A stretch of 64,000 nucleotides of DNA from Acidocella aquatica. GTDB taxonomy: Bacteria > Pseudomonadota > Alphaproteobacteria > Acetobacterales > Acetobacteraceae. Location: the NCBI RefSeq assembly GCF_030160635.1, contig NZ_BSOS01000005.1, forward strand, positions 62,001 through 126,000, written 5' to 3'. Position numbers and translations under genes: made by a program. This document shows positions 1 to 64,000 of the stretch, in pieces; the stretch's first letter is position 1, and the number at the start of each line of letters is the position of its first letter. A model generated the notes under the pieces. That model was not told where the DNA came from. It made no database searches and saw nothing but the letters and a program-made list of their open reading frames with translations.

Positions 1-2
1 TG

Positions 3-695
3 AGCAAGACCATTCCGGCGCTGGAAGATGCCGACGGCATGGTGTTCGATCGGCCGAGCAATCAGGTTTTCACCGTTGGCGGCGATGCCAATGCCCTGCT
101 GGCGGTGGACGCCACCCATGACACGGCGCTCTCCACCATTCCGCTCGGCGGCTCGCCGGAATCCCAGGTAAGCGATCAGGCCGGTTCGATCTACGTCAAC
201 ATCAACGACAAGAACGAGCTGGTGCGCATCAGCACCAAGACCGACGCCATAACCGCGCGCTGGCCGCTGCCCGGTTGCGAGGGGCCGGTGGGCCTTGCGA
301 TCGACACGGTGAACCATGTGCTGTTTTCCTCCTGCGCCAATGCGGTGATGGCGGTGGTGAACGGCGATACCGGCGCGATTTTGGCGACCCTGCCGATCGG
401 CAAAGGGACGGATTCCGCGGATTTCGACCCCGCCCGCAAACTGGCGTTCTCCAGCAACCGGGACGGCACGCTCTCCGTGATCTCCGAGGTTTCACCAACG
501 AAATTCGTGACGCTCCCCGCTGTGCAAACGGCGCCGGGCGCGCGCACGCTGGCGGTTGATGAGACCTCCGGGCGGATTTTTCTGGTGACGGCGAAAGTCG
601 TATCCGCCGGTCCGCCCCGGCACCCGGGCGGCGCGCCTGACTACGCCTTCGCGCCGGGAAGCCTGAAGCTGCTGGTTTTCGCGCCGAATTCCTAG
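3..695 (+). CDS. YncE-like beta-propeller protein, 5' end missing
   Basis: The reading frame is open from the window edge, so the start lies upstream. The visible 230 residues show repeated blade-like units (VGGDANALLAVDATHD, then VNINDKNELVRISTKTDAI, then further units about 45 residues apart), typical of the YncE/YVTN beta-propeller family. Such proteins are usually periplasmic or exported and bind ligands or cell-wall material; the exact role here is unknown. The C-terminus (PGSLKLLVFAPNS) completes a blade. The TAG stop codon is the first three bases of the dispersed repeat that follows, so the repeat sets the end of the protein. Confidence 0.75.
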   Translation, partial: SKTIPALEDADGMVFDRPSNQVFTVGGDANALLAVDATHDTALSTIPLGGSPESQVSDQAGSIYVNINDKNELVRISTKTDAITARWPLPGCEGPVGLAIDTVNHVLFSSCANAVMAVVNGDTGAILATLPIGKGTDSADFDPARKLAFSSNRDGTLSVISEVSPTKFVTLPAVQTAPGARTLAVDETSGRIFLVTAKVVSAGPPRHPGGAPDYAFAPGSLKLLVFAPNS

Positions 696-798
696 AGCCT
701 GATCGCATTAAGTGCGATCAGGCTCTAGCCGTTTTTCTGAGGGCGATTCACGCTTTCGGCTCGCTCGGTTGAGCGAACCTCAAACGATCGCACTCTAG
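693..798 (+). repeat. Modular dispersed repeat, full copy 1 (106 bp)
   Basis: It starts with a perfect hairpin (TAGAGCCTGATCGCA, short loop, reverse complement). A conserved tail follows (GCCGTTTTTCTGAGGGCGAT, then CTTTCGGCTCGCTCGG, then GAGCGAACCTCAAACGATCG) and it ends CACTCTAG. The copy at 57139-57244 has the same length and differs at only about three bases. The first TAG is the stop codon of the preceding gene. The hairpin could work as a transcription terminator; mobility of the repeat is an inference. Confidence 0.9.
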
Positions 799-865
799 AG
801 TGCCGCCGTTGCGTCCAAGCCGTCTTAGGTTCAGCGCCCAACGTCATAGGGATGGTCTTGCGCAA

Positions 866-2593
866 TTACCCGCTCTCTCCTGATAATTCCTGGTCAGCCA
901 CGATGTGCAGCGCCGCGATATAGCCGAAGGTGAGCGCCGGGCCGATGGAGGCGCCGGCGCCGGGGTAGGTGCGCCCGCAGAGCGAGGCGGTGGCCGTGCC
1001 GGTGGCGTAGAGGCCCTTGATGGGGGTGCCGCCCGGTTGCAGCACGCGGGCGTGTTCGTCGGTCACCAGCCCGCCCCAGGTGCTGACATCGCCGGGGTAG
1101 ATGGCGACGGCGTAGAAGGGCGGATTTTCGATGGCGCCGAGGTTGGGGTTGGGCGTTACGGTGGGGTCGCCGTGGCTGTTGTCAAAAGCCTTGGCGCCGC
1201 GCGCGAAATCAGCATCAATGCCGTCGCGGCAGAAGCCGTTGAAGCGGTTGACGGTGGCGCGCAGGCCGATGGGGTCGATGCCGCATTCGCGCGCGAGGGC
1301 ATCGAGCGTGGCGGCCTTTTTCATGTAGCCGCTGCTGAGCCAGTTTTTTGGGGTTTTTCCAGCGGCGCTGCCCCATGGATAACGCTCGCGGTGGCGGCTC
1401 TCGATGATCGCCCAGGCTGGGATGCCTTTTCCGGTTTCGGCGTGGCGCCGGTAGAGGTTTTGGCCAACTTCCATGTAGGAGGCGGCCTCATTGGTGAAGC
1501 GCATTCCGTTTTGGTCGACCATGATGGCATGGGGCAGGCTGATGTCAAAATGATGCCCGAAGGGCAGGGGCGTGCCGTCGGCGGCGGTGGCGCCGGGGGG
1601 GAGCTGTTCGCCGGGGGTGAGCGAGGAGACGCCCCATAATGCTTCGTCCATGCAGTCCACCGCGGCGCCGAGGCTGATGCCAGCCTCGATCATTTCCCCG
1701 GTGTCGCCGGGGCCGGCGTTGGTGGTTTGCGGGTAGACGGGCTGGCGGCCATATTGCGCGCGCATCGCCGCGTTGCGGGCGAAACCGCCGGAGTTGAGCA
1801 GGACCCCGCGCCGGGCGTGGATGCGCATGGTGCGGCCCTGGTGCGTTGCCTCGGCGCCGATGACGCGGCCTTGATCGGTGAGAAGCCTGATGACGGGCGT
1901 CTCCGTCCAGATGGGGATGTTTTCGCGCACGGCGATTTGCAGCATCCGCCCCTGCCAGGCGGCTCCGCCGCCGCGCAGGTCCTGGCCGGTGAATTTCATG
2001 CGCAGCATGCGCAGGGCAAGGCGCAGGGCGGCGAGGCGCGAGGACCAGAGGCGTTTGACCAGGATGAGGCTGCTCAATTCATCCATGGTGAAGCGCACGG
2101 GCGGCATTTTGGAGAGGGCCAGCCGGGTTTTCCAGGGGCCGAGCTCGTTGAGGTCGAAGAGTTCGGCGAGGAGGGAGCGGCTGGTTTGTTCGGCGCCGGG
2201 AAGGTCGCTGTGATAGTCGGGCCAGAGTTTCGGGCGTTTGAGTTTCATGCCCTTGCGTTCGAGGTATTCGATGGCTTCGGGGCCGTGGCGGAGAAAAGCC
2301 TCGCGGCGGGCGGGGGTGGTGGCGGGGCCGTCGTGCCAGATCGCGGCGTCGAGATATTCCCTGGCGCGCTCATGTGAATCGGCGATGCCGGCGCGGGCCA
2401 TGAGGTGGTTGCCGGGAATCCAGAGCACGCCGCCGGAGATGGCGGTGGTGCCGCCGATTTTGTCGCATTTTTCGACGATCAAGGGCTCCAGGCCATGATC
2501 CCTGGCCAGGAGTGCTGCGGGGAAGGACCCCGCGCCGCTGCCTACGATCAGCAGGTCAACGGTTTTGTCCCAAATCTCAGTTGTCATTGGCAT
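866..2593 (-). CDS. FAD-dependent dehydrogenase, 3-ketosteroid delta1-dehydrogenase-like
   Basis: 575 residues of the FAD_binding_2/fumarate reductase flavoprotein family. The N-terminal dinucleotide-binding motif is VDLLIVGSGAGSFPAALLA, followed by KIGGTTAISGGVLWIPGN. The C-terminal YPGAGASIGPALTFGYIAA closes the FAD site. The layout and the GGLVTDEHARVL segment resemble 3-ketosteroid-delta1-dehydrogenases, which dehydrogenate ring A of steroids, but no other steroid genes are nearby, so the substrate is open. It is divergent from another flavoprotein gene, and a 16-bp palindrome lies in the shared intergenic region. A start six bases downstream is also possible. Confidence 0.85.
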   Translation of the reverse strand: MPMTTEIWDKTVDLLIVGSGAGSFPAALLARDHGLEPLIVEKCDKIGGTTAISGGVLWIPGNHLMARAGIADSHERAREYLDAAIWHDGPATTPARREAFLRHGPEAIEYLERKGMKLKRPKLWPDYHSDLPGAEQTSRSLLAELFDLNELGPWKTRLALSKMPPVRFTMDELSSLILVKRLWSSRLAALRLALRMLRMKFTGQDLRGGGAAWQGRMLQIAVRENIPIWTETPVIRLLTDQGRVIGAEATHQGRTMRIHARRGVLLNSGGFARNAAMRAQYGRQPVYPQTTNAGPGDTGEMIEAGISLGAAVDCMDEALWGVSSLTPGEQLPPGATAADGTPLPFGHHFDISLPHAIMVDQNGMRFTNEAASYMEVGQNLYRRHAETGKGIPAWAIIESRHRERYPWGSAAGKTPKNWLSSGYMKKAATLDALARECGIDPIGLRATVNRFNGFCRDGIDADFARGAKAFDNSHGDPTVTPNPNLGAIENPPFYAVAIYPGDVSTWGGLVTDEHARVLQPGGTPIKGLYATGTATASLCGRTYPGAGASIGPALTFGYIAALHIVADQELSGESG

Positions 2594-2667
2594 CCCGCGA
2601 TTGTGACGAGCCTTGGCGGGTAGGCTAGCGTACGATTGGCGGGAAGACCAGCGTGGTGTGCGGGGGG

Positions 2668-2683
2668 TGCTTCACGTGAAGCA
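2668..2683. promoter_or_regulatory. 16-bp perfect palindrome in a divergent intergenic region
   Basis: TGCTTCACGTGAAGCA is a perfect inverted repeat between the two divergent flavoprotein genes. The position fits an operator for a dimeric regulator, but no regulator gene adjoins it. The rest of the 274-bp gap is AT-rich towards the plus-strand gene and probably holds its promoter. Confidence 0.45.
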
Positions 2684-2867
2684 GGGCGTGCGATTTCGTT
2701 ATAACTTGTTGTTAGTATTATTAAATTTTTCGCTTGCACCCCAATTTGTGCGGGTACATTACGAAAAAACAACGAATTCCGGGTTGTGAGAGGTGTCTTG
2801 CTCTCTGGCCGCGGGGGGGACAGTATCGGCTGGAATCTATTCATTTCAGGCAGGTACGGGACCGGCG

Positions 2868-4127
2868 ATGACCCTTGGCAATTATTATGAAGCGACGAAA
2901 CGCGTCGAACTGAGCACAGGCCCGCTGGAGGGGGATCTCACGGCCGATGTGGCCATCATCGGCGGCGGGATCACCGGGGTTTCGGCGGCGCTGCATCTGG
3001 CGGAGCGGGGCTATAAGGTCGCGCTGCTGGAGGCGGAGCATATCGGCTGGGGGGCCTCGGGGCGCAACGGCGGGCAGGCGCTGCCCGGGTTTGCCGCCGG
3101 GCAGGGCAAGATAAAGGCGCTGGTGGGGGCGCAGCGCGCGAAAAGCCTCTGGGATATGTCAATGGAGGGCGTTGCGCTGCTGCATGAGCAGATCGCGCGG
3201 TTCGCCATCCCGTGCGATCCGGTGCGGGGGTATCTGCATGCGGCGATGAAGCCCCGGCAGGTGCGCGAGCTGGAGGAGACGCAAGAGGAGCTGGCCGAGC
3301 TGGGGGCGCCGGTGGGGCGGATTTTGCGCGGGGCGGATTTGCGGGCGCGCCTCGCCAGCCCGAAATATCTGGCGGCGCTGGAGGATGGGGTTTCGGGGCA
3401 TATTCACCCGTTGAACTATACGCTGGGGCTGGCGGCGGCGGCGCAGGCGGCGGGGGCGCAATTGTTTTCGCAGACGCGGGTGACCAAAGTGGAGCCGGGC
3501 AGAACGGTGCGGGTGCATACGCCGCGCGGGGTGGTCCAGGCGGGGTTTCTGCTGACCGCCGGGGGGGCGTATCTGGGCGATTTGATGCGCCCGCTGGCCG
3601 GATACATCATGCCGGTGGGCACATATATCATGGCCACCGAGCCGCGCGCGGATGTGCGCGAGATGATCCCCGGCAATGAGGCGGTGGCGGATTTGAACTT
3701 TGTGCTCGATTATTTCCGCCGCTCGGCCGATGAGCGGATGCTGTTCGGCGGGCGGGTTTCATACTCGACGCTGCCGCCGCCATCGTTGAAGCATTCCATG
3801 CTGAAGCGGGCGTTGCGGGTGTTTCCGCAGCTGGCGGGGGCGCGCGTTGAGTATCTGTGGGGCGGGAATGTGGACATCACCCAGAGCCGGGCGCCGCATT
3901 TTGGCCGGCTGGCGGATAATATTTTATTTTGCCAGGGGTTTTCGGGGCATGGCGTGGCGCTGACCGGGCTGGCGGGCAAACTGGTGGCCGAGGCGATCGC
4001 GGGGCAGGCGGAGCGCTTTGATGTGTTCGCGGCGATTCCGCATGCGCGCTTTCCGGGCGGGCGGGCGTTGCGGGTGCCGGCGCTGTTGCTGGCGACCACA
4101 TATTTCCGGCTGCGGGACATGTTGTAG
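2868..4127 (+). CDS. FAD-dependent amine oxidoreductase (DAO family, PuuB/OrdL-like)
   Basis: 419 residues from the ATG at 2868. An upstream in-frame GTG at 2793 would add a non-conserved leader and was not chosen. The FAD motif VAIIGGGITGVSAALHLAERG is followed by GWGASGRNGGQALPG, typical of the gamma-glutamylputrescine oxidase/OrdL branch of the DAO family. The C-terminal GFSGHGVALTGLAGKLVAEAI completes FAD binding. Family members oxidise secondary or primary amines to aldehydes with release of H2O2. The gene is followed after 30 bp by an SDR and may share its transcript. The substrate is not determined. Confidence 0.85.
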   Translation: MTLGNYYEATKRVELSTGPLEGDLTADVAIIGGGITGVSAALHLAERGYKVALLEAEHIGWGASGRNGGQALPGFAAGQGKIKALVGAQRAKSLWDMSMEGVALLHEQIARFAIPCDPVRGYLHAAMKPRQVRELEETQEELAELGAPVGRILRGADLRARLASPKYLAALEDGVSGHIHPLNYTLGLAAAAQAAGAQLFSQTRVTKVEPGRTVRVHTPRGVVQAGFLLTAGGAYLGDLMRPLAGYIMPVGTYIMATEPRADVREMIPGNEAVADLNFVLDYFRRSADERMLFGGRVSYSTLPPPSLKHSMLKRALRVFPQLAGARVEYLWGGNVDITQSRAPHFGRLADNILFCQGFSGHGVALTGLAGKLVAEAIAGQAERFDVFAAIPHARFPGGRALRVPALLLATTYFRLRDML

Positions 4128-4157
4128 GGCGCGGCGAGGCTAAATATACACATCCTC

Positions 4158-4880
4158 ATGAATCCGATTTTAATTACCGGTGGCGCGAAACGATTGGGCG
4201 CCGCGATGGCCAGGGCGCTGGCGGCGGCGGGGTATCCCGTGATGATCCATGCTCACAGCTCCGGGGAGGAGGCTGATGCGTTGGCCGCGGAGCTGGGGGC
4301 GCGGGTGGTGCTGGGCGATCTGGCGGACCCGGAGGTGCCGGCGCGGCTGGTGGCGGAGGCGGGGCCGCTTGGCGGCCTGATCAATAATGCGTCGCGGTTT
4401 GTGTTCGATACGGTGGGCAGCACCTCGGCGGCGCAGATGGCGGCGCATCTGGGGCCGAATTTGGTTGCGCCGGTGCTGCTGGCGCAGGCGTTTGCGGCGC
4501 AGCGGCCCGAGGGCGGCGTGATTATCAATATGCTCGACCAGAAGTTGAGCAATCTGAACCCGGATTTTTTCTCCTACACCCTGGCCAAGGCGGCGCTGGC
4601 GGCGGCGACGGAGATGATGGCGCTGAGCCTGGCGCCCAATATCAGGGTCTGCGGCATTTCTCCGGGGCTGACGCTGCCGGGGCCAAAACAGTCAGCGGAG
4701 AGGTTTGAACGGGCGTGGCGGGAGAATCCGCTGCGCCGGGGGGCGGTGCCGGAGGATATTGCCCGCGCGGCGGTGTTTATTTTGCAAACCCCCTCGCTGA
4801 CCGGGACTGTGATTACGGTGGATGGGGGAGAACACCTGACGCACCGGCCGCGCGACATCGCGTTTCTGGCTGTTGAGTAG
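4158..4880 (+). CDS. SDR family oxidoreductase, FolM/pteridine-reductase-like
   Basis: 240 residues, the standard SDR length. The N-terminal ITGGAKRLGAAMARALA is the NADPH-binding motif; the RLG arrangement is common in FolM-type dihydromonapterin and pteridine reductases. NNASRF is the NAG-like motif, and YTLAKAAL holds the catalytic Tyr and Lys. The second catalytic position reads MLDQK rather than the usual Ser-rich segment, as often seen in pteridine reductases. C-terminal VITVDGGEHL is conserved. Pteridine reduction is the likely role but is inferred from family resemblance only. Confidence 0.8.
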   Translation: MNPILITGGAKRLGAAMARALAAAGYPVMIHAHSSGEEADALAAELGARVVLGDLADPEVPARLVAEAGPLGGLINNASRFVFDTVGSTSAAQMAAHLGPNLVAPVLLAQAFAAQRPEGGVIINMLDQKLSNLNPDFFSYTLAKAALAAATEMMALSLAPNIRVCGISPGLTLPGPKQSAERFERAWRENPLRRGAVPEDIARAAVFILQTPSLTGTVITVDGGEHLTHRPRDIAFLAVE

Positions 4881-4922
4881 AAATTAGTATATATACAAAA
4901 CTAATTATCCAAGGAGGCTTCG

Positions 4923-5792
4923 ATGTCGGTCCGCAAATTCCTGCTTCCGGTCAGTAGCTCGGCCTCGGCCGAGGCGGCGCTGCATGCGGGGTTGATGCTG
5001 GCCAAGATGTGGAACGCGCATCTGGAGGTGCTCTATATCAGCGCGGATTCACGCGAGATCGTGCCGATTGCCGGGGAAGGGCTGTCGGGGGCGATGATCG
5101 AGGAGATGATGAGCGCCACCGAGCGCGAAAGCGGCTCGCGGGCGGCCAGCCTGCGCGAATTGTTTTATGCGGTGACCGAGGAGCAGGTGGTGACCGTGGG
5201 CGATGCGCTGCCGGGGCGCAATGAGCCCAGCGCGAGTTTCACCACCATGACCGGGCGCGAGGACCAGGTGGTTGCGCATAGGGCGCGGCTCTCGGACCTG
5301 ACGATTGTGCCGCACCCGCTGGCCGGGGAGGATGTGGCGGCGGCGGATGCGCTGCATGCGGTGATATTTGATTCCGGGCGCCCGGTGTTGCTGGCGCCCG
5401 TGGTGCCGCCGGAGAGCATTGGCAAGCGCATTGCCATCGCCTGGAACGGGACCGCGTTCGCGGCCTCGGCGCTGGCCTCGGCGATGCCCTTTGTGCGGCA
5501 GGCGGAGGCGGTGTGCATTTTGCACTCGCCGGAATATTTCCGCCCTGGCCCGAGTGCTGTGGAGGTGGCGGAATATATTTCCCACCATGGGGTGACGGCG
5601 GAAATACGGACGTTTTATCCGCGCAACCGCGTGGTGGGGGCCGGGCTGCTGGCGGGGGCGGTGGAGTTTGGGGCGGATATGATGACCATGGGCGCGTATT
5701 CGACGACCTCGCGGTTGCGGCAGTTGATTCTGGGCGGGGTGACGCGGCATGTGCTGGAGAACGCGACGCTGCCGGTGTTGATGAATCGTTAG
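4923..5792 (+). CDS. Universal stress protein with two Usp domains
   Basis: 289 residues with two UspA-like halves. The first starts VRKFLLPVSSSASAEAALHA. The second starts around residue 165 with KRIAIAWNGTAFAASALASA and ends with the typical MGAYSTTSRLRQLILGGVTR-HVLENATLPVLMNR. In the second half the G-2x-G-9x-G(S/T) nucleotide-binding loop is recognisable. Tandem Usp proteins are cytoplasmic and stress-linked; no specific partner is visible. A strong ribosome binding site (AAGGAGG) lies just before the ATG. The stop TAG is part of the hairpin at 5790-5847. Confidence 0.9.
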   Translation: MSVRKFLLPVSSSASAEAALHAGLMLAKMWNAHLEVLYISADSREIVPIAGEGLSGAMIEEMMSATERESGSRAASLRELFYAVTEEQVVTVGDALPGRNEPSASFTTMTGREDQVVAHRARLSDLTIVPHPLAGEDVAAADALHAVIFDSGRPVLLAPVVPPESIGKRIAIAWNGTAFAASALASAMPFVRQAEAVCILHSPEYFRPGPSAVEVAEYISHHGVTAEIRTFYPRNRVVGAGLLAGAVEFGADMMTMGAYSTTSRLRQLILGGVTRHVLENATLPVLMNR

Positions 5793-5847
5793 ATCAATCT
5801 TGGTTTAGCCTGAATCACCCGATTCAAGCTAAACCAAGATTGATCTA
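5790..5847. repeat. Long imperfect hairpin, type C, overlapping a stop codon
   Basis: Left arm TAGATCAATCTTGGTTTAGC and a right arm reading AGCTAAACCAAGATTGATCTA form a stem of more than 20 bp, continued by TGAATC/GATTCA around the loop. A related hairpin sits at 39187-39245. The left arm supplies the TAG stop of the Usp gene. It lies between convergent genes (Usp and GntR) and may act as a two-way terminator. Confidence 0.85.
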
Positions 5848-5884
5848 ACGCATGGGCTGCGGGCAGGCCGGTGCTCCTGTTGCG

Positions 5885-6565
5885 TCAGTTTCGCTTCCGC
5901 GCCTGGACCAGGGCCAGTTGCAGGGCATTGTGCAGATGCGCGGCCGAGGCTGCTTGCGCGGCGGCGCCGTCGCGGGCTTCGATGGCATCGAGAATCGCCT
6001 GCATTTCGCCTGCCCCGTCCTTGTCGCGGCCGGGCGTGGCGATGGTGGTGGCGCGCAGATGGGTGATCCGCCCGTTCAGGGAGGTCACGACATCCCATGC
6101 GACATCCCGGCCGGCGGCGAGGAACATTGTCTCGTAGAATAAGGTCGTGGCGGCCAGCACGGCGGCGAAGCTGCCCGCCGCATAGCCCGCGCGCACGGCA
6201 TCAAGCGCCTGGCGCATGCGGGTGATGTCGGCCTGCGTGGCCTGGGCGGCGCAGTATTTCGCGGCCATGGCTTCGAGGATCGAACGCAGCTCATAGATCT
6301 GGGAGATTTTTCCGGGGTCGGGGCGGGCGACAGCCGGGCCATGGCCGGGAATGCCCTCCACGAGCCCCTCCGATTCCAGGTGGCGCAGCACTTCGCGCAC
6401 GACGCTGCGGCTGACCCCCAGGCGCTCGCACAGGGCGCGTTCCACCAGGCGTTCGCCGGGCTGGAATTTAAGCTCCAATATGGCGGTGCGCAGCTTCTCC
6501 AGCGCGAGCTGGCGCAGGGTTTTGGCCGAGCGGTCTACGAGCAGGGCGTCCGTGTTGTTATCCAT
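5885..6565 (-). CDS. GntR family transcriptional regulator with FCD domain
   Basis: 226 residues. A winged helix-turn-helix at about 15-80 (ERLVERALCERLGVSRSVVR, then LRHLESEGLVEGIPGHGPAV) is followed by an all-helical FCD ligand domain at about 90-215 (IYELRSILEAMAAKYCA). FCD regulators usually repress a neighbouring catabolic operon until its substrate or an intermediate binds. This gene is divergent from the 6710-15380 catabolic cluster, and a palindrome fitting its family lies between them, so it is very likely the local regulator. Confidence 0.92.
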   Translation of the reverse strand: MDNNTDALLVDRSAKTLRQLALEKLRTAILELKFQPGERLVERALCERLGVSRSVVREVLRHLESEGLVEGIPGHGPAVARPDPGKISQIYELRSILEAMAAKYCAAQATQADITRMRQALDAVRAGYAAGSFAAVLAATTLFYETMFLAAGRDVAWDVVTSLNGRITHLRATTIATPGRDKDGAGEMQAILDAIEARDGAAAQAASAAHLHNALQLALVQARKRN

Positions 6566-6665
6566 ACCCGATGTTACCTCCCTTTATCCGTTGCCGGGTA
6601 TAATCCAAAATTAACAAATATCACTGCCGGTCACTTTTTGGCTTTACATCCGGATTGTCGTGAGA

Positions 6666-6681
6666 TTATGGTATACCATAA
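6666..6681. promoter_or_regulatory. Probable GntR operator overlapping a promoter
   Basis: TTATGGTATACCATAA is a perfect 16-bp palindrome; its TGGTATACCA core matches the style of sites bound by GntR/FCD dimers. A possible promoter reads TTTACA at 6643-6648 and TATGGT at 6667-6672 (18-bp spacing), so a bound repressor would cover the -10 box of the plus-strand operon. The start codon at 6710 is preceded by AGGAG. Confidence 0.7.
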
Positions 6682-6709
6682 CATTGCAAGATAAAATAGG
6701 AGCCTGAGC

Positions 6710-7297
6710 GTGCCCCTCAATTTACGGAAAATTGTCACATATACCGAGGATGTCCACAGCGAGGGCGGCCGCCTGGCCGCGGCGCCGTTCCGCTTGTTCG
6801 GGGTTGCGGCCGTGCTGGCCAATCCCTGGGCCGGGCGGGGGTTTGTTGAGGATCTGGCGCCGGAGATCCGTGAGATCGCGCCGCAGCTCGGCGCCCTGCT
6901 CACCGGGCGGATTTTGGAGCTGGCTGGCGGCGGTGAGGCTGTGGAGGGTTATGGCAAAAGTGCTATCGTGGGCACCGGGGGCGAGGTCGAGCATGCGTCG
7001 GCCCTGATCCACACCCTGCGTTTTGGCAACCATTACCGCCGCGCGGTGGGGGCTAAATCTTACCTCGCCTTCACCAATACGCGCGGCGGGCCTGGCGCTT
7101 CCATCCAGATCCCGCTCATGCACAAGAACGACGAGGGCATGCGTTCGCATTATCTGACCGTGCAGTTCAGCATCGATGATGCCCCGGCGCCGGATGAGAT
7201 ATTGGTTGCCTTGGGCGCGTCCATCGGCGGGCGGCCGCATCACCGCATCGGTGACCGCTATCAGGACCTTGCCGAACTGGGCGATCTGAATGCTTGA
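6710..7297 (+). CDS. Amino acid synthesis family protein (AA_synth, DUF1185)
   Basis: 195 residues, full length for PF06684. Recognised from RKIVTYTEDVHSEGG at the N-terminus, then VEGYGKSAIVGTGGEVEHA and GAKSYLAFTNTRG in the core. Despite the family name, the biochemical role is unknown; members often sit in catabolic clusters with luciferase-like monooxygenases and hydrolases, as here. Translation starts at GTG 8 bases after AGGAG. Its end overlaps the next gene by 8 bp, so the two are coupled. First gene of the GntR-controlled cluster. Confidence 0.85.
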   Translation: MPLNLRKIVTYTEDVHSEGGRLAAAPFRLFGVAAVLANPWAGRGFVEDLAPEIREIAPQLGALLTGRILELAGGGEAVEGYGKSAIVGTGGEVEHASALIHTLRFGNHYRRAVGAKSYLAFTNTRGGPGASIQIPLMHKNDEGMRSHYLTVQFSIDDAPAPDEILVALGASIGGRPHHRIGDRYQDLAELGDLNA

Positions 7298-8114
7298 TGG
7301 TTTCAAGCTCGGCCGGGTGAACGGCACCAGCTATTACCGGACGGGACGCGGGCCGGTGCTTGTGCTGATCCATGGTGTTGGCATGCATGCCGGGTTCTGG
7401 GCGCCGCAACTGACGGCGCTGGCCGAACATTGGGATGTGATCGCCTATGACACGCTGGGCCATGGCGGCAGCCCGTTGCCGCCGGAGCATCCCACCCTGG
7501 CTGATTATAGCAACCAGCTGCGCGATCTGCTGGATGGTCTCGGGATTTTTCAGGTCTGTGTCGCCGGGCATTCGATGGGGGCGCTGATCGCCCTCGAGTT
7601 TGCCCTTAGCCACCCGGCCCGTGCCGGGGCCGTGGTGGCGATGAATGCTGTTTATTGCCGTACGCCGGCCCAGCGCGAGGCCGTGGTCCAGCGCGCGGCG
7701 CTGCTGCGGGGCGGGGGCATTGCCGATATGTCGTGGCGCCAGGCGGCGCTTGACCGCTGGTTCGGCGCGCCGGTGCCGCCGGGGCAGCTTGAGAATACCG
7801 CCTGGGTGGGCGCGTCGCTCGCCGCGGTTGACGCGGTTGGCTATGCCCGCGCCTACGCTTTGTTCGCCAGCGCGGATGCGGCGCATGCCGGGCGGCTGCG
7901 GCAGCTTGCGGTGCCGGCGTTGTTCCTCACCGGCGAGGAGGACCATAATTCCTCGGCTGAGATGTCGCGCGAGATGGCGCGCGAGGCGCCTTTTGGCAGC
8001 GCCGTGGCGCTGCCCGGCGAGCGGCATATGATGAGCCTTACGTCTCCTGGCGTGGTCAATGCCGCTCTCACCCATTTTCTCTCATCGCTTTCGCTGACGC
8101 AGGCCGCGCAATGA
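7290..8114 (+). CDS. Alpha/beta-hydrolase
   Basis: 274 residues with the classic fold: oxyanion segment LIHGVGMHAGFW, nucleophile elbow VAGHSMGALIA (Ser about residue 97), acidic residue in LFLTGEEDH, and catalytic His in GERHMM near the C-terminus. It resembles enol-lactonase and RutD-type hydrolases that cleave ring or carbamate/amide intermediates. Its place directly before an LLM oxidoreductase suggests it hydrolyses a product or precursor of that enzyme; the substrate is not known. Confidence 0.85.
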   Translation: MLDGFKLGRVNGTSYYRTGRGPVLVLIHGVGMHAGFWAPQLTALAEHWDVIAYDTLGHGGSPLPPEHPTLADYSNQLRDLLDGLGIFQVCVAGHSMGALIALEFALSHPARAGAVVAMNAVYCRTPAQREAVVQRAALLRGGGIADMSWRQAALDRWFGAPVPPGQLENTAWVGASLAAVDAVGYARAYALFASADAAHAGRLRQLAVPALFLTGEEDHNSSAEMSREMAREAPFGSAVALPGERHMMSLTSPGVVNAALTHFLSSLSLTQAAQ

Positions 8115-8157
8115 TGCGCCACCCAAATAAAACTCTGAAACGCACGGAGCCTCTGAC

Positions 8158-9222
8158 ATGAAATTCTCTCTCTTTGTCCATATGGAACGCCTGACCCCCG
8201 GGCAGAGCCATACCGAGCTGTTTCGCGAGCTTGAGGAGCTGGTCTGTCTGGCGGAGGCTGGCGGCATGGAGGCCGCGTGGATCGGCGAGCATCACGGCAT
8301 GGAGTTCACCATCTCGCCGAATCCGTTCATCCAGATCGCGTATCTGGCGGCAAAAACCTCGACGATCCGGCTTGGTACGGGCACGGTGATCGCGCCGTTC
8401 TGGCATCCGATCAAGCTTGCGGGCGAGGCCGCGATGACCGACGTGGCGACCGGCGGGCGGCTTGATCTTGGCATTGCGCGCGGGGCCTATAGTTTTGAGT
8501 ATGAGCGGCTGCTCCCCGGGCTGGATGCGATGGGGGCCGGTCTGCGGATGCGCGAGCTGGTGCCGGCGGTGGAGAAACTGTTCGCGGGGGATTACGAGCA
8601 TGATGGCCAGTTCTGGAAATTTCCCAGAACCAGCGCCGTGCCCAAGCCAGTGCAGGCGGGTGGTCCGCCGATCTGGGTTGCCGCGCGGGACCCTAATTCG
8701 CATGAATTCGCCGTGGCCCATGGGTGGAATGTGCAGGTGACGCCGCTGGCCGCGGGCGATGGCGAGGTGGGGAGCCTCATGGAGCGGTTCAACGCGGCCT
8801 GCGCCAACCATCCGGAGAGGGAGCGCCCGCGCATCATGCTGCTGCAACATACCTATGTGGCGGCCGATGCGGCTGATACCGTGCGCGGCGCCGAGGAGAT
8901 GAGCCGGTTCTACTGCTATTTCGGCGCCTGGTTCCAGAACAGGAAACCCATCACGGAAGGGTTGATGGAGGAGCTCTCGCCCGAGGAAATGGCCGCTATG
9001 CCGCAATACGCGCCGGATGCCGTGCGCAAGGCGCTGGTGATCGGCACGGCGGATGAGGTGGTGGCGCGGCTGAAAGCTTATGAGGCGCTGGGTTATGACC
9101 AGTATAGCCTGTGGATCGACAGCGGCATGAGCTTCGCGCGCAAGAAGGCCTCGCTCACGCGCTTCATCGAGCAGGTGATGCCGCATTTTGCCGCCACCAC
9201 CCAGCAAGCCGCCGCGGAATAA
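8158..9222 (+). CDS. LLM class flavin-dependent oxidoreductase (bacterial luciferase family)
   Basis: 354 residues. MKFSLFVHMERL starts the first strand of the TIM barrel; AAWIGEHHGMEF, IRLGTGTVIAPFWHPIKLA and GRLDLGIARGAYSFEYERL are the usual flavin-pocket signatures. C-terminal residues include GTADEVVARLKAYEALG. Such enzymes use reduced FMN from a partner reductase to insert oxygen (ring opening, Baeyer-Villiger or C-N/C-S cleavage). A flavin reductase at 14880-15380 at the end of the same cluster is the likely partner. Confidence 0.92.
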   Translation: MKFSLFVHMERLTPGQSHTELFRELEELVCLAEAGGMEAAWIGEHHGMEFTISPNPFIQIAYLAAKTSTIRLGTGTVIAPFWHPIKLAGEAAMTDVATGGRLDLGIARGAYSFEYERLLPGLDAMGAGLRMRELVPAVEKLFAGDYEHDGQFWKFPRTSAVPKPVQAGGPPIWVAARDPNSHEFAVAHGWNVQVTPLAAGDGEVGSLMERFNAACANHPERERPRIMLLQHTYVAADAADTVRGAEEMSRFYCYFGAWFQNRKPITEGLMEELSPEEMAAMPQYAPDAVRKALVIGTADEVVARLKAYEALGYDQYSLWIDSGMSFARKKASLTRFIEQVMPHFAATTQQAAAE

Positions 9223-9227
9223 GGCCG

Positions 9228-10697
9228 ATGCAGCGATTCCTCCAATATATCAACGGTGTGTTCGAGGAGGGGGCCAGCAGCTTTGAGAGTCTCGACCCGG
9301 CGAGCGGGCAGCCCTGGGCCTTGATGCCCGCCGCCGGCCCGGCGGATGTGGACCGTGCCGTGCGCGCCGCGCATGATGCGCTGCATGCCCCTGCCTGGGC
9401 GGGGCTCACCGCCTCGGCGCGCGGGGGGTTGCTGCGCCGGTTGGGCGATTTGCTGAGCGAGGCGGCGCCGCGCCTCGCCGCGCTGGAAACCCGCGACACC
9501 GGCAAGATCATCCGCGAAACCGGCGGGCAGATCGCCTATATCGCGCAATATTACCATTATTACGCCGGGCTGGCGGATAAGTTCGCGGGGCAGCATGTGC
9601 CGGTGGACAAGCCGGATATGGAGGTGTTTCTCCGCCGCGAGCCCATTGGCGTTGTCGCCGCGCTGGTGCCCTGGAATTCGCAGCTTTTTCTCTCCGCGGT
9701 GAAGCTTGGCCCGGCGCTGGCGGCGGGCTGCACGGTGGTGTTGAAGGCCGCCGAGGACGCGCCCGCCCCGCTGCTTGAATTTGCGCGGCTGGTGCATGAG
9801 GCCGGGTTTCCGCCCGGTGTTGTGAATATCATCACCGGCACGGGCGCCGATTGCGGCCAGGTGCTCACCAGCCATCCGCTGGTGGCGCGCGTCGCCTTTA
9901 CCGGCGGGCCGGAAACGGCGCGCCACATCGTGCGCAACACGGCGGATAATCTGGCCTATGTAACGCTTGAGCTGGGCGGCAAATCGCCGGTCATCGCCTT
10001 CGCGGATGCCGATCTGGATAATGTCTGCAACGCCGTTATCTCGGGAATTTTCGCGGCCAGCGGGCAGAGCTGCGTGGCGGGGTCGCGCCTGCTGGTGCAG
10101 CGCCCGCTGCTGGCGCCGCTGCTGGCCCGGCTGTGCGAGAAGGCCGCCGCCATCCGCATCGGCGCGCCCGATGATACGGGGACACAGATGGGGCCGCTGG
10201 CCACCAGGCGCCAGCAGAGCCGCGCGCTTGCCCTCGTGCGCGAGAGCGTTGCGCAGGGGGCGCAATTGCTGTGCGGCGGAAGCGTGCCCGATGGGTTTGG
10301 CGGGGGCTTCTATTTCGCGCCGACCATTCTGTATTGCGAAAATTCCGATCTGCCATGTGTGCGCGAGGAGTTTTTCGCGCCCGTGCTGAGCGTGCTGGCG
10401 TTCGACACCGAGGAGGAGGCGATTGCGATCGCCAATGACAGCAAGTTCGGGCTTGCCGCCGGGGTGTTCACCCGCGACCTCGCCCGCGCGCACCGGCTTG
10501 TGCGAAGTGTCCGCGCCGGGGTGGTTTGGGTCAACACCTACCGCGCGATCTCGCCGATGGTGCCGTTTGGCGGTTTTGGCGAGAGCGGGCTGGGGCGCGA
10601 GGGCGGGGCGGAAGCCATCCTCGATTATACGCGCACAAAATCGGTATGGCTCAACCTCTCCGATGCGCCGCTGCCCGACCCATTTGTGATGCGTTGA
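9228..10697 (+). CDS. Aldehyde dehydrogenase family protein
   Basis: 489 residues from the ATG at 9228, five bases after the previous stop. NAD(P)-binding segments include PWNSQLFL and GFTGG-like AFTGGPETA; the general base Glu is in TLELGGKSP and the catalytic Cys in AASGQSCVAGSRLLV. The C-terminal PFGGFGESGLGREGG is a standard ALDH signature. It oxidises an aldehyde to the acid with NAD(P)+, and in this cluster probably acts on an aldehyde released by the LLM enzyme or the hydrolase. Confidence 0.95.
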   Translation: MQRFLQYINGVFEEGASSFESLDPASGQPWALMPAAGPADVDRAVRAAHDALHAPAWAGLTASARGGLLRRLGDLLSEAAPRLAALETRDTGKIIRETGGQIAYIAQYYHYYAGLADKFAGQHVPVDKPDMEVFLRREPIGVVAALVPWNSQLFLSAVKLGPALAAGCTVVLKAAEDAPAPLLEFARLVHEAGFPPGVVNIITGTGADCGQVLTSHPLVARVAFTGGPETARHIVRNTADNLAYVTLELGGKSPVIAFADADLDNVCNAVISGIFAASGQSCVAGSRLLVQRPLLAPLLARLCEKAAAIRIGAPDDTGTQMGPLATRRQQSRALALVRESVAQGAQLLCGGSVPDGFGGGFYFAPTILYCENSDLPCVREEFFAPVLSVLAFDTEEEAIAIANDSKFGLAAGVFTRDLARAHRLVRSVRAGVVWVNTYRAISPMVPFGGFGESGLGREGGAEAILDYTRTKSVWLNLSDAPLPDPFVMR

Positions 10698-10709
10698 GGA
10701 AAATGCAAA

Positions 10710-11084
10710 ATGTCTTCTGAAATGCCGTATTATGAGATGCGCACCTACCGGCTGAAGACAGGCATGGTTCCCGCCTATCTCAAGCTGGTGGAGGAGGAGG
10801 GCATCGCGATCCAGGTGGCGCATCTGGGCCAGTTGGCCGGGTATTATGCCACCGAGATCGGGCCGCAAAACGAGGTGGTGCATCTCTGGGCCTATTCCAG
10901 CCTTGATGAACGTGAAACCCGCCGGGCCGCGCTGATGCGCGATGCGCGCTGGCTTGCGTTTATCCCCAAAATCCAGGCGCTGATCGAGACGATGGATACG
11001 AAAATCCTGCGCCCGGCTGCATTTTGGCCGTTGCCCGGTGCAAGCCCGGGCGCGGTGCCTGAACTAATCAACAAGGAGGCGTAA
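10710..11084 (+). CDS. NIPSNAP family protein
   Basis: 124 residues with the NIPSNAP pattern: YYEMRTYRLKTGMVPAYLKL at the start, then VVHLWAYSSLDERETRRAAL and IPKIQALIETMDTKIL. These are small ferredoxin-like (dimeric alpha+beta barrel) proteins of unclear function that often occur in degradation gene clusters. It lies 12 bp after the aldehyde dehydrogenase and 2 bp before the ABC binding-protein gene, so it belongs to the operon. Confidence 0.85.
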   Translation: MSSEMPYYEMRTYRLKTGMVPAYLKLVEEEGIAIQVAHLGQLAGYYATEIGPQNEVVHLWAYSSLDERETRRAALMRDARWLAFIPKIQALIETMDTKILRPAAFWPLPGASPGAVPELINKEA

Positions 11085-11086
11085 TA

Positions 11087-12100
11087 ATGAGACGTGTTTT
11101 AGGTTTGGGCGTGCTTATGGCTCTGGGGACCGCGCTTTCAGCGCATGCGCAAAACAGCATGGTGTTCACCAGCTGGGGCGGAACGACGCAGGATGCGCAG
11201 AAGAAGGATTGGGCTGTTCCGTTCACCGCCAAAACCGGCATTGCCGTGGTGCAGGACGGGCCGACCGATTATGGCAAGTTCAAGGCCATGGTGCAGAGCG
11301 GCAATGTCTCGTGGGATGTGGTGGATGTTGAATATGACTTCGCCGTGCGCGCCGCGCAGGATGGGCTGCTGACCCCGCTCACCCTCACCCCGGCCGAGAC
11401 CGCGAGCATCGACCCGCGCTTCCTCACGCCCGATGCGGCGGGGTCGTTTTATTATTCGTTCGTCATCGGCTACCGCACCAACGCATTCCACGGCGCGCAG
11501 CCGAAGACGCTGCAGGATCTGTTTGACATCAAGAAATTCCCCGGCAAGCGCTGCTTCTATAAATGGTCGGCCGCCGGGGTGCTGGAAGCCGCCTTGCTCG
11601 CTGACGGCGTGGCGCCGGACAAGCTCTACCCGCTTGACCTGAACCGCGCCTTCCGCAAGCTGGACACCATCAAGAAGGATATCGTCTGGTGGGGCACGGG
11701 GGCGCAGTCGCAACAGTTGCTCGCTTCGGGCCAGGCGCCGATCGGCCTGGTGTGGAACGGGCGCGTGCAGGCGCTGGAGCAGGAAGGCGCGCCGGTTGCG
11801 ATGAGCTGGGACCAGAACCTGACCACCGGCGACATGCTGGTGATCCCCAAGGGCGCGCCGGACACCGCGGCGGCACAGAAATTTATCGCCTTTGCCACCA
11901 GCGCCGGGCCGCAGGCGCAGTTCGCCACTGATACGGGGTATGCGCCGATCAACAAGGGGTCGCTGCCGCTGCTGGACAAGGCGGCCTATGCCGCGCTGCC
12001 GGATGCGCACGCGGCCACGCATATTGACCTCAACATGCAGTATTGGGCGGCTCATCGCGACGAGATCGCGGCGCGCTGGTACGCATGGCAGACGCAATAG
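11087..12100 (+). CDS. ABC transporter substrate-binding protein, polyamine/PotD type
   Basis: 337 residues with a cleavable signal peptide ending ALSAHAQ. FTSWGGTTQDAQKKDW and the two-lobed layout with GTGAQSQQLLASGQAPIGL place it in the spermidine/putrescine-type extracellular binding protein group. It delivers the ligand to the permeases encoded next. The ligand of such proteins ranges from polyamines to opines, choline-like compounds and other small nitrogen compounds. The two cysteine-free lobes have normal length. Confidence 0.9.
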   Translation: MRRVLGLGVLMALGTALSAHAQNSMVFTSWGGTTQDAQKKDWAVPFTAKTGIAVVQDGPTDYGKFKAMVQSGNVSWDVVDVEYDFAVRAAQDGLLTPLTLTPAETASIDPRFLTPDAAGSFYYSFVIGYRTNAFHGAQPKTLQDLFDIKKFPGKRCFYKWSAAGVLEAALLADGVAPDKLYPLDLNRAFRKLDTIKKDIVWWGTGAQSQQLLASGQAPIGLVWNGRVQALEQEGAPVAMSWDQNLTTGDMLVIPKGAPDTAAAQKFIAFATSAGPQAQFATDTGYAPINKGSLPLLDKAAYAALPDAHAATHIDLNMQYWAAHRDEIAARWYAWQTQ

Positions 12101-12975
12101 CCGTGAAGGGGGTGAGGGCGGCGCAAGCCGCCCCGCCACCACCCGCGCCGCGCCGGCTGCGCAATGGCTTCGCGCCCGCGGTTCCGGGCCTTGCCTTTTT
12201 GCTGCTCTGTTTCATGCTGCCGGTTTTGGCGCTGCTGCTGCGCAGCCTCACCCAGCCGCAATGGGGCCTCCAGAATTATGCGGCGCTGCTCGCCACCAGC
12301 ACCTACGCCAATGTGTTGTTCAATACGTTTGCCGTGGCGGGACTGGTGACAGGCATCAGCGCTCTGCTCGGCCTGCCGCTGGCGTGGTTTCTCGCCGTGG
12401 CGCCGCGTTTCTGGTCGCAATTGGTGTTCGGCATCGTCATCCTCTCAATGTGGACGAACCTGCTGGCGCGCACCTATGCCTGGATGGTGTTGCTGCAGGA
12501 TACCGGGATTATCAATAATTTCCTGATCTGGACCGGGATCATTCAAAATCCGCTGCCGCTGTTCGGCACCATGGCGGGGGTGGTGATCGGCATGGTGTAT
12601 ATCATGCTGCCCTTCATGGTGCTCTCGCTGCGCGGCCCGCTGGCGGCGCTGGATGCCAGCCTGTTTCAGGCGGCCTCGCTCTGCGGCGCCTCGCGGGTGC
12701 AGGCGTTCACGCAGGTTTTTCTGCCGCTGCTGGCACCCGGGCTGGCGGCTGGCGGGCTTATCATCTTCGTCATGTCGCTCGGCTATTACATCACGCCATC
12801 GCTGCTGGGCGGCGCGCAGGATATGATGCTGGCCGAGCTTATCGCGCAGCTGGTGCAGACACTGCTCAACTGGGGTCTGGCGGGGGCGGCCTCGTTCCTG
12901 CTGCTGGTTCTCACACTATCACTCTACGCGGTGCAGATTCGCTATTTTTCGCCCCGCCGCGGCAAGGAGGGCTGA
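12085..12975 (+). CDS. ABC transporter permease, PotB type
   Basis: About 296 residues from the ATG at 12085, which overlaps the end of the binding-protein gene by 16 bp; an upstream ATG at 12043 is in frame but less likely. Six hydrophobic segments are visible, starting AVPGLAFLLLCFMLPVLALL. The EAA loop reads AASLCGASRVQAFTQVFLPLLAPG, which contacts the ATPase. It forms the membrane channel together with the next gene product. Confidence 0.9.
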   Translation: MADAIAVKGVRAAQAAPPPPAPRRLRNGFAPAVPGLAFLLLCFMLPVLALLLRSLTQPQWGLQNYAALLATSTYANVLFNTFAVAGLVTGISALLGLPLAWFLAVAPRFWSQLVFGIVILSMWTNLLARTYAWMVLLQDTGIINNFLIWTGIIQNPLPLFGTMAGVVIGMVYIMLPFMVLSLRGPLAALDASLFQAASLCGASRVQAFTQVFLPLLAPGLAAGGLIIFVMSLGYYITPSLLGGAQDMMLAELIAQLVQTLLNWGLAGAASFLLLVLTLSLYAVQIRYFSPRRGKEG

Positions 12976-12978
12976 CGC

Positions 12979-13775
12979 ATGCTGATGGATTTCGCACGGC
13001 TGGGCTGGATGCGCTGGCTGCTCTGCGCGACGGCGGGGGCCTGCACCCTGTTTCTGCTGGCCCCGCTCGTTCTGCTCATCGCCCTCTCGTTCGATTCCTC
13101 GCCCTGGCTGCAATTTCCGCCGCCGGGGTGGACATTGCAATGGTACGCGCAGGTGTTCCACGATCCTGACTGGCTGGCCTCCTTCATCACCAGCCTGGAG
13201 GTGGGGAGCTGTGTCACGGTACTTTCGGTGTTGCTTGGCCTGCTCTGTGGTTTTGCCATCACCAGGGGGCAGTTCCGGGGCCGGGAGATCCTGCGGGGGT
13301 TTTTCCTCACGCCGATGATCCTGCCCAGCATCGTGCTCGGCATCGCGCTTTATTCGGCCTTTTTGTGGCTGCACATCGCGGGCAGTTTCGCCGGTTTTGT
13401 CATCGCGCATCTTGTGCTCGCCCTGCCGTTCTCGGTTGTCGCCATCACCGGCGCGCTGGAGCAGACTGATAAATCGCTTGAGGATGCCGCCATGCTCTGT
13501 GGCGCGGGATTGTGGGAGGCGCGCGTGCGCGTGATTCTGCCGGCGATTCGCCACGGCCTGTTCGGCGCGGCGCTGTTCTCGTTCCTCACCTCGTGGGATG
13601 AGGTGGTGGTGGCGATCTTCATGGCCAGCCCGACGCTGCAAACCCTGCCGGTGCGCATGCTGGGGGAACTCAGGCAGGATCTCTCGCCCGATATCGCCGT
13701 TGTCTCTTCCTTGCTTGTTCTGGCGACCGCCCTGCTGATGGGACTTGCCGCTCTGTTCCAAAAGGAATCCGCACG

Positions 13776-13779
<4 letters not shown>
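12979..13779 (+). CDS. ABC transporter permease, PotC type
   Basis: 266 residues and six membrane segments beginning LLCATAGACTLFLLAPLVLL. The EAA motif is EDAAMLCGAGLWEARVRVIL. It starts three bases after the previous stop and overlaps the ATPase gene by 4 bp (ATGA), so the transporter genes are translationally coupled. Second half of the importer channel. Confidence 0.9.
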
Positions 13780-14849
<1,070 letters not shown>

Positions 14850-14879
14850 CCGCCTCGATGATTATGTCAGGATATAGCC

Positions 14880-15380
14880 ATGATTGAATCCCGCACTCGT
14901 TTTCGTGAGGCCATGTCCCGCCTGGGGGCGGCGGTGAATATCATCACCACCACCGGGCCGCTGGGTGATACGGGCTTCACGGCCTCGGCTGTCTGCAGTG
15001 TCACCGATGACCCGGCCACGGTTTTGGTTTGTATGAACCGTGCCAGCCGGCAGCATGACATTTTCCAAAAATCCGGGGTGCTCTGCGTCAATATCCTGGC
15101 GCCCGCGGATGAGGACATGGCGGCGATTTTCGCGGGCCAGCCTGATTTGCCGATGCCGGAACGTTTCGCGCGCGCCAGCTGGCTCCGGCTGGCCACCGGC
15201 GCGCCGGTGCTGGAGAGTGCCGCCGCCGCGCTTGATTGCCGGATCAGCCAGGTGCTGGAGGTGGGATCGCATAGCGTGATATTCGGCCTGGTCCAGGCGA
15301 TTCATCTGGGCCCCGCAACGTCCGGGTTGATTTATCACCGGCGGACATATCACCGGCTGGTCTCGGACAAATCAGCCTGA
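14880..15380 (+). CDS. Flavin reductase family protein (HpaC/RutF-like)
   Basis: 166 residues with the FMN-binding split-barrel pattern: FREAMSRLGAAVNIITTTGP, then GFTASAVCSVTDDPATVLVC and LCVNILAPADEDMA. The group supplies FMNH2 or FADH2 to a two-component monooxygenase. The only flavin-dependent monooxygenase candidate nearby is the LLM protein at 8158-9222 in the same orientation, so the pair probably works together. It lies 30 bp after the ABC ATPase and is taken as the last gene of the cluster. Confidence 0.88.
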   Translation: MIESRTRFREAMSRLGAAVNIITTTGPLGDTGFTASAVCSVTDDPATVLVCMNRASRQHDIFQKSGVLCVNILAPADEDMAAIFAGQPDLPMPERFARASWLRLATGAPVLESAAAALDCRISQVLEVGSHSVIFGLVQAIHLGPATSGLIYHRRTYHRLVSDKSA

Positions 15381-15543
15381 AATGCTCCGCAACGGCCGGT
15401 GCGCTTTTGGTTTGAGCCGCATTTCAGCGCCTTGACATGGCGGGGCGCGCGGGTTCAATCGCGGGTGAGCCGGGCGCCGATGAACCGGGGCTTTTCGCGG
15501 TGTATAAAAATATCCGGATTTTTTGAGGGAACCAGAGAGCGAC

Positions 15544-16272
15544 ATGACCAGCAAGGATTCCGTCCCCGTCCGGCAGGCCGCCACCGTGCTCCTGGTGCGT
15601 GACGATCCGTTCCAGGTGTTGATGGTCGAGCGCCATGCGAAGGCGTTTCATGGATCGGCCATGGTGTTTCCCGGCGGCGTGGTCGAGAAGGCCGACTGGG
15701 CGGAGGACTGGCTGCCCTATCTGCAGGGCGGGGAGGGCCTGGACGCCGCCGAGCGCGCCGCGCGCGTTGCCGCCTGCCGGGAGATGTTCGAGGAGGCGGC
15801 GGTTCTGCTCGCCACTGTGTCAGCGCAGGATGTTAACCCGGCACTTGGCTTTTTTGAGATGATCAGCGTCAGCGGCGGCAAGCTCCGGTTGGATGCGCTC
15901 ACCCCGTTCGCGCATTGGATCACCCCCATCGGCGTGCCCAAGCGGTTCGATACGCGCTTCTATGTCTGCCATGCGCCAGAGGGGCACGATGCTGTGTGCG
16001 ACGGTGTGGAGACCGTGAGCCTGGAATGGCTCACCCCCGCCGCGGCGGTTGAACTCCCGCTCTCCGGCCCGCGCATGATCGCCTTTCCCACCAAGCTGAA
16101 CCTGCAACGCCTGGCCGAAAGCGCCAACGCCCAGGCGGCGATTGATGCCGCGCGCATGCGCCCGGCCTATGTTACCCAGCCGGTGATGCTGCAGACCGAG
16201 CGCGGCCCGCGCGTGCGCATTCCCGCCGAGGCCGGCTACGCCGTGACCGAGGGCCTGCCCATAGGGCACTGA
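15544..16272 (+). CDS. Nudix hydrolase (NUDT19-like)
   Basis: 242 residues from the ATG at 15544. The Nudix box is split by an insertion: GGVVEKAD, then about 25 residues, then CREMFEEAAVLL, giving the REXXEE core. This stretched box, together with the length, resembles the eukaryotic NUDT19/RP2p and related bacterial CoA-diphosphatase-like group. It likely hydrolyses a nucleoside diphosphate-linked substrate in the cytoplasm. It is a separate unit from the upstream cluster (163-bp gap with TATAAA at 15503). Confidence 0.85.
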   Translation: MTSKDSVPVRQAATVLLVRDDPFQVLMVERHAKAFHGSAMVFPGGVVEKADWAEDWLPYLQGGEGLDAAERAARVAACREMFEEAAVLLATVSAQDVNPALGFFEMISVSGGKLRLDALTPFAHWITPIGVPKRFDTRFYVCHAPEGHDAVCDGVETVSLEWLTPAAAVELPLSGPRMIAFPTKLNLQRLAESANAQAAIDAARMRPAYVTQPVMLQTERGPRVRIPAEAGYAVTEGLPIGH

Positions 16273-16294
16273 GGCAGCCCGGCCACGGGAAAAT

Positions 16295-16636
16295 TTAATG
16301 CGTTCCCGATTGCGCCAGCACATACTGGCAATCAGCCAGGGACGGATAAAAGGTGAAGTTCAGGAACCGGTCGCCGTTTGAATCGATGATGTGCATCACC
16401 ACGATTGACGCGCCGTTTGCGTCGCTAACCCGGGTTGAGGTCACGGTTTCCCCGATTCCCTGGTAAGCGGCCTGTGTCCCCTCCGGGGTTGCCAGATAAC
16501 CGATGCCGTCCGCCGGGGCGGCGACCGCCATATCGAGGCATTTGGTGTTGCTGGCGTTTACCTCGTACCAGTCAGCGGCGCGGGCCTGGCCTGCCGCCAC
16601 CGCCAATAAGCCAGTCATAAGAAGATAACGGAGCAT
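16295..16636 (-). CDS. Small secreted protein of unknown function
   Basis: 113 residues from the ATG at 16636 (a GTG six bases upstream is possible). A signal peptide (LRYLLMTGLLAVAAGQARAA) is followed by a mature domain of about 95 residues with two cysteines (NTKCLDMA and LADCQYVLA), which could form a disulfide in the periplasm. No family was recognised. It is convergent with the Nudix gene. Confidence 0.7.
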   Translation of the reverse strand: MLRYLLMTGLLAVAAGQARAADWYEVNASNTKCLDMAVAAPADGIGYLATPEGTQAAYQGIGETVTSTRVSDANGASIVVMHIIDSNGDRFLNFTFYPSLADCQYVLAQSGTH

Positions 16637-16732
16637 CCTCACCGCCTTTTATAAAATCCGAACCGCTCACTGGCCCATCTTCCGCAACAATTAGCCGCAT
16701 TTTAACAATTTTGAAATGAAAACCTGCGCCTG

Positions 16733-17377
16733 CTACTGACTTGCCCAGACGATCCGGTGCATCCACAAAATTTCCTGCGTGGCAAAATGCAGGTCAGGAT
16801 AGGCGGGGTTCAGGCTTGTCAGCTCTATGCGGCTGGCGGTGCGGCGCGAGAGCAGTTTTGCCATCACCGCCCCTGCCGCCGTGCGCGCTACCACCCGGTC
16901 GCCCACCCGCACCGGGGCGGCGGGGGAGACGATGATGGAATCGCCCTCGCGGTAGACTGGCTGCATCGAATCACCAGAGATGGAGAGCGCATAGGCATTG
17001 GCATCCGCCGTGCTTGGCAGTTCCACCTCATCCCACCCGGCGCCCGCCGGGTAGCCGCCATCGTCGAAAAACCCTTCCGCCCCGGCCTGGGCCATGCCGA
17101 TCAGCGGGATTTTGTTGCGCGCTCTCGGCCGCGCCTCGGGCATTGCCCGCGCGCCCATCACCAGGGCGGTAAAATCCTCAAGCTTGGCGCCGGTCGCGAG
17201 GAACACTTTCGCCAGACTCTCGGTGGAGGGCCAGCGGACCCTGCCATCCCCGGTCCGGCGTTTGGAGAGGTTGAAACTGGTCGGGTCCAGCCCGGCCTTG
17301 CGCGCGAGGCCGGAAGGCGAGAGCCCGTGCTCAGCGGCCATTGTATCAATCGCGCGCCAGATATCCTCGTGCCGCAT
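16733..17377 (-). CDS. S24-family HTH repressor, LexA/CI-like
   Basis: 214 residues. An N-terminal XRE-type helix-turn-helix (GLSPSGLARKAGLDPTSF at about 18-35) is joined to a C-terminal S24 peptidase domain. The catalytic Ser is in ISGDSMQPVYREGD (about S137) and the Lys in VMAKLL (about K174). An Ala-Gly pair in GMAQAGAEG (98/99) is a plausible self-cleavage site. Such proteins self-cleave on RecA activation or act as stress-sensing repressors. The gene is divergent from a small ORF, and a canonical alphaproteobacterial SOS box lies in the shared gap. Confidence 0.88.
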   Translation of the reverse strand: MRHEDIWRAIDTMAAEHGLSPSGLARKAGLDPTSFNLSKRRTGDGRVRWPSTESLAKVFLATGAKLEDFTALVMGARAMPEARPRARNKIPLIGMAQAGAEGFFDDGGYPAGAGWDEVELPSTADANAYALSISGDSMQPVYREGDSIIVSPAAPVRVGDRVVARTAAGAVMAKLLSRRTASRIELTSLNPAYPDLHFATQEILWMHRIVWASQ

Positions 17378-17493
17378 TCAAAAATTGCCAATGTTGTAAC
17401 TTCAGAAGCTTACACATGTTTGTTGGGAAACCAATGGCGAAATAGGAATTTTATCCCTTTTTCATGTGAAAAAACGCTCATCGGAAGCATGTT

Positions 17494-17508
17494 GTTCTTG
17501 CTTTGTTC
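17494..17508 (+). promoter_or_regulatory. Candidate LexA (SOS) box, GTTC-N7-GTTC
   Basis: GTTCTTGCTTTGTTC fits exactly the direct-repeat LexA box known for Alphaproteobacteria. It lies 74 bp before the start of the 75-residue gene at 17582 and 117 bp before the start of the divergent S24 repressor gene, in an AT-rich gap of about 200 bp that probably holds both promoters. Confidence 0.6.
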
Positions 17509-17581
17509 TAGCAATAGGAATATAAACCTTAATGAAACACAACCTTAAGTAACCACCACAAGGCACAAAGGAATATCGCCC

Positions 17582-17809
17582 ATGGCTTTCACGCTGCGCA
17601 ACCTCTCCGTCCTCGCCTATGCCAATGGCTTCACCCTGTGGCACTACAAGGCCGAGACCCTGGCCCGGGTCCGCCAGGCCGGGTTTTTCGCCGATGCGGC
17701 GGACCTGATCGCCGTGGGCGACATGGTGATGCTCACCGGCGCCGAGGGCGGCCCGATCGCCACCGTCACCGGTTCGGGCCGCCAGATCGCCCTCGCGCCG
17801 CTGTGTTAA
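17582..17809 (+). CDS. Small conserved-looking protein, 75 residues
   Basis: Product begins MAFTLRNLSVLAYANGFTLW and ends IALAPLC. A compact beta-rich fold is suggested by the DLIAVGDMVMLTGAEGG segment. Small proteins with a similar start occur in phage-related and alphaproteobacterial genomes, but no function was recognised. The end overlaps the convergent pepA gene by 4 bp. The SOS box upstream suggests damage-linked expression, which is an inference. Confidence 0.6.
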   Translation: MAFTLRNLSVLAYANGFTLWHYKAETLARVRQAGFFADAADLIAVGDMVMLTGAEGGPIATVTGSGRQIALAPLC

Positions 17810-19317
17810 CCCTCGAAATGGTCGGCCACCAGCCGGTCGAGCAGGCGCACACCGTAGGCGGTGGCGCCCTTGGGGGTGGTGGGCTGGTCCTTCGCGGCCC
17901 AGGCCATCCCCGCGATATCAAGATGCGCCCAGGGTTTGCCGTTCACGAAGCGTTGCAAAAATTGCGCGGCGGTAATCGAGCCGCCGGCCCGCCCGCCGCC
18001 GATATTCTGTATGTCGGCAATCGCGGATTTCAGGTTTTTGTCATAGCTCTCGCCGGGGGCGGCCAGCGGCATGCGCCATAATTCCTCGCCGGTCGCCCGG
18101 CCCGCCGCGATCAGCTTTTCGCAAAGCTCGTCGCTGTTGCTGAACAAACCGGCATATTCATGCCCCAGCCCGACGATGATGGCCCCCGTCAGGGTTGCCA
18201 GATCAATCATGTATTTCGGGGCGAAACGCTCCTGCGCGTAGTAGAGCACATCGGCCAGCACGAGCCGCCCTTCAGCGTCGGTGTTCAAAATTTCGATGGT
18301 CTGGCCTGAATAACTCTTCACCACGTCACCGGGCCGCACGGCGCTGCCCGAGGGCATGTTCTCCACCAGCCCGACCAGCCCGACCGCATCCACCCGCGCC
18401 TTGCGCCCGGCCAATGCCGCCATGAGCCCGGCGACGGCGCCAGCGCCGGCCATGTCCCATTTCATATCTTCCATGCCGGCGGCGGGCTTTATCGAAATTC
18501 CACCGGTATCGAAGGTGACGCCCTTGCCGATGAAGGCAATCGGCTCCTTCGCCTTTTTCGGCTTCTTGCCATCCGCGCTCACGCCGCCTGAGGCCCCCAG
18601 CCATTGCATCACCACCATGCGCGGCTCGCGCGCGCTGCCCCAGCTCACGCTCAGCATCGAGCCGAAGCCCAGCTTCTCCAGGTCTTTGCGGTCGAACACC
18701 TCGACCTTCACGCCCAGCTTCTTCAGCCCCTCCAGCCGCTCGGCAAACTCCGCCGGGTAGAGAACATTGGCGGGTTCGGTCACCAGATCGCGCGTCAGCT
18801 CCACACCATCGGCCACGGCGGCCAGCGGCGCATAGGCCGCGCGGGATTTTACGGCATCCGCGGCGAGAATGGTCAGTTTGGCAAATTTCGCCTTCTCGTC
18901 ATCCTTCAGCGTGGTGCGGTATTTTTCGAATTTATAAGCCCGCAGCCGCGCCCCCAGGCCGATATGCGCGGCCAGCGTGGGGTCAAGCGCCTCGCCCAGC
19001 ACCACGGCCTCGGCCTCCTTGGCGAGCGAGGCGGCAATCGCCCCGCCCAACTCCTCGGCCCGGCGGGCGTTGAACGCATCGGCCTTGCCGGTGCCCAGCA
19101 GCAGCACGCGCTTAAACCCGGCTTTGGGCGCCAGCAGGCTCGCCTGGCTGCCCTTTTTGCCGGTGAATTCGCCTGCCTCCATCGCCCGCTTCAGCGCGCC
19201 GGAAAAGACCTTGTCCAGCGCCAGCGCCAGCCCGCTCAGAGCCGCTCCCTCCGCCAGCGGCACCACCACGACGCCCGTTTTCGGCAACACGGCTTTGGCA
19301 AACGCGATATCCAGCAT
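17806..19317 (-). CDS. pepA: Leucyl aminopeptidase (M17)
   Basis: 503 residues from the ATG at 19317 (MLDIAFAKAVLPKTGV); the frame stays open further upstream, but that part overlaps cysQ and is not conserved. The metal site and signature are present: GKGVTFDTGGISIKP with metal-binding Lys/Asp, DMKWDMAGAGAV, and NTDAEGRLVLADVLYYA, which is the M17 signature. It removes N-terminal residues from peptides in the cytoplasm as a hexamer with two metal ions. It is divergent from cysQ with an 88-bp gap. Confidence 0.96.
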   Translation of the reverse strand: MLDIAFAKAVLPKTGVVVVPLAEGAALSGLALALDKVFSGALKRAMEAGEFTGKKGSQASLLAPKAGFKRVLLLGTGKADAFNARRAEELGGAIAASLAKEAEAVVLGEALDPTLAAHIGLGARLRAYKFEKYRTTLKDDEKAKFAKLTILAADAVKSRAAYAPLAAVADGVELTRDLVTEPANVLYPAEFAERLEGLKKLGVKVEVFDRKDLEKLGFGSMLSVSWGSAREPRMVVMQWLGASGGVSADGKKPKKAKEPIAFIGKGVTFDTGGISIKPAAGMEDMKWDMAGAGAVAGLMAALAGRKARVDAVGLVGLVENMPSGSAVRPGDVVKSYSGQTIEILNTDAEGRLVLADVLYYAQERFAPKYMIDLATLTGAIIVGLGHEYAGLFSNSDELCEKLIAAGRATGEELWRMPLAAPGESYDKNLKSAIADIQNIGGGRAGGSITAAQFLQRFVNGKPWAHLDIAGMAWAAKDQPTTPKGATAYGVRLLDRLVADHFEG

Positions 19318-19405
19318 TTCGGCTCCCCTTGTCATGCAATCTGCCCTGACCATAACTCTTTTGCGCTGCTTGGCCAGCACCCGTGCCAGGGCTACACCTG
19401 GGCGC

Positions 19406-20167
19406 ATGAACGATAAACGCCTCCTCGACCTCGCCGTCTCCCTGACGGCCCAGGCCGCCGCCAAAATCCTGGAAGTCCGCGATGCGGGTTTCACCGTCAA
19501 TGCGAAATCCGACGAGACCCCGGTCACGGTGGCGGATACCCAGGCCGAGGCGATCATCGTCGCGGGCCTGCGCGCCGCGGCGCCGCACATCCCGGTCATC
19601 GCGGAGGAAGAAGTTGCCGCCGGGCGCATCACCGCGCCAACATCCCAATACTGGCTGGTCGACCCGCTGGACGGCACCCGCGAATTCGCAGCCGGGCGGA
19701 GGGAATTCGCCGTCAACATCGGCCTCATCCGCGATGGCGCGCCGGTTTTGGGCGCTGTCGGCTCGCCGGCGTTGGGTGAGATCCACTACGGCCTGGTGGG
19801 GCTGGGGGCCTGGCGGCGGCGCGGCGGCGAGACCGTGCAAATCCACGCCCGCCGCCCGCCGCCCGAGGGCCTCACCGTGTTCGCCTCGCGCCATTACGCC
19901 GATGACCCGGCGCTGGCGGCACTCCTGGCGCAATATAAGGTGGCGGCGCTCACCAATATTGGCTCCGCGCTCAAGTTCCTGCGCCTGGCCGAAGGGGCCG
20001 CGGATTTTTACCCGCGCCTTGGCCGCACCATGGAATGGGACACCGCCGCCCCGCAGGCCGTGCTGGAAGCCGCCGGCGGCCATGTCATCACCGCGGATGG
20101 CCGGCCCCTGCGCTATGGCAAGCCCGGCTGGGAGAATTCTGTTTTTTATGCCTGGGGTTTGCGCTAG
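19406..20167 (+). CDS. cysQ: 3'(2'),5'-bisphosphate nucleotidase
   Basis: 253 residues from the ATG at 19406. Inositol-monophosphatase-fold motifs are intact: VADTQAE, VIAEEE (metal-binding Glu), LVDPLDGTREFAAGRREF and the C-terminal EWDTAAPQAVLEAAGG. CysQ removes a phosphate from 3'-phosphoadenosine 5'-phosphate, recycling the by-product of sulfate assimilation. The REF after the DGT motif is characteristic of CysQ against SuhB. Confidence 0.92.
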   Translation: MNDKRLLDLAVSLTAQAAAKILEVRDAGFTVNAKSDETPVTVADTQAEAIIVAGLRAAAPHIPVIAEEEVAAGRITAPTSQYWLVDPLDGTREFAAGRREFAVNIGLIRDGAPVLGAVGSPALGEIHYGLVGLGAWRRRGGETVQIHARRPPPEGLTVFASRHYADDPALAALLAQYKVAALTNIGSALKFLRLAEGAADFYPRLGRTMEWDTAAPQAVLEAAGGHVITADGRPLRYGKPGWENSVFYAWGLR

Positions 20168-20214
20168 TCTGGCGCCGTAATGATGCCACGTTGCTGGCGT
20201 AGGAAATTTTCATC

Positions 20215-20691
20215 ATGAAAAAAATCCTCCTCTCCACAGTACTTTCCCTCGGCCTCACCGGTTGCGTTTATAGCGGTGAAGGCGGCTATGGCGGCAATGG
20301 CTATTACAGCGGGGGGTATGCGCCGCAGCCTGAGTATTATCAGCCCGCCCCCGTTTATGCGCCGCCGCCGGGCATAGTCATCGGCGTTGGCGGTGGTTAT
20401 GGCGACCATGATGAACATCACGACGGGGGTGACAGAAACAACGGCGGCCGTCCGCCGCCGCCGCCGGGCGATGGCTGGCAGGGCCAGCAGCGCGACAACG
20501 GCGGCGCGCCTCCTCCGCCGCCGCCGGGTGGCGGCTGGCAGGGCCAGCAGCGCGACAATGGCGGCGCGCCTCCTCCGCCGCCTCCGGGTGGCGGCTGGCA
20601 GGGCCAGAAAGCACCGCCGCCGCCGCAACCGCTCGATCAAGGCGACGGCCAGCATCCGAAGCATTGGCCGGATAGTAACGGCCAGAATTAG
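20215..20691 (+). CDS. Pro/Gly-rich lipoprotein with tandem repeats
   Basis: 158 residues. A lipoprotein signal MKKILLSTVLSLGLTGC has its lipobox Cys at residue 17. The mature part is low complexity: Gly/Tyr-rich (GGYGGNGYYSGGYAP), then a His/Asp-rich patch, then two and a half units of a 20-residue Pro-rich repeat. Probably an outer-membrane or periplasmic lipoprotein with an extended structure; function unknown. A hairpin follows at 20725-20755. Confidence 0.75.
   Translation: MKKILLSTVLSLGLTGCVYSGEGGYGGNGYYSGGYAPQPEYYQPAPVYAPPPGIVIGVGGGYGDHDEHHDGGDRNNGGRPPPPPGDGWQGQQRDNGGAPPPPPPGGGWQGQQRDNGGAPPPPPPGGGWQGQKAPPPPQPLDQGDGQHPKHWPDSNGQN
20461..20608 (+). repeat. 60-bp tandem repeat inside a lipoprotein gene, about 2.5 units
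   Basis: Three consecutive 60-base stretches are nearly identical (CCGGGTGGCGGCTGGCAGGG core), with only a few differences between the first two and a truncated third. Each unit codes for one WQGQQRDNGGA-PPPPPP module. Such near-identical units are prone to gain and loss by slippage. Confidence 0.9.
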
Positions 20692-20724
20692 AGTCTCCGG
20701 GATGGTCCAGCGTATTTAGCACCC

Positions 20725-20755
20725 AACACCGCCCTGCTTTGAGTAGGGCGGTGTT
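20725..20755. terminator. Hairpin between convergent genes
   Basis: AACACCGCCCT and AGGGCGGTGTT form a perfect 11-bp stem around a 9-base loop. It lies between two convergent genes and may stop transcription from both. The bases next to it (to 20784) belong to a second dispersed repeat family also found at 49024-49078. Confidence 0.65.
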
Positions 20756-20757
20756 GA

Positions 20758-20784
20758 GGACGGCGCGTTTTCGCATGATGGCGG
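20758..20784. repeat. Second dispersed repeat family, copy 1
   Basis: A 27-base segment ending in GTTTTCGCATGATGGCGG is identical to 49052-49078. In both places a CGCCCTGCTTTGAGT block stands about 13 bases before it. The spacing sequence differs, and only copy 1 has a hairpin in it. Confidence 0.75.
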
Positions 20785-20896
20785 CGTTTCACGCAGCTGG
20801 AACCTTCTGCCCCTGCGCCACCCGGGCGCAATATCAACAGCCTACGATGATGAGTCATCATCACATAGGCCATTGGGGCCATTGGGGCCATTGGTA

Positions 20897-21400
20897 TCAG
20901 AGCATTGATTGCGCGCGCTGCAAAATCTGGTCGCAGATTTTTTGCGTTAACTGTGCCTTTAAGCCGCTGCCGCCCAGGGGCATCGAGTTGCCGTTGCCGG
21001 TATCCAAAATGCCGTTGCTGCCGGAGGTAAATCCGCTGTTGGACGAAGGGTCGCTCGAGGAGCCGGTGTATTTGCTCAGCAGCGACTGTTGAACCGACGA
21101 AGCCGAGGATTGGGAAGCCCCGCCGCCCAGATAATTGTTCTGGATACAATACTGCAGAATACCAGCGATATTGGCCGGCGGTGCCGCCCCGAGTGATGGC
21201 ATGCCCATTCCACCCATTCCGGCGCCACCCATGCTGCCCATCCCGCCCATGCCGCCAAGACCGGGGGTGGCGGGCTCGTTCTGGCCGCCGCCCATGGCGC
21301 CTTGCAACATTCCAGATATCTGCGCCCGCGCCTGCGGTGCCGCAAAAATACCGGCAGCCAGCAGCAATCCGGCGGCGAAGCTGATTTTGCCTTTTCGCAT
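20897..21400 (-). CDS. DUF2501 (YjjA-like) secreted protein
   Basis: 167 residues with a signal peptide ending PQARAQ. A Gly/Met-rich linker (GGMGGMGSMGGAGMGGMG) leads to the family core ILQYCIQNNYLGG and the C-terminal LKAQLTQKICDQILQRAQSML, which match the DUF2501 pattern of paired cysteines. Function is unknown; E. coli YjjA is the known relative. The Met/Gly-rich insert is longer than usual. Confidence 0.8.
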   Translation of the reverse strand: MRKGKISFAAGLLLAAGIFAAPQARAQISGMLQGAMGGGQNEPATPGLGGMGGMGSMGGAGMGGMGMPSLGAAPPANIAGILQYCIQNNYLGGGASQSSASSVQQSLLSKYTGSSSDPSSNSGFTSGSNGILDTGNGNSMPLGGSGLKAQLTQKICDQILQRAQSML

Positions 21401-21574
21401 AATTATCTCCTCTGGGTTTTATCTTATCCCCGATGAGCGCGCATCCCGGCTGTCTGGTCAAGAGCGGCAACCGGCGGGCCTGGCCTGTGGAAATCACCGC
21501 GGATGGGGATAAGTTAACTTTATCGCCATCGATTGCGCGTTGTTATGGCCTGGGGCCGGGACCAGATTCAAATC

Positions 21575-21742
21575 ATGAAAATTTCCCGCGCCGCTCCTGC
21601 ATTGCTATTTGTTCTCATCCTCGGCCTCGCTGGTTGTGTCTGGTACGGCCCGGATGGCGGTTATGGCGCCTATGGCTGGGGCGGGGGCGGCTGGGGCGAG
21701 CACGGGGGCGGCCATGAGCATGGCGGCGGCGAGGAGCATTAG
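21575..21742 (+). CDS. Small Gly/His-rich lipoprotein
   Basis: 55 residues from the ATG at 21575. The lipobox is VLILGLAGC, so lipid attachment at Cys 20 is expected. The mature part is almost only Gly, His, Tyr, Trp and Glu (WGEHGGGHEHGGGEEH), suggesting metal binding, but nothing proves it. The TAG stop is the first codon of the following inverted repeat copy. Confidence 0.6.
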   Translation: MKISRAAPALLFVLILGLAGCVWYGPDGGYGAYGWGGGGWGEHGGGHEHGGGEEH

Positions 21743-21868
21743 AGTGCGATCGTTTGAGGTTCGCTCAACCGAGCGAGCCGAAAGCGTGAATCGCCCTCAG
21801 AAAAACGGCTAGCTCCGGGGTGGAATCGCCTTGCGATTCCACCCCGGCTCTGAACCGGTTGCGCTCTA
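21740..21868 (-). repeat. Modular dispersed repeat, inverted copy with a different hairpin
   Basis: Bases 21740-21810 are the reverse complement of the conserved tail of the 693-798 repeat, essentially without change. The usual hairpin is replaced by another perfect one: CCGGGGTGGAATCGC / GCGATTCCACCCCGG. The copy ends GCGCTCTA. It begins with the TAG stop codon of the lipoprotein gene and lies 3' of trpA, where it may serve as a two-way terminator. Confidence 0.85.
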
Positions 21869-21870
21869 TA

Positions 21871-22683
21871 TTATAAAGTTGGCGCGTGCGCCTTCCCGGC
21901 GCCGCGAATGCCAGCCGACAGCGCCGCCACATCCTTCAGCACAGTCTCGACATCGCTCTTGCATAGTTTTTCGATCAGCGCCGAGGCCACAATCGCCGCG
22001 TCGGCATATTGCGCCACCACGGCCGCCTGTTCTGGCGTACGCACGCCAAAGCCGACCGCGATGGGCAGGTTGGTCACGGCGCGGATGCGCGGAATATCGC
22101 GCGCCAGATCAGCCGCCGAGGCCGTGCGCGTGCCGGTGATCCCGGTGATGCTCACATAATAAACAAACCCTGATGACCCGGCCAGAACCAGCGGCAGGCG
22201 CGCGTCCGATGTCGTCGGCGCGATCAGCCGGATTACGTCCAGTTCGTTTTTCGCGGCATCTGGCAGCAGCAAATCCGCCTCCTCGGTCGGCAGATCGACC
22301 ACGATCAGCCCATCCACCCCGGCGGTTGCGGCATCGGCGCAGAACCGCGCCACCCCGTAGGAGAGGATGGGGTTGAGATAGCCCATCAGCACCAGCGGCG
22401 TATGCGCATTGCCGGCGCGGAATTCACGCACCAGCCCCAGCACCCCGGCCAGGCTCGCGCCAGCCTCCAGCGCGCGGCGCCCGGCTGCCTGAATCGTCGG
22501 CCCGTCGGCCATCGGGTCGGTGAACGGCACGCCGATTTCGATGATATCGGCGCCGTTTTCCGCCATGCCGCGCAATAGCGCCAGCGAGGTTTCGCGGTTG
22601 GGGTCATAGGCTTCCACAAAGGGGATCAGCGCCGCCCGGCCCTGCGCGCGCAGGTTGGCGAATACGCCCGCGATCCGGCTCAC
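21871..22683 (-). CDS. trpA: Tryptophan synthase alpha chain
   Basis: 270 residues. [20 protein letters not shown] and the catalytic Glu in [20 protein letters not shown] are present, as is [13 protein letters not shown] with the catalytic Asp. [13 protein letters not shown] and [12 protein letters not shown] form the phosphate-binding part. It cleaves indole-3-glycerol phosphate to indole, which passes to TrpB. It overlaps trpB by 4 bp. The second position of the usual YVTAGDP motif reads EAYDP, a mild variation. Confidence 0.97.
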
Positions 22684-23897
22684 AGCTCCACCCCCAGGTG
22701 CTGCGCGACGGCGAAGATATCCTTATCCCCCCGCCCGCACAGGTTCATCAGCACAATTTCATCCTTGCTCATCCCGCCTGCGATCTTGGCGACATGCGCG
22801 AGCGCGTGGCTCGGCTCCAGGGCGGGGATGATCCCCTCGGTGCGCGTGCAGAGCTGGAAGGCGGCCAACGCCTCCTTATCCGTTACCGCCACATATTCCA
22901 CGCGGCCGATGTCATGCAGCCAGCTATGCTCCGGCCCGATGCCGGGATAATCCAGCCCGGCGGAAATCGAATGCGCCTCCTGGATCTGCCCGTCCTCGTT
23001 TTGCAGCAAATAGGTGCGGTTGCCGTGCAGCACGCCAGGGCGCCCGCGGCTCAGGCTGGCGGCATGCTCGCCCGAATCCAGCCCATGCCCCGCCGCCTCC
23101 ACGCCGATCAGCCGCACCCCGGCATCATCGAGGAACGGGTGGAACAGCCCGATGGCGTTGCTTCCGCCGCCGATGGCCGCGATCGCGACATCGGGCAGCC
23201 TGCCTTCAGCCTCCTGCATCTGCGCCTTCGCCTCATTGCCGATGACGCACTGAAAATCGCGCACCATGGCCGGGTAGGGGTGAGGCCCCGCGGCGGTCCC
23301 GATAATATAAAAAGTGTCGCTCACGTTTGCCACCCAGTCGCGCATGGCATCGTTCATGGCGTCCTTCAGTGTCCCCGCGCCGGAGCTTACGGGGATAACC
23401 TCCGCGCCCAGCAGCTTCATGCGGAACACGTTCGGCTTTTGCCGCTCCACGTCCACCGCGCCCATGTAGACTGTGCAGGGCAGGCCAAAGAGCGCGCACA
23501 CCGTCGCGGTCGCCACGCCGTGCTGCCCGGCGCCTGTCTCCGCGATGATCCGCGTCTTGCCCATCCGCCGCGCCAGCAGAATCTGGCCCAGGCAGTTGTT
23601 GATCTTGTGCGCGCCGGTGTGGTTCAGCTCGTCGCGCTTGAAGTAGATTTTCGCGCCGCCAAGCTCCTTGGTCAGCCGTTCGGCGAACCAGAGCGCGCTC
23701 GGCCGCCCGACGTAATGTTTTAAGTAATAATCCAGCTCGGTCTGGAACGAGGGGTCGGCCTTGGCCGCCTCATACGCCGCCTCAAGCTCCAAAATCAGCG
23801 GCATCAGCGTTTCGGCGACAAAGCGCCCGCCAAATTCGCCAAACCGCCCGCGCCCATCCGGGCCATTACGCAAAGAATTGGGGATGATCTCGTTCAT
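22680..23897 (-). CDS. trpB: Tryptophan synthase beta chain
   Basis: 405 residues from the ATG at 23897; longer versions of the frame are not conserved. [17 protein letters not shown] at the start, the PLP Lys in [33 protein letters not shown], and the PLP phosphate loop GGGSNAIG are intact. It joins indole and serine to tryptophan. The usual alphaproteobacterial partner trpF is not upstream; icd and its terminator are there, so trpBA has its own promoter in the 106-bp gap. Confidence 0.97.
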
Positions 23898-23952
23898 GCC
23901 CCGCTTTAGCTGAACCCGGCAGCGGGATAAAGGCCGGAACCCAGAAACAAAT

Positions 23953-23982
23953 GGACCGTCTCCCTTGCGCGGAAGACGGTCC
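23953..23982 (-). terminator. Rho-independent terminator of icd
   Basis: On the minus strand GGACCGTCT and AGACGGTCC make a perfect 9-bp stem followed by ATTTGTTTC. It lies just after the icd stop and before trpB, so it separates the two units. A smaller hairpin (AGCCAA/TTGGCT, 23983-23998) precedes it. Confidence 0.8.
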
Positions 23983-24003
23983 AGCCAAGGTTTTGGCTTG
24001 TAT

Positions 24004-25482
24004 TTAGGCGCCCTGCGGCCGCTCGAAGGCATCCTTGCCGTCAAAGCGTTGCAGCTTCTCGATATGCATCCAGGTGAATTTCGCGCCGATGCGCTGCACC
24101 AGATAGCTGATCTCCGGCTGGCCCTCGGATTTTGAGGCCGAGAGCGGGATCGGTTTTTTGAACATGAAGCGGCTGGCGAAATGGTCGACCAGGAAGGTCT
24201 GCTGCCCCTCGTTGGGCGGGTACACCTGCACGCCGCGGTTGGAAACGCCGTTCAGCACGAAGGGGCTGTCCTGCGCGATGGCTTCCAGCGCCTTGCCCAG
24301 CTCCTCGGCGCCGAGATCGGTTTCCAGGAACACATCGATGCCCACCAGCTCGCGCGTGCCGGGTTCACTATGCGCGGTGAGTTCCGGCCAGGTCTTCAGC
24401 TCCAGTTTTTTGTAGCTGCGCGAGGGCAGGTTGGAGGCGCGGCCCAGATTGGCGATGATCTGGTCGGTATAGGCCTGCGTGCCCACGCCGTGCCCGCGCG
24501 GCGAGAGATCACCCGTGAGGTTTTTGCCCTCGGCCAGGGTGATGAACAGCGCCTGCTCCACCGTTGCGGCCACGTCGAACGCGCCGATATGGCGCAGCAG
24601 CATGATCGCGGCGGAGAGCAGCGCGGTCGGGTTGGCCAGCCCCTTGCCCGCGATATCGGGCGCCGAGCCATGCACGGCCTCGAACATGGCGGCGTGGTCG
24701 CCCAGGTTGGAGGAGGGGGCGATGCCCAGCCCGCCCACCAGCCCGGCCGCGAGGTCGGAGATGATGTCGCCATTCATGTTGGAGGTGACGATCACATCGA
24801 ACGCTTCGGGCTTGACGACCAGCTGGTGTGCGCAATTGTCAATAATAATATGGTCGGACTTGAGGCTTGGAAACTCCGGCGCGACCATTTCAGCGACCCG
24901 CTTCATCAGCCCTTCGGTGAGCTTCATGATGTTCGCCTTGGTCGCGGTGGTCACCTTTTTGCGCTCTTCCGCCAGCGCCAGCCCGTAGGCGGCGCGGATG
25001 ATGCGCTCGCAACCAGGGGCGGTCATCAGTTTGAGGCACTGCGCTACCGTGGTGGTCTGCATATGCTCGATGCCGGCGTAAACATCCTCCACGTTCTCGC
25101 GCACGATCACCATGTCGATCCCACGGCCGGTATAAGGCGTGGTGATGCCGGGCAGCTCGCGCACCGGGCGGATGTTCGCATAAAGCTCGAAATGCTTGCG
25201 CAGCGTCACGTTGGCGGATTTGCCGCCGTAGCCCACCGGCGTCTCCAGCGGGCTTTTCAGCGCCAGGCCGTTGCGGGCGATGCTGTCCAGCGTTTCGCGC
25301 GGCACGCCGGTGATGATGCCTTTTTTGAAGACCTCGGCCCCGCCCTCGGCCATTTCCCATTCAACCGGGGCGTTGGCGGCCTCCAGAATCCGCATCGTGG
25401 CGGCCATCACCTCGGGGCCGATACCGTCCCCCGGCAATGCTGTTACCTTGGTTTTCGTGACGGTCGCGGCGGTGGCATTCAT
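24004..25482 (-). CDS. icd: Isocitrate dehydrogenase, alphaproteobacterial type
   Basis: 492 residues, longer than E. coli Icd and matching the group of about 480-490 residues with a C-terminal extra domain. Key segments: [12 protein letters not shown], substrate-binding [10 protein letters not shown] and [14 protein letters not shown], metal-binding Asp in [10 protein letters not shown]-adjacent [18 protein letters not shown], and [10 protein letters not shown]. It converts isocitrate to 2-oxoglutarate in the TCA cycle. The cofactor (NAD or NADP) cannot be decided by eye. Confidence 0.95.
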
Positions 25483-25521
25483 GTCTAGGTTCCCAGAATG
25501 TGGCGGAAAATCTATAGCCGG

Positions 25522-26655
25522 TTATCGCAGCGCGGCATACACGGCGCGCTCGAAGCCGATGAGGGTTTTCATCGCGCCGGCGTCGCCTGAGGGCAATATC
25601 TGCATCATAATGACTGCCGCCCGGTTAACCACCGGGTCCACCCAGAAATAAGTGTTCGCCATTCCCGCCCAGCCAAAACTCCCTGCATTGCGGCCGAACC
25701 TTCCCTTCCCCGGATAGATGATGAAACCCAGCCCCCACTGGTTATGCTGCCCCGGATTCACATCCGCCCCCACGAACAATGCTGGATTCGCAGAGGGGAG
25801 ATACCCGGCCCGCAACCCTCCGATATGGTTGCGTGACATATTGGTGACAGTCCCGGGCGCGATGATGCCCGCGCCGTGGTTCAGGAACACGCGCATGAAT
25901 TTCTGGTAGTCGCGCAGGGTGGAAAACAGCCCGCCGCCGCCGGAGAACACCTCGGGCACCGCCAGCGGGGCAGCGGGCTGAGCCGCCAGGCTGCCATCCG
26001 TCTGGCGCTGATGCAGCGCGGCGCGGCGGGCCAGTTGCTCCGCCGTGGGGAGAAAACTGGTGCTGGCCATCCCCAGAGGGCCAAAGATGTGCTTCTGAAA
26101 ATACGCCTCCAGGCTCAACCCGGAGGCCGCCTCCACCGCCAGCCCCGCCCAGTCCACGCCCAGCCCGTATTCCCAGCGCTCCCCCGGCTCAAAGAGCAAC
26201 GGCGCATCCAGCGCCGCGCGCGTGCCAAAGGCCGGCGGGTTGGGTTGCGCCGCCAGATAAGCGGCATATTCCGCGCTGGCGAAGGCGTAGGAGAACCCCG
26301 CCGTATGCGTGAGCAGATGTTTTAGCGTGATCGGCTTGCGCGCGGGGCGCAGTTTTCCGCCTTCCAGAATCTGTGGATTTTTCAACTCCGGCAGCAAATC
26401 CCCCACCGGCGCATCCAAATCCAGCAGCCCCCGCTCCACCAGCTGCATCGCCGCCAGCGAGGTCACTGGCTTGGTCATCGAGGCGATCCAGAACAACGTG
26501 TCCGCATCCATCTTTTGTTCACCGCCCAGCGCGGTCACGCCCGCCGCACCCTCAAACACCGCTCCGCGCGCATCGCTCACCGCCGCCGCCACGCCGGGCG
26601 CCTCGCCCGCGGCCACGGCCTCGTTCAGCATTTTCTGGATGGCATCGGGGTTCAA
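25522..26655 (-). CDS. Serine hydrolase of the beta-lactamase/esterase VIII family
   Basis: 377 residues, no signal peptide. The SxxK motif is in FWIASMTKPVTSLAAMQ (Ser about residue 79). The Tyr motif reads WEYGLGVDWAG instead of the Y-A-N of true class C beta-lactamases, which is typical of family VIII carboxylesterases such as EstB. LLTHTAGFSYAF is the family core. It overlaps polA by 4 bp and is probably cotranscribed with it. An ester or amide substrate is likely; beta-lactam resistance is not implied. Confidence 0.85.
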   Translation of the reverse strand: MNPDAIQKMLNEAVAAGEAPGVAAAVSDARGAVFEGAAGVTALGGEQKMDADTLFWIASMTKPVTSLAAMQLVERGLLDLDAPVGDLLPELKNPQILEGGKLRPARKPITLKHLLTHTAGFSYAFASAEYAAYLAAQPNPPAFGTRAALDAPLLFEPGERWEYGLGVDWAGLAVEAASGLSLEAYFQKHIFGPLGMASTSFLPTAEQLARRAALHQRQTDGSLAAQPAAPLAVPEVFSGGGGLFSTLRDYQKFMRVFLNHGAGIIAPGTVTNMSRNHIGGLRAGYLPSANPALFVGADVNPGQHNQWGLGFIIYPGKGRFGRNAGSFGWAGMANTYFWVDPVVNRAAVIMMQILPSGDAGAMKTLIGFERAVYAALR

Positions 26656-29360
26656 TGCGCATCCCCCCAGTTCTTGCCGATCCCCGTTTCCACTGTCAGC
26701 GGCACGGAAATTTCGGCGGCGCCCTGCATCACCTCGCGCGCCAGCTCAGCCGCCGCGCGGGCCTCATCGTCAGGTGCCTCCAACAGCAACTCGTCATGCA
26801 CCTGCAGGATCAGCGTTGCCGAAAGTCCGGCCCGCGCCATCGCCTTCGGCAATTTCACCATCGCCTGCTTGATGATGTCGGCAGCCCCGCCCTGCAACGG
26901 CGCGTTGATCGCCTGCCGCTCCGCATAGGCGCGCAATTGCGGCATTTTGTCCTTTATGCGCGGCACCCAGCAGCGCCGCCCGAACGGTGTCAGCACATAG
27001 CCCTGGCTCCGCGCCTCCTCTTTCGTGGCTTCCATATACGCGCGGATTTCTGGATAGCGCTTGAAATATGCATCGATATAGGCTTTCGCCTCGCCGGCGC
27101 CCACGCCCAACTGCCGGCCCAGCCCGAATGCGGAAATTCCGTAGATGATCCCGAAGTTGATCGCCTTCGCGCGGCGGCGGGTGGCCGCATCCATTCCCGC
27201 CATCGGCACGCCGAACACTTCCGAGGCGGTGCGTGCGTGGATATCCTCGCCCCTGGCGAAACTCTCCTTCAGCGCCGCGATATCCGCGACATGCGCCAGC
27301 AGCCGCAGCTCAATCTGCGAATAATCCGCCGAGACCAGGCTGCACCCCGGCGCCGCGATGAACGTCTTGCGGATGCGCGCGCCTTCCACGGTTCTGATAG
27401 GTATGTTCTGCAAATTCGGGTCGGTTGAAGACAGCCGCCCGGTCGCCGCCACCGCCATCTGGAAGCTGGTATGCACCCGCCCGTTTTCATCCGCCTGGCC
27501 GATCAGCGCATCGGCATAGGTTGACTTCAGCTTTGCCAGCTGCCGCCAGTCCATCACCCGTTGCGCCACCTCGATCCCTTGTTCGGCCAGGCCTTCCAGC
27601 ACGGATGAATCCGTCCCCCACGCGCCCGCCTTACCGCGCTTGCCGCCTGGCAGGCCCATGCGCTCGAACAAAATCTCGCCCAGCTGCTTGGGGCTGCCGA
27701 CGTTGAATTCCTGCCCTGCCAGCCGTTGGATATCGGTCTCGATCTCCGCCATCCGGCCTTCAAACTCCACCGACATCGCGCGCAGGTCCGCGCGGTCCAC
27801 CATCACGCCATGCAGCTCCATGGCGGTGAGCACCGGGATTAGTTTTTTTTCCACCAGCTCATACAGCGCCAGGGATTTGTTCACCCGCAGCAGCGGCTTC
27901 AGCATCGCCCACAGCCGCAGGGTCACATCCGCGGCCTCGGCGGCAAAGGCGCTTGCCCCGGCCAGCGGCACGTTGGCGAAACTCAGCCGCGCCCGCCCGC
28001 TGCCCGCCACCGAATCGAAACTCTTCAGCTCATGGGCCAGATGTTTGCGCGCGAGTGTTTCGCGGTCATGGCTGAAATTTCCCGCGTCCTGCGCGTAGGA
28101 GATCAGCATCACATCATCCAGCGGCGCCACCTGCGCCACCCCGGCGCGCGTTAAAACTTCCAGATTATACTTCGCGTCATGAAAAATCTTCAGCACCGCC
28201 ACATCGGTGAACAATGCGCCAAGCGCGCCCAGCGCATCGGGCCACAACAATTGCGGCGTATCCTCCAACCCCAGATTATGCCCCAGCGGCACATAGCCCG
28301 CCCGCCCGGGCGCCACCGCCAGCGCGATGCCCAGCAAATTCCCATGCAGCGAGTTGCGGTCATCTGTCTGCACATCGACGGCGACAAACCCGGCCTGCCG
28401 CGCCGCCTCGATCAGCGCCGTCAGCGCCGCCATCGAGGTTATGGTCTCATAACCGCCAAATGCCGCCGCCTCGGCTTTGGGTGCCGCCGCCTCGGCGCGC
28501 GGCGCATCGCTCAGGGCCAGCCGCTGCTTGATGCTTTTGAAATTATTGGTGTCGAGAAACGCCGAGAGCACCGCATCGTCCCAATGGCGCAAGGCCAGGT
28601 CCTCAACCGGCTCGGGCAATGGCGCATCATCGCGCAGCTTCACCAGCTCCTTGGAAATCCGCGCATTATCGGCAAACTCCACGAGCATGTCGCGCCGCTT
28701 GCCGGGCTTCATCGCGCCGGATTTGGCAGCCTCCAGCACGGCTTCCAGCGTGCCATACTGCCCGATCAGCTCCGCCGCCCCTTTTGGCCCGATCCCGCGC
28801 ACCCCCGGCACATTATCCACCGCATCGCCGATCAGCGCCTGCACCTCGATCACCTTATCGGGCGTCACGCCGAATTTGGCCGCGACCTCCGCCTCGCCGA
28901 TGGGCACGTTCTTCATCGGGTCGAGCATGGTCACGCCGGGGCGGATCAGCTGCATCAAATCCTTGTCGGACGACACGATCACCGCCTCCCCCCCCGCCTG
29001 GAGCGCCGCCTTCGCATAAGCCGCGATCAGATCGTCAGCTTCCCAGTCATCCAGCTCGATGCTGGGCAAGCCAAAAGCCCGCGCCGCCTCGCGGATGAGC
29101 GCGAACTGGGGCACCAGCTCCGGCGGCGCCTCCGGCCGGTGCGCCTTATAGGGCTCATACATCCGGTTGCGGAACGTCATCCGCCCGGCATCGAAAATAA
29201 CCGCCAGATGCGAGCCGGTATGCTCCTTCATCAGCCGCGCGATCATGTTGCAGAAGCCGAACACCGCGTTCACATGCACACCGTCCGGCCGCGTCATGTC
29301 CGGGATCGCGTGGAACGCCCGGAAGATGAACCCCGAGCCGTCGACGAGTACGAGCCTCAT
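26652..29360 (-). CDS. polA: DNA polymerase I with degenerate proofreading domain
   Basis: 902 residues. The N-terminal 5'-3' nuclease (LVLVDGSGFIFRAFHA, VSSDKDLMQLI, GIGPKGAAELI) and C-terminal polymerase (SADYSQIELRLLAH, INFGIIYGISAFGLG, LQVHDELLLEAP) are intact. The middle 3'-5' exonuclease domain is present in outline but has lost catalytic residues: the Glu of D-x-E is Gln (about 331), the Asp of the KYD motif is Asn (about 399), and the YxxxD motif reads FAAEA (472-476). Okazaki fragment processing and repair synthesis should work, but proofreading probably does not. Confidence 0.97.
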   Translation of the reverse strand: MRLVLVDGSGFIFRAFHAIPDMTRPDGVHVNAVFGFCNMIARLMKEHTGSHLAVIFDAGRMTFRNRMYEPYKAHRPEAPPELVPQFALIREAARAFGLPSIELDDWEADDLIAAYAKAALQAGGEAVIVSSDKDLMQLIRPGVTMLDPMKNVPIGEAEVAAKFGVTPDKVIEVQALIGDAVDNVPGVRGIGPKGAAELIGQYGTLEAVLEAAKSGAMKPGKRRDMLVEFADNARISKELVKLRDDAPLPEPVEDLALRHWDDAVLSAFLDTNNFKSIKQRLALSDAPRAEAAAPKAEAAAFGGYETITSMAALTALIEAARQAGFVAVDVQTDDRNSLHGNLLGIALAVAPGRAGYVPLGHNLGLEDTPQLLWPDALGALGALFTDVAVLKIFHDAKYNLEVLTRAGVAQVAPLDDVMLISYAQDAGNFSHDRETLARKHLAHELKSFDSVAGSGRARLSFANVPLAGASAFAAEAADVTLRLWAMLKPLLRVNKSLALYELVEKKLIPVLTAMELHGVMVDRADLRAMSVEFEGRMAEIETDIQRLAGQEFNVGSPKQLGEILFERMGLPGGKRGKAGAWGTDSSVLEGLAEQGIEVAQRVMDWRQLAKLKSTYADALIGQADENGRVHTSFQMAVAATGRLSSTDPNLQNIPIRTVEGARIRKTFIAAPGCSLVSADYSQIELRLLAHVADIAALKESFARGEDIHARTASEVFGVPMAGMDAATRRRAKAINFGIIYGISAFGLGRQLGVGAGEAKAYIDAYFKRYPEIRAYMEATKEEARSQGYVLTPFGRRCWVPRIKDKMPQLRAYAERQAINAPLQGGAADIIKQAMVKLPKAMARAGLSATLILQVHDELLLEAPDDEARAAAELAREVMQGAAEISVPLTVETGIGKNWGDAH

Positions 29361-29371
29361 GCGCCGGGCTT

Positions 29372-29563
29372 TCAGTGCCCGTCATCCCGCGCGCCCGGCG
29401 CCAGCACGAAGAGGCGCGAGCAATAGGGGCATATGATTTGTGTTCCGGTGATCTTCAGATACACCTTGGGGTGGCCGAGCGGCCCAACGCCGCCATCGCA
29501 GGAGACGGCATGGGTTTTAACGTGGATGATTTCGGCCGGGGTCTTGGTTGTGGCGCTGTCCAT
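29372..29563 (-). CDS. Zinc-finger protein, zf-CHCC family
   Basis: 63 residues from the ATG at 29563; AAGGCA precedes it at a proper distance. The ligand set VSCDGGVGPLGHPKVYL plus ICPYCSRLFVL gives Cys-x-His-x-Cys-x2-Cys, as in the zf-CHCC family related to mitochondrial NDUFS6. Small proteins of this family accompany polA or respiratory genes in Alphaproteobacteria. It may bind zinc for complex I assembly, which is inferred from the eukaryotic relative. It ends 11 bp before polA. Confidence 0.8.
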   Translation of the reverse strand: MDSATTKTPAEIIHVKTHAVSCDGGVGPLGHPKVYLKITGTQIICPYCSRLFVLAPGARDDGH

Positions 29564-29610
29564 GGGTCTTGCCTTGCTGTGTTGGATACCGCGCGATGAT
29601 AGCTTCATTC

Positions 29611-30579
29611 ATGCGTAACCCCAAGCTCTGGCCCCTGCTGCTGGCGTTGAGCCTGTCCGGCTGCGCGGCGCTCCCCTACGGCGTGCCCAAGGCGTCCGCA
29701 AACCACCCGATCATCACCAGCGGCGTCTTCACCCTGCCGGACGGCGCGCGTCTGCCCTACCGGCTCTACCCCGCTCAAGGGCCGCTCAAAGCCGTGGTCC
29801 TGGCGCTGCATGGCTATACCGACAGCCGCGATGCCTGGGTGTTGCTGGCGCAAACCCTCAACGCGCGGGGCATCGCGCTCTATGCGCCGGACCAATCAGG
29901 CTTCGGCGCCACCGCCAACCGCGGCGCCTGGCCGGGCACCGCCACGCTGGTTGATGAAGCGCGCGCCATGGCGGTGCAGCTGCACGAAAAATATCCGCAT
30001 ACCCGGCTGGTGCTCATGGGCGAGAGCATGGGCGGCGGCATCGGCCTGCTGCTCGGCGCCTCAAACAACCCGCCGCCGGTGGATGCCTATGTCCTCTCCG
30101 CCCCGGCCGTCTGGCGGGTGGGTATGCTTTATCGCACCGCGTTGTTCATGGCCGACGCGGTGGCGCCGCAGATGCGCCTCACCGGCCGCGCGGTCAGTGT
30201 CCGCGCCAGCGACAATACCGCAGCCCTCATCGCCTTCGGGGAAGACCCGCTCACCATCCGCGCGCCAAATGTGCGCAGCATCACCGGGCTCACCAGCCTC
30301 ATGGCCCAGGCCCAGGCCGCCTGCGCCAACTTCCGCCAGCCGACGCTTATACTCTACGGCGGGCATGACCAGCTGATCCCCAAGGCGGCGATGCGCCGCT
30401 GCTGGCGCGCGCTGCCGCCGGGCGCCCCGGTCACCCTGGCCTATTACCCGCCGGATTATCACATGATCCCGCGTGACCTGGAGCGGGCCACGCCCAGCGC
30501 TGATATTCTCGGCTACATACTGGGCACGGGGCTGGATTCCTCGGCCCCCAGCGCAGCTACGGTGTTTCTGGCGGACTGA
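29611..30579 (+). CDS. Alpha/beta-hydrolase lipoprotein, monoacylglycerol-lipase-like
   Basis: 322 residues from the ATG at 29611. The N-terminus LLLALSLSGCAALPYG carries a lipobox, so the protein is probably anchored at the periplasmic side. ALHGYTDSRDAWVLLA is the oxyanion region, MGESMGGGIGLLL the Ser elbow, and LILYGGHDQLIP the acid region, with His in DYHMIPRD. This resembles the Hydrolase_4 (serine aminopeptidase S33/MAGL) group. The 3' end overlaps the convergent thioesterase gene by 23 bp. Confidence 0.85.
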   Translation: MRNPKLWPLLLALSLSGCAALPYGVPKASANHPIITSGVFTLPDGARLPYRLYPAQGPLKAVVLALHGYTDSRDAWVLLAQTLNARGIALYAPDQSGFGATANRGAWPGTATLVDEARAMAVQLHEKYPHTRLVLMGESMGGGIGLLLGASNNPPPVDAYVLSAPAVWRVGMLYRTALFMADAVAPQMRLTGRAVSVRASDNTAALIAFGEDPLTIRAPNVRSITGLTSLMAQAQAACANFRQPTLILYGGHDQLIPKAAMRRCWRALPPGAPVTLAYYPPDYHMIPRDLERATPSADILGYILGTGLDSSAPSAATVFLAD

Positions 30580-30964
30580 ACGGGCGCGGCTTGCCCTCGG
30601 CATCGATAGCCACGAAGGTGAACACCGCCTTGGTCACGCGGTATTCCTCATGCGTGTTGCGCCGCCGCCGCCAGGCTTCTACGTTTATTTTCAGCGAGGT
30701 CCGCCCGGTGGAGAGCAGCTCGCAATAAACGCTCACCTCATCGCCGATTTTCACCGGACGCAGAAAGCTCATCGCATCGGCCGAGACCGTCACGCAGCGC
30801 CCGCGCGCCACCCGCGCCGCCAGATTGCCGGCCGCCAGATCCATCTGGCTCATCAGCCAGCCGCCGAAAATATCGCCATCCGGGTTGGAGTCGGCCGGCA
30901 TAGCGATGGTGCGGATCATCGGCACCCCGGCCGGCGGCGTCTCGCCCGGCACGCCCTGCGTCAT
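30557..30964 (-). CDS. Acyl-CoA thioesterase, YciA-type hotdog protein
   Basis: 135 residues. TIAMPADSNPDGDIFGGWLM contains the catalytic Asn/Asp region of the YciA/acyl-CoA thioester hydrolase family, and SFLRPVKIGDEVSVYCEL follows. It hydrolyses acyl-CoA esters in the cytoplasm. It starts one base after the trxA stop and is likely in the addAB-trxA transcript. Confidence 0.92.
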   Translation of the reverse strand: MTQGVPGETPPAGVPMIRTIAMPADSNPDGDIFGGWLMSQMDLAAGNLAARVARGRCVTVSADAMSFLRPVKIGDEVSVYCELLSTGRTSLKINVEAWRRRRNTHEEYRVTKAVFTFVAIDAEGKPRPFSPPETP

Positions 30965-30965
30965 G

Positions 30966-31283
30966 CTACAGGCTCTTCTCGATCCACGCCTTCAGCGCCG
31001 ATTTCGGCGCCGCGCCCACCTGGCTGGCCGCCACCTTGCCGTCCTTGAAGATCAGCAGCGTGGGGATGCCGCGCACGCCAAACTGCGAGGGGGTCATCGG
31101 GTTCTCGTCGATGTTCACCTTCACGATCTCAAGCTTGCCCTCATATTCCTTGCTCAGCTCCTCGAGCGAGGGCGCGATCGTCCGGCACGGGCCGCACCAT
31201 TCGGCCCAGAAATCCACCAGCACCGGGGCGCCGGATTTCAGCACATCCGCATCGAAGGTCTCGTCGGTAACAGCCTTGCTCAT
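30966..31283 (-). CDS. trxA: Thioredoxin
   Basis: 105 residues, the standard length. The active site is [19 protein letters not shown], and the cis-Pro is in [11 protein letters not shown]. It reduces protein disulfides in the cytoplasm. It follows addA by 53 bp, the usual alphaproteobacterial order addB-addA-trxA. Confidence 0.97.
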
Positions 31284-31336
31284 GATATCTTCCTAAAGTT
31301 GGTTGGGGGAGAACATGGCGGCGAAACCCGCCCTAA

Positions 31337-34300
31337 TCAAGCCGGGGCATGCGCGTCCAGCATCGCGTCCGGCACCTGCATCGCCACCGCGCTCTGGGTC
31401 CATATCAGCAAACACACCACGGCATGGCGCGGATAGATCTGCGCCAATATCGCCCGGTAGGCCGCTAATTGCCGCAGATAACCTGGGGGAATCAGCTCTG
31501 CCGTGTCCGGCGGGGCGCGGTCGGTCTTGTAATCGGCGATGATCACCCGCTGCTCCGTCACCGCCAGACGGTCTACCAGACCGCCGATTTCCACATCCCC
31601 AATCACGCCCGCGAGCGGCACCTCCGCCCGGCTGCCTGGCCCGAACAGCGCCGCCAGCGCCGGGTTTTGTAAAATCGCCAGCACCGAATCGTAGGTTTCC
31701 GCCGCGCCGCCCGCCAGCTCCGGCACGCTGGCAATGAACCGCGCCGCCGCCGCCGCGCGCGCTGGCGGGGGCAGCTCCGGCAGATGCTGCAACAGCGCAT
31801 GCACCGCCTGGCCGCGCGCCATCGCCGCCGCGCGCGCCGCGCGGGCCTGCGCCACGCCAGCCCCCAGCGGACTGGCCGCCAGCGCCTGCCGGGTGATATC
31901 CTCCACCCCCCGGCTTGGCGCCAGGCGCTCGGGCCGCGTCGTCTCGGCCCCCGGCGGCGATGCCACCCAGCCCGGCGCCGCGCCCGCCCAGGCGGGCAGA
32001 GCCGCTTCATGCGTTAGCTTATGCGCCGCCTTGTCATCCGGCCTTGCGGTCTGCGCGCAGGCATGAACCAGCCGCCCGCCCAGCTGCGCCACCTCGGGCA
32101 ACCGCGCGAAGCCGGCCCGTACCAACTCATACCAGCTCGCCTCCGCCACATTGTTCCGCCCCTTGGCGCCGCATATAATCAGCCCATCCTCGGCGCGCGT
32201 GAGCGCGACATAGAGCAGGCGGTTATATTCCTCACCTTGCGCGGCGGCGGCGCGCGCGGCGGCGCTGGCCACCGCCTCGGAGCGTAGCGCGGTGCGGGGG
32301 CAGAAAATCGGCACGCTCATATCCGGCTGCCCCGGCACCGGCAGCCAGAACAAACTCTCCTTCTGCGCGCCGGTGGGCAGCGCCGTGGTATCAGGCAGAA
32401 TCACAAGCGGCGCCTGCAAGCCTTTCGCCCCGTGCACGGTCATGATCCGCACGACATCGCCGCCCGCATCCGCCTCGCGCTTGATCTGCGCCCCGGCCTG
32501 GCGCAGCTGATGCACGAATATCTGCAAAGCGCCTGGCTCACTCTGGGTAAATTTCAGCGCCTCGCTCAAAAGCTCATCCACCGGCTCCGCGGCCTCGGGC
32601 CCGAGGCGGCGCAAAATCCGGCTCCGCCCGCCAAGCGTGCCCAGGGCTTCGCTCAACAGTGCAAACGGCGAGAGAAAATCCACCTTGCCGCGCAATGTCT
32701 CGAAAAACGCTTTCGCCGCCGCCCACTCCGCCCGCTCACCATGGCGCGCATACAGCGCCGCCAGCAGGCTCCCCCGGCGGCCCATCGCCAGCGCCATCAG
32801 GCTCTCATCGCTCAAGCCCCCCAGCGGCGAGACCAGATATTGCGCGAAGGCCAGATCGTCATCGCCCAGCAGCAGCGCATCGCACAGCGCCAGCAGGTCG
32901 CTCACCGCCAGCTGCTCGGTCAGCACCATGCGGTCCAGCCCCGCCACCGGCACCCCGCGCGCCTTGCACTCGCGGGTGATGGCGCTCACCAGCGCATCGC
33001 GCCTGCGCACCAGGATCAAAAAATCCCCCGGCCGCACCGCGCGGCCCCGGCTTTGCAAAATCTCGCCGCCATCCAGACGTTTTTTAATTTCCAGCACAAT
33101 CTGGCGGGCCAGCAGCCCCCGGGCCGACTCCGCGCCCTCATAATCCTCCGGCACTGCCCAGGGCGGCAGCTCCGCCGGGGGCGCCGCCTCGCTCAGCGGC
33201 CATAATTCCACCCATCCGGCCTGCCCCGCGCGGCTCACCTCGTGTTTGAGCACCTCCGTGCCCTGGCACACCCCCGCCCGCGCCGGGCCGGAGGCAAACA
33301 CCGCATCCACCAGCGCCAGCACGGGCGCCGCGGAGCGGAAGGAGACGGAGAGTTTTCCATCCACCCAGCGCTGCCCCGCCGCCTTCACCTTTTCGCGAAA
33401 CTTCGCCTGATACACTGTAAAACTTTCCAGATCCGCGCCCTGGAACGAGAAGATCGACTGTTTCGCATCGCCCACCGCGAAAATCGTCCGTCCGCCCTCG
33501 CGCGCCCCCGCCCCGGCAAAAAATTCATCGGCGATCTTCGCGGCGATCTCCCATTGCGCCGGCGCGGTATCCTGCACCTCGTCGAGCAGCAAATGCTCGA
33601 TGCCGCCGTCCAGCTTATAAAGAATCCAGGTGGCGCCGGGGTCTTCGAATAATTTCTCGGTATGGCGCACCAAATCGGCATAGCTCAAATGCGCCGCCAT
33701 CTGCTTCTGCGCCGCATCGTCCTTAACGATTGGCGCCACCAGCTGCACCAGATTTGCATTCAGCGCCGCCAGCCTGGCCGCGTTGATTTGCTCCTGCGCC
33801 GCCTCGATGCGGCGGCACTCGGCATTAATCACATCGCGGATTTCAGCCTCTTGCGCCGCCAGCCCCTTGCCGAAAAAATTATGCAGCTTGTTCTGCGTGC
33901 CTTTGCCATTTCCGGTAAAATGCACAGCCAGCCAGTCATCCCAATTCGCCGCGCGCGCCGCGTGCGGTTGCGCCAGCCAGTCCAGCGCCCGGTGCGCCCA
34001 GCCTTGCCCAAGCTTTGGCGTGCCGCGTTCGGCCAACAGCTTCAGCCCCGCGCGCAGCTTTTCCTCGCGCGGCAACACCACGGCCTGCGCGCGCAACATC
34101 TCCTCGCTCTCATCCCCCGCGCCCAGCGCGGCACGCTGCATCCCGGCAATGGCGCCCGGTTCTCGCCCATGCAGAACGGCGCCAGGCCCTTGCGCAAATT
34201 TTTGCGTCAGTGCCGCAAACGTCGTCTCGTCGGTCTCCGCCGCCAGCGCATGGACCGCGCCCTCGTGCCCCGCCTGCGCCAGCACCACTTCGCGCGCCTC

Positions 34301-34768
34301 GCGCAGCCGCCGCCCTTCCTCCACCTCGTCAGCCACCTCAAAATGCGGCGAAAGCCCCGCCTCCAGCGGAAAGCGCCGCAACAGCGACTGGCAGAAGGCA
34401 TGGATCGTCTCGATGCGCATGCCACCCGGCAAATCCAGCACATCGGCGAAGAGCTTGCGCGCCAGAGTCAAATTGGCATGGTTCACCGTCACATCCAGCG
34501 CGCGCAACGCCGCTTCCAGATCAGGCTTATCCATCACCACCCAATCGCCCAGGCGCTTGTTCAGCCGGATTGTCATTTCCGCCGCCGCCGCCTTGGTGTA
34601 GGTCAGGCACAATATCTTATCCGGCGCGCTTCCCGCCAGCATCAAACGCAACAGCCTGTCGGTCAGCAGTTTGGTCTTGCCGCTTCCCGCCGAAGCCGCG
34701 ACAAAGGCCGATATTTTAGGGTCGGAGGCTTCGCGCTGCTGCGCGTTGGCAATTTCAATCACCGTCAT
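31337..34768 (-). CDS. addA: Double-strand break repair helicase AddA
   Basis: 1143 residues from the ATG at 34768, chosen because GAGGA lies 8 bases before it; the frame is open to 34822. UvrD/Rep helicase motifs: Walker A AASAGSGKTKLLTDR at 24-38, ILCLTYTKAAAAEM, LLLDEVQDTAPAQW, and YVALTRAEDGLIICG. The C-terminal nuclease motif is VIIADYKTDR. With AddB it resects DNA ends for RecA loading. It overlaps addB by 14 bp. Confidence 0.95.
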   Translation of the reverse strand: MTVIEIANAQQREASDPKISAFVAASAGSGKTKLLTDRLLRLMLAGSAPDKILCLTYTKAAAAEMTIRLNKRLGDWVVMDKPDLEAALRALDVTVNHANLTLARKLFADVLDLPGGMRIETIHAFCQSLLRRFPLEAGLSPHFEVADEVEEGRRLREAREVVLAQAGHEGAVHALAAETDETTFAALTQKFAQGPGAVLHGREPGAIAGMQRAALGAGDESEEMLRAQAVVLPREEKLRAGLKLLAERGTPKLGQGWAHRALDWLAQPHAARAANWDDWLAVHFTGNGKGTQNKLHNFFGKGLAAQEAEIRDVINAECRRIEAAQEQINAARLAALNANLVQLVAPIVKDDAAQKQMAAHLSYADLVRHTEKLFEDPGATWILYKLDGGIEHLLLDEVQDTAPAQWEIAAKIADEFFAGAGAREGGRTIFAVGDAKQSIFSFQGADLESFTVYQAKFREKVKAAGQRWVDGKLSVSFRSAAPVLALVDAVFASGPARAGVCQGTEVLKHEVSRAGQAGWVELWPLSEAAPPAELPPWAVPEDYEGAESARGLLARQIVLEIKKRLDGGEILQSRGRAVRPGDFLILVRRRDALVSAITRECKARGVPVAGLDRMVLTEQLAVSDLLALCDALLLGDDDLAFAQYLVSPLGGLSDESLMALAMGRRGSLLAALYARHGERAEWAAAKAFFETLRGKVDFLSPFALLSEALGTLGGRSRILRRLGPEAAEPVDELLSEALKFTQSEPGALQIFVHQLRQAGAQIKREADAGGDVVRIMTVHGAKGLQAPLVILPDTTALPTGAQKESLFWLPVPGQPDMSVPIFCPRTALRSEAVASAAARAAAAQGEEYNRLLYVALTRAEDGLIICGAKGRNNVAEASWYELVRAGFARLPEVAQLGGRLVHACAQTARPDDKAAHKLTHEAALPAWAGAAPGWVASPPGAETTRPERLAPSRGVEDITRQALAASPLGAGVAQARAARAAAMARGQAVHALLQHLPELPPPARAAAAARFIASVPELAGGAAETYDSVLAILQNPALAALFGPGSRAEVPLAGVIGDVEIGGLVDRLAVTEQRVIIADYKTDRAPPDTAELIPPGYLRQLAAYRAILAQIYPRHAVVCLLIWTQSAVAMQVPDAMLDAHAPA

Positions 34769-37658
34769 TGGCGTCATCCTCCCCGGCCCATTCCGCGCGG
34801 CGGGAAACACCGGCGTAGACATCGTATTTATTCACCCGTTTGGGGTGCGGGCTTGCCAGATACGGCGTTTTTTCATCCGCGAATTTTGCGAACGTCTGGG
34901 GCAGCGCGTGCGCCGCATCCTCGATCATCTCGCGCAGCACCCTGGGCTTTTTCGGTTTCACCTCGCGCACCTCGCCCGCCTCGTGCCGTCCGGAAATTTT
35001 CCAGTAGGCGAGTTGCGCCACCTCGCCGCTGAATTCGTCACCAAAGCATCCGGCCTGCGCCATTACCGCCTCAAGCGGCAACTGCGGCGCGCTCCCGGCT
35101 TCCACCTCCGGGCTGGCCGGCGCCGCGCCGGTTTTGTAATCCAGAATGGATACTGTTCCATCCACACGTTTTTCAATCCGGTCGGCCCGCCCGCTCAACA
35201 CAAAGCCGCCCGGAACGGCCAGCTCCGCCTTCACCTCCGAAGCCAGATCAACTGGCGCGCCATGCGCGCCCCGCCGCGCGCGCTCGCTCTCCAGCACCCA
35301 GTCCGCGATGCGCGCCAGCCGCGCCATCCACCAATGGTCCAGCGCCGCGCGCGGGCGTCTCTCGCGCATGGCGTTCTGCAATGCGCTCACCAGCCGCGCC
35401 CGTGCGTCCGGTGCCGCGAAATTCTCCGGAATATCATAGAACTCTTCCAAGCCCTTATGCACGATCTCACCGAACAGGCTTTGGTCGCTCTCCTCGTCAA
35501 GCGGGTCAATTTCGTGAATCCGAAGAATTTTTCTGGCATAAATCGCATATGGATCGGCCATCAGCGTCGCGAAATCCGAAATGCTCAACCGCGTGGGCCG
35601 CGCCGCCGCGGGGGGGCGCGGATATGGCCTCTCGCGCCGCTCCAGCCGCACGGGCTGGTCAAGCTGCAACGACCATGACGCAGCGGGATGCGCCGGCAAT
35701 CCCTGGCCATGCAACATCGCCTGCAAGCGCGTCAGCCAGCGCGCGGGCACCGCCGGGGCGCGCTCGCGCCGCGCCGGGGCGGCCAACACCACGGTCTCGC
35801 AACATGTGGCCAATGAGAAAAACCCGTGTGCCGCCATGCCGATTTTCTGTTCCGGCGAGGGTAGTTTCGCGGCGCGGCGCATCGGGCGGCTCAGCCATGG
35901 CCCAGGCTCCGCCGGCGCGGGCCATACACCCTCTACCAGCCCGCCCAGCACCGCCACATCCACGCTCTGCAGCGCCGCTTCCTGCAAACCCCATATCGCC
36001 ACGCGCGGATGCCCGTCCTTGGTGCGTGGTTTGCGCACCACCGCGCCGCTCAACAGCGCATCGAGCAGGTCGGCCGCCTCGCTGCCCGCGATGTCCGGCA
36101 GGTCCTCAAAAACCTCCAGCGCCTGCAAAAAGATTTCTGAAAGTGCGATCCCCGCCTCGCCCGGCCATAACCGCGCGGCGCCGGGTTCCTCCGGCGTCGC
36201 GCACAGCGCCTCGGCCACGGTGAGCAGGTGGCGCAGCACCTGCGCGGGGTTACTGCGTTCGGGCAAACCCGCCGGGCGCAGCATTGCCTCCAGCCGCTCC
36301 AGAAACACGATCACCGCGGGAAGCTTTGCCTGCTCCAGGCGGAATTTTATGTCATCGAACCCCGGACCCGGCCGCGCCCCGCGCAAAGCGTGGATTTCGA
36401 GATTGCGCGCGTGTGCGCGGCACATTTCCGGCGGCAACCCCGCCGCCGCCAGCGGATGTTTCAGCAGCGCCAGCAGCGGCAGCGGGGCAAATCCGCTCAC
36501 CACCGCACGGGCCAGCAGGCGCAGAAAAATCGCGGGCGGGGTCTGTGAGAGCGGCTCCCCGGCGCTGTCGTCGGCGGTGATGCCAAAGCGTTTCAGCGCC
36601 GCGGTCACGCGCGCCGCCAGCCCCCGGTCAGGCGTTATCAACGCGGCCGTGCGCCCGGGCACCTCCAGCGCGTCGCGCAGGATCATCGCGATCGCGGTGG
36701 CGTTCTGCGCTTCCTCCTGCGCCTCCAGCCGGCTCAACCCCGCGAGCTGAAACGCCGCCGTATTCTGCCACGCCTCCAGGCAGGCCGCCGGGAGCAATGC
36801 GCGCGAAAACACCAGGCTGCGCCCGGCCGGCACGGGCGATGCCGGGGCAGGCAGGCGCGTTACCTCGGCAGGGCGCGCGCCGATTTCCGCCAGCAGCCGG
36901 GCGATGCCGCCTTGGGCGTGGCTGTCATCCAGCGCCTCCCAGGCGGCCTCGCTCAGCTCAAAATCATAGCCCGGCAGAAGCAGCAGCCCCTCCGGCAGGC
37001 CCGCCACCCGCCGGGCCAGCCGCCCGATCGCCGGGTTGCCCTCGGCGGCGACCATCCATACCCGGTGCGGCGGCGGATTTTCCCCCCAGGCGGCGGTTTG
37101 CGCGTCCAACAGCGCCACCAGCCGCGCCGCCGGGTCCATCCCGCCCATCCCGGCCACAATCCCCGGCCAGAGATGGGTGATGATCTCCAGAAATTTCAAG
37201 GTGGTCTGCCAATGGCTGGCGAGCTCCGCGGCGACCACATTGGGCAGGGTGGCGGCGAGATCAACCTCGGCATAGGCCGCTTCGTCCAACAGCCCCGCCA
37301 GCTCGGCGGCAAGCTGCCAGGCGGCATGGAGCTTTTGCGGCGCGCCGTCTTGTCCGTTCATGCGCAAAATCAGCCGCGCCAAAACCGCCTGGCGCTGCAT
37401 GGGGGGGATTGCGGGTGGCAGGTCCAGCGCCCCGGCCAGCGTGAGCCCGGCTTCATCGATGGCGCCAAGGGCGACGATGCGCGGCAGCAACAGCGCCTTG
37501 CCCTGGTTTTGTTCCAGAAACGCCCCGGCCAGCGCCTGCGCCGCGCGGCGGCTGGGCAGCAGGATCAGCCCATCGGCCGAGTCGCCGCCCGTCTCCAGCC
37601 AGCGTTTCGCCAGCGCCGGCAAAAACGCCGCTTCCGCCGTGAACGCGCCGAGCCTCAT
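34755..37658 (-). CDS. addB: Double-strand break repair protein AddB
   Basis: 967 residues. The inactivated helicase-like N-terminal part begins LRLGAFTAEAAFLPALAKRW-like and LILLPSRRAAQALAGAFLEQ. The C-terminal PD-(D/E)xK nuclease has LSISDFATLMADPYAIYARK and the catalytic VSILDYKTGAAP. It is the partner of AddA. It overlaps tsaE by 4 bp. In many Alphaproteobacteria a sugar kinase and a nucleotidyltransferase gene (amgK, murU) stand between tsaE and addB; here they are missing. Confidence 0.93.
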   Translation of the reverse strand: MRLGAFTAEAAFLPALAKRWLETGGDSADGLILLPSRRAAQALAGAFLEQNQGKALLLPRIVALGAIDEAGLTLAGALDLPPAIPPMQRQAVLARLILRMNGQDGAPQKLHAAWQLAAELAGLLDEAAYAEVDLAATLPNVVAAELASHWQTTLKFLEIITHLWPGIVAGMGGMDPAARLVALLDAQTAAWGENPPPHRVWMVAAEGNPAIGRLARRVAGLPEGLLLLPGYDFELSEAAWEALDDSHAQGGIARLLAEIGARPAEVTRLPAPASPVPAGRSLVFSRALLPAACLEAWQNTAAFQLAGLSRLEAQEEAQNATAIAMILRDALEVPGRTAALITPDRGLAARVTAALKRFGITADDSAGEPLSQTPPAIFLRLLARAVVSGFAPLPLLALLKHPLAAAGLPPEMCRAHARNLEIHALRGARPGPGFDDIKFRLEQAKLPAVIVFLERLEAMLRPAGLPERSNPAQVLRHLLTVAEALCATPEEPGAARLWPGEAGIALSEIFLQALEVFEDLPDIAGSEAADLLDALLSGAVVRKPRTKDGHPRVAIWGLQEAALQSVDVAVLGGLVEGVWPAPAEPGPWLSRPMRRAAKLPSPEQKIGMAAHGFFSLATCCETVVLAAPARRERAPAVPARWLTRLQAMLHGQGLPAHPAASWSLQLDQPVRLERRERPYPRPPAAARPTRLSISDFATLMADPYAIYARKILRIHEIDPLDEESDQSLFGEIVHKGLEEFYDIPENFAAPDARARLVSALQNAMRERRPRAALDHWWMARLARIADWVLESERARRGAHGAPVDLASEVKAELAVPGGFVLSGRADRIEKRVDGTVSILDYKTGAAPASPEVEAGSAPQLPLEAVMAQAGCFGDEFSGEVAQLAYWKISGRHEAGEVREVKPKKPRVLREMIEDAAHALPQTFAKFADEKTPYLASPHPKRVNKYDVYAGVSRRAEWAGEDDANDGD

Positions 37659-38074
37659 GGTGTATCCTCCGCCAGCTCGGCGCTTCGGCCCGTGCCTTCA
37701 TGCGAGAAGCTCAGCCGCAGGGCGCGCGGCGGTGTCAGCGGCCCCAGCCGGTCGGGCCATTCCACGATGACGATGCCATCCAGCGCTTCCTCCCACCCCA
37801 GCTCCTCCAGCGCATGATGGTCCTGCAGGCGCCACAGGTCATAATGCCAGATGGTGGTCCCCCGGGCCTCGTATTGCTGCACCAGGGTGAAGGTGGGGGA
37901 GGGGACGGTGAGGTCCGGCTCGCCGGTCAACGCGCGGATGAACGCGCGGGCGAAGCTGGTTTTCCCGGCGCCCAGCGGGCCGCAGAGCAGCAAAACATCC
38001 CCGGCGCGCGCCCGGGCGGCGAGTTCCTGGGCCAGGGCGATGGTCGCGGCTTCATCGGGGAGGAAGATCTGCAT
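37655..38074 (-). CDS. tsaE: tRNA threonylcarbamoyladenosine biosynthesis ATPase TsaE
   Basis: 139 residues from the ATG at 38074 (MQIFLPDEAATIALAQELAA); longer forms run into the divergent gene. Walker A LCGPLGAGKTSFARAFI, VPSPTFTLVQQYEA and HYDLWRL are TsaE signatures. With TsaB and TsaD it makes t6A37 in ANN-decoding tRNAs. First gene of the tsaE-addB-addA unit. Confidence 0.94.
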   Translation of the reverse strand: MQIFLPDEAATIALAQELAARARAGDVLLLCGPLGAGKTSFARAFIRALTGEPDLTVPSPTFTLVQQYEARGTTIWHYDLWRLQDHHALEELGWEEALDGIVIVEWPDRLGPLTPPRALRLSFSHEGTGRSAELAEDTP

Positions 38075-38132
38075 GGCACTCTTTTTAGGGCATGCGCTTG
38101 ATTGTGGAAGGGCGGTGCGGCAAAGCCAGGGC

Positions 38133-39143
38133 ATGGAAAAGCTGACAACGGATGTTGCGATCATCGGTGCTGGCCCGGCCGGGCTGTTTGCGGTGTTTGA
38201 GTGCGGGATGCTCAAAATGTCCTGCGTGTTGATTGACGCTCTGGGCGAGACCGGCGGGCAATGCGCCGCGCTCTACCCGGAGAAGCCGATTTACGACATT
38301 CCGGCCCACCCCGGCATTGAGGCGTCTGAGTTGATCGCCCGGCTCGAGCAGCAGATTGCGCCCTTCGCGCCGCAACGGCTGCTCGGGCGGCGGGTGGAAA
38401 AACTGCATGGCAGCCAGGGGGCGTTTACCCTCACCACCGATGCGGGCGATGAAATCGCGGCCAAAGCGGTGATCGTCGCGGCCGGGGCCGGAGCCTTTGG
38501 CCCCAACCGCCCGCCGCTGGAGGGTCTGCCCGCCTATGAGGCCACCGGGGCGGTGCAATATTATGTGAAGCGCCGCGAGGCGCTGCGGGGCAAGCGCGTG
38601 GTGATCGCCGGCGGGGGCGACTCGGCGGTGGACTGGGCGCTGGCGCTCAACGGCATTGCCGAGAGTATCCATGTCATCCACCGCCGGCCAAAATTCCGCG
38701 CGGCGCCCGAAAGTGCGGCGCAGCTGGATGCGGCGGCGGCGCGCGGCGAGATCGACATGGTGATCCCCTATCAGCTGCACGCGCTGCACGGCGCGGCCGG
38801 GGTGCTGGAGGCGGTGGAAGTGGCTGATCTGGACGGCGCCACGCGGCTGATTGGGGCGGATGTGCTGCTGCCGTTTTTTGGCCTGGCGATGGAGCTGGGG
38901 CCGCTGGCGGACTGGGCGTTTCAGCTGGAGCGCAACCATGTGGTGGTGAACCCGGCGCGGATGGAAACCACGGTGCCGGGGATTTTCGGCGTGGGGGATA
39001 TCGTGACCTATCCGGGCAAGCTGAAGCTTATTTTGCAGGGGTTTGCCGAGGGCGCGGTGGCGGCGCATGCGATCCACCCGATTGTGTATCCCGATGTGGC
39101 GCTGCATTTTGAGTATTCGACCAGCAAGGGCGTGCCGGCTTAG
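38133..39143 (+). CDS. Ferredoxin--NADP reductase, thioredoxin-reductase-like type
   Basis: 336 residues from the ATG at 38133. FAD motif DVAIIGAGPAGLFAVFECGM, then GETGGQCAALYPEKPIYDIP, and the NADPH motif VVIAGGGDSAVDWALALNG. No CxxC redox pair, which separates it from thioredoxin reductase and matches type 2 FNR (YumC-like). It transfers electrons between NADPH and ferredoxin or flavodoxin. The TAG stop lies within the hairpin at 39141-39174. Confidence 0.92.
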   Translation: MEKLTTDVAIIGAGPAGLFAVFECGMLKMSCVLIDALGETGGQCAALYPEKPIYDIPAHPGIEASELIARLEQQIAPFAPQRLLGRRVEKLHGSQGAFTLTTDAGDEIAAKAVIVAAGAGAFGPNRPPLEGLPAYEATGAVQYYVKRREALRGKRVVIAGGGDSAVDWALALNGIAESIHVIHRRPKFRAAPESAAQLDAAAARGEIDMVIPYQLHALHGAAGVLEAVEVADLDGATRLIGADVLLPFFGLAMELGPLADWAFQLERNHVVVNPARMETTVPGIFGVGDIVTYPGKLKLILQGFAEGAVAAHAIHPIVYPDVALHFEYSTSKGVPA

Positions 39144-39174
39144 AGCGTGATTGCCTTACGTCAATCACGCTCTA
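39141..39174. repeat. Perfect hairpin overlapping a stop codon
   Basis: TAGAGCGTGATTG and CAATCACGCTCTA form a perfect 13-bp stem. It has the same TAGAG...CTCTA ends and size as the hairpin module of the 106-bp repeats, but with other bases inside. Its first three bases are the stop of the FNR gene. Confidence 0.85.
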
Positions 39175-39186
39175 CCCTTACTTTGC

Positions 39187-39245
39187 GATCAATTTCATTG
39201 GTTTAGTTTGAATCTGGCGATTCAAGCTAAACCAATATTGATCTA
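39187..39245. repeat. Long hairpin, type C, second copy
   Basis: GATCAATTTCATTGGTTTAG pairs with a right arm ending AACCAATATTGATCTA. The TGAATC/GATTCA part next to the loop matches the 5790-5847 hairpin. It lies between convergent genes, together with the preceding hairpin. Confidence 0.8.
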
Positions 39246-39270
39246 AGCCCGGGCGGCCCGCAACGCTGGG

Positions 39271-40140
39271 TTAGCTGCCCTTTTTCAGCACCGCGTTGGC
39301 GATCACCTGCTGGATGCCGGTCGCGGCCTCGGTCGCGGCGGCGGCGGCGACATCGCCCCAGTAGGGGGTGATGTCCGCCAGGGCGAGCGGGTGCAGCTGC
39401 GTGACCTGGCCGATTTTGCGGTGGTTGGCGTCCTGCACGCTCCAGTCCAGCTCAACCATGACCTGGCCGTTTTGCCCTGGTGTCACCACGATATTGCCGG
39501 TGACGGTGAAATCCGCCTGGGCCGGGTTGGTCACCACCACATCGTCAGGGCCGGGCAGGTCGCGCCCGAGGTTGAGCGGCAGGGAGTGGTTGCCATCGCC
39601 CGGCGCGCCGGTGACGGGGCCAATAAAAATCCGCGGCGGGCGGTTTTCCAGCGATTGCGGGTTGCTGCCCTGGATGCGCGCGTTGATGGCGGTGAGCGTT
39701 TTGGAGAGCGCCTGCGCATCGGTGGTGGCGGCATTGTTGAGGGCGGCGGGGTCGCCCTGGCTCCAGGCGGCGGCGGCGATGGGGGCGCCGTTCTGGTTGC
39801 CGTAGGTTTTGCCGTCCGGCCCGGTGATGACATAGGCGGGGGTGATGGTATCGCCGTTGCGGCTGGCCGAGGTGGTGAGCAGCCAGCCGCCCTTCATGGG
39901 CGCCCCCGCGATGCTCGGGATGTCATAATTCACCAGCGCGGCGGCGAGGTCCTTGGCATAAATGGGGGCGGATTTGGCATCCAGCAGCGAGGCGGCGGCG
40001 GGGGGCGGCACCATGAGCACCGGCGCCGGCGGGATGGACAGGCGCGCGCCCTCCGGCCCGGGATTGCCGTAAAACGGTTCAGGCAGGGTGCCGCAGGCGG
40101 CCAGCGCCAGGGGCAGTAACACGGCCAATCGTTTTATCAT
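39271..40140 (-). CDS. Lipoprotein of unknown function
   Basis: 289 residues. The signal IKRLAVLLPLALAAC has a lipobox (LAAC, Cys 16). The mature part starts Pro-rich, then has a segment with GGWLLTTSASRNGDTITPAY and VVTNPAQADFTVTGNIVVTP, which looks like an outer-membrane or periplasmic beta-rich domain. No named family was recognised. It overlaps pgeF by 4 bp and sits at the end of the hldD-lgt-MidA-pgeF unit. Confidence 0.75.
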   Translation of the reverse strand: MIKRLAVLLPLALAACGTLPEPFYGNPGPEGARLSIPPAPVLMVPPPAAASLLDAKSAPIYAKDLAAALVNYDIPSIAGAPMKGGWLLTTSASRNGDTITPAYVITGPDGKTYGNQNGAPIAAAAWSQGDPAALNNAATTDAQALSKTLTAINARIQGSNPQSLENRPPRIFIGPVTGAPGDGNHSLPLNLGRDLPGPDDVVVTNPAQADFTVTGNIVVTPGQNGQVMVELDWSVQDANHRKIGQVTQLHPLALADITPYWGDVAAAAATEAATGIQQVIANAVLKKGS

Positions 40141-40877
40141 GTGCGGATCACGGAGATCTGATGCCCGGTGGCGGCCTCATGGCGCAGGGTTTTGCGGCGG
40201 TAGGAGAAGAAATTTTCTTCCTCCGCGCAGGTGTCGTTGGGCAATATATCGGTGGCCACGCCCGCGGCTTTGAGGCGGGCGGCGCAATAGCCGGGCAGGT
40301 CGAACTGCCAGCGTTCCAGGCGTCCGGGCGTGAAGAAGCGCGCGGCGGCGGCGTCATCCTCGATGAGGGGCGTGCGCAGATCGGCGCTCACCTCATAGCT
40401 TTTTTGGTGGATGCAGGGGCCGATGGCGGCGTGGATGCCCTCTGCGCCCAGCGCGCGCATGGCCTCCACGGTCACCTCCAGAACACCCAGGAACGCGCCG
40501 CGCCAGCCGGCATGGGCGGCGCCGATGATGCGCCCGGTGGCATCGGCGAAGAGCACGGGCGCGCAATCGGCGGTGATGACGCCAAGGGCGAGGCCGGGGC
40601 GGTTGGTGACCAGTGCGTCAGCCGCCGGCCCGGCGCCGATGGCCCAGGGGGTGGTGACGGTGATGACCTCGGTGCCATGGACCTGTTTGAGGCCGAGCAG
40701 GGAATCGGGCGCCACATCCAGGGTGCGGGCCACGCGGGCGCGGTTTTCGCGGATGTTGGCCACCTCGTCAGCGCCGGAGAAGCTGCAGTTCAGGCTGGTG
40801 TAAGCCCCGGTGGAGACGCCGCCGTTGCGGGTGAAGAAGCCGTGGCGGGCTGGCAGGCCGCCGGTGAGAAAATCCAT
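40137..40877 (-). CDS. pgeF: Peptidoglycan editing factor PgeF (laccase-domain protein)
   Basis: 246 residues. The signature GVITADCAPVLFAD with Cys and the AAHAGWRGAFLGVLE His form the metal site with His in QVHGTEV. IGPCIHQKSYEV is also typical. PgeF (YfiH) acts on wrongly made UDP-MurNAc-L-Ser to keep peptidoglycan composition correct. The MidA-pgeF order with lgt upstream is common in Alphaproteobacteria. Confidence 0.92.
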   Translation of the reverse strand: MDFLTGGLPARHGFFTRNGGVSTGAYTSLNCSFSGADEVANIRENRARVARTLDVAPDSLLGLKQVHGTEVITVTTPWAIGAGPAADALVTNRPGLALGVITADCAPVLFADATGRIIGAAHAGWRGAFLGVLEVTVEAMRALGAEGIHAAIGPCIHQKSYEVSADLRTPLIEDDAAAARFFTPGRLERWQFDLPGYCAARLKAAGVATDILPNDTCAEEENFFSYRRKTLRHEAATGHQISVIRT

Positions 40878-41797
40878 TATTCGAATCCTGGCAGGGTGGG
40901 GAAACCCTTAGGGCAAAGGGCGAGGCATTTGAACAGGCTGCCCATGGCCTCCGGCGCGGTGAGGCGCCGGGCCGCCAGCTTCAGCGCCTCGGCCCGCGCG
41001 GGGTTTTTGCGGGCGAGGGCGTCACTGCGCTGGAACAGGCCGAGGGCTGTGAGAAATTCGTTCTGCTTCACCGGCCCCTGTGCGTTGTGACGCGCCTTGA
41101 TGGCCGCGAAATCAACATGCGCGGTGAGATCGGCGGTGCCGGGGGTGGTCAGGGGATCGGCGTATTTACCCCCGGCGATGGCCTGCACGCTCTCGCCGGG
41201 AGCGGATTGGGCGGGGCCATAGTCGATAAACAAGGCGATGGCGCCGCGGACCGCCAGGGCGGCGCAGAAATCCAACGCCGCCTCGTTCACCTCGCGCACG
41301 CTGCCCTCGGGGTCATCAGGGAGCGGATAATCGGTGGGGATTTCCACATAGGCGCCGTGGCTCACATGGCGTTCCACCCAGCCGGTGGGGCGGCGGACGA
41401 ACTGGCGCACGGGCAGGGCGTCCAGAAATTCATTGGCCAGCAATATCAGCGGCCCGGGCGGGATGGTGGCCAATGACTCATGCCAGGTGGCGCGGGGCAC
41501 GCGGGCCGCCTGCTGCGCGCGCAGGCGGGGCGAGGTCTCCAGCAGATGCACATTGGCGGCAGGCCAGACGCGCATTGCATCGGCCATCAGCACGCCGCGC
41601 CCCGGCCCGGCCTCGGCCAGCATGATGCCCTCCGGCGCGCCCATCATGGCCCACACGGTTTTGGCCCAGGCGCCCAGCAGCTCACCGAAAACCTGGGTCA
41701 GCTCCGGCGCGGTGGTGAAATCCTGGGAGAAGTCATGCGTGGCGTAATAGGCGGCATTCGCCCGCGCCATGAAATGGTCGAAACGTTCAGGCTGCAC
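40877..41797 (-). CDS. MidA-family SAM-dependent methyltransferase
   Basis: 306 residues, a little shorter at the N-terminus than many family members. RFDHFMARANAAYYATHDF, FTTAPELTQVFGELLGAW and the SAM motif MLAEAGPGRGVLMADAM identify the COG1565/MidA (NDUFAF7) family. The mitochondrial relative dimethylates an arginine of NDUFS2 for complex I assembly; the same role in bacteria is assumed. It overlaps lgt by 11 bp. Confidence 0.9.
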   Translation of the reverse strand: MQPERFDHFMARANAAYYATHDFSQDFTTAPELTQVFGELLGAWAKTVWAMMGAPEGIMLAEAGPGRGVLMADAMRVWPAANVHLLETSPRLRAQQAARVPRATWHESLATIPPGPLILLANEFLDALPVRQFVRRPTGWVERHVSHGAYVEIPTDYPLPDDPEGSVREVNEAALDFCAALAVRGAIALFIDYGPAQSAPGESVQAIAGGKYADPLTTPGTADLTAHVDFAAIKARHNAQGPVKQNEFLTALGLFQRSDALARKNPARAEALKLAARRLTAPEAMGSLFKCLALCPKGFPTLPGFE

Positions 41798-42629
41798 GCG
41801 GGGTCTGGCGGGCGGCCCAGACCAGCATCACCAGCCCGGCGAAAAGCACGGGGAGGGAGAGGATCTGGCCCATGGTGGTGCCGAAGGGGAGAAAGCCGAG
41901 GAAATAGTCCGGCTCGCGGAAACACTCGGAGATGATGCGCGCGATGGCGTAGCAGATGAGGAACAGCCCGGTGAGCATGCCCGGCCGCTGGCGCCATTTG
42001 TCCGAGCGGACGGCCAGGATCATGATGAGGAACAGCACCACGCCTTCGAGCAGAGCCTCGATCAGCTCCGAGGGGTAGCGCGGCCTGAGGGCGTTCGTGG
42101 GGTCCACGCTGGCTGATTCGGGGTAGATGATGAGCAGCGGGAACCAGTGCGTGGCAACCCGGCCCCATAGTTCGCCATTGATGAAATTGGCGCAGCGGCC
42201 AAGAAACAGCCCGATGGGCACGACGGTGGCGATGCGGTCGGCGAAGGCGAACATATTGAGCCCGTGTTTCCGGCAGAACCAGATGATGGCGATGGCCACG
42301 CCGATGAACCCGCCATGCGAGCTCATGCCGCCCTGCCAGACCGCGATGATCTGGATGGGATGCGCCAGCAGGTAGGAGAGCGGCTCCTGATAGAGCTGGT
42401 AGAACAGCACATAGCCGAGCCGCCCGCCGAGCAGCACGCCGAGCACCGCCCAGGTAAGAAAATCGTCCACCTGTTGCTGCGTGGCGGCGAAGGGCGAGAG
42501 TTTAACCAGCCGCTGCGCCAGCCACCAGCCGCCCAGCAGCCCGGTGATGTAGGCAAGGGCGTAATAATGCACGGCCAGCGGGCCGATGCTGAACAGCACG
42601 GGGCTGAAATGGGGCCAGGTGAAAATCAT
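41787..42629 (-). CDS. lgt: Prolipoprotein diacylglyceryl transferase
   Basis: 280 residues with about seven membrane segments. The Lgt signature GLFLGRCANFINGELWGR is complete, and the HGGFIG segment (SHGGFIGVAIAIIW) holds the essential His. It transfers diacylglycerol from phosphatidylglycerol to lipobox cysteines, serving lipoproteins such as those at 20215, 21575, 29611 and 39271. Start and hldD stop overlap by one base. Confidence 0.97.
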   Translation of the reverse strand: MIFTWPHFSPVLFSIGPLAVHYYALAYITGLLGGWWLAQRLVKLSPFAATQQQVDDFLTWAVLGVLLGGRLGYVLFYQLYQEPLSYLLAHPIQIIAVWQGGMSSHGGFIGVAIAIIWFCRKHGLNMFAFADRIATVVPIGLFLGRCANFINGELWGRVATHWFPLLIIYPESASVDPTNALRPRYPSELIEALLEGVVLFLIMILAVRSDKWRQRPGMLTGLFLICYAIARIISECFREPDYFLGFLPFGTTMGQILSLPVLFAGLVMLVWAARQTPRAA

Positions 42630-43609
42630 CAGCGGTACATGTCCCCTTGAAGGAGGAAGTCCTGAATATAGGCGCCCACCCCCTGTTCCAGCGTGTGAAA
42701 CTGGTGGTTGAACCCGGCGGCGCGCAGCCGGTGCATCGGAGCCTGGGTGAAGGATTGGTATTGCCCGCGCAGGTTGGCCGGCATGTCGATATATTCAATG
42801 CTGGGCGGCACGTTATGGGCGGCGCAGACCGCGCGGGCGAGGTCGGCATAGGTGCGTGCCAGACCGGTGCCCAGATTATACAGGCCGGAGATTTTTGGCG
42901 CGGCGAGCAGGAAGGTCAGCGCCGCGATCACATCGTCAATATAGATAAAGTCGCGCTGCTGCGCGCCGTCGGCCATGCCCGGCTGGTCAGCTTTGAACAG
43001 CCGCACCGGGCCGCCGGCGGCGATTTCATCGTGTTTGACCTTCACCACCGAGATCATCTTGCCCTTGTGGTACTCGTTGGGGCCGTAGACGTTGAAGAAC
43101 TTCACCCCGGCCCAGGCGGGCGGGGCGGGGGCGCCGGCCGCGACCTGCCCGGCCACCCAGAGGTCGAAGGCGTGCTTGCTCCAGCCGTAGAGGTTGAGCG
43201 GCTGGAGTTTTTGCAGGGCGGGGATGGACATGTCATCCTCAAACCCGGCGGCGCCATTGCCGTAGGTGGCGGCCGATGAGGCGTAGATGAAGCGCGTGCC
43301 ATGCGCGGCGCACCAGTGCCAGAGGTATTGGCTGAGTTCCACGTTGGTTTTCCAGACCAGATCGCCATCGGTCGCGGTGGTCTCCGAGATTGCGCCGAGA
43401 TGCACGATGGCGGTCAGTTCAGGGGACCGGCTGAGGAATTCCGCCAGGTTTTCCGGCGCGATCACCTGCAAGGGCGGGGTGTGGCGCAGGTTGCGCCACT
43501 TGGCCTCGTGGCCCAGCCAGTCAGCAATGATACACTCCTGGCCGTTGGCGCGCAGCGCCGCGTGCAAGTTGGAGCCAATAAATCCCGCGCCACCCGTGAC
43601 CAATATCAT
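42629..43609 (-). CDS. hldD: ADP-glyceromanno-heptose 6-epimerase
   Basis: 326 residues from the ATG at 43609 (MILVTGGAGFIGSNLHAAL). The NAD motif TGGAGFIG, IYASSAATYG with catalytic Ser, and NLYGWSKHAFD with Tyr-x3-Lys are present. FNVYGPNEYHKGKM and GAQQRDFIYIDDV are specific to HldD/RfaD. It converts ADP-D-glycero-heptose to the L-glycero form for the lipopolysaccharide core, so the cell has heptose-containing LPS. Confidence 0.95.
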   Translation of the reverse strand: MILVTGGAGFIGSNLHAALRANGQECIIADWLGHEAKWRNLRHTPPLQVIAPENLAEFLSRSPELTAIVHLGAISETTATDGDLVWKTNVELSQYLWHWCAAHGTRFIYASSAATYGNGAAGFEDDMSIPALQKLQPLNLYGWSKHAFDLWVAGQVAAGAPAPPAWAGVKFFNVYGPNEYHKGKMISVVKVKHDEIAAGGPVRLFKADQPGMADGAQQRDFIYIDDVIAALTFLLAAPKISGLYNLGTGLARTYADLARAVCAAHNVPPSIEYIDMPANLRGQYQSFTQAPMHRLRAAGFNHQFHTLEQGVGAYIQDFLLQGDMYR

Positions 43610-43656
43610 GCGGGTGCTTATATGCAGATGCACCACTGTAGAGAAGGCCCACCGCC

Positions 43657-43932
43657 ATGAACGAACGCCCTAAATTTTTTGACGATATCGCCGGTGTTGC
43701 CGGTGGCGCGATTTCCGCTCTCGCCGGGCTGCGCGAGGAAATGGCCTCGCTGGTGCGCGCGCGGGTTGATGAGGCGGTGCGCCGGTTGGATCTGGTGAAG
43801 CGCGACGAGTTCGAGGCGATGGCCGAGCTTGCGCGCCGCGCCAAGGCCCAGGTGGAGGCGCTGGAGACCCGCGTGGCCCAGTTGGAGGTGCAGAAGCCCG
43901 ACCGGCCTGAGCCGGAAGACATCGTCGGCTGA
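43657..43932 (+). CDS. ubiK: UbiK-family accessory factor (BMFP)
   Basis: 91 residues. FFDDIAGVAGGAISALAGLR forms an amphipathic membrane-active helix and the C-terminal half (EFEAMAELARRAKAQVEAL) is a coiled coil ending in a variable acidic tail. This matches UbiK/YqiC, which helps ubiquinone synthesis with UbiJ, and the older BMFP name for membrane fusogenic activity. It is divergent from hldD. Confidence 0.88.
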   Translation: MNERPKFFDDIAGVAGGAISALAGLREEMASLVRARVDEAVRRLDLVKRDEFEAMAELARRAKAQVEALETRVAQLEVQKPDRPEPEDIVG

Positions 43933-44298
43933 AATAAGGCGCGCGCCGAGCTGGCCTCTGCGTAAAACGAGCGGCGAGGCGCGTTTGTTCCGCTTTGGCC
44001 GCGCGTTACGCGCCGAATCAGGGCTGGTTTCGTAGTATTTTGGCAACGCCAGGAAAAAAATATTATACTAAAAACTTAATGGTTTACGGTGCTTTGTGCG
44101 TAATTTCCCGAGAATCTGGCATCAGATTGTTCCAATAAACGAGATTATAATTATAAATTATAAGCTTGTTAAATTTTAATGAATTTATTTGGTTTGGCGA
44201 TATTCTTCGGTCTGTTTTGAAAAATAAATATCCTTGACGCATGGTTCGGGGGGGGGCACACATTTTAGAGTTGTGATGCCTATTTTAGGAATCTCTCC
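43933..44298. other. AT-rich intergenic region without a gene
   Basis: Of 366 bases, roughly 44040-44225 is very AT-rich for this genome, with runs such as ATTATAATTATAAATTATAA. No open frame with support is visible. TTGACG at 44235-44240 followed by CATTTTAG suggests a promoter for the downstream small gene. An unannotated small RNA or a nucleoid-protein site cannot be excluded. Confidence 0.6.
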
Positions 44299-44550
44299 AT
44301 GATTTCACCGAAGTCGAGCGCTCTGATGCCATGCACCGCCTTTTTCACCGAGGGGCGCGTTTTCGCGGGAATTACGGCTCTTTTCATGCAGTTGACCCTG
44401 ATTCTCTGGCCTGTGGCCGCCCGCTGGGCCCGCGCCACGGGTGAGCAGACCGGTATGGAAAAGAAACTGGCGGAACTCTCGGAGACGCATCGCGTGCATA
44501 CCGACCCCTATGCCAAGCAGCCGGAGAAGAAATTCCGCCAGCTTGCCTGA
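44299..44550 (+). CDS. Small single-pass membrane protein
   Basis: 83 residues. One hydrophobic segment (ITALFMQLTLILWPVAARWA, about 25-45) is followed by a charged cytoplasmic tail (KKLAELSETHRVHTDPYAKQ). No family was recognised. The end overlaps the methyltransferase start by 8 bp, so they are probably coupled. Confidence 0.55.
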   Translation: MISPKSSALMPCTAFFTEGRVFAGITALFMQLTLILWPVAARWARATGEQTGMEKKLAELSETHRVHTDPYAKQPEKKFRQLA

Positions 44551-45202
44551 GTTTGGCGGCCGCGGCTTCGCCGGATTTATCCGCGCCAACACGGCGCTGG
44601 GGGCTTCCCGGCTGGTTCCGGGCATAAAGATTTATCTTGCTTGCGAGATCACGCCGCTGTGGCAGGCGAGTGAAGAATTTTTGCAACACCACGGCATGGC
44701 GCCGCCCTTTTGGGCCTTTGCCTGGCCGGGTTCCGAGGCGCTGGCCCGCCATATCACCGATCATCCAGAGCTGGTGCGCGGCTTGCGCGTGCTCGATTTT
44801 GCCGCCGGTTGCGGCCTCGCGGCGCTGGCGGCGCGCAGGGCTGGCGCCGCGCAGGTGGATGCCGCTGAGATCGACCCGCTGGCCGGGGCGGCCATCAGCT
44901 TGAACGCGGCGGAAAATGGCTTGGCGGTGAATGTGCTGCAGGGGGATATCGTGGGCGCGGATTGCCGCTGGGATGTCATTCTGTGCGGAGATGTCTGCTA
45001 TGAAGCGCCGATGACAAGGCATATTTTGCCCTGGCTGCGCCGCTGCGCGGCGGCGGCGGTGGTGGTCATCGCGGATCCGGGGCGCAAATACGCGCCGGAC
45101 GAGGGCGAGCTGCTGGCCCGCTACGAGGTGCCGACCAGCCTGGCGCTGGAGGATTCGTGCTCACGCCAGGTGAAATTGTTTCGCCTGTTAGCCACGCCTT
45201 AA
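44543..45202 (+). CDS. Class I methyltransferase, ETF-beta lysine methyltransferase/Nnt1-like
   Basis: 219 residues if translation starts at the TTG at 44543; no good ATG with a binding site exists, and the frame is open to a GTG at 44441. FWAFAWPGSEALARHI, SAM motif VLDFAAGCGLAALAARRAG, VDAAEIDPLAG and IADPGRKYAP match the group of protein lysine methyltransferases that includes mitochondrial ETFBKMT. The likely target is electron transfer flavoprotein beta. It lies upstream of sdhCDAB. The start is uncertain. Confidence 0.8.
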   Translation: MPEFGGRGFAGFIRANTALGASRLVPGIKIYLACEITPLWQASEEFLQHHGMAPPFWAFAWPGSEALARHITDHPELVRGLRVLDFAAGCGLAALAARRAGAAQVDAAEIDPLAGAAISLNAAENGLAVNVLQGDIVGADCRWDVILCGDVCYEAPMTRHILPWLRRCAAAAVVVIADPGRKYAPDEGELLARYEVPTSLALEDSCSRQVKLFRLLATP

Positions 45203-45328
45203 GCCATGACGTGGCAGCGTATCTAACCATTTGCCTGTTCACGAATTGGTACGTTGACCCTGCGAAATCCGGGGACTAAGCAACTGCAGCATAAAAGAAC
45301 CTGAATGACCCGTTGAGAGAGGTTTTCC

Positions 45329-45763
45329 ATGAAGGATGTCCGCGAAGCCCTGATGGTAGGGCGTAACACGGAGGGCAAGCTGGTGCGCCGGCCGCTCTCC
45401 CCGCATTTGCAGGCCTATAATATGATGCAAATGTCCTCCGCCACCTCCATTTTCCATCGTGCCACCGGCATCGCCCTGGGGGCCGGCACGCTGCTGCTCA
45501 CCGCCTGGCTGGTCAGCGCCGCCGCGGGGGATGAAGCTTTCTCCGTCGTGCAGGCGCTTCTTGCCTCCTGGATCGGGGTGCTGGTCCTCATGGGCTTTAC
45601 GTTCGCCCTGTTCTACCATTTCTGCAACGGCATCCGGCACCTGTTCTGGGATACCGGCCGCGGGTTCGAGCTTGAAGCCATGCACCGCAACGGCCGCATG
45701 GTGATCGCCGGGGCAGTGGTTCTCACGGTGGCGTTCTGGATTGTCGGCTTTTTGGTGTGGTGA
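45329..45763 (+). CDS. sdhC: Succinate dehydrogenase cytochrome b556 subunit
   Basis: 144 residues with three membrane helices. RRPLSPHLQAYNM and SIFHRATGIALGAG are the SdhC start, with the ubiquinone-site Ser/Arg; LFYHFCNGIRHLFWD holds the heme-binding His. Membrane anchor of complex II. The promoter probably lies in the 126-bp gap upstream (TTGACC at 45254). Confidence 0.95.
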   Translation: MKDVREALMVGRNTEGKLVRRPLSPHLQAYNMMQMSSATSIFHRATGIALGAGTLLLTAWLVSAAAGDEAFSVVQALLASWIGVLVLMGFTFALFYHFCNGIRHLFWDTGRGFELEAMHRNGRMVIAGAVVLTVAFWIVGFLVW

Positions 45764-45768
45764 ATGAC

Positions 45769-46170
45769 ATGAACAAAGACAGCGCGCCTTCCATTGATAT
45801 CATGCGCAGCCAGCTCGGCCGCGCGCGCGGCCTTGGCGCCGCCAAATCCGGCCTGCACCATTGGTGGACGCAGCGCGTCACCGCGATGGCGCTGCTGCCG
45901 CTCTCGCTCTACTTTGTGCTCTCGGTGCTGATGCTTGCGGGCGCCGGCCGCGCGCAGATGGCCGCCTATATCGGCGAGCCGTGGAACACGGTGCTGTTCC
46001 TCTGCCTGATCGCGGCGCTGTTCTCCCACCTCAGCCTCGGCATGCAGGTGGTGATCGAGGATTATGTGCGCAGCGACGCCAAGCGGATGGTGACACTCCT
46101 GGTGGTCAAGGGGGGCATTGTTGTGCTCGCCCTGGCCTGCGCGGTGTCTGTCCTTAAACTCGCCTTTTAA
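45769..46170 (+). CDS. sdhD: Succinate dehydrogenase membrane anchor subunit
   Basis: 133 residues from the ATG at 45769 (in-frame GTGs 9 and 12 bases upstream are possible). [20 protein letters not shown] is the conserved N-terminal part; three membrane helices follow, and the heme-binding His is in [18 protein letters not shown]. Second membrane anchor of complex II. Confidence 0.94.
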
Positions 46171-46190
46171 GCAAAACGGATTTTGCCCTC

Positions 46191-48002
46191 ATGAACGCGT
46201 TTTCAAAACCTTCACTCGGCGCCTATAATGTTATTGACCACACCTATGATGTCGTGGTCGTTGGCGCGGGTGGTTCCGGCCTGCGCACCACGCTTGGCAT
46301 GGGCGCCGCCGGCCTCAAAACCGCCTGCATCACCAAGGTCTTCCCCACCCGCTCGCACACGGTGGCGGCGCAGGGCGGCATTTCCGCCGCGCTGGGCAAC
46401 ATGGGCGAGGACGATTGGCGCTGGCACATGTACGACACCGTAAAAGGGTCGGACTGGCTGGGCGACCAGGATGCGATCGAATACATGTGCCGCGAGGCGG
46501 TGCCCGCGATCTATGAGCTGGAGCATTACGGCATGCCCTTCTCGCGCACCGAGGACGGCAAGATCTATCAGCGCCCGTTCGGCGGCCATATGAAGGAATA
46601 CGGCAAGGAACCGGCGATGCGCGCCTGCGCCGCGGCTGACCGCACCGGCCATGCCATGCTGCATACCCTGTACCAGCAGAGCTTGAAGCACGAGGTCGAG
46701 TTCTTCGTCGAATATTTCGCGCTCGACCTGATCATGGACTCCGAAGGCGCCTGCCGGGGCGTGATGGCCTGGAACCTTGAGGACGGCACCATCCACCGCT
46801 TCCGTGCGCAGCAGGTTGTGCTGGCGACCGGCGGTTATGGCCGCGCCTTCCTCTCCTGCACCTCCGCCCACACCTGCACGGGCGATGGCGGCGGCATGGT
46901 CATCCGCGCCGGGCTGCCGGTGCAGGATATGGAATTCGTGCAGTTCCACCCGACCGGCATTTTCCCCGCCGGCTGCCTCATCACCGAGGGTGCCCGCGGC
47001 GAAGGCGGCTACCTCACCAATTCCGAGGGCGAGCGCTTCATGGAACGCTACGCGCCGACCGCGAAAGACCTCGCCTCGCGCGATGTGGTGTCGCGCTCGA
47101 TGACGGTCGAGATCAACGAAGGCCGTGGCGTGGGCCCGAACAAAGACCATATCCTGCTGCATCTGGAGCATCTGGGCGCGGATATCCTGCATGAGCGCCT
47201 GCCCGGCATCTCGGAGACCGCGCGCGTGTTCGCAGGCGTGGATGTGACCAAGGAAGCCATCCCCGTGCTGCCGACCGTGCATTATAACATGGGCGGCATC
47301 CCGACCAATTACCGCACCGAAGTGCTGCGCCCCACGGCCTCCAACCCTGATGCCGTGGTCCCTGGCTTGATGGCCGTGGGCGAGGCTGCTTGCGTCTCCG
47401 TGCATGGCGCCAACCGGCTTGGTACCAACTCCCTGCTCGACCTCGTGGTGTTCGGCCGCGCCGCCGCCCACCGCGCCGCCGAGATCGTGAAGCCAGGCGC
47501 CAGCCAGGCGCCACTGCCCGCCGGTGCGGGTGAGGCCTCGCTGGCCCGGTTTGATAAAACCCGCCACGCCAAGGGCGGCACCACCGTCGCCACGCTGCGC
47601 GATACGCTGCAGCGGACCATGCAGGGCCACGCCGCCGTGTTCCGTAACTCCAAGAGCCTGACCGAGGGCGTGGAGAAGATGACGAAGCTCTGGGGCGGGC
47701 TTGAGGATATGCATGTCTCCGACCGCAGCCTGGTGTGGAACTCCGACCTCATGGAAGCGCTGGAGCTCGACAACCTCATGGGCAACGCGATGACCACCAT
47801 GGTCAGCGCCGAAGCCCGCAAGGAAAGCCGTGGCGCCCAGGCGCATGACGACTTCCCGGATCGCGATGATGCGAACTGGATGAAGCACACGATTTCATAT
47901 TGCGACGACAAGGGTGCGGTGAAACTGGAATACCGTCCGGTGAAAATGCAAACCCTCACCAATGAAGTTTCCGTATTCCCGCCCAAGAAGCGCGTATATT
48001 AA
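46191..48002 (+). CDS. sdhA: Succinate dehydrogenase flavoprotein subunit
   Basis: 603 residues. FAD motif [18 protein letters not shown], the covalent FAD His in [18 protein letters not shown], active-site segments [20 protein letters not shown] and the Arg in [13 protein letters not shown], and [20 protein letters not shown] are all intact. It oxidises succinate to fumarate and passes electrons to SdhB. Codon use is typical of a highly expressed gene. Confidence 0.98.
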
Positions 48003-48014
48003 GGGGTCACGAAC

Positions 48015-48797
48015 ATGGCAGAATTTACGCTTCCTGCGAATTCCAAGGTCGGCACCGGCAAAACCTACAAGGCCCCGGCCGGCGCCAAGCGCGTCAAGGA
48101 ATTCAAGATTTATCGCTGGAACCCCGATGACGGGAAAAATCCGGTCACCGATACCTATGAGATCGACCTCGACGCCTGCGGCCCGATGGTGCTCGACGCT
48201 ATCATCAAGATCAAAAACGAGGTCGATAGCTCGCTGACCTTCCGCCGCTCCTGCCGCGAAGGCATCTGCGGCTCCTGCGCCATGAATATCGACGGCACCA
48301 ACACCCTGGCCTGCCTCAAGCCGATTGATGATGTGAAGGGCGCCGTCGCCATCAGCCCGCTGCCGCATATGCCGGTGGTCAAAGACCTGGTGCCCGACCT
48401 CAGCCTCGCCTATGCGCAATACCGCTCCGTCGAGCCCTGGCTGCAATCAGACTCCGCCCCCCCGCCCGATGGCGAACGCCGCCAGAGCAAGGAGGAACGC
48501 GCCGAAATCGATGGGCTGTGGGAATGCATCCTCTGCTTCTGCTGCTCCACCTCCTGCCCCAGCTACTGGTGGAATGGCGATCGCTATCTCGGCCCGGCCG
48601 TGCTCATGGCCGCCTATCGCTGGATCGCCGATAGCCGCGACGAACACACCGGCCAGCGCCTCGACGCGCTGGAAGACCCGTTCAAACTCTACCGCTGCCA
48701 CACCATCATGAACTGCACCCAAACCTGCCCCAAAGGCCTGAACCCGGCCAAGGCGATCGGCAAGGTCAAGCAGTTGATGCTGGAACGGCAGGGTTAA
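48015..48797 (+). CDS. sdhB: Succinate dehydrogenase iron-sulfur subunit
   Basis: 260 residues. Ligands for the three clusters are visible: [21 protein letters not shown] (2Fe-2S, about 75-95), [16 protein letters not shown] (4Fe-4S) and [17 protein letters not shown] (3Fe-4S). It carries electrons from SdhA to the quinone in the membrane. Last gene of sdhCDAB; a hairpin follows. Confidence 0.98.
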
Positions 48798-48807
48798 GGG
48801 ATAGTAG

Positions 48808-48831
48808 GTCCAGGGGGTTTCACCCCTGGAC
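48808..48831. terminator. Hairpin after sdhB
   Basis: GTCCAGGGG and CCCCTGGAC form a 9-bp stem eleven bases after the sdhB stop. No T-run follows, so it may be a weak or factor-dependent terminator, or an mRNA 3' end stabiliser. Confidence 0.55.
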
Positions 48832-48860
48832 TCCCGGCAGCGGCGCACCTTTAAAAACCA

Positions 48861-48922
48861 GTTTTCCTGAGGGCGAGCAACATTTTGGCACGCTCGGGTG
48901 AATGAGCCTCAAACAATCGCGC
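48861..48922 (+). repeat. Modular dispersed repeat, degenerate tail copy
   Basis: GTTTTCCTGAGGGCGA, then ACGCTCGGGTGAATGAGCCT and CAAACAATCGCGC follow the conserved tail of the 106-bp repeat with many substitutions. The hairpin part is missing. This is an old, decayed copy. Confidence 0.6.
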
Positions 48923-49023
48923 AAAGGTGAGCGTATGTTGAATGATGGCGGTGGGCCAATATTCGGTAGCAAAGCCAAGCTTGGAGTATCCGTTGTGGTC
49001 AAGCGGCTTTCGGCGCCCAGTTT

Positions 49024-49078
49024 CGCCCTGCTTTGAGTCGTGCATTTGCGTGGACGGCGCGTTTTCGCATGATGGCGG
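49024..49078. repeat. Second dispersed repeat family, copy 2
   Basis: CGCCCTGCTTTGAGT at 49024-49038 and a 27-base block ending GTTTTCGCATGATGGCGG at 49052-49078 match 20730-20784. The 13 bases between differ in the two copies. Confidence 0.75.
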
Positions 49079-49307
49079 TTATTGCGGCTTTTGCGGGTTT
49101 TCCGGCGGCGATTATGGCTTGATACTTGGCTTTGAAGTCTGGGTTGAAGCGTGTTGCGACGATATGGGAAAATAATAGTTGGCGAATCGAAATTAACGGC
49201 CAAAATAGTTTAATTAATAAAACTTAATTTTTTGGAAATCGTAATTTAGTCAACTTTAAGTGCAAAGAATTTTCTAAGCTGTCGCTGAGGCACTTCTGGG
49301 AGCTAAA

Positions 49308-50150
49308 ATGAAAACCGTGCGGATTTTATCCGTGGCGCTTGCCGCTGCGGCAGTGTTGTTTTGCGGTCTCAGTGGACCTGCCCAGGCGCAGGAACAAGTT
49401 GGCTTTCAGGCTTCCGACCCCTTTACGGCAAATGAGGTCACACTCACTGCGGAGTTGAACAAGCCGCTCGGCAATGGGCCATTTCCCGCCGTCGTGGTTA
49501 TGCATGGCTGTGGCGGCTGGCAACCGGCGGTGCTGTATTCGCTTGACCTGCTCTCGGAATACCTCAGCGAGCACGGCTATGTGGTTCTGGATGTGGACAG
49601 TTTCGGACCGCGCAACCTATCGGGCGACGAGATGTGCGCCAGCAATGCGCAACTCCGGCAAGCGCTCGTCTACCGCGCCCATGATGCCTTCGATGCTATG
49701 CGTTATCTACGCGCGCAACCCTTCGTCCAACCGCAGGACATTTTTCTGATGGGCCAAAGCAACGGTGGCAGCGTGGCGCTGGAAGCCGCGGACGCCAGCG
49801 ACCTGAAATCTCTCAATGGCCCCGGCGCTTTCCGTGGCGTGGTGGCCTATTACCCGTGGTGCGGCGTATATTCTCAGCGCCCCGTGGACCTCGCCTCACC
49901 TCTGCTGATCTTTAACGGCGGCGCCGATAACTGGGTGTCCGCCAGCCAATGCACGCGTATCAAAAGCACTGGCGCGGACATTGCCGAAATCACCTACCCT
50001 GATGCCGTGCATTCATTCGACATCAACATCCCCAAGCAACTCTATCAGGGCCATTGGGTCGGCTATGACCCGCAGGCAGCCCAAGATAGCGAGGCGCGCA
50101 TGCTTGCCTTTTTCAACGCTCAGCTCACGCCTGACATCCGTCAGGATTGA
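49308..50150 (+). CDS. Secreted dienelactone-hydrolase-like protein
   Basis: 280 residues with a signal peptide ending GPAQAQ. VVMHGCGGWQPAVLYSLDLL, LDVDSFGPRNLSGDEMCA and the nucleophile LMGQSNGGSVALEA (Ser in place of the Cys of true dienelactone hydrolase) match the periplasmic dienelactone hydrolase family group. The acid and His are in NGGADNWVSASQC and DAVHSFD. The substrate is unknown. First gene of the accessory region after sdhCDAB; convergent with the following operon. Confidence 0.85.
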   Translation: MKTVRILSVALAAAAVLFCGLSGPAQAQEQVGFQASDPFTANEVTLTAELNKPLGNGPFPAVVVMHGCGGWQPAVLYSLDLLSEYLSEHGYVVLDVDSFGPRNLSGDEMCASNAQLRQALVYRAHDAFDAMRYLRAQPFVQPQDIFLMGQSNGGSVALEAADASDLKSLNGPGAFRGVVAYYPWCGVYSQRPVDLASPLLIFNGGADNWVSASQCTRIKSTGADIAEITYPDAVHSFDINIPKQLYQGHWVGYDPQAAQDSEARMLAFFNAQLTPDIRQD

Positions 50151-50156
50151 GCCGCC

Positions 50157-52352
50157 TCAGAATGGGAGCCCGGGCTCAAAGGAGAGTTGCGTGTAAATAA
50201 CGCTGCCCGTCTCGAACACGGCCTCCACCTTCACCGGTCCGCGCAAACGCTGGAATGTGCAGGTAATCTTGGTGGGCAGCAAAGATGACTGCCTGACCGG
50301 GATACTCTCCACCACCAGCGTGCGCGTCTCAGTGTTGGGCGTCTCCAGGCACATGCATCGCATCTCGGGTAGGGGCAGCCGCCTATAGGGCCAGAGTGAG
50401 AGGCTGAAGGAATTCGCCACAAAGGCCCAAGCCAGCGCCGGTTCGTACCATTCCATGGCGCTTCTGGCGGCATAGGGAATGGAGGGAATGGCCAGGGCCA
50501 GCAAGCGCAGCAGCGGGGCGCGCAGCTTGTGAAGCTCACGTATACGCCACGCGTCAGGGTCAAGATGAAGAACAAGGCCGCCACCGAAACAGGAAGTGAG
50601 GATATGCTGCCCCTCCATATCCAGCCGCGTGGTGATGTGCTCGATTTTTCCGCGTCTGTTGGGTTGGCGGAAGCGCGACGGCAGCCTGCCGGTCACGGCG
50701 ACGGTCCACACGGCCGAGCCCGGCGCTAAGCTCGTCAATATCTGATAAGTTTCCGGTTCCGGCCAGGAGGCGGCAAGAACTGTCTGTTCTTGCGGCACGC
50801 CTGATTCCCGCCAGAAACTGCCAATGCCGCGCTCGGCAAGCCGCGTCTCGTAATTGGCCAGGCGGAACGGGCTGGCCGGCGCGCCCATATGGGGTGAATT
50901 CTGCACCTGCAAATGCAGATGCGGCACCGGCGAGCGGCCTGAATTCCCCACCTTACCCAGATAAGCCCCCAGCTCCACACGCGTGCCGGCTATTACCGCG
51001 ATGCTGGATTGCTTAAGATGTGCGAGCAGCACCCAACCGCCCTGATCCATGCGCAGCAGGACATAATTCCCCCAGTTTTCCGCATAGTTGCAAACCCCGA
51101 GCTCGTTATCGGGGATATTGTCCCTCACCCGCTCGACCGTACCGGAAGTTGGCGCGGTAACAAGCGCCTCCCAGATCGACTCGCCGGGCGGCCTCTGGAA
51201 ATCAAGCGCATAACGCCAAGCCCCGGAATGGCTCAACCGGCCATTGAAGCCTTGTGTGATCTGCACAGCCCCGGTCAAAGGCACAACAAGCAACGGCTCA
51301 TGGCTGCCAAACCGGCGTACATGGTCGACCGCATATGCCCAGGCTTGTTCGGGCGGTATGTTGTGCCGCTCATTGCGCCTGATCAACGCCTCGTCCTTGG
51401 TCAGGGTGAATGCCGTCAGGCAAATCCAGATTATTCCAATCGCCGGTAGTGGCAGAAACGCCCAGGCTGGCTCCATATGCTGGATTAGTGCCGCCAGCAC
51501 AGCCGCCCCCATGCCGCCAACAACCGCCAGGCCAAGGCTCGGCCAGCCCGGCAGGAAATACGCCGCCCCCAACGCCATACCCGCAATAAAGAAGTTATAT
51601 GACGCCGGTTGCCAGTAGAACGGCACCGACAGCCCCTGCAATTGTATGGAAGTGAGTGCGCCGGCCAGCCACCCGGCAAACCCGGTGAAAACAATTATCC
51701 GCGACCACAACAGCAAGGCGAGGCCGACGATAATCCCGACCTCCAATGTCGGCGAGAACACCAGCGAGCCCAGCGAACGGATGAAAATCTGCGCATCCGC
51801 CCAAGCATTCACGGGGGCCGGCCAGACCAACAGCGTGCTCGACGCACTCTGCACCCAGAGCGGGAACAGCGTGAACAAAATTCCCGCGACAATGCTGAAA
51901 CCAAGCACCATCGGCGGGAGCAGCGTTTCGGCAAGCGCGCGCATCAGCGCGGCGGTAATAAGGCCGGCCGCGCTTGCCGCCAGCGTGGCGAGCACGATCT
52001 CAGTTTCCAATGGCGTGTAGGAGCCAGAGGTGAGCCACGCGACCGCAACCGCGCCGAGAATTGCATTGGCCCGCACGCCACCGCCCAGCGCGGGCCTATC
52101 CAGCACCCCGATTAGGCGGCCAGTGATATCGCCCACCCAAAGCCCGAACAGCCCAAAGATCAGGCTGCGCACATGCCCGGCGGTAACCGCCACCCAGAGC
52201 AGAATGCCGAGCCTGGAATCGCCGATCAAAAACGCCAACCCTAGTGCGCCACCTACCCTGGCGAGCAACAAATCTCCAGCGCGGCGCATTGGCTTGGCCG
52301 GAAACTCCAAGCAACCGCCGCGCAGGGTATTAGAATTTTCCTGTTCGCTCAT
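50157..52352 (-). CDS. Urea transporter fused to an M23 metallopeptidase domain
   Basis: 731 residues in three parts. Residues about 30-320 are hydrophobic, with many membrane segments, and resemble the urea transporter family (PF03253-like repeats such as LGGGVRANAILGAVAVAWL and PFYWQPASYNFFIAGMALG). Residues about 355-490 are an M23 (LytM) domain: zinc ligands His 375 and Asp 384 (SHSGAWRYALDF), His 445 (LLAHLK) and the HLH at 478-480. The last 230 residues are a beta-rich part of unknown type. Last gene of the PqqD/ATP-grasp operon; its stop overlaps the decarboxylase end region by one base. Confidence 0.85.
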   Translation of the reverse strand: MSEQENSNTLRGGCLEFPAKPMRRAGDLLLARVGGALGLAFLIGDSRLGILLWVAVTAGHVRSLIFGLFGLWVGDITGRLIGVLDRPALGGGVRANAILGAVAVAWLTSGSYTPLETEIVLATLAASAAGLITAALMRALAETLLPPMVLGFSIVAGILFTLFPLWVQSASSTLLVWPAPVNAWADAQIFIRSLGSLVFSPTLEVGIIVGLALLLWSRIIVFTGFAGWLAGALTSIQLQGLSVPFYWQPASYNFFIAGMALGAAYFLPGWPSLGLAVVGGMGAAVLAALIQHMEPAWAFLPLPAIGIIWICLTAFTLTKDEALIRRNERHNIPPEQAWAYAVDHVRRFGSHEPLLVVPLTGAVQITQGFNGRLSHSGAWRYALDFQRPPGESIWEALVTAPTSGTVERVRDNIPDNELGVCNYAENWGNYVLLRMDQGGWVLLAHLKQSSIAVIAGTRVELGAYLGKVGNSGRSPVPHLHLQVQNSPHMGAPASPFRLANYETRLAERGIGSFWRESGVPQEQTVLAASWPEPETYQILTSLAPGSAVWTVAVTGRLPSRFRQPNRRGKIEHITTRLDMEGQHILTSCFGGGLVLHLDPDAWRIRELHKLRAPLLRLLALAIPSIPYAARSAMEWYEPALAWAFVANSFSLSLWPYRRLPLPEMRCMCLETPNTETRTLVVESIPVRQSSLLPTKITCTFQRLRGPVKVEAVFETGSVIYTQLSFEPGLPF

Positions 52353-53782
52353 TATCTGGTCAGATGCTCCGGCATCCTCTCCGGACCGCTAATATCCTCA
52401 AGCGTCTCGCGGGCACGGATGATATCAGCCTTGCCGTCGTTGCTGATCAGCACCAACGCGGGGCGATATTGGATGAACTGCATCCATTGTGTGACGTTAT
52501 AGGCGCCCACGGGATGGATCGTGAGAATATCGCCTGTCTCCAGCGGTGGAAGATCGACATGATCCCGGATCACGTCGATGGCCATGCACAACGAGCCGTA
52601 AATACGCGACGTCACCGGCGGCGCGTCAATCGTCCGTGCCGGCAAAATCTCGAACTGATACCATGCGCTCGTATACAGCAGGTTGATGCCGGCATCGACG
52701 ACATAGCCAATGCGTGAATCCTCATTAAGGATCATGCGTTCTTTATAGGCGCGCGCTGACAACCCGCCATCGGTGAGCGCCGGTCGGTTTACGCCCTTCA
52801 CGGCGATGACTGTGCTCAGCAGATAGCCGGCCTCATCCACCAGATAACGCCCGGTTTCAAGCCGCAGTAACGGCTGCTCGCCGGGCGGCAACTCACGCAA
52901 AACATCGGTGATCGCCGTCGCGAACGCCTCTATCGGCGGCACCACCTGCTCCGCAGGCCCGGCGAAACCGTGCAACAGGCTATGCGAGGGGAAGCCACCA
53001 CCCAAATTCAGACATGGCACCAGATAATGGTATCTGGCCCGCAATGCATCCCGAAGGTGCAACAATTTTTTCGCCGTAACAGCATAGGCGTTGGGGGCAA
53101 GAATGTAGGTGCCAATATGGCAGTGCAACGTATGCAGTTGCAGATTCGGATTCTCGAGAATCCGCGCCGCCGCGCGCTCAGCCTCGCCATTTTCCAAAGC
53201 AAAGCCGAATTTCGACCACACAGGCTTGATCTCGGGATCAAGCCACACGCGTAGCCCGATATCCACGACCTTGCCATGTTGCGCCACCAGTTCCTCGGCC
53301 AGGCTCAACTCGTCCCAGTTGTCGATCTGGATCAGCGCGCCTTCTTCAATCGCCGTCTTCATCGCCGCGCGCGGTTTGTAGGGGCCGTTGAAGACGATCT
53401 CATTACCCTCAAAGCCAATCTGCCGCGCCTTTTCGTACTCGAATTGCGAAACCACTTCCGCGATCCACCCCTCGCTTTGCAAAATTTTACAGATGGCACC
53501 GAGATAATTCGTCTTCAGCGACCACGCGAAGCTGGTCTTTTGATAACGGCTCCTGAATGCCTCGCGAATCCGCTTGGCCTTGGTCCGGATGTCGTATTCG
53601 GAAAAGACAAAGAGCGGCGAACCGAACTCCTCGATCAGCCCCACGACCGGCAGCCCGTCGATTTGGAACAGCGACGGTGCCCGCGGCCCACGCGCATAAA
53701 AATTACGGTCCTCAGCTACATGCGGGGCGTTGCGTCCAAGTTCTCCGCTGATGACGGGAGGAATGTAAGAACGATCCATCAT
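52352..53782 (-). CDS. Fold-type III PLP-dependent decarboxylase
   Basis: 476 residues of the Orn/DAP/Arg decarboxylase 2 family. The PLP Lys is K90 in FAWSLKTNYLG; HCHIGTYILAP (about 220-230), NLGGGFPSHS, RLETGRYLV (phosphate and ring contacts) and the dimer-site Cys 399 in YGSLCMAIDV are all in place. It may decarboxylate a free amino acid (like LysA) or one bound to a carrier (like BtrK of butirosin synthesis). The N-terminal extension of about 35 residues is longer than in LysA. Overlaps the ATP-grasp gene by 4 bp. Confidence 0.88.
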   Translation of the reverse strand: MMDRSYIPPVISGELGRNAPHVAEDRNFYARGPRAPSLFQIDGLPVVGLIEEFGSPLFVFSEYDIRTKAKRIREAFRSRYQKTSFAWSLKTNYLGAICKILQSEGWIAEVVSQFEYEKARQIGFEGNEIVFNGPYKPRAAMKTAIEEGALIQIDNWDELSLAEELVAQHGKVVDIGLRVWLDPEIKPVWSKFGFALENGEAERAAARILENPNLQLHTLHCHIGTYILAPNAYAVTAKKLLHLRDALRARYHYLVPCLNLGGGFPSHSLLHGFAGPAEQVVPPIEAFATAITDVLRELPPGEQPLLRLETGRYLVDEAGYLLSTVIAVKGVNRPALTDGGLSARAYKERMILNEDSRIGYVVDAGINLLYTSAWYQFEILPARTIDAPPVTSRIYGSLCMAIDVIRDHVDLPPLETGDILTIHPVGAYNVTQWMQFIQYRPALVLISNDGKADIIRARETLEDISGPERMPEHLTR

Positions 53783-54876
53783 AGCCTCCTGGAAAAGTTA
53801 AAAAGCGACGAACCGGTCCGTTCTCCGGTGCTGGCTAATTCCGCAAGATCGGCAATATCACCCAGCACATCAACACAATGGCGAATGAACATCCGCCCCG
53901 GCTCGCAGGGCGCAAGCGGGGTTTGCTCCGTCTCCATCAGCCATTCCAGCAAACAGGCGGGCAGATTGCAGCCAAGTTGCGAGGGGAAATCCACCCAGGC
54001 CGGAAATCTTGGATTCATCTCAAAAACAAGATGCCGCTGCCCCGGCGCCTTGATGAGTTCCAGCTCAAAGGGCCCTGCCCAGCGGAGCGCGCGGATAAAC
54101 CGGCGGGCAAGATCGTCGATCCGCGTATCCGCCACGACCACACCAGCAAACCCCTTACCCGCCGATGTGCGCAGCATTTTCCGGATGGAACAACTACCGA
54201 TGATGCCGCCTCGGCCATCTCCCAGGCCGACAACGTCATATTCCTCGCCGACCACCATCTCCTGCACCATCACGGGCAGCCCCCACATCTCGGCAATATC
54301 CTTAAAAGCGGCGTAGAGCTCTGCTTCCGTGGCTGCCAGATGCGCCTCATAATATATCCCTTTCACATAGATCGGATACCCGATCTGCTCCGCAAATCTG
54401 GCCAATTCCACTGCATCATGCGCCATTCTCGTTTTCGGCGTGGGGATATCAATCCGGTGGCAAAGGAGCGAAAGCGCATCCTTGCGGCGCCGCAAAAAAG
54501 CCGCCTTACCCGGCAACATCATCTTGATCCCGCGATGCGCAAGAACCCCTTGCAGCTCAATATAATTCATAATTTCGGAATCGAGACACGGAATGATGAA
54601 ATCAATCTTCTCTTTCTCAAGAATGCTTTCCAGACGCTCCATGAGCGCCCGAGCGCCGGCCCTTGGATACGGCATCAAATAAACCGCATCGAGATGACTG
54701 TTGTCCCGGCAATAGATCGTGCTTTCCATCGGGTCATAAGAAAATCCGATGATCCTGACACCGGGAAACCGCCGCCGCAAACTCGCAATCACCGCGGCTC
54801 CAGGCTGCGGATTGTCGCCTCGATGCAACCCCGTAACCGCGACGGATACCGCGTTAATGGGGATTGGCTTTGTCAT
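53779..54876 (-). CDS. ATP-grasp domain ligase (CarB-like)
   Basis: 365 residues from the ATG at 54876; it overlaps the end of the PqqD-like gene by 23 bp. The N-terminal part (VAVTGLHRGDNPQPGAAVIA) is a Rossmann-like pre-ATP-grasp domain; ATP-grasp motifs are YPIYVKGIYYEA (Lys 172), VMVQEMVVGEEYDVVGLG, and the metal site FEMNPRFPAW (Glu 286, Asn 288). Such enzymes form amide or thioester bonds through an acyl phosphate. The acceptor here is unknown; the PqqD-like neighbour suggests a peptide or carrier. Confidence 0.88.
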   Translation of the reverse strand: MTKPIPINAVSVAVTGLHRGDNPQPGAAVIASLRRRFPGVRIIGFSYDPMESTIYCRDNSHLDAVYLMPYPRAGARALMERLESILEKEKIDFIIPCLDSEIMNYIELQGVLAHRGIKMMLPGKAAFLRRRKDALSLLCHRIDIPTPKTRMAHDAVELARFAEQIGYPIYVKGIYYEAHLAATEAELYAAFKDIAEMWGLPVMVQEMVVGEEYDVVGLGDGRGGIIGSCSIRKMLRTSAGKGFAGVVVADTRIDDLARRFIRALRWAGPFELELIKAPGQRHLVFEMNPRFPAWVDFPSQLGCNLPACLLEWLMETEQTPLAPCEPGRMFIRHCVDVLGDIADLAELASTGERTGSSLFNFSRRL

Positions 54877-55198
54877 GGACAAACTGATCCAACGGATCGA
54901 GGGCAACCAATTCGTTCAGAAACAATTGAACATCTCTCGCTGCCATCGCATGATCGATACCATAACGTTGCTGCATCGCCGCCGGCAGATCGGCAATGCT
55001 GACGCCACCGACAATCGAACGGAGAATAAAACTAGCAACCGCACTCAGCCGGAAAAACATTCCCGATTTGGTGTCGAACACAAATTCATCGCCATAAAAG
55101 CGCAATCCGGAAGCAGGCAGTGCCGCCACGGTAGACGCATGCTCCGCATCTGCGATAACGGCAGGATCAACGGACTTGGCAGTAAGGTGGGCATCCAT
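54854..55198 (-). CDS. PqqD-like small protein (peptide-chaperone type)
   Basis: 114 residues. The segment about 35-100 (GMFFRLSAVASFILRSIVGG, then IADLPAAMQQRYGI and VQLFLNELVALDPL) has the strand-turn-helix pattern of PqqD proteins, which bind the leader of a peptide precursor. The N-terminal 30 residues are not conserved. First gene of the operon with ATP-grasp and decarboxylase. No PqqA, PqqE or radical SAM gene is nearby, so it is not PQQ biosynthesis. Confidence 0.78.
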   Translation of the reverse strand: MDAHLTAKSVDPAVIADAEHASTVAALPASGLRFYGDEFVFDTKSGMFFRLSAVASFILRSIVGGVSIADLPAAMQQRYGIDHAMAARDVQLFLNELVALDPLDQFVHDKANPH

Positions 55199-55492
55199 CT
55201 ATGTCCCTCCCGTACGTTAAATTGTACTCAATTTTGAGACCTGTTAACAAATAAATGTAAAAAAGACTTATTTTAACTTCTCACCCGGACACAAGCGAAT
55301 TGTTCTTTGCTTCTTTAAGGCATTGAGAGTAATATTAATAACCCAACAAACAGTACTTCGTTCATTGATTTGCATCAATGCCAAAAACAAATATTTGTTG
55401 GTAGTGTCGTTAATATAAAGATCATTAGGACGCGAAATTAAACTGATCGCTGCACTTTGTCGGCCTAAAGGCTGAAAAATAAGGAGTCTTCG
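55199..55492. other. AT-rich divergent promoter region with a palindrome
   Basis: The 294-bp gap separates the minus-strand PqqD operon from a plus-strand binding-protein gene. It is much poorer in GC than its surroundings. AACAAATATTTGTT at 55386-55399 is a perfect 14-bp palindrome and may be an operator for both sides. No regulator gene is next to it. A 35-codon minus-strand frame (55268-55375) is open but lacks a clear ribosome binding site. Confidence 0.55.
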
Positions 55493-57094
55493 ATGCTTTT
55501 AAGGAAACTGAGAAAGCTGGCTCTGTCAGCAACCATCTTCTCGCCTTTGGCAATTGGGGTCCTCGCGCCTTCCGCCGCGCAGGCGGGGCCTCAATTAAAA
55601 CCAACACCTTCCATTTTGCGGGTCGCTGTGCATGTAGGGCTGGAAACGCTCGATCCCATCACCACCACCGCCTATATTGATCGAACACATGGCTACCTAG
55701 TGTATGACACTCTGTTAGCAATGGACAAGAACTTCCAGCCACAACCACAGATGGTCGGCCACTGGACGGTGTCCCCGGACCAGAAGACATGGATATTCGT
55801 GCTGCGCGATGGGTTGAAATGGAGCGATGGCACCAATGTTGAGGCCGCCGATTGCGTGGCCTCGCTTGAACGCTGGGGTAAACGCGATGGTACCGGGCAG
55901 CAGTTGTTCGAAGATATCGCAAGCCTGACCGCGCCGGACAGCAAAACGATTGAGATACAGCTCAAAGCCCCGGACGATACTTTGCTGGATGCACTAGCGA
56001 AATTGTCATCGAACGTGCCGTTCATGATGCCCAAACGCATTGCCGAGACAAGCCCATACACATCCATTACCGACCCGACCGGCTCCGGCCCCTACATGTT
56101 CGTGATGAAGGACTGGGTGCCTGGCGAAAAAGCCGTGTATGTGAAGAATCCTTATTACAAGCCTCGCTCGGATACGCCTTCGCTCGCCGCGGGCGCAAAG
56201 ATCGCGCAGGCTGACGAGATCGATCTTATTCACTATGCCGACCCCAAAGCCGCGGCCAAGGCGCTGATCGATGGGTATGTGCAATATGATGAATCGCCGC
56301 CGATGAGCGTCCTGCCGATGCTCGAAGCAGACCAGAGCATTATTGTCGAACCGACATCACCGCCGGGCGCGGTTGGCATGCTCCGCTTCAACGCAGCCAT
56401 CCCGCCCTTCGATAACCCTGCCATCCGGCTTGCAGTGCTCGAGGCCATCAACCAGACCACCTACATGGAGGCAGCGTTCGGCAATGACCCGCGCTGGTGG
56501 CGCACCTGTTATTCCATCTATCCCTGCGGCACGACATACGCGACCGACTCCGGCAACTGGATTATGAAGCTGACCAACCCGCAGGCCGCGCGCTACGCCC
56601 TCGAAAACGCTGGTTACAAGGGAATGCCGGTGGTCGTGCTCGACCCGGTGGATATCCCGGTTCTCGCGGCTTTTACAAACGTCACTGTCAAGATGCTGAA
56701 AGATCTTGGCATGAAGGTCGAGGTCGAGAATATGACCTGGGACGAGATGCTGAAGCGCCGCAACAACCGCGGGACCGAAAACGGGTGGAACATATTCGAT
56801 ACCTGGTGGATTGCTGATGACATCTCCTCCCCGCAGGCGATCGCCTATTCCGGTGATCCCAAAACGGGTTGGGTAGGCTGGCCGGACGATCCGAAACTTG
56901 AAAAGGACCGCGTGGCGTTTACGGCGGCCACGACCCTGGCCGACCAGCAGGCCAAAGCCGCTCAGGTGCAAGCAGATGTACTGCAAGATGCAACAGTCGG
57001 AATTCTCGGCCAATTTTTCGAACCGATTGCTTTCAGCAAAAGCGTAACGGGTCTGACCACACCGGTCCAGTTTTTCTGGAATCTCCGGCCGTAA
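55493..57094 (+). CDS. ABC transporter substrate-binding protein, peptide type (DppA/OppA-like)
   Basis: 533 residues with a signal peptide ending PSAAQAG. LRVAVHVGLETLDPITTTAY, LVYDTLLAMDKNFQPQPQMV and FVLRDGLKWSDGTNVEAADC are the SBP_bac_5 family signatures. It binds peptides, nickel, sugars or other solutes in the periplasm. No permease or ATPase genes adjoin it, so it must use a transporter encoded elsewhere. It is divergent from the PqqD/ATP-grasp operon and might import a substrate for it or recapture its product; this is an inference. Confidence 0.92.
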   Translation: MLLRKLRKLALSATIFSPLAIGVLAPSAAQAGPQLKPTPSILRVAVHVGLETLDPITTTAYIDRTHGYLVYDTLLAMDKNFQPQPQMVGHWTVSPDQKTWIFVLRDGLKWSDGTNVEAADCVASLERWGKRDGTGQQLFEDIASLTAPDSKTIEIQLKAPDDTLLDALAKLSSNVPFMMPKRIAETSPYTSITDPTGSGPYMFVMKDWVPGEKAVYVKNPYYKPRSDTPSLAAGAKIAQADEIDLIHYADPKAAAKALIDGYVQYDESPPMSVLPMLEADQSIIVEPTSPPGAVGMLRFNAAIPPFDNPAIRLAVLEAINQTTYMEAAFGNDPRWWRTCYSIYPCGTTYATDSGNWIMKLTNPQAARYALENAGYKGMPVVVLDPVDIPVLAAFTNVTVKMLKDLGMKVEVENMTWDEMLKRRNNRGTENGWNIFDTWWIADDISSPQAIAYSGDPKTGWVGWPDDPKLEKDRVAFTAATTLADQQAKAAQVQADVLQDATVGILGQFFEPIAFSKSVTGLTTPVQFFWNLRP

Positions 57095-57138
57095 TAGCAT
57101 GTCTCGCGATGTGTCCATTGGTGTTTGATCCCGGACTT

Positions 57139-57244
57139 TAGAGCCTGATCGCTTTAAGTGCGATCAGGCTCTAGCCGTATTTCTGAGGGCGTTTCACGCT
57201 TTCGGCTCGCTCGGTTGAGCGAACCTCAAACGATCGCACTCTAG
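57139..57244 (+). repeat. Modular dispersed repeat, full copy 2 (106 bp)
   Basis: It has the same length as copy 1 (693-798) and differs at about three positions (one in the hairpin loop, two in the tail). It lies 45 bp after the stop of the binding-protein gene, in the same orientation, and could end its transcript. Confidence 0.92.
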
Positions 57245-57337
57245 TGGATAGGATCTGACACTTGGTACCCGCCCACGACCGTCCTTCGCTCTAGCTTTGA
57301 ACACTAAAATTAGTGCTCCGCCATCGCCGCCTTGGCC

Positions 57338-57856
57338 TCAGGCGGGAGCCGTTGGGCCCTCGGCGGAAACCCGCGCGCTTGCCATCCGCTCCAGGGCTTC
57401 GTCGTGGGCGGCTGCGGTGGCGCTTCTCACATAGTTTGCCAGCATGTCTGGGGTGGCAATCTCGATCATCACCCGGTTCTCAATCCAAAACTCGATCAGC
57501 TCGAACGCCGGGTGCCCGGGCGGTCCGCGCCAGCAGTTCAGCGTGCGCCAGCCCTCGCGATCACCGATGCGCTGCACAGTGGCGCGGTCTGTGTCCAGCG
57601 ACAACAGGACGTGGAACGGGAAGACCGCCGGGCTCTCGTTGCGGCCGAAGACGATCTGGCCGTCGCTCTGGCCCGGCGACATGGTAGTGCCGTCGGGGTA
57701 GATCTCCATCGCCGTCCCGTGCCCGTCCTCAGCGAGCATCATGACCGAGCCGGGACAAGGACCGAGGAATGGCCGCGCCTGCCAGCCGGCCAGTTCTGTC
57801 AGCACCTTGGCGACATGGCTCACGTCGAGTGCGGGAATCGAAACGTGATGGATCAT
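57338..57856 (-). CDS. VOC (glyoxalase-like) family protein
   Basis: 172 residues from the ATG at 57856, with AGGGAGGA before it. The start MIHHVSIPALDVSHVAKVLT is the typical first beta-alpha-beta unit of the vicinal oxygen chelate fold, with a metal His candidate in IHHVSIP, and the second half has WIENRVMIEIATPDM. Possible roles are dioxygenase, lyase or binding protein; nothing fixes the substrate. Confidence 0.7.
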   Translation of the reverse strand: MIHHVSIPALDVSHVAKVLTELAGWQARPFLGPCPGSVMMLAEDGHGTAMEIYPDGTTMSPGQSDGQIVFGRNESPAVFPFHVLLSLDTDRATVQRIGDREGWRTLNCWRGPPGHPAFELIEFWIENRVMIEIATPDMLANYVRSATAAAHDEALERMASARVSAEGPTAPA

Positions 57857-58312
57857 AGCGTCCTCCCTAAACGGCTTCGATAGCGCCGTTGTATGGGCCT
57901 CAATCGGAGCCCGATCAAGTTGGAGACTCTCGGATACCGCCAGGTTCATCAGTCAAACCCGTCTTTTGCGACGGCTGCTTTTTTGGTCGCGGGCTCCCTT
58001 GACGACGATGCCCAGAAGCGGACGCCGCGTTGGGCGGCAAGGGGGCGATTCCCATCGTTGGCTTCCAGTTCGGAACCGGGCCTTCGACCGACAGCCTTAT
58101 CGACGCACTGCTGGGAATCATGTGTGAGATTTTGACCACTAGCACTACTTTGGCATATTTTGGGTGGCGCTTTTGTCAGGGGCATATCACAGTGCGGACA
58201 TCGCCGAGGCGGAGGCAGCGCGAAGAGAGGTGGCACGCGAAATTCAGACGCCGGGATAAGTGGAATTTCTGCCTGAACCCGGCGATGATGCCGCAGAACA
58301 GTAGAGCAGCTT
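57857..58312. other. Gap with no reliable gene, likely decayed sequence
   Basis: Several overlapping open frames exist, but none has a believable start or family. A minus-strand frame contains a CPHCDMPL segment that could be a remnant of a zinc-ribbon protein. Its place beside a truncated transposase suggests degraded accessory DNA. Confidence 0.5.
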
Positions 58313-58500
58313 ACGAAGCGTACCCGCCATAACCACGCCCTGGCTTTCAAGGCCAAAGTGGCGTTAGCCGCTTGGAAGGGCGAGAAGACGTTGGCTGAAT
58401 TGGCGCAGCTTTACGATGTTCACCCGAACCAAATCACGACCTGGAAGGGGCAACTTGCGGAAGGTGCCGCCGGGCTGTTTGGCGGCGCGCCGGGCGCAGC
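58313..58500 (+). pseudogene. Truncated IS3-type transposase OrfA remnant
   Basis: TKRTRHNHALAFKAKVALAA-WKGEKTLAELAQLYDVHPNQ and ITTWKGQLAEGAAGLFGG match the helix-turn-helix OrfA start of IS3-family elements (HTH_Tnp_1). After about 60 residues the similarity stops at GLFGGAPGA, and no OrfB follows, so the element is broken. No credible start codon precedes it; no inverted repeats were identified. Confidence 0.8.
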
Positions 58501-58592
58501 AGGCCGTCATTCCAGAGAAGCATCTCTTTTTGAGGCGAGGCATCGTGATTATGTTCGGTCTCACCGGTATCAATTCTGGTGAAAGACTGAAC

Positions 58593-59510
58593 ATGCGAAA
58601 CATGATTGCGGTTTTTGGGCATCGCGGCGCGCGAGGTTTGGCGCCAGAGAACACGCTGGCGGGATTTCGCCTGGCTTCATGTCTGGGCTTGACGGGAGTT
58701 GAGTTTGATGTCGGCATGACGGCGGATAATGTCCCAGTCGTCCACCACGATGCGCGGCTGCATCCTGACATCGCCCGTAATGAGAGCGGCGTCTATGCCG
58801 GCGCGGATGCGCCGTTGATCAGAGCCCTCACCTATCAGCAATTGGCCACCTACGATGTCGGACGATTGCGCCCCGGTTCGGCTTATGCCCGCCGGTACCC
58901 AGGCCAACAAGCGCAGGATGGGGAGCGGATTCCAACGCTTGCCAAGGTTTTGACAACATGTGCATCGCTTGATCTGCTTGTGGAGATCAAGACCGCACCT
59001 GACCGGCCCGATATAACTCACACACCGTCGGAATTGGTCGAACAGGTATCGCGCGTTTTAGGCGCCGCGAAGTCGAGCGAGAATGCCGGGCTTATCGCGT
59101 TTGATTGGAGGGTGTTGGATGTGGCGGCACGACGCGCGCCATCTCTGCGGCGCGGCTGTCTGACGGACGCGAATACGGTGTGCCAAGCCCGTCTTTGGTT
59201 CGGTGATAGCAGACTTGATGCGCACGAACCGGAAAAGCCAGGTAGCGTGCCGCGCACCGTGGCAAGTACTGGGGCTGTTATATGGGCGCCCGACCATAAG
59301 ACCATCACTGAAGCCGATATAGCGGAAGCGCGGCGCCTGGGCCTTGCTGTGATTCCTTGGACGGTCAATGATCCCGACGATATTCAGCGCATGATCGAGC
59401 TTCGGGTGGATGGGATGATTTCAGACGTTCCAGACCAAGCGAAAGCCATGATTGCCGCCCGCGGCATTGCGCTCGCGGCGCCGGGCTTTGTTTCACGCCT
59501 ACGGATGTGA
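58593..59510 (+). CDS. Glycerophosphodiester phosphodiesterase
   Basis: 305 residues from the ATG at 58593; a start at 58551 is possible, and the frame is open back into the transposase remnant. AVFGHRGARGLAPENTLAGF has the catalytic His and Arg/Glu, GVEFDVGMTADNVPVVHHDA the metal site and second His, and LLVEIKTAPD the third metal ligand. VIPWTVNDPDDIQRMIELRVDG ends the barrel. It releases glycerol 3-phosphate from glycerophosphodiesters. No signal peptide, so cytoplasmic. Confidence 0.88.
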   Translation: MRNMIAVFGHRGARGLAPENTLAGFRLASCLGLTGVEFDVGMTADNVPVVHHDARLHPDIARNESGVYAGADAPLIRALTYQQLATYDVGRLRPGSAYARRYPGQQAQDGERIPTLAKVLTTCASLDLLVEIKTAPDRPDITHTPSELVEQVSRVLGAAKSSENAGLIAFDWRVLDVAARRAPSLRRGCLTDANTVCQARLWFGDSRLDAHEPEKPGSVPRTVASTGAVIWAPDHKTITEADIAEARRLGLAVIPWTVNDPDDIQRMIELRVDGMISDVPDQAKAMIAARGIALAAPGFVSRLRM

Positions 59511-59547
59511 GACCGGCTCCGAGCATCGCTCGTTTTGGGCTGTGCGC

Positions 59548-59653
59548 CAGAGTGCGATCGTTTGAGGTTCGCTCAACCGAGCGAGCCGAAAGCGTGAATC
59601 GCCCTCAGAAAAATAGCCAGAGCCTGATCGCACTTAGAGCGATCAGGCTCTGG
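59548..59653 (-). repeat. Modular dispersed repeat, full inverted copy 3
   Basis: Reverse complement of the same unit: AGAGTGCGATCGTTTGAGGT at its left end, hairpin CCAGAGCCTGATCGC / GCGATCAGGCTCTGG at its right end. The hairpin ends are CCAG/CTGG in place of TAG/CTA. It lies between the convergent GDPD and asd genes. Confidence 0.9.
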
Positions 59654-59736
59654 CTTGACGCAGGGCGTTCAAGCTAGCCGCATGAATTTATTCGCTCAAA
59701 CATGAAATTAGGGTATTTGGCGATTTGCTGAATACC

Positions 59737-60768
59737 CTAACCGGCCTGGCAGGCCAGAAGTTTTTGCGCGACCAGCGCCTCGGCGATCTGCACCGCGTTC
59801 AGCGCGGCTCCCTTGCGCAAATTGTCAGACACGCACCAGAAGGCCAGGCCATGGGGCACGGTGGGGTCCTTGCGGATGCGCGAGACGAATACCGCGTCCT
59901 CGCCCTTGCATTCGATGGGGGTGATGTAGCCGCCATCGACGCGCTGGTCGTGCACCTCCACGCCGGGTGCGGCGCGCAGGGCCGCGCGGGCCTCGTTCAC
60001 GCTCACCGGGTTTTCGAACTCGACATAAACAGCCTCCGAATGCCCGATGAACACCGGCACGCGCACGCAGGTGGCGATGACCTGAATGGCCGGATCGAGA
60101 ATTTTTTGCGTCTCGACCACCATCTTCCATTCCTCCTTGGTGGCGCCATCATCCATGAACACGTCGATCTGCGGGATGACATTGAAGGCAATGTCTTTCT
60201 GGAAGATCTGCGGCGGGTTCTTGTCGTGCACATAATGCACCTTGGTGTTGGCCAGAAGCTCGTCCATGCCCTCTTTCCCGGCGCCGGAAACCGACTGGTA
60301 GGTGGCGACGACAACACGCTTGATCTTAAATTTATCGTGCAGGGGCTTGAGGGCCACGACCATCTGGATGGTCGAGCAGTTGGGGTTGGCGATGATGTTG
60401 CGCTTACGGAACTGGGTGATCGCCTCCGGGTTCACTTCCGGCACAACCAGCGGCACATCAGGGTCCATACGGAACTGCGAGGTATTGTCGATGACGACGC
60501 AACCCGCCGCGCCCGCGCGCGGGGCGTGAATTGCCGAGATCGAGGCGCCCGGCGAGAACAGGCCGATGTCCCAGCCCGTGAAGTCGAAGGTCTCAAGGTT
60601 TTTCACGGTGAGGATTTTATCCTCCCCGAAGGACACCTGCGAGCCGGCGGAGCGGCCCGAGGCCAGGGCGGCGACCTCGGAGACCGGAAAATTCCGCTCG
60701 GCAAGGGTTTTGAGGATTTCGCGCCCGACCGCACCGGTGGCACCAACAACCGCAACCCTGAAAGACAT
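59737..60768 (-). CDS. asd: Aspartate-semialdehyde dehydrogenase
   Basis: 343 residues from the ATG at 60768; upstream frame extensions overlap the divergent gene. NADP motif VAVVGATGAVGREIL, IDNTSQFRMDPDVPLVVPEV, the catalytic Cys in NIIANPNCSTIQMVVALKPL, and the His in IRKD-adjacent PHGLAFW region are present. It makes aspartate semialdehyde for lysine, meso-DAP, threonine and methionine. Confidence 0.96.
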   Translation of the reverse strand: MSFRVAVVGATGAVGREILKTLAERNFPVSEVAALASGRSAGSQVSFGEDKILTVKNLETFDFTGWDIGLFSPGASISAIHAPRAGAAGCVVIDNTSQFRMDPDVPLVVPEVNPEAITQFRKRNIIANPNCSTIQMVVALKPLHDKFKIKRVVVATYQSVSGAGKEGMDELLANTKVHYVHDKNPPQIFQKDIAFNVIPQIDVFMDDGATKEEWKMVVETQKILDPAIQVIATCVRVPVFIGHSEAVYVEFENPVSVNEARAALRAAPGVEVHDQRVDGGYITPIECKGEDAVFVSRIRKDPTVPHGLAFWCVSDNLRKGAALNAVQIAEALVAQKLLACQAG

Positions 60769-60877
60769 CGCAACAATCTCCAAATTGAAAAGTGAACGGT
60801 GAAGTAAAACCAAAGGGGGGGCAACGCAAGGCAGGGGCTGGTTTGCGGCTCCCTTATGGCTCTGGCATAGCCGGCGC

Positions 60878-62113
60878 ATGACCTCTGGCCCCATTACCGT
60901 GCCGTCCCCCAAGGCAGCGGCGTTGTTGCGCCATAAGCCGTTCCGGCTGTTTTTCATGGCGAGGGGCATGTCCAGTTTTGCTTACCAGATCGCCGCGGTG
61001 GCGGTGGGCTGGCAGGTTTACGCGCTCACCCATAGCGCCTTCGACCTCGGGATGGTCGGGCTGGTGCAGTTTTTGGCGCTGGCGGGTCTGTCATTTTTCG
61101 GCGGCCACGCGGCTGACAAGTATGAGCGCCGGCGCGTGGCGCAGATTTGCCAGAGTGCCGAGGGCCTGGTGGCGGTGGTTCTGGCCTGGGGCAGCTTTGC
61201 CGGCTGGCTGAGCGTGCCGGAGATTTTTGCCGCCGTGGCGGTGCTGGGCGGGGCGCGCTCGTTCGAGAGTCCGGCGGTAAGCGCGTTGTTGCCTGGCGTG
61301 GTGCCGGTGGGATTGCTGCAGAAAGCCTCGGCGCTGACCACCGGGGTGTTCCAGTGCGCGATGATCAGCGGGCCGGCGGTGGGCGGGTTACTATACGCGC
61401 TCAGCCCTGGCGTGCCCTATGTGGTGATGGCGGTATGCTGGCTGGTGAGCGGCGCGCTGAACGGGGCGATTACACTGGAGCGCAAGGTGGAGGCCAAGGC
61501 GCCGCCTGATTTTCGGGCGGTGTTCGCGGGCGTGGGGTTCGTGCGCCGCAACCCGGCGATTCTGGGGACCATCTCGCTGGACCTGTTCGCCGTGCTGCTC
61601 GGCGGGGCGACCGCGCTGCTGCCGATTTATGCCCATGATATTTTGCACACCGGCCCCTGGGGGCTTGGCGTGTTGCGCGGTGCACCGGCGGTGGGCGCGT
61701 TGCTCATGACGGCGTTTCTGGCGCGCTTTCCCATCACCCGCCGCGTCGGCATGCGCATGTTCCAGGCGGTCATCATATTCGGCATCGCCACCGTGGCGTT
61801 CGCGCTCTCGCGCTGGCTGGTGTTTTCGCTGTTCGCGCTGGCGGTTATGGGGGCGGCCGATACCATCAGCGTCATCATCCGCCTCTCGCTGGTGCAGTTG
61901 GCGACGCCTGATGACATGCGCGGGCGGGTGGGGGCGGTGAACTATTTGTTCATCAACGCCTCCAACTTGCTGGGCGAGTTTGAGAGCGGGATGACCGCGG
62001 CATTGTTCGGCGCGGTTCCCGCGGCGGCGCTTGGCGGGGTGGGCACGGTTCTGGTGGCGCTGCTCTGGATGAAGCTTTTTCCCGCGCTGCGTGAGGTGGA
62101 ACGCCTGGAATAG
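60878..62113 (+). CDS. MFS transporter (EntS-like exporter group)
   Basis: 411 residues with about twelve membrane segments. FRLFFMARGMSSFAYQIAAV at the start, GGHAADKYERRRVAQICQ as the A-like loop motif, and the second-half MGAADTISVIIRLSLVQLAT-PDDMRGRVGAVNYLF are typical of the MFS_3 exporter group (EntS and relatives). It probably exports a small molecule by proton antiport; the substrate is unknown. It is divergent from asd. Confidence 0.88.
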   Translation: MTSGPITVPSPKAAALLRHKPFRLFFMARGMSSFAYQIAAVAVGWQVYALTHSAFDLGMVGLVQFLALAGLSFFGGHAADKYERRRVAQICQSAEGLVAVVLAWGSFAGWLSVPEIFAAVAVLGGARSFESPAVSALLPGVVPVGLLQKASALTTGVFQCAMISGPAVGGLLYALSPGVPYVVMAVCWLVSGALNGAITLERKVEAKAPPDFRAVFAGVGFVRRNPAILGTISLDLFAVLLGGATALLPIYAHDILHTGPWGLGVLRGAPAVGALLMTAFLARFPITRRVGMRMFQAVIIFGIATVAFALSRWLVFSLFALAVMGAADTISVIIRLSLVQLATPDDMRGRVGAVNYLFINASNLLGEFESGMTAALFGAVPAAALGGVGTVLVALLWMKLFPALREVERLE

Positions 62114-62170
62114 CCGAAAGTTCTGGAGATTTTAGATCGTTGCGCTATAGTTCCACAACGGAGGCAAAAA

Positions 62171-62488
62171 GTGGGCAATGCGCTTCAGTCTGTTCTGAGC
62201 AGTGTTTTCTCCTTCTGTGAGGTGCTCCTCAATTGCGCCGGCTGGGTTAACGATGCGGCATCCAGTTTTCTGTCCAGGCTGGGGATACCCCCATCGTATC
62301 AACTTTATGTTTTCCTGGTCATTCTGGTTGCCGTCTCGGTGTTCGCGCTGCGTTGGCTGGGCGGGTTCATGGGCTGGCTGCTGGTGTTGCTGCTGTTGCT
62401 GCTGTTGCTGCAGCGGGTTTTGCCTGATTTCACCTCCGCCAGCCCCCAGAACCTGCCGGTGATTCACCCGCTGCAATCCGCGCTTTAA
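62171..62488 (+). CDS. Small membrane protein, 105 residues
   Basis: It starts at GTG with GGAGG seven bases before. Two hydrophobic stretches (YVFLVILVAVSVFALRWLGG and GWLLVLLLLLLLLQRVL) suggest a hairpin in the inner membrane. No family recognised. A partial dispersed repeat begins at the base after the TAA stop. Confidence 0.6.
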   Translation: MGNALQSVLSSVFSFCEVLLNCAGWVNDAASSFLSRLGIPPSYQLYVFLVILVAVSVFALRWLGGFMGWLLVLLLLLLLLQRVLPDFTSASPQNLPVIHPLQSAL

Positions 62489-62544
62489 CCAGAGCCGGAT
62501 CACTTTGAGCGCGATCAGGCTCTGGCTGTTTTTCTGAGGGCGAT
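62489..62544 (+). repeat. Modular dispersed repeat, left part of a split copy
   Basis: Hairpin CCAGAGCCGGATC / GATCAGGCTCTGG and the first part of the tail (CTGTTTTTCTGAGGGCGAT) are present, then similarity stops at CGAT (62541-62544). The rest of the repeat resumes at 62915. Confidence 0.85.
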
Positions 62545-62622
62545 CTCTCCGTACACGCGAAGTACCTATCTCTTGCAATTCCGGGTCAATTCTTACTATC
62601 GTCTTCCCATAAGGGGGGCGTC

Positions 62623-62868
62623 ATGGGCAGTTTTATGTTGTTGATTTTAGCCATTCTAGGCTTCCTTCTCTATTTTCTTCCCTGCATTATCTCAGGCAAC
62701 CGCAATGCCACGAACGGCGGGGCTGTCTTTATGGTCAACTTGCTTTTTGGCTGGACATTAATCGGCTGGCTGGTTGCCATGATTATGGCTATTACCGCAC
62801 AGACAGAGGTATCGGCCGAAATCGAACGCGAGACATTGCGCCAGTTACGAGCCAAGGCAAACAAATAG
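62623..62868 (+). CDS. Superinfection immunity-like membrane protein
   Basis: 81 residues with two membrane segments. YFLPCIISGNRNATNGGAVF followed by MVNLLFGWTLIGWLVAMIMA is the pattern of the phage T4 Imm-like superinfection immunity family (PF14373). Phage Imm blocks DNA entry of a second phage; bacterial members are common and mostly untested. A short charged tail follows. It lies inside the segment that splits a dispersed repeat. Confidence 0.82.
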   Translation: MGSFMLLILAILGFLLYFLPCIISGNRNATNGGAVFMVNLLFGWTLIGWLVAMIMAITAQTEVSAEIERETLRQLRAKANK

Positions 62869-62914
62869 CCTGCCTGGCCGTTACGCTCCATAAGCCCTCT
62901 TCCGCCCAATCTAC

Positions 62915-62968
62915 CGATAAACGCTTTCGGCTCGCTCAGGCGAGCGAACCTCAAACGATTGCGCTTAA
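62915..62968 (+). repeat. Modular dispersed repeat, right part of a split copy
   Basis: From CGAT (62915-62918), the tail resumes: ACGCTTTCGGCTCGCTCAGG, then CGAGCGAACCTCAAACGATT and GCGCTTA. Joined to 62489-62544 it gives one nearly complete repeat. Confidence 0.85.
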
Positions 62969-63004
62969 TTGATAAGAGGCTGATTCAGCCATTCGCTGAA
63001 GACC

Positions 63005-63718
63005 CTAACGGCCCGCATCCACCAGCACCCGGCGGCCCGCGGCCCGGTGCCGCGCGGGAATAAGCCCGTGCAGATCCTTGCTCGCCGCCACGACGTGCAG
63101 CCCGGCGAATTGCGGCGCCAGCAGGCGCCCGGTGCGCTCGCACATATTAAATACCCGCAGCGCCGGTCCCCAGTTCAGCGGCGGGGCGAACAGGCAGGTT
63201 TCCTCGGCTTCGACGCGGAAAAACAGCCCTTGCAGCAGCCGGGTGATCTGGGCCTCCGAATACGGCTGGCCATGGCCGAAGGGCGTGCTCTCCGCATAGG
63301 CCCAAAGCCCGCGCCGGTTGGGCGCCACGATGATCAGCTGCCCGTCATCCTTCAGCAGCCGCCACACCTCGCGCAGGCAGCGCCGTGCGTTGCCGGCCTG
63401 CTCCAGCCCATGCACGAGGAGGATCCGGTCAAACATCAGGTCGGGGAAGGGCAGGGCATCCTCCTCCGCGCTGCACGCGAGGTTGGCCCGTCCGGCAGGC
63501 CACGGGGCCAGCCCCAGTTGCGGCGGCGATACAGCGATGCACCGCCGCGCCTGTTCGCGCCACAAATGCAGATAAGGCCCAGTGTAGCCAAGCCCCAGCA
63601 CCGACATCCCGGTGCAGTCCGGCCATAGCGCAAGCAGCTTCCGCCGCAGCAGGGCGGCTGTCATCTGTCCCAGCGCGGTGGCATAAAATCCGGCCGCATC
63701 TCGCGTATCGGTCGCCAT
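63005..63718 (-). CDS. Class I SAM-dependent methyltransferase
   Basis: 237 residues from the ATG at 63718 (MATDTRDAAGFYATALGQMT). MSVLGLGYTGPYLHLW is the SAM motif in a variant form, and DRILLVHGLEQAGNARRCLR-EVWRLLKDDGQLIIVAPNRR is the Methyltransf_11 end. It is divergent from gloB, a pairing common in Alphaproteobacteria. The substrate is unknown. Confidence 0.85.
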   Translation of the reverse strand: MATDTRDAAGFYATALGQMTAALLRRKLLALWPDCTGMSVLGLGYTGPYLHLWREQARRCIAVSPPQLGLAPWPAGRANLACSAEEDALPFPDLMFDRILLVHGLEQAGNARRCLREVWRLLKDDGQLIIVAPNRRGLWAYAESTPFGHGQPYSEAQITRLLQGLFFRVEAEETCLFAPPLNWGPALRVFNMCERTGRLLAPQFAGLHVVAASKDLHGLIPARHRAAGRRVLVDAGR

Positions 63719-63758
63719 TGGCCCTATATATACGCGCAAACACCAAGGAGTGACACAG

Positions 63759-64000
63759 GTGACAGTGACGGCAACGCGCATCCCCATGCTGACCGATAAT
63801 TATTCCTGGCTGCTGCGGGAGTCGGGCACCGGCAAGGTGGCCATCGTCGACCCGGCGGCGGCCGAACCGGCTCTTGCCGCGGTGGAGGCGGCCGGGGGTC
63901 GGCTGGATTATATTTTTCTCACGCATCATCACGGCGACCATATTGACGGTGTGCCGGCGCTCGTGGCGCGCTACCATCCGGTGGTGGTAGGCCACGCGGC
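63759..64000 (+). CDS. gloB: Hydroxyacylglutathione hydrolase (glyoxalase II), 3' end missing
   Basis: The first 80 residues are visible from the GTG at 63759, eight bases after AAGGAG. RIPMLTDNYSWLLRESGTGK and the metal-binding LDYIFLTHHHGDHIDG (metallo-beta-lactamase motif) identify glyoxalase II, which hydrolyses S-lactoylglutathione in methylglyoxal detoxification. The gene runs off the window. Confidence 0.92.
   Translation, partial: MTVTATRIPMLTDNYSWLLRESGTGKVAIVDPAAAEPALAAVEAAGGRLDYIFLTHHHGDHIDGVPALVARYHPVVVGHA

Follow-up and report, generated by a model that had tools for sequence, protein, structure and literature searches.

Fold III decarboxylases that act on conjugated substrates are known from several pathways. 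In one account (PMC7857480), FigC, SbnH, AcsE, MccE and BtrK are described as enzymes of this kind and placed with DAPDC and D-ODC, and the acid that contacts the side-chain amine of the substrate is given as a methionine in FigC. Two of these systems resemble the gene cassette described here, namely rhizoferrin synthesis with the N-citrylornithine decarboxylase FigC/FslC (PDB 7kh2) and butirosin synthesis with BtrJ, BtrK and BtrI, which follows the same two-step idea of ATP-grasp ligation and then fold III decarboxylation. PqqD/RRE RiPP pathways (PQQ, lasso peptides and the HPr-rel-A system) have a PqqD-family profile in common with the cassette, and its membrane protein has folds in common with SLC14-type urea channels (dvUT, UT-B) and LytM-type M23 endopeptidases. 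No description of the cassette was found in the literature searched, which leaves out most subscription journals, and the accessible parts of PMC9088363 and PMC8939145 do not describe the operon.

The cassette is a single minus-strand operon of four genes (Table 1) in the window, which is the whole stretch of 64,000 nt that was analysed. The genes overlap by 23 bp (pqqD and ATP-grasp), 4 bp (ATP-grasp and decarboxylase) and 1 bp (decarboxylase and UT/M23, TAATG). The initial annotation had read the four overlapping genes as one unit, and the coordinates and single strand were re-established. The LolA-like third domain, the partner genes for a solute-binding protein (SBP) and a dienelactone-hydrolase-family (DLH) protein, the FNR-type box and a UT-sirtuin variant go beyond that annotation.

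Table 1. Positions in the window of the cassette genes, the partner genes and the box
Feature	Position	Strand	Remarks
pqqD-like gene	54854..55198	-	114 aa; RRE-fold family; first gene of the operon
ATP-grasp ligase gene, CPS-like	53779..54876	-	365 aa from the likeliest ATG at 54876
Fold III PLP decarboxylase gene	52352..53782	-	476 aa; alanine-racemase fold
UT/M23 gene	50157..52352	-	urea-channel fold, M23 metallopeptidase and LolA-like domain
Family 5 SBP gene	55493..57094	+	divergent; apparent signal peptide; PF00496 1.4e-61
DLH gene	49308..50150	+	convergent; apparent signal peptide; PF01738 5.4e-17
FNR/ANR/FixK-type box TTGAT-N4-ATCAA	55365..55378	.	perfect; between pqqD and SBP

The survey of the cassette took in the 80 best of the 404 relatives of the ATP-grasp protein, from ten phyla according to record titles. 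The decarboxylase gene lies beside the ATP-grasp gene in all 80 loci, the PqqD gene adjoins it just upstream in 79 (the remaining locus has no room for it), and a UT-M23 gene is present in 73 of the 77 loci with room. The order PqqD, ATP-grasp, decarboxylase, UT-M23 recurs across phyla, which rules out chance neighbours. It is solidly established that the cassette has stayed intact across many bacteria that are only distantly related, and the expectation that the four families would occur together elsewhere was thus borne out. Within families the cassette is patchy, being carried by 20 of 74 genomes of one family; a constant order across distant phyla combined with such patchiness is the usual mark of a coherent function. 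Every NCBIfam match of the cassette proteins scanned fell below its cut-off. A Streptomyces plasmid match to the ATP-grasp protein (25% identity) was set aside, as its gene context differs.

The explanation that we prefer, tentatively and as plausible rather than probable, is that this so far unnamed, conserved cassette is of a biosynthesis-and-release type, in which an amide-linked intermediate would be built, decarboxylated, freed by a cytoplasmic amidase domain and released. First, the PqqD-like protein would present a scaffold to the ATP-grasp enzyme. This scaffold would probably be a peptide whose gene lies elsewhere, and the enzyme would couple an amino acid to an activated carboxylate by an amide bond. 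Second, the decarboxylase would take the alpha-carboxylate off the amide-linked amino acid to give an amine. Third, the M23 domain, or a sirtuin in the variant, would hydrolyse the amide at the cytoplasmic face. The LolA-like domain might hold the freed product, which would leave through the urea-channel-like part. Outside the cell, the SBP and hydrolase would handle it in one group of Proteobacteria; in many other phyla this task would fall to a TPR protein together with a probable outer-membrane protein. The product may be a small modified amino-acid compound, released at the channel-like membrane protein.

The decarboxylase matches PF02784 (90.9 bits) and PF00278 (45.2 bits) above their curated cut-offs, and the residues picked out in it are K90, H222, R312, C399, M400 and D403. 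A tree compared 27 cassette decarboxylases with 21 further fold III enzymes. The latter came from 13 genomes that carry the cassette and included the LysA-like and ODC-like copies of this genome; FigC, SbnH, AcsE, MccE and BtrK were left out. The cassette enzymes formed a single clade (100/100, branch 1.56), nearest to the LysA-like references yet outside them; the tight grouping with ordinary LysA that would have refuted the initial annotation was not seen. A Met stands next to the catalytic Cys in 27/27 cassette copies, whereas 15 of the 16 references that have a residue at this site carry E or D, and Thr occupies the position of the DAP-binding Arg in 27/27, compared to Arg in 9 of 15 references. 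The separate clade, the Met for acid and the Thr for Arg rule out ordinary LysA (diaminopimelate decarboxylase). The window enzyme scores higher with the LysA profile (207.2 bits) than with the FslC profile (187.8 bits, curated cut-off 500), both below cut-off, and also lies below the cut-off of TIGR01048. The Met and Thr changes suggest a substrate whose amine is amide-linked or otherwise blocked.

The closest solved relative is 7kh2 (7.6e-50 for the window enzyme; 1.3e-53 for a Bacteroidetes member), with which the cassette enzymes share the Met next to the catalytic Cys, the Thr on the specificity helix and the AYN motif; as in FigC, that helix is free of the charged residues of ODC and DAPDC. 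BtrK is a weaker relative (1.4e-22). The butirosin analogy drawn in the initial annotation is fair as an account of how the cassette may work, but it does not name the nearest enzyme. Compared to butirosin synthesis, no carrier protein was found next to the operon in a search for small-ORF families, and the butirosin cluster is not known to have counterparts of PqqD, the UT-M23-LolA protein or the accessory genes.

The ATP-grasp protein matches carbamoyl-phosphate-synthase-like ATP-grasp models (NF009404, 1e-18, below cut-off) and falls below the cut-off of every Pfam model it touches. Its AlphaFold model (pLDDT 93.8) matches 2pn1 and CPS at E 2e-20 to 1e-17, and K132, K172, E271, E273, E286 and N288 are invariant in a 38-row alignment. 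The PqqD-like protein, a family assignment taken from the initial annotation, passed the profile search (PF05402, 41.1 bits, cut-off 23.4, E 2.3e-10); seven NCBIfam PqqD models match it as well, all below cut-off (TIGR03859, 19.7 bits, cut-off 46). The C-termini of its relatives are variable, which leaves a LysW-style carrier with a conserved C-terminus unsupported, and D89 is the sole well-conserved polar residue (79/84 rows).

No general small-ORF family that could represent a precursor or carrier was found among ORFs of 18-120 aa within about 1.5 kb beyond the outermost cassette genes of the 80 loci, in a search that very short or weakly similar peptides could escape and whose scope was linked genes. 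No family was common beyond close relatives, so that no linked precursor peptide gene of the kind known from RRE-dependent RiPP clusters was found, and the scaffold is thus hypothetical. A Pfam scan of neighbouring genes covered 116 of 221 ORFs, drawn from 32 of the loci to stay within size limits and including only some of the TPR and outer-membrane genes. Among the 168 families matched there, the 25 commonest contain no radical SAM family, which differs from RRE RiPP pathways, and no recurrent precursor or carrier family, as the initial annotation had noted for this locus; pqqA, PqqC and PqqE were not recognised among the recurrent neighbours of the cassette loci. Of these 25 families, only those of TPR-type repeats are matched by more than three neighbours.

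The SBP and DLH genes are partners of the cassette in the same 13 of 80 loci (alpha-, beta- and gammaproteobacterial), as well as in same-genus copies, and the SBP profile has no match in the other 67 loci. The box is the only TTGAY-N4-RTCAA in the window, the motif having been chosen after reading the window. Boxes of this type are often present in the 13 SBP and hydrolase loci, and they suggest low-oxygen control in the proteobacterial group that carries these partners. In 63 other loci they show no enrichment, with 3 matches at up to one mismatch against an expectation of 1.6. In many other phyla, the cassette is often followed by a TPR gene and probable outer-membrane genes; the label 'outer-membrane protein' is a guess, because profile searches against the PDB gave one chance match (E 1.3) or TPR-repeat proteins among the 60 matches listed.

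The decarboxylase and the SBP also bear on an alternative that we regard as unlikely, in which the cassette makes a diffusible metabolite, e.g., a metallophore, from free building blocks by a rhizoferrin-like logic. The ATP-grasp enzyme, with PqqD as a mere partner subunit, would acylate an amino acid, the decarboxylase would convert its N-acyl form, the UT protein would export the product and the SBP would recapture it. The kinship with FigC/FslC and its Cys-Met and Ala-Tyr-Asn motifs is consistent with this, and a cassette variant with two ATP-grasp domains could mean two acylations. Among the members of SBP family 5 are binders of nickel and of opine metallophores, although the SBP scored best with the model of the glutathione binder GsiB (81 bits), compared to 71 for NikA and 40 for CntA, both far below cut-off. 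Genes of an ECF sigma cluster (9 loci), CnrX/Spy-like genes (8) and AraC/HMA-like genes (6), the last two labels being tentative ones based on motifs, lie near Bacteroidetes copies, several of which are close relatives of each other; of the 116 neighbours in the Pfam scan, 3 were hit by the models for Sigma70 regions 2 and 4. Against this alternative, the 25 commonest neighbour families include neither a NIS synthetase, as used for rhizoferrin, nor a TonB receptor, the His that docking places in contact with citrate in FigC is Ile in 27/27 cassette decarboxylases, the box is of FNR type, and the constancy of PqqD and M23 is left unexplained.

The UT/M23 protein matches UT (PF03253, 53.3 bits) and M23 (PF01551, 44.7 bits) above curated cut-offs, and its model (pLDDT 89.6) shows a urea-channel fold at about residues 20-315, M23 at about 350-495 and a LolA-like domain at about 497-731. 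The UT part matches the UT-B/dvUT fold (TM-score to target 0.67-0.77) and has two conserved Asn in common with SLC14 channels, each in 51/52 rows. The Gln-Thr-Gln-Thr pore ladder is mostly lost (kept in 14, 0, 0 and 3 of 52 rows, respectively, with columns matched by motif), and the long C-terminal enzyme part also differs from SLC14 channels. The Zn ligands and catalytic His of M23 (H375, D384, H445, H478 and H480) are invariant in 52 rows, so that all five active-site residues of the LytM type are present, and the structural relatives of the model are DipM, EnpA, lysostaphin and LytM. The first His usually lies 4 residues before the Asp in M23 enzymes, compared to 9 here.

M23 and LolA-fold proteins are usually extracytoplasmic, the latter typically periplasmic. 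The M23 domain of the cassette is nevertheless predicted to face the cytoplasm, for three reasons. First, with tails left out, the UT loops carry about 5.8 K+R on the inner side and 1.8 on the outer, a fit that needs the first helix of each half taken as re-entrant, as in urea channels; a plain helix count did not fit. Second, homology to urea channels points to the same topology. Third, in two genomes (G043 and G161; SIR2 2e-32 and 1e-30) the UT part is fused to a sirtuin in the place of M23, and a sirtuin is NAD-dependent, which argues for the cytosolic side. The two proteins have the TQNVD, HG and two CxxC motifs, with GAGTS and GAGMG where GAG[IV]S was looked for and not found; their Pfam UT match spans the first half of UT only.

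The topology bears on a cell-wall role, an improbable alternative in which UT would be an anchor, a periplasmic M23 would act on peptidoglycan, and the other three enzymes would make or process a wall peptide or amine. It would fit the intact catalytic residues and structural relatives of the M23 domain, as well as the LolA fold and the TPR and probable outer-membrane genes that lie downstream. Against it stand the predicted C-in topology and the NAD-requiring sirtuin, on which a periplasmic M23 was set aside, and no wall-synthesis family recurs among the 25 commonest families of the 116 neighbours. Wall processing by M23, which the initial annotation had raised as a possibility, is thus unsupported. 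A role in uptake and breakdown, with SBP and UT importing a peptide- or amide-like compound, M23 hydrolysing it, the decarboxylase using the amino acid and ATP-grasp with PqqD serving to trap or repair, is hardly likely either, since the decarboxylase is everywhere accompanied by a ligase that consumes energy and by a protein that presents substrate, the 25 commonest neighbour families contain neither an ABC permease nor an ATPase and the SBP is confined to the 13 loci, although its pairing with a secreted hydrolase there and a box compatible with a scavenging pathway would suit it.

The urea-channel fold may have been turned to a different cargo, the cassette may yield an unrecognised metabolite or peptide modification, and an unexpected use of M23 peptidases and sirtuins in the cytoplasm may come to light. 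A stronger form, in which the cassette represents a new class of assembly line in about ten phyla, under FNR-type control in some Proteobacteria, with decarboxylation while attached and cut-off by M23 or sirtuin in a former urea channel, is somewhat doubtful. In that form, the channel protein would be release enzyme and exit in one, and a cytoplasmic role in metabolite release would fall to M23 peptidases and to bacterial sirtuins. Carriers of the cassette include cultivable bacteria, which makes it directly testable, and the FNR-type box hints at a growth condition. UT genes of stand-alone size occur in genomes without the ATP-grasp gene of the cassette. In two genomes of one genus a UT-M23 gene and a TPR gene are found together, away from the other cassette genes, a point against the preferred reading.

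The four overlapping genes claimed in the initial annotation form a real operon, and the reported 23 bp overlap was reproduced with the likeliest start codon of the ATP-grasp gene. Pfam cut-offs were exceeded by the PqqD-like protein, the fold type III decarboxylase, the urea transporter (UT) domain and the M23 domain, so that the PqqD-like assignment holds in a profile search. The ATP-grasp gene of the window stayed under these cut-offs; its product is identified as an ATP-grasp enzyme by relatives in NCBIfam, by residue conservation and by its structure model. Coordinates are collected in the table.

Coordinates of the operon and of related features (kb values approximate)
Feature	Stretch	Position	Strand	Remark
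Four-gene overlapping operon	window	55198-50157	minus	
ATP-grasp start (ATG)	window	54876	minus	likeliest start
Perfect TTGAT-N4-ATCAA box	window	55365-55378		between pqqD and SBP gene
Short ORF	window	58358-58582	plus	
UT-sirtuin genes	L022; L175	12382-14097; 7294-8976		
PqqD with N-terminal TetR-like region	L188; L189; L192	6974-7789; 6938-7732; 275-1072		first gene of cassette
UT-TPR proteins	L179; L181; L184	1897-3567; 1075-2652; 900-2948		near cassette
UT-M23-LolA genes	L199; L200	6374-8584; 7468-9654		
Decarboxylase in two frames	L086	9043-10370		Sulfurimonas MAG
UT-M23 gene in two frames	L051	2871-5068		Cloacimonetes MAG
ECF sigma factor, small membrane protein, CnrX/Spy-like gene	L065, L068, L069, L082, L090, L091	6.2-7.7 kb		directly 5′ of cassette
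Five FNR-type boxes	genome G000, contig C73	12.6-24.0 kb		close to Crp/Fnr-family regulator gene

The same gene set occurs in other genomes, as the neighbourhood analysis proposed for this operon showed. Scanning named genomes with an ATP-grasp alignment gave 404 relatives, and the best 80 were retained by likeness to the window ATP-grasp; these contain mutual near relatives, many of them from Cloacimonadota, and four already-known genomes of the window's genus. Among these best 80 of 404, PqqD lies immediately 5′ of the ATP-grasp gene in 79 (the remaining locus has no room), the decarboxylase lies 3′ of it in all 80, UT directly follows the decarboxylase in 73 of the 77 loci with room, and M23 is present in 70 of 74 with room. 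The four loci with room but no UT at that place are L075, L078, L083 and L088, the last having its UT-M23 gene on the opposite side of the operon. Submitters' labels, many of them on MAGs, name Proteobacteria, Bacteroidetes, Cloacimonadota, Planctomycetes, Verrucomicrobia, Cyanobacteria, Myxococcales, Ignavibacteria, Sulfurimonas and Chitinispirillum, which can be read as ten phyla, the assignment having been looked up for four of them. In two of the MAGs, a cassette gene is split into two frames by error or decay (L086, L051).

Within the genus, an ATP-grasp copy at 77-81% identity was found in 5 of 36 other genomes (in G010 split between two contigs), and in all five it adjoins the decarboxylase, UT-M23, dienelactone-hydrolase-family (DLH) and family 5 solute-binding protein (SBP) genes, contigs permitting. 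Their outer flanks are mostly dissimilar, one flank being common to G022 and G010. The cassette is patchy and accessory, with the ATP-grasp gene in 20 of the 74 genomes of one family. A draw of 398 genomes from the phylum contained ATP-grasp matches at E 1e-40 or better in 37 and a UT gene in 55, and comparison of the two lists placed UT in 33 of the 37. UT frames of at least 700 aa numbered 32 in this draw, 29 of them within ATP-grasp genomes; 19 more genomes had only shorter UT frames of stand-alone size, and none of these had such an ATP-grasp. The long-frame exceptions are G570, where the contig end truncates a cassette decarboxylase, and G455 and G481, two genomes of one genus with UT-M23-LolA genes and a TPR gene. 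In the latter two, no cassette PqqD or decarboxylase was found within 16 kb and the ATP-grasp match reached only 15 bits; these loci may reveal the role of the membrane protein on its own.

The decarboxylase was compared with 21 other fold type III enzymes drawn exclusively from 13 genomes that carry the cassette, including the LysA-like and ODC-like copies of the window's own genome; matches without a locus were omitted. Of 29 picked cassette copies, 27 were used and two were removed for length. Rather than falling among ordinary LysA, these 27 form a single clade (100/100, branch 1.56) separate from all 21 others, which the LysA-like references adjoin (94/88); despite long branches in some rows, the split appeared in 200 of 200 bootstrap trees. 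The PLP lysine, catalytic cysteine and aspartate are conserved in all 27. Met directly follows the catalytic cysteine in every cassette copy, whereas 15 of the 16 references with a residue there have E or D, and Thr occupies the diaminopimelate-binding Arg position in all 27, against Arg in 9 of 15 references. The pocket has lost the two residues that recognise a distal amine and a distal carboxylate in free form. In FigC, the N-citrylornithine decarboxylase of rhizoferrin synthesis, Met likewise replaces the acid contacting the side-chain amine of the substrate (PMC7857480). That paper considers specialised metabolism likelier for members of its clade other than DAPDC or D-ODC.

A metallophore built from free building blocks would use the same decarboxylase logic and is kept as the main rival explanation, at a fairly low probability. 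One Bacteroidetes cassette decarboxylase scores higher with the FslC profile (224.4 bits) than with LysA (211.2 bits). The window enzyme does the reverse (LysA 207.2, FslC 187.8 bits), which counts against a FigC-like reading, and citrate is an unlikely substrate because Ile replaces the His that is docked at citrate in FigC. By the features tested, PQQ, a linked-precursor RiPP and a butirosin-type pathway were not matched. As initially claimed, no precursor or carrier gene linked to the cassette was found.

The fourth protein was modelled with AlphaFold from 52 rows, one from the window and the others from 51 of the 66 loci that qualified (pLDDT 89.6). Foldseek recognized a urea-channel fold and an M23 domain, and matched the previously unassigned C-terminal third to LolA (1ua8, E 1.9e-4, rank 32, TM-score to target 0.39), which is fold likeness rather than close kinship. 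M23 active-site residues did not vary over the 52 rows. Urea channels have urea-selective pore residues, whereas these are mostly substituted here: at what we take to be the selectivity positions, located by motif matching, Gln, Thr, Gln and Thr are retained in 14, 0, 0 and 3 rows. Lys and Arg average 5.8 per protein on the loops whose counterparts are inner in human UT-B and 1.8 on the outer loops, an assignment adopted after an initial helix count disagreed with the charges; both termini are therefore predicted to be cytoplasmic.

A separate argument for the cytoplasmic side comes from G043 and G161, where UT is fused to a sirtuin in place of M23-LolA and the gene lies behind those for an ATP-grasp protein of two domains and a large TPR protein. 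This arrangement is a cassette version of its own; G100 also begins with two ATP-grasp domains, its contig stopping inside the decarboxylase. Because sirtuins are NAD-dependent and belong in the cytoplasm, the variant supports a cytoplasmic catalytic part, assuming the helix number of the M23 form.

That a ligase, a fold which presents substrates, an altered decarboxylase and a predicted amidase constantly occur together suggests a scheme in which a substrate would be attached by the ligase with the presenting fold, decarboxylated while still attached, released by the predicted cytoplasmic amide-cleaving enzyme (M23 or sirtuin) and finally let out. No description of the cassette was found in the open-access literature searched. 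It is rated as new as a gene system; every protein family in it is known, and the chemistry is a proposal.

Of the 80 named loci, 13 (L023-L028, L030-L034, L044, L055; alpha-, beta- and gammaproteobacteria) have SBP and DLH genes with the cassette, as do the same-genus copies, in divergent, convergent or in-line orientation. Neither gene was seen in L029, which is truncated upstream, or in the alphaproteobacterial stretches of G043, G161 and G071. The FNR-type box was sought elsewhere only once noticed in the window. In 15 upstream regions of this group (L029 omitted as too short; six from the window's genus), it is exact in 4 and within one mismatch in 11, where shuffles expect 0.01 and 0.13; the nine non-genus regions hold one exact and five within one mismatch. 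It is not enriched in 63 other regions (0 exact and 3 within one mismatch; expected 0.03 and 1.6). FNR mediates low-oxygen regulation. TTGAY-N4-RTCAA occurs 42 times in the window's genome, compared with 3 times for the reversed pattern used as a control, and the genome encodes an FNR-type protein (L195) with N-terminal cysteines. Five FNR-type boxes lie close to a Crp/Fnr-family regulator gene on contig C73 of G000.

Outside the SBP/DLH group, small TPR proteins cluster in 45 of the 80 loci, and 18 Bacteroidetes, 15 Cloacimonadota and 4 Zetaproteobacteria loci continue with a probable outer-membrane protein. A Pfam scan of 116 further neighbour ORFs, taken from 32 loci, gave no family with more than three members except TPR-type repeats. 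UT-TPR proteins, joining part of the urea-channel fold to TPR repeats, also occur nearby. In some Bacteroidetes, an ECF sigma factor, a small membrane protein and a presumably CnrX/Spy-like gene precede the cassette, which may point to control by envelope or metal stress. Three long PqqD frames were scanned, and TetR_N was above cut-off in one (L188), below in one (L189) and absent in a third from outside the loci of the table; such a protein is perhaps a pathway-sensing regulator. In the window, a short ORF a few kb from the cassette presumably represents an IS3-type transposase OrfA fragment.
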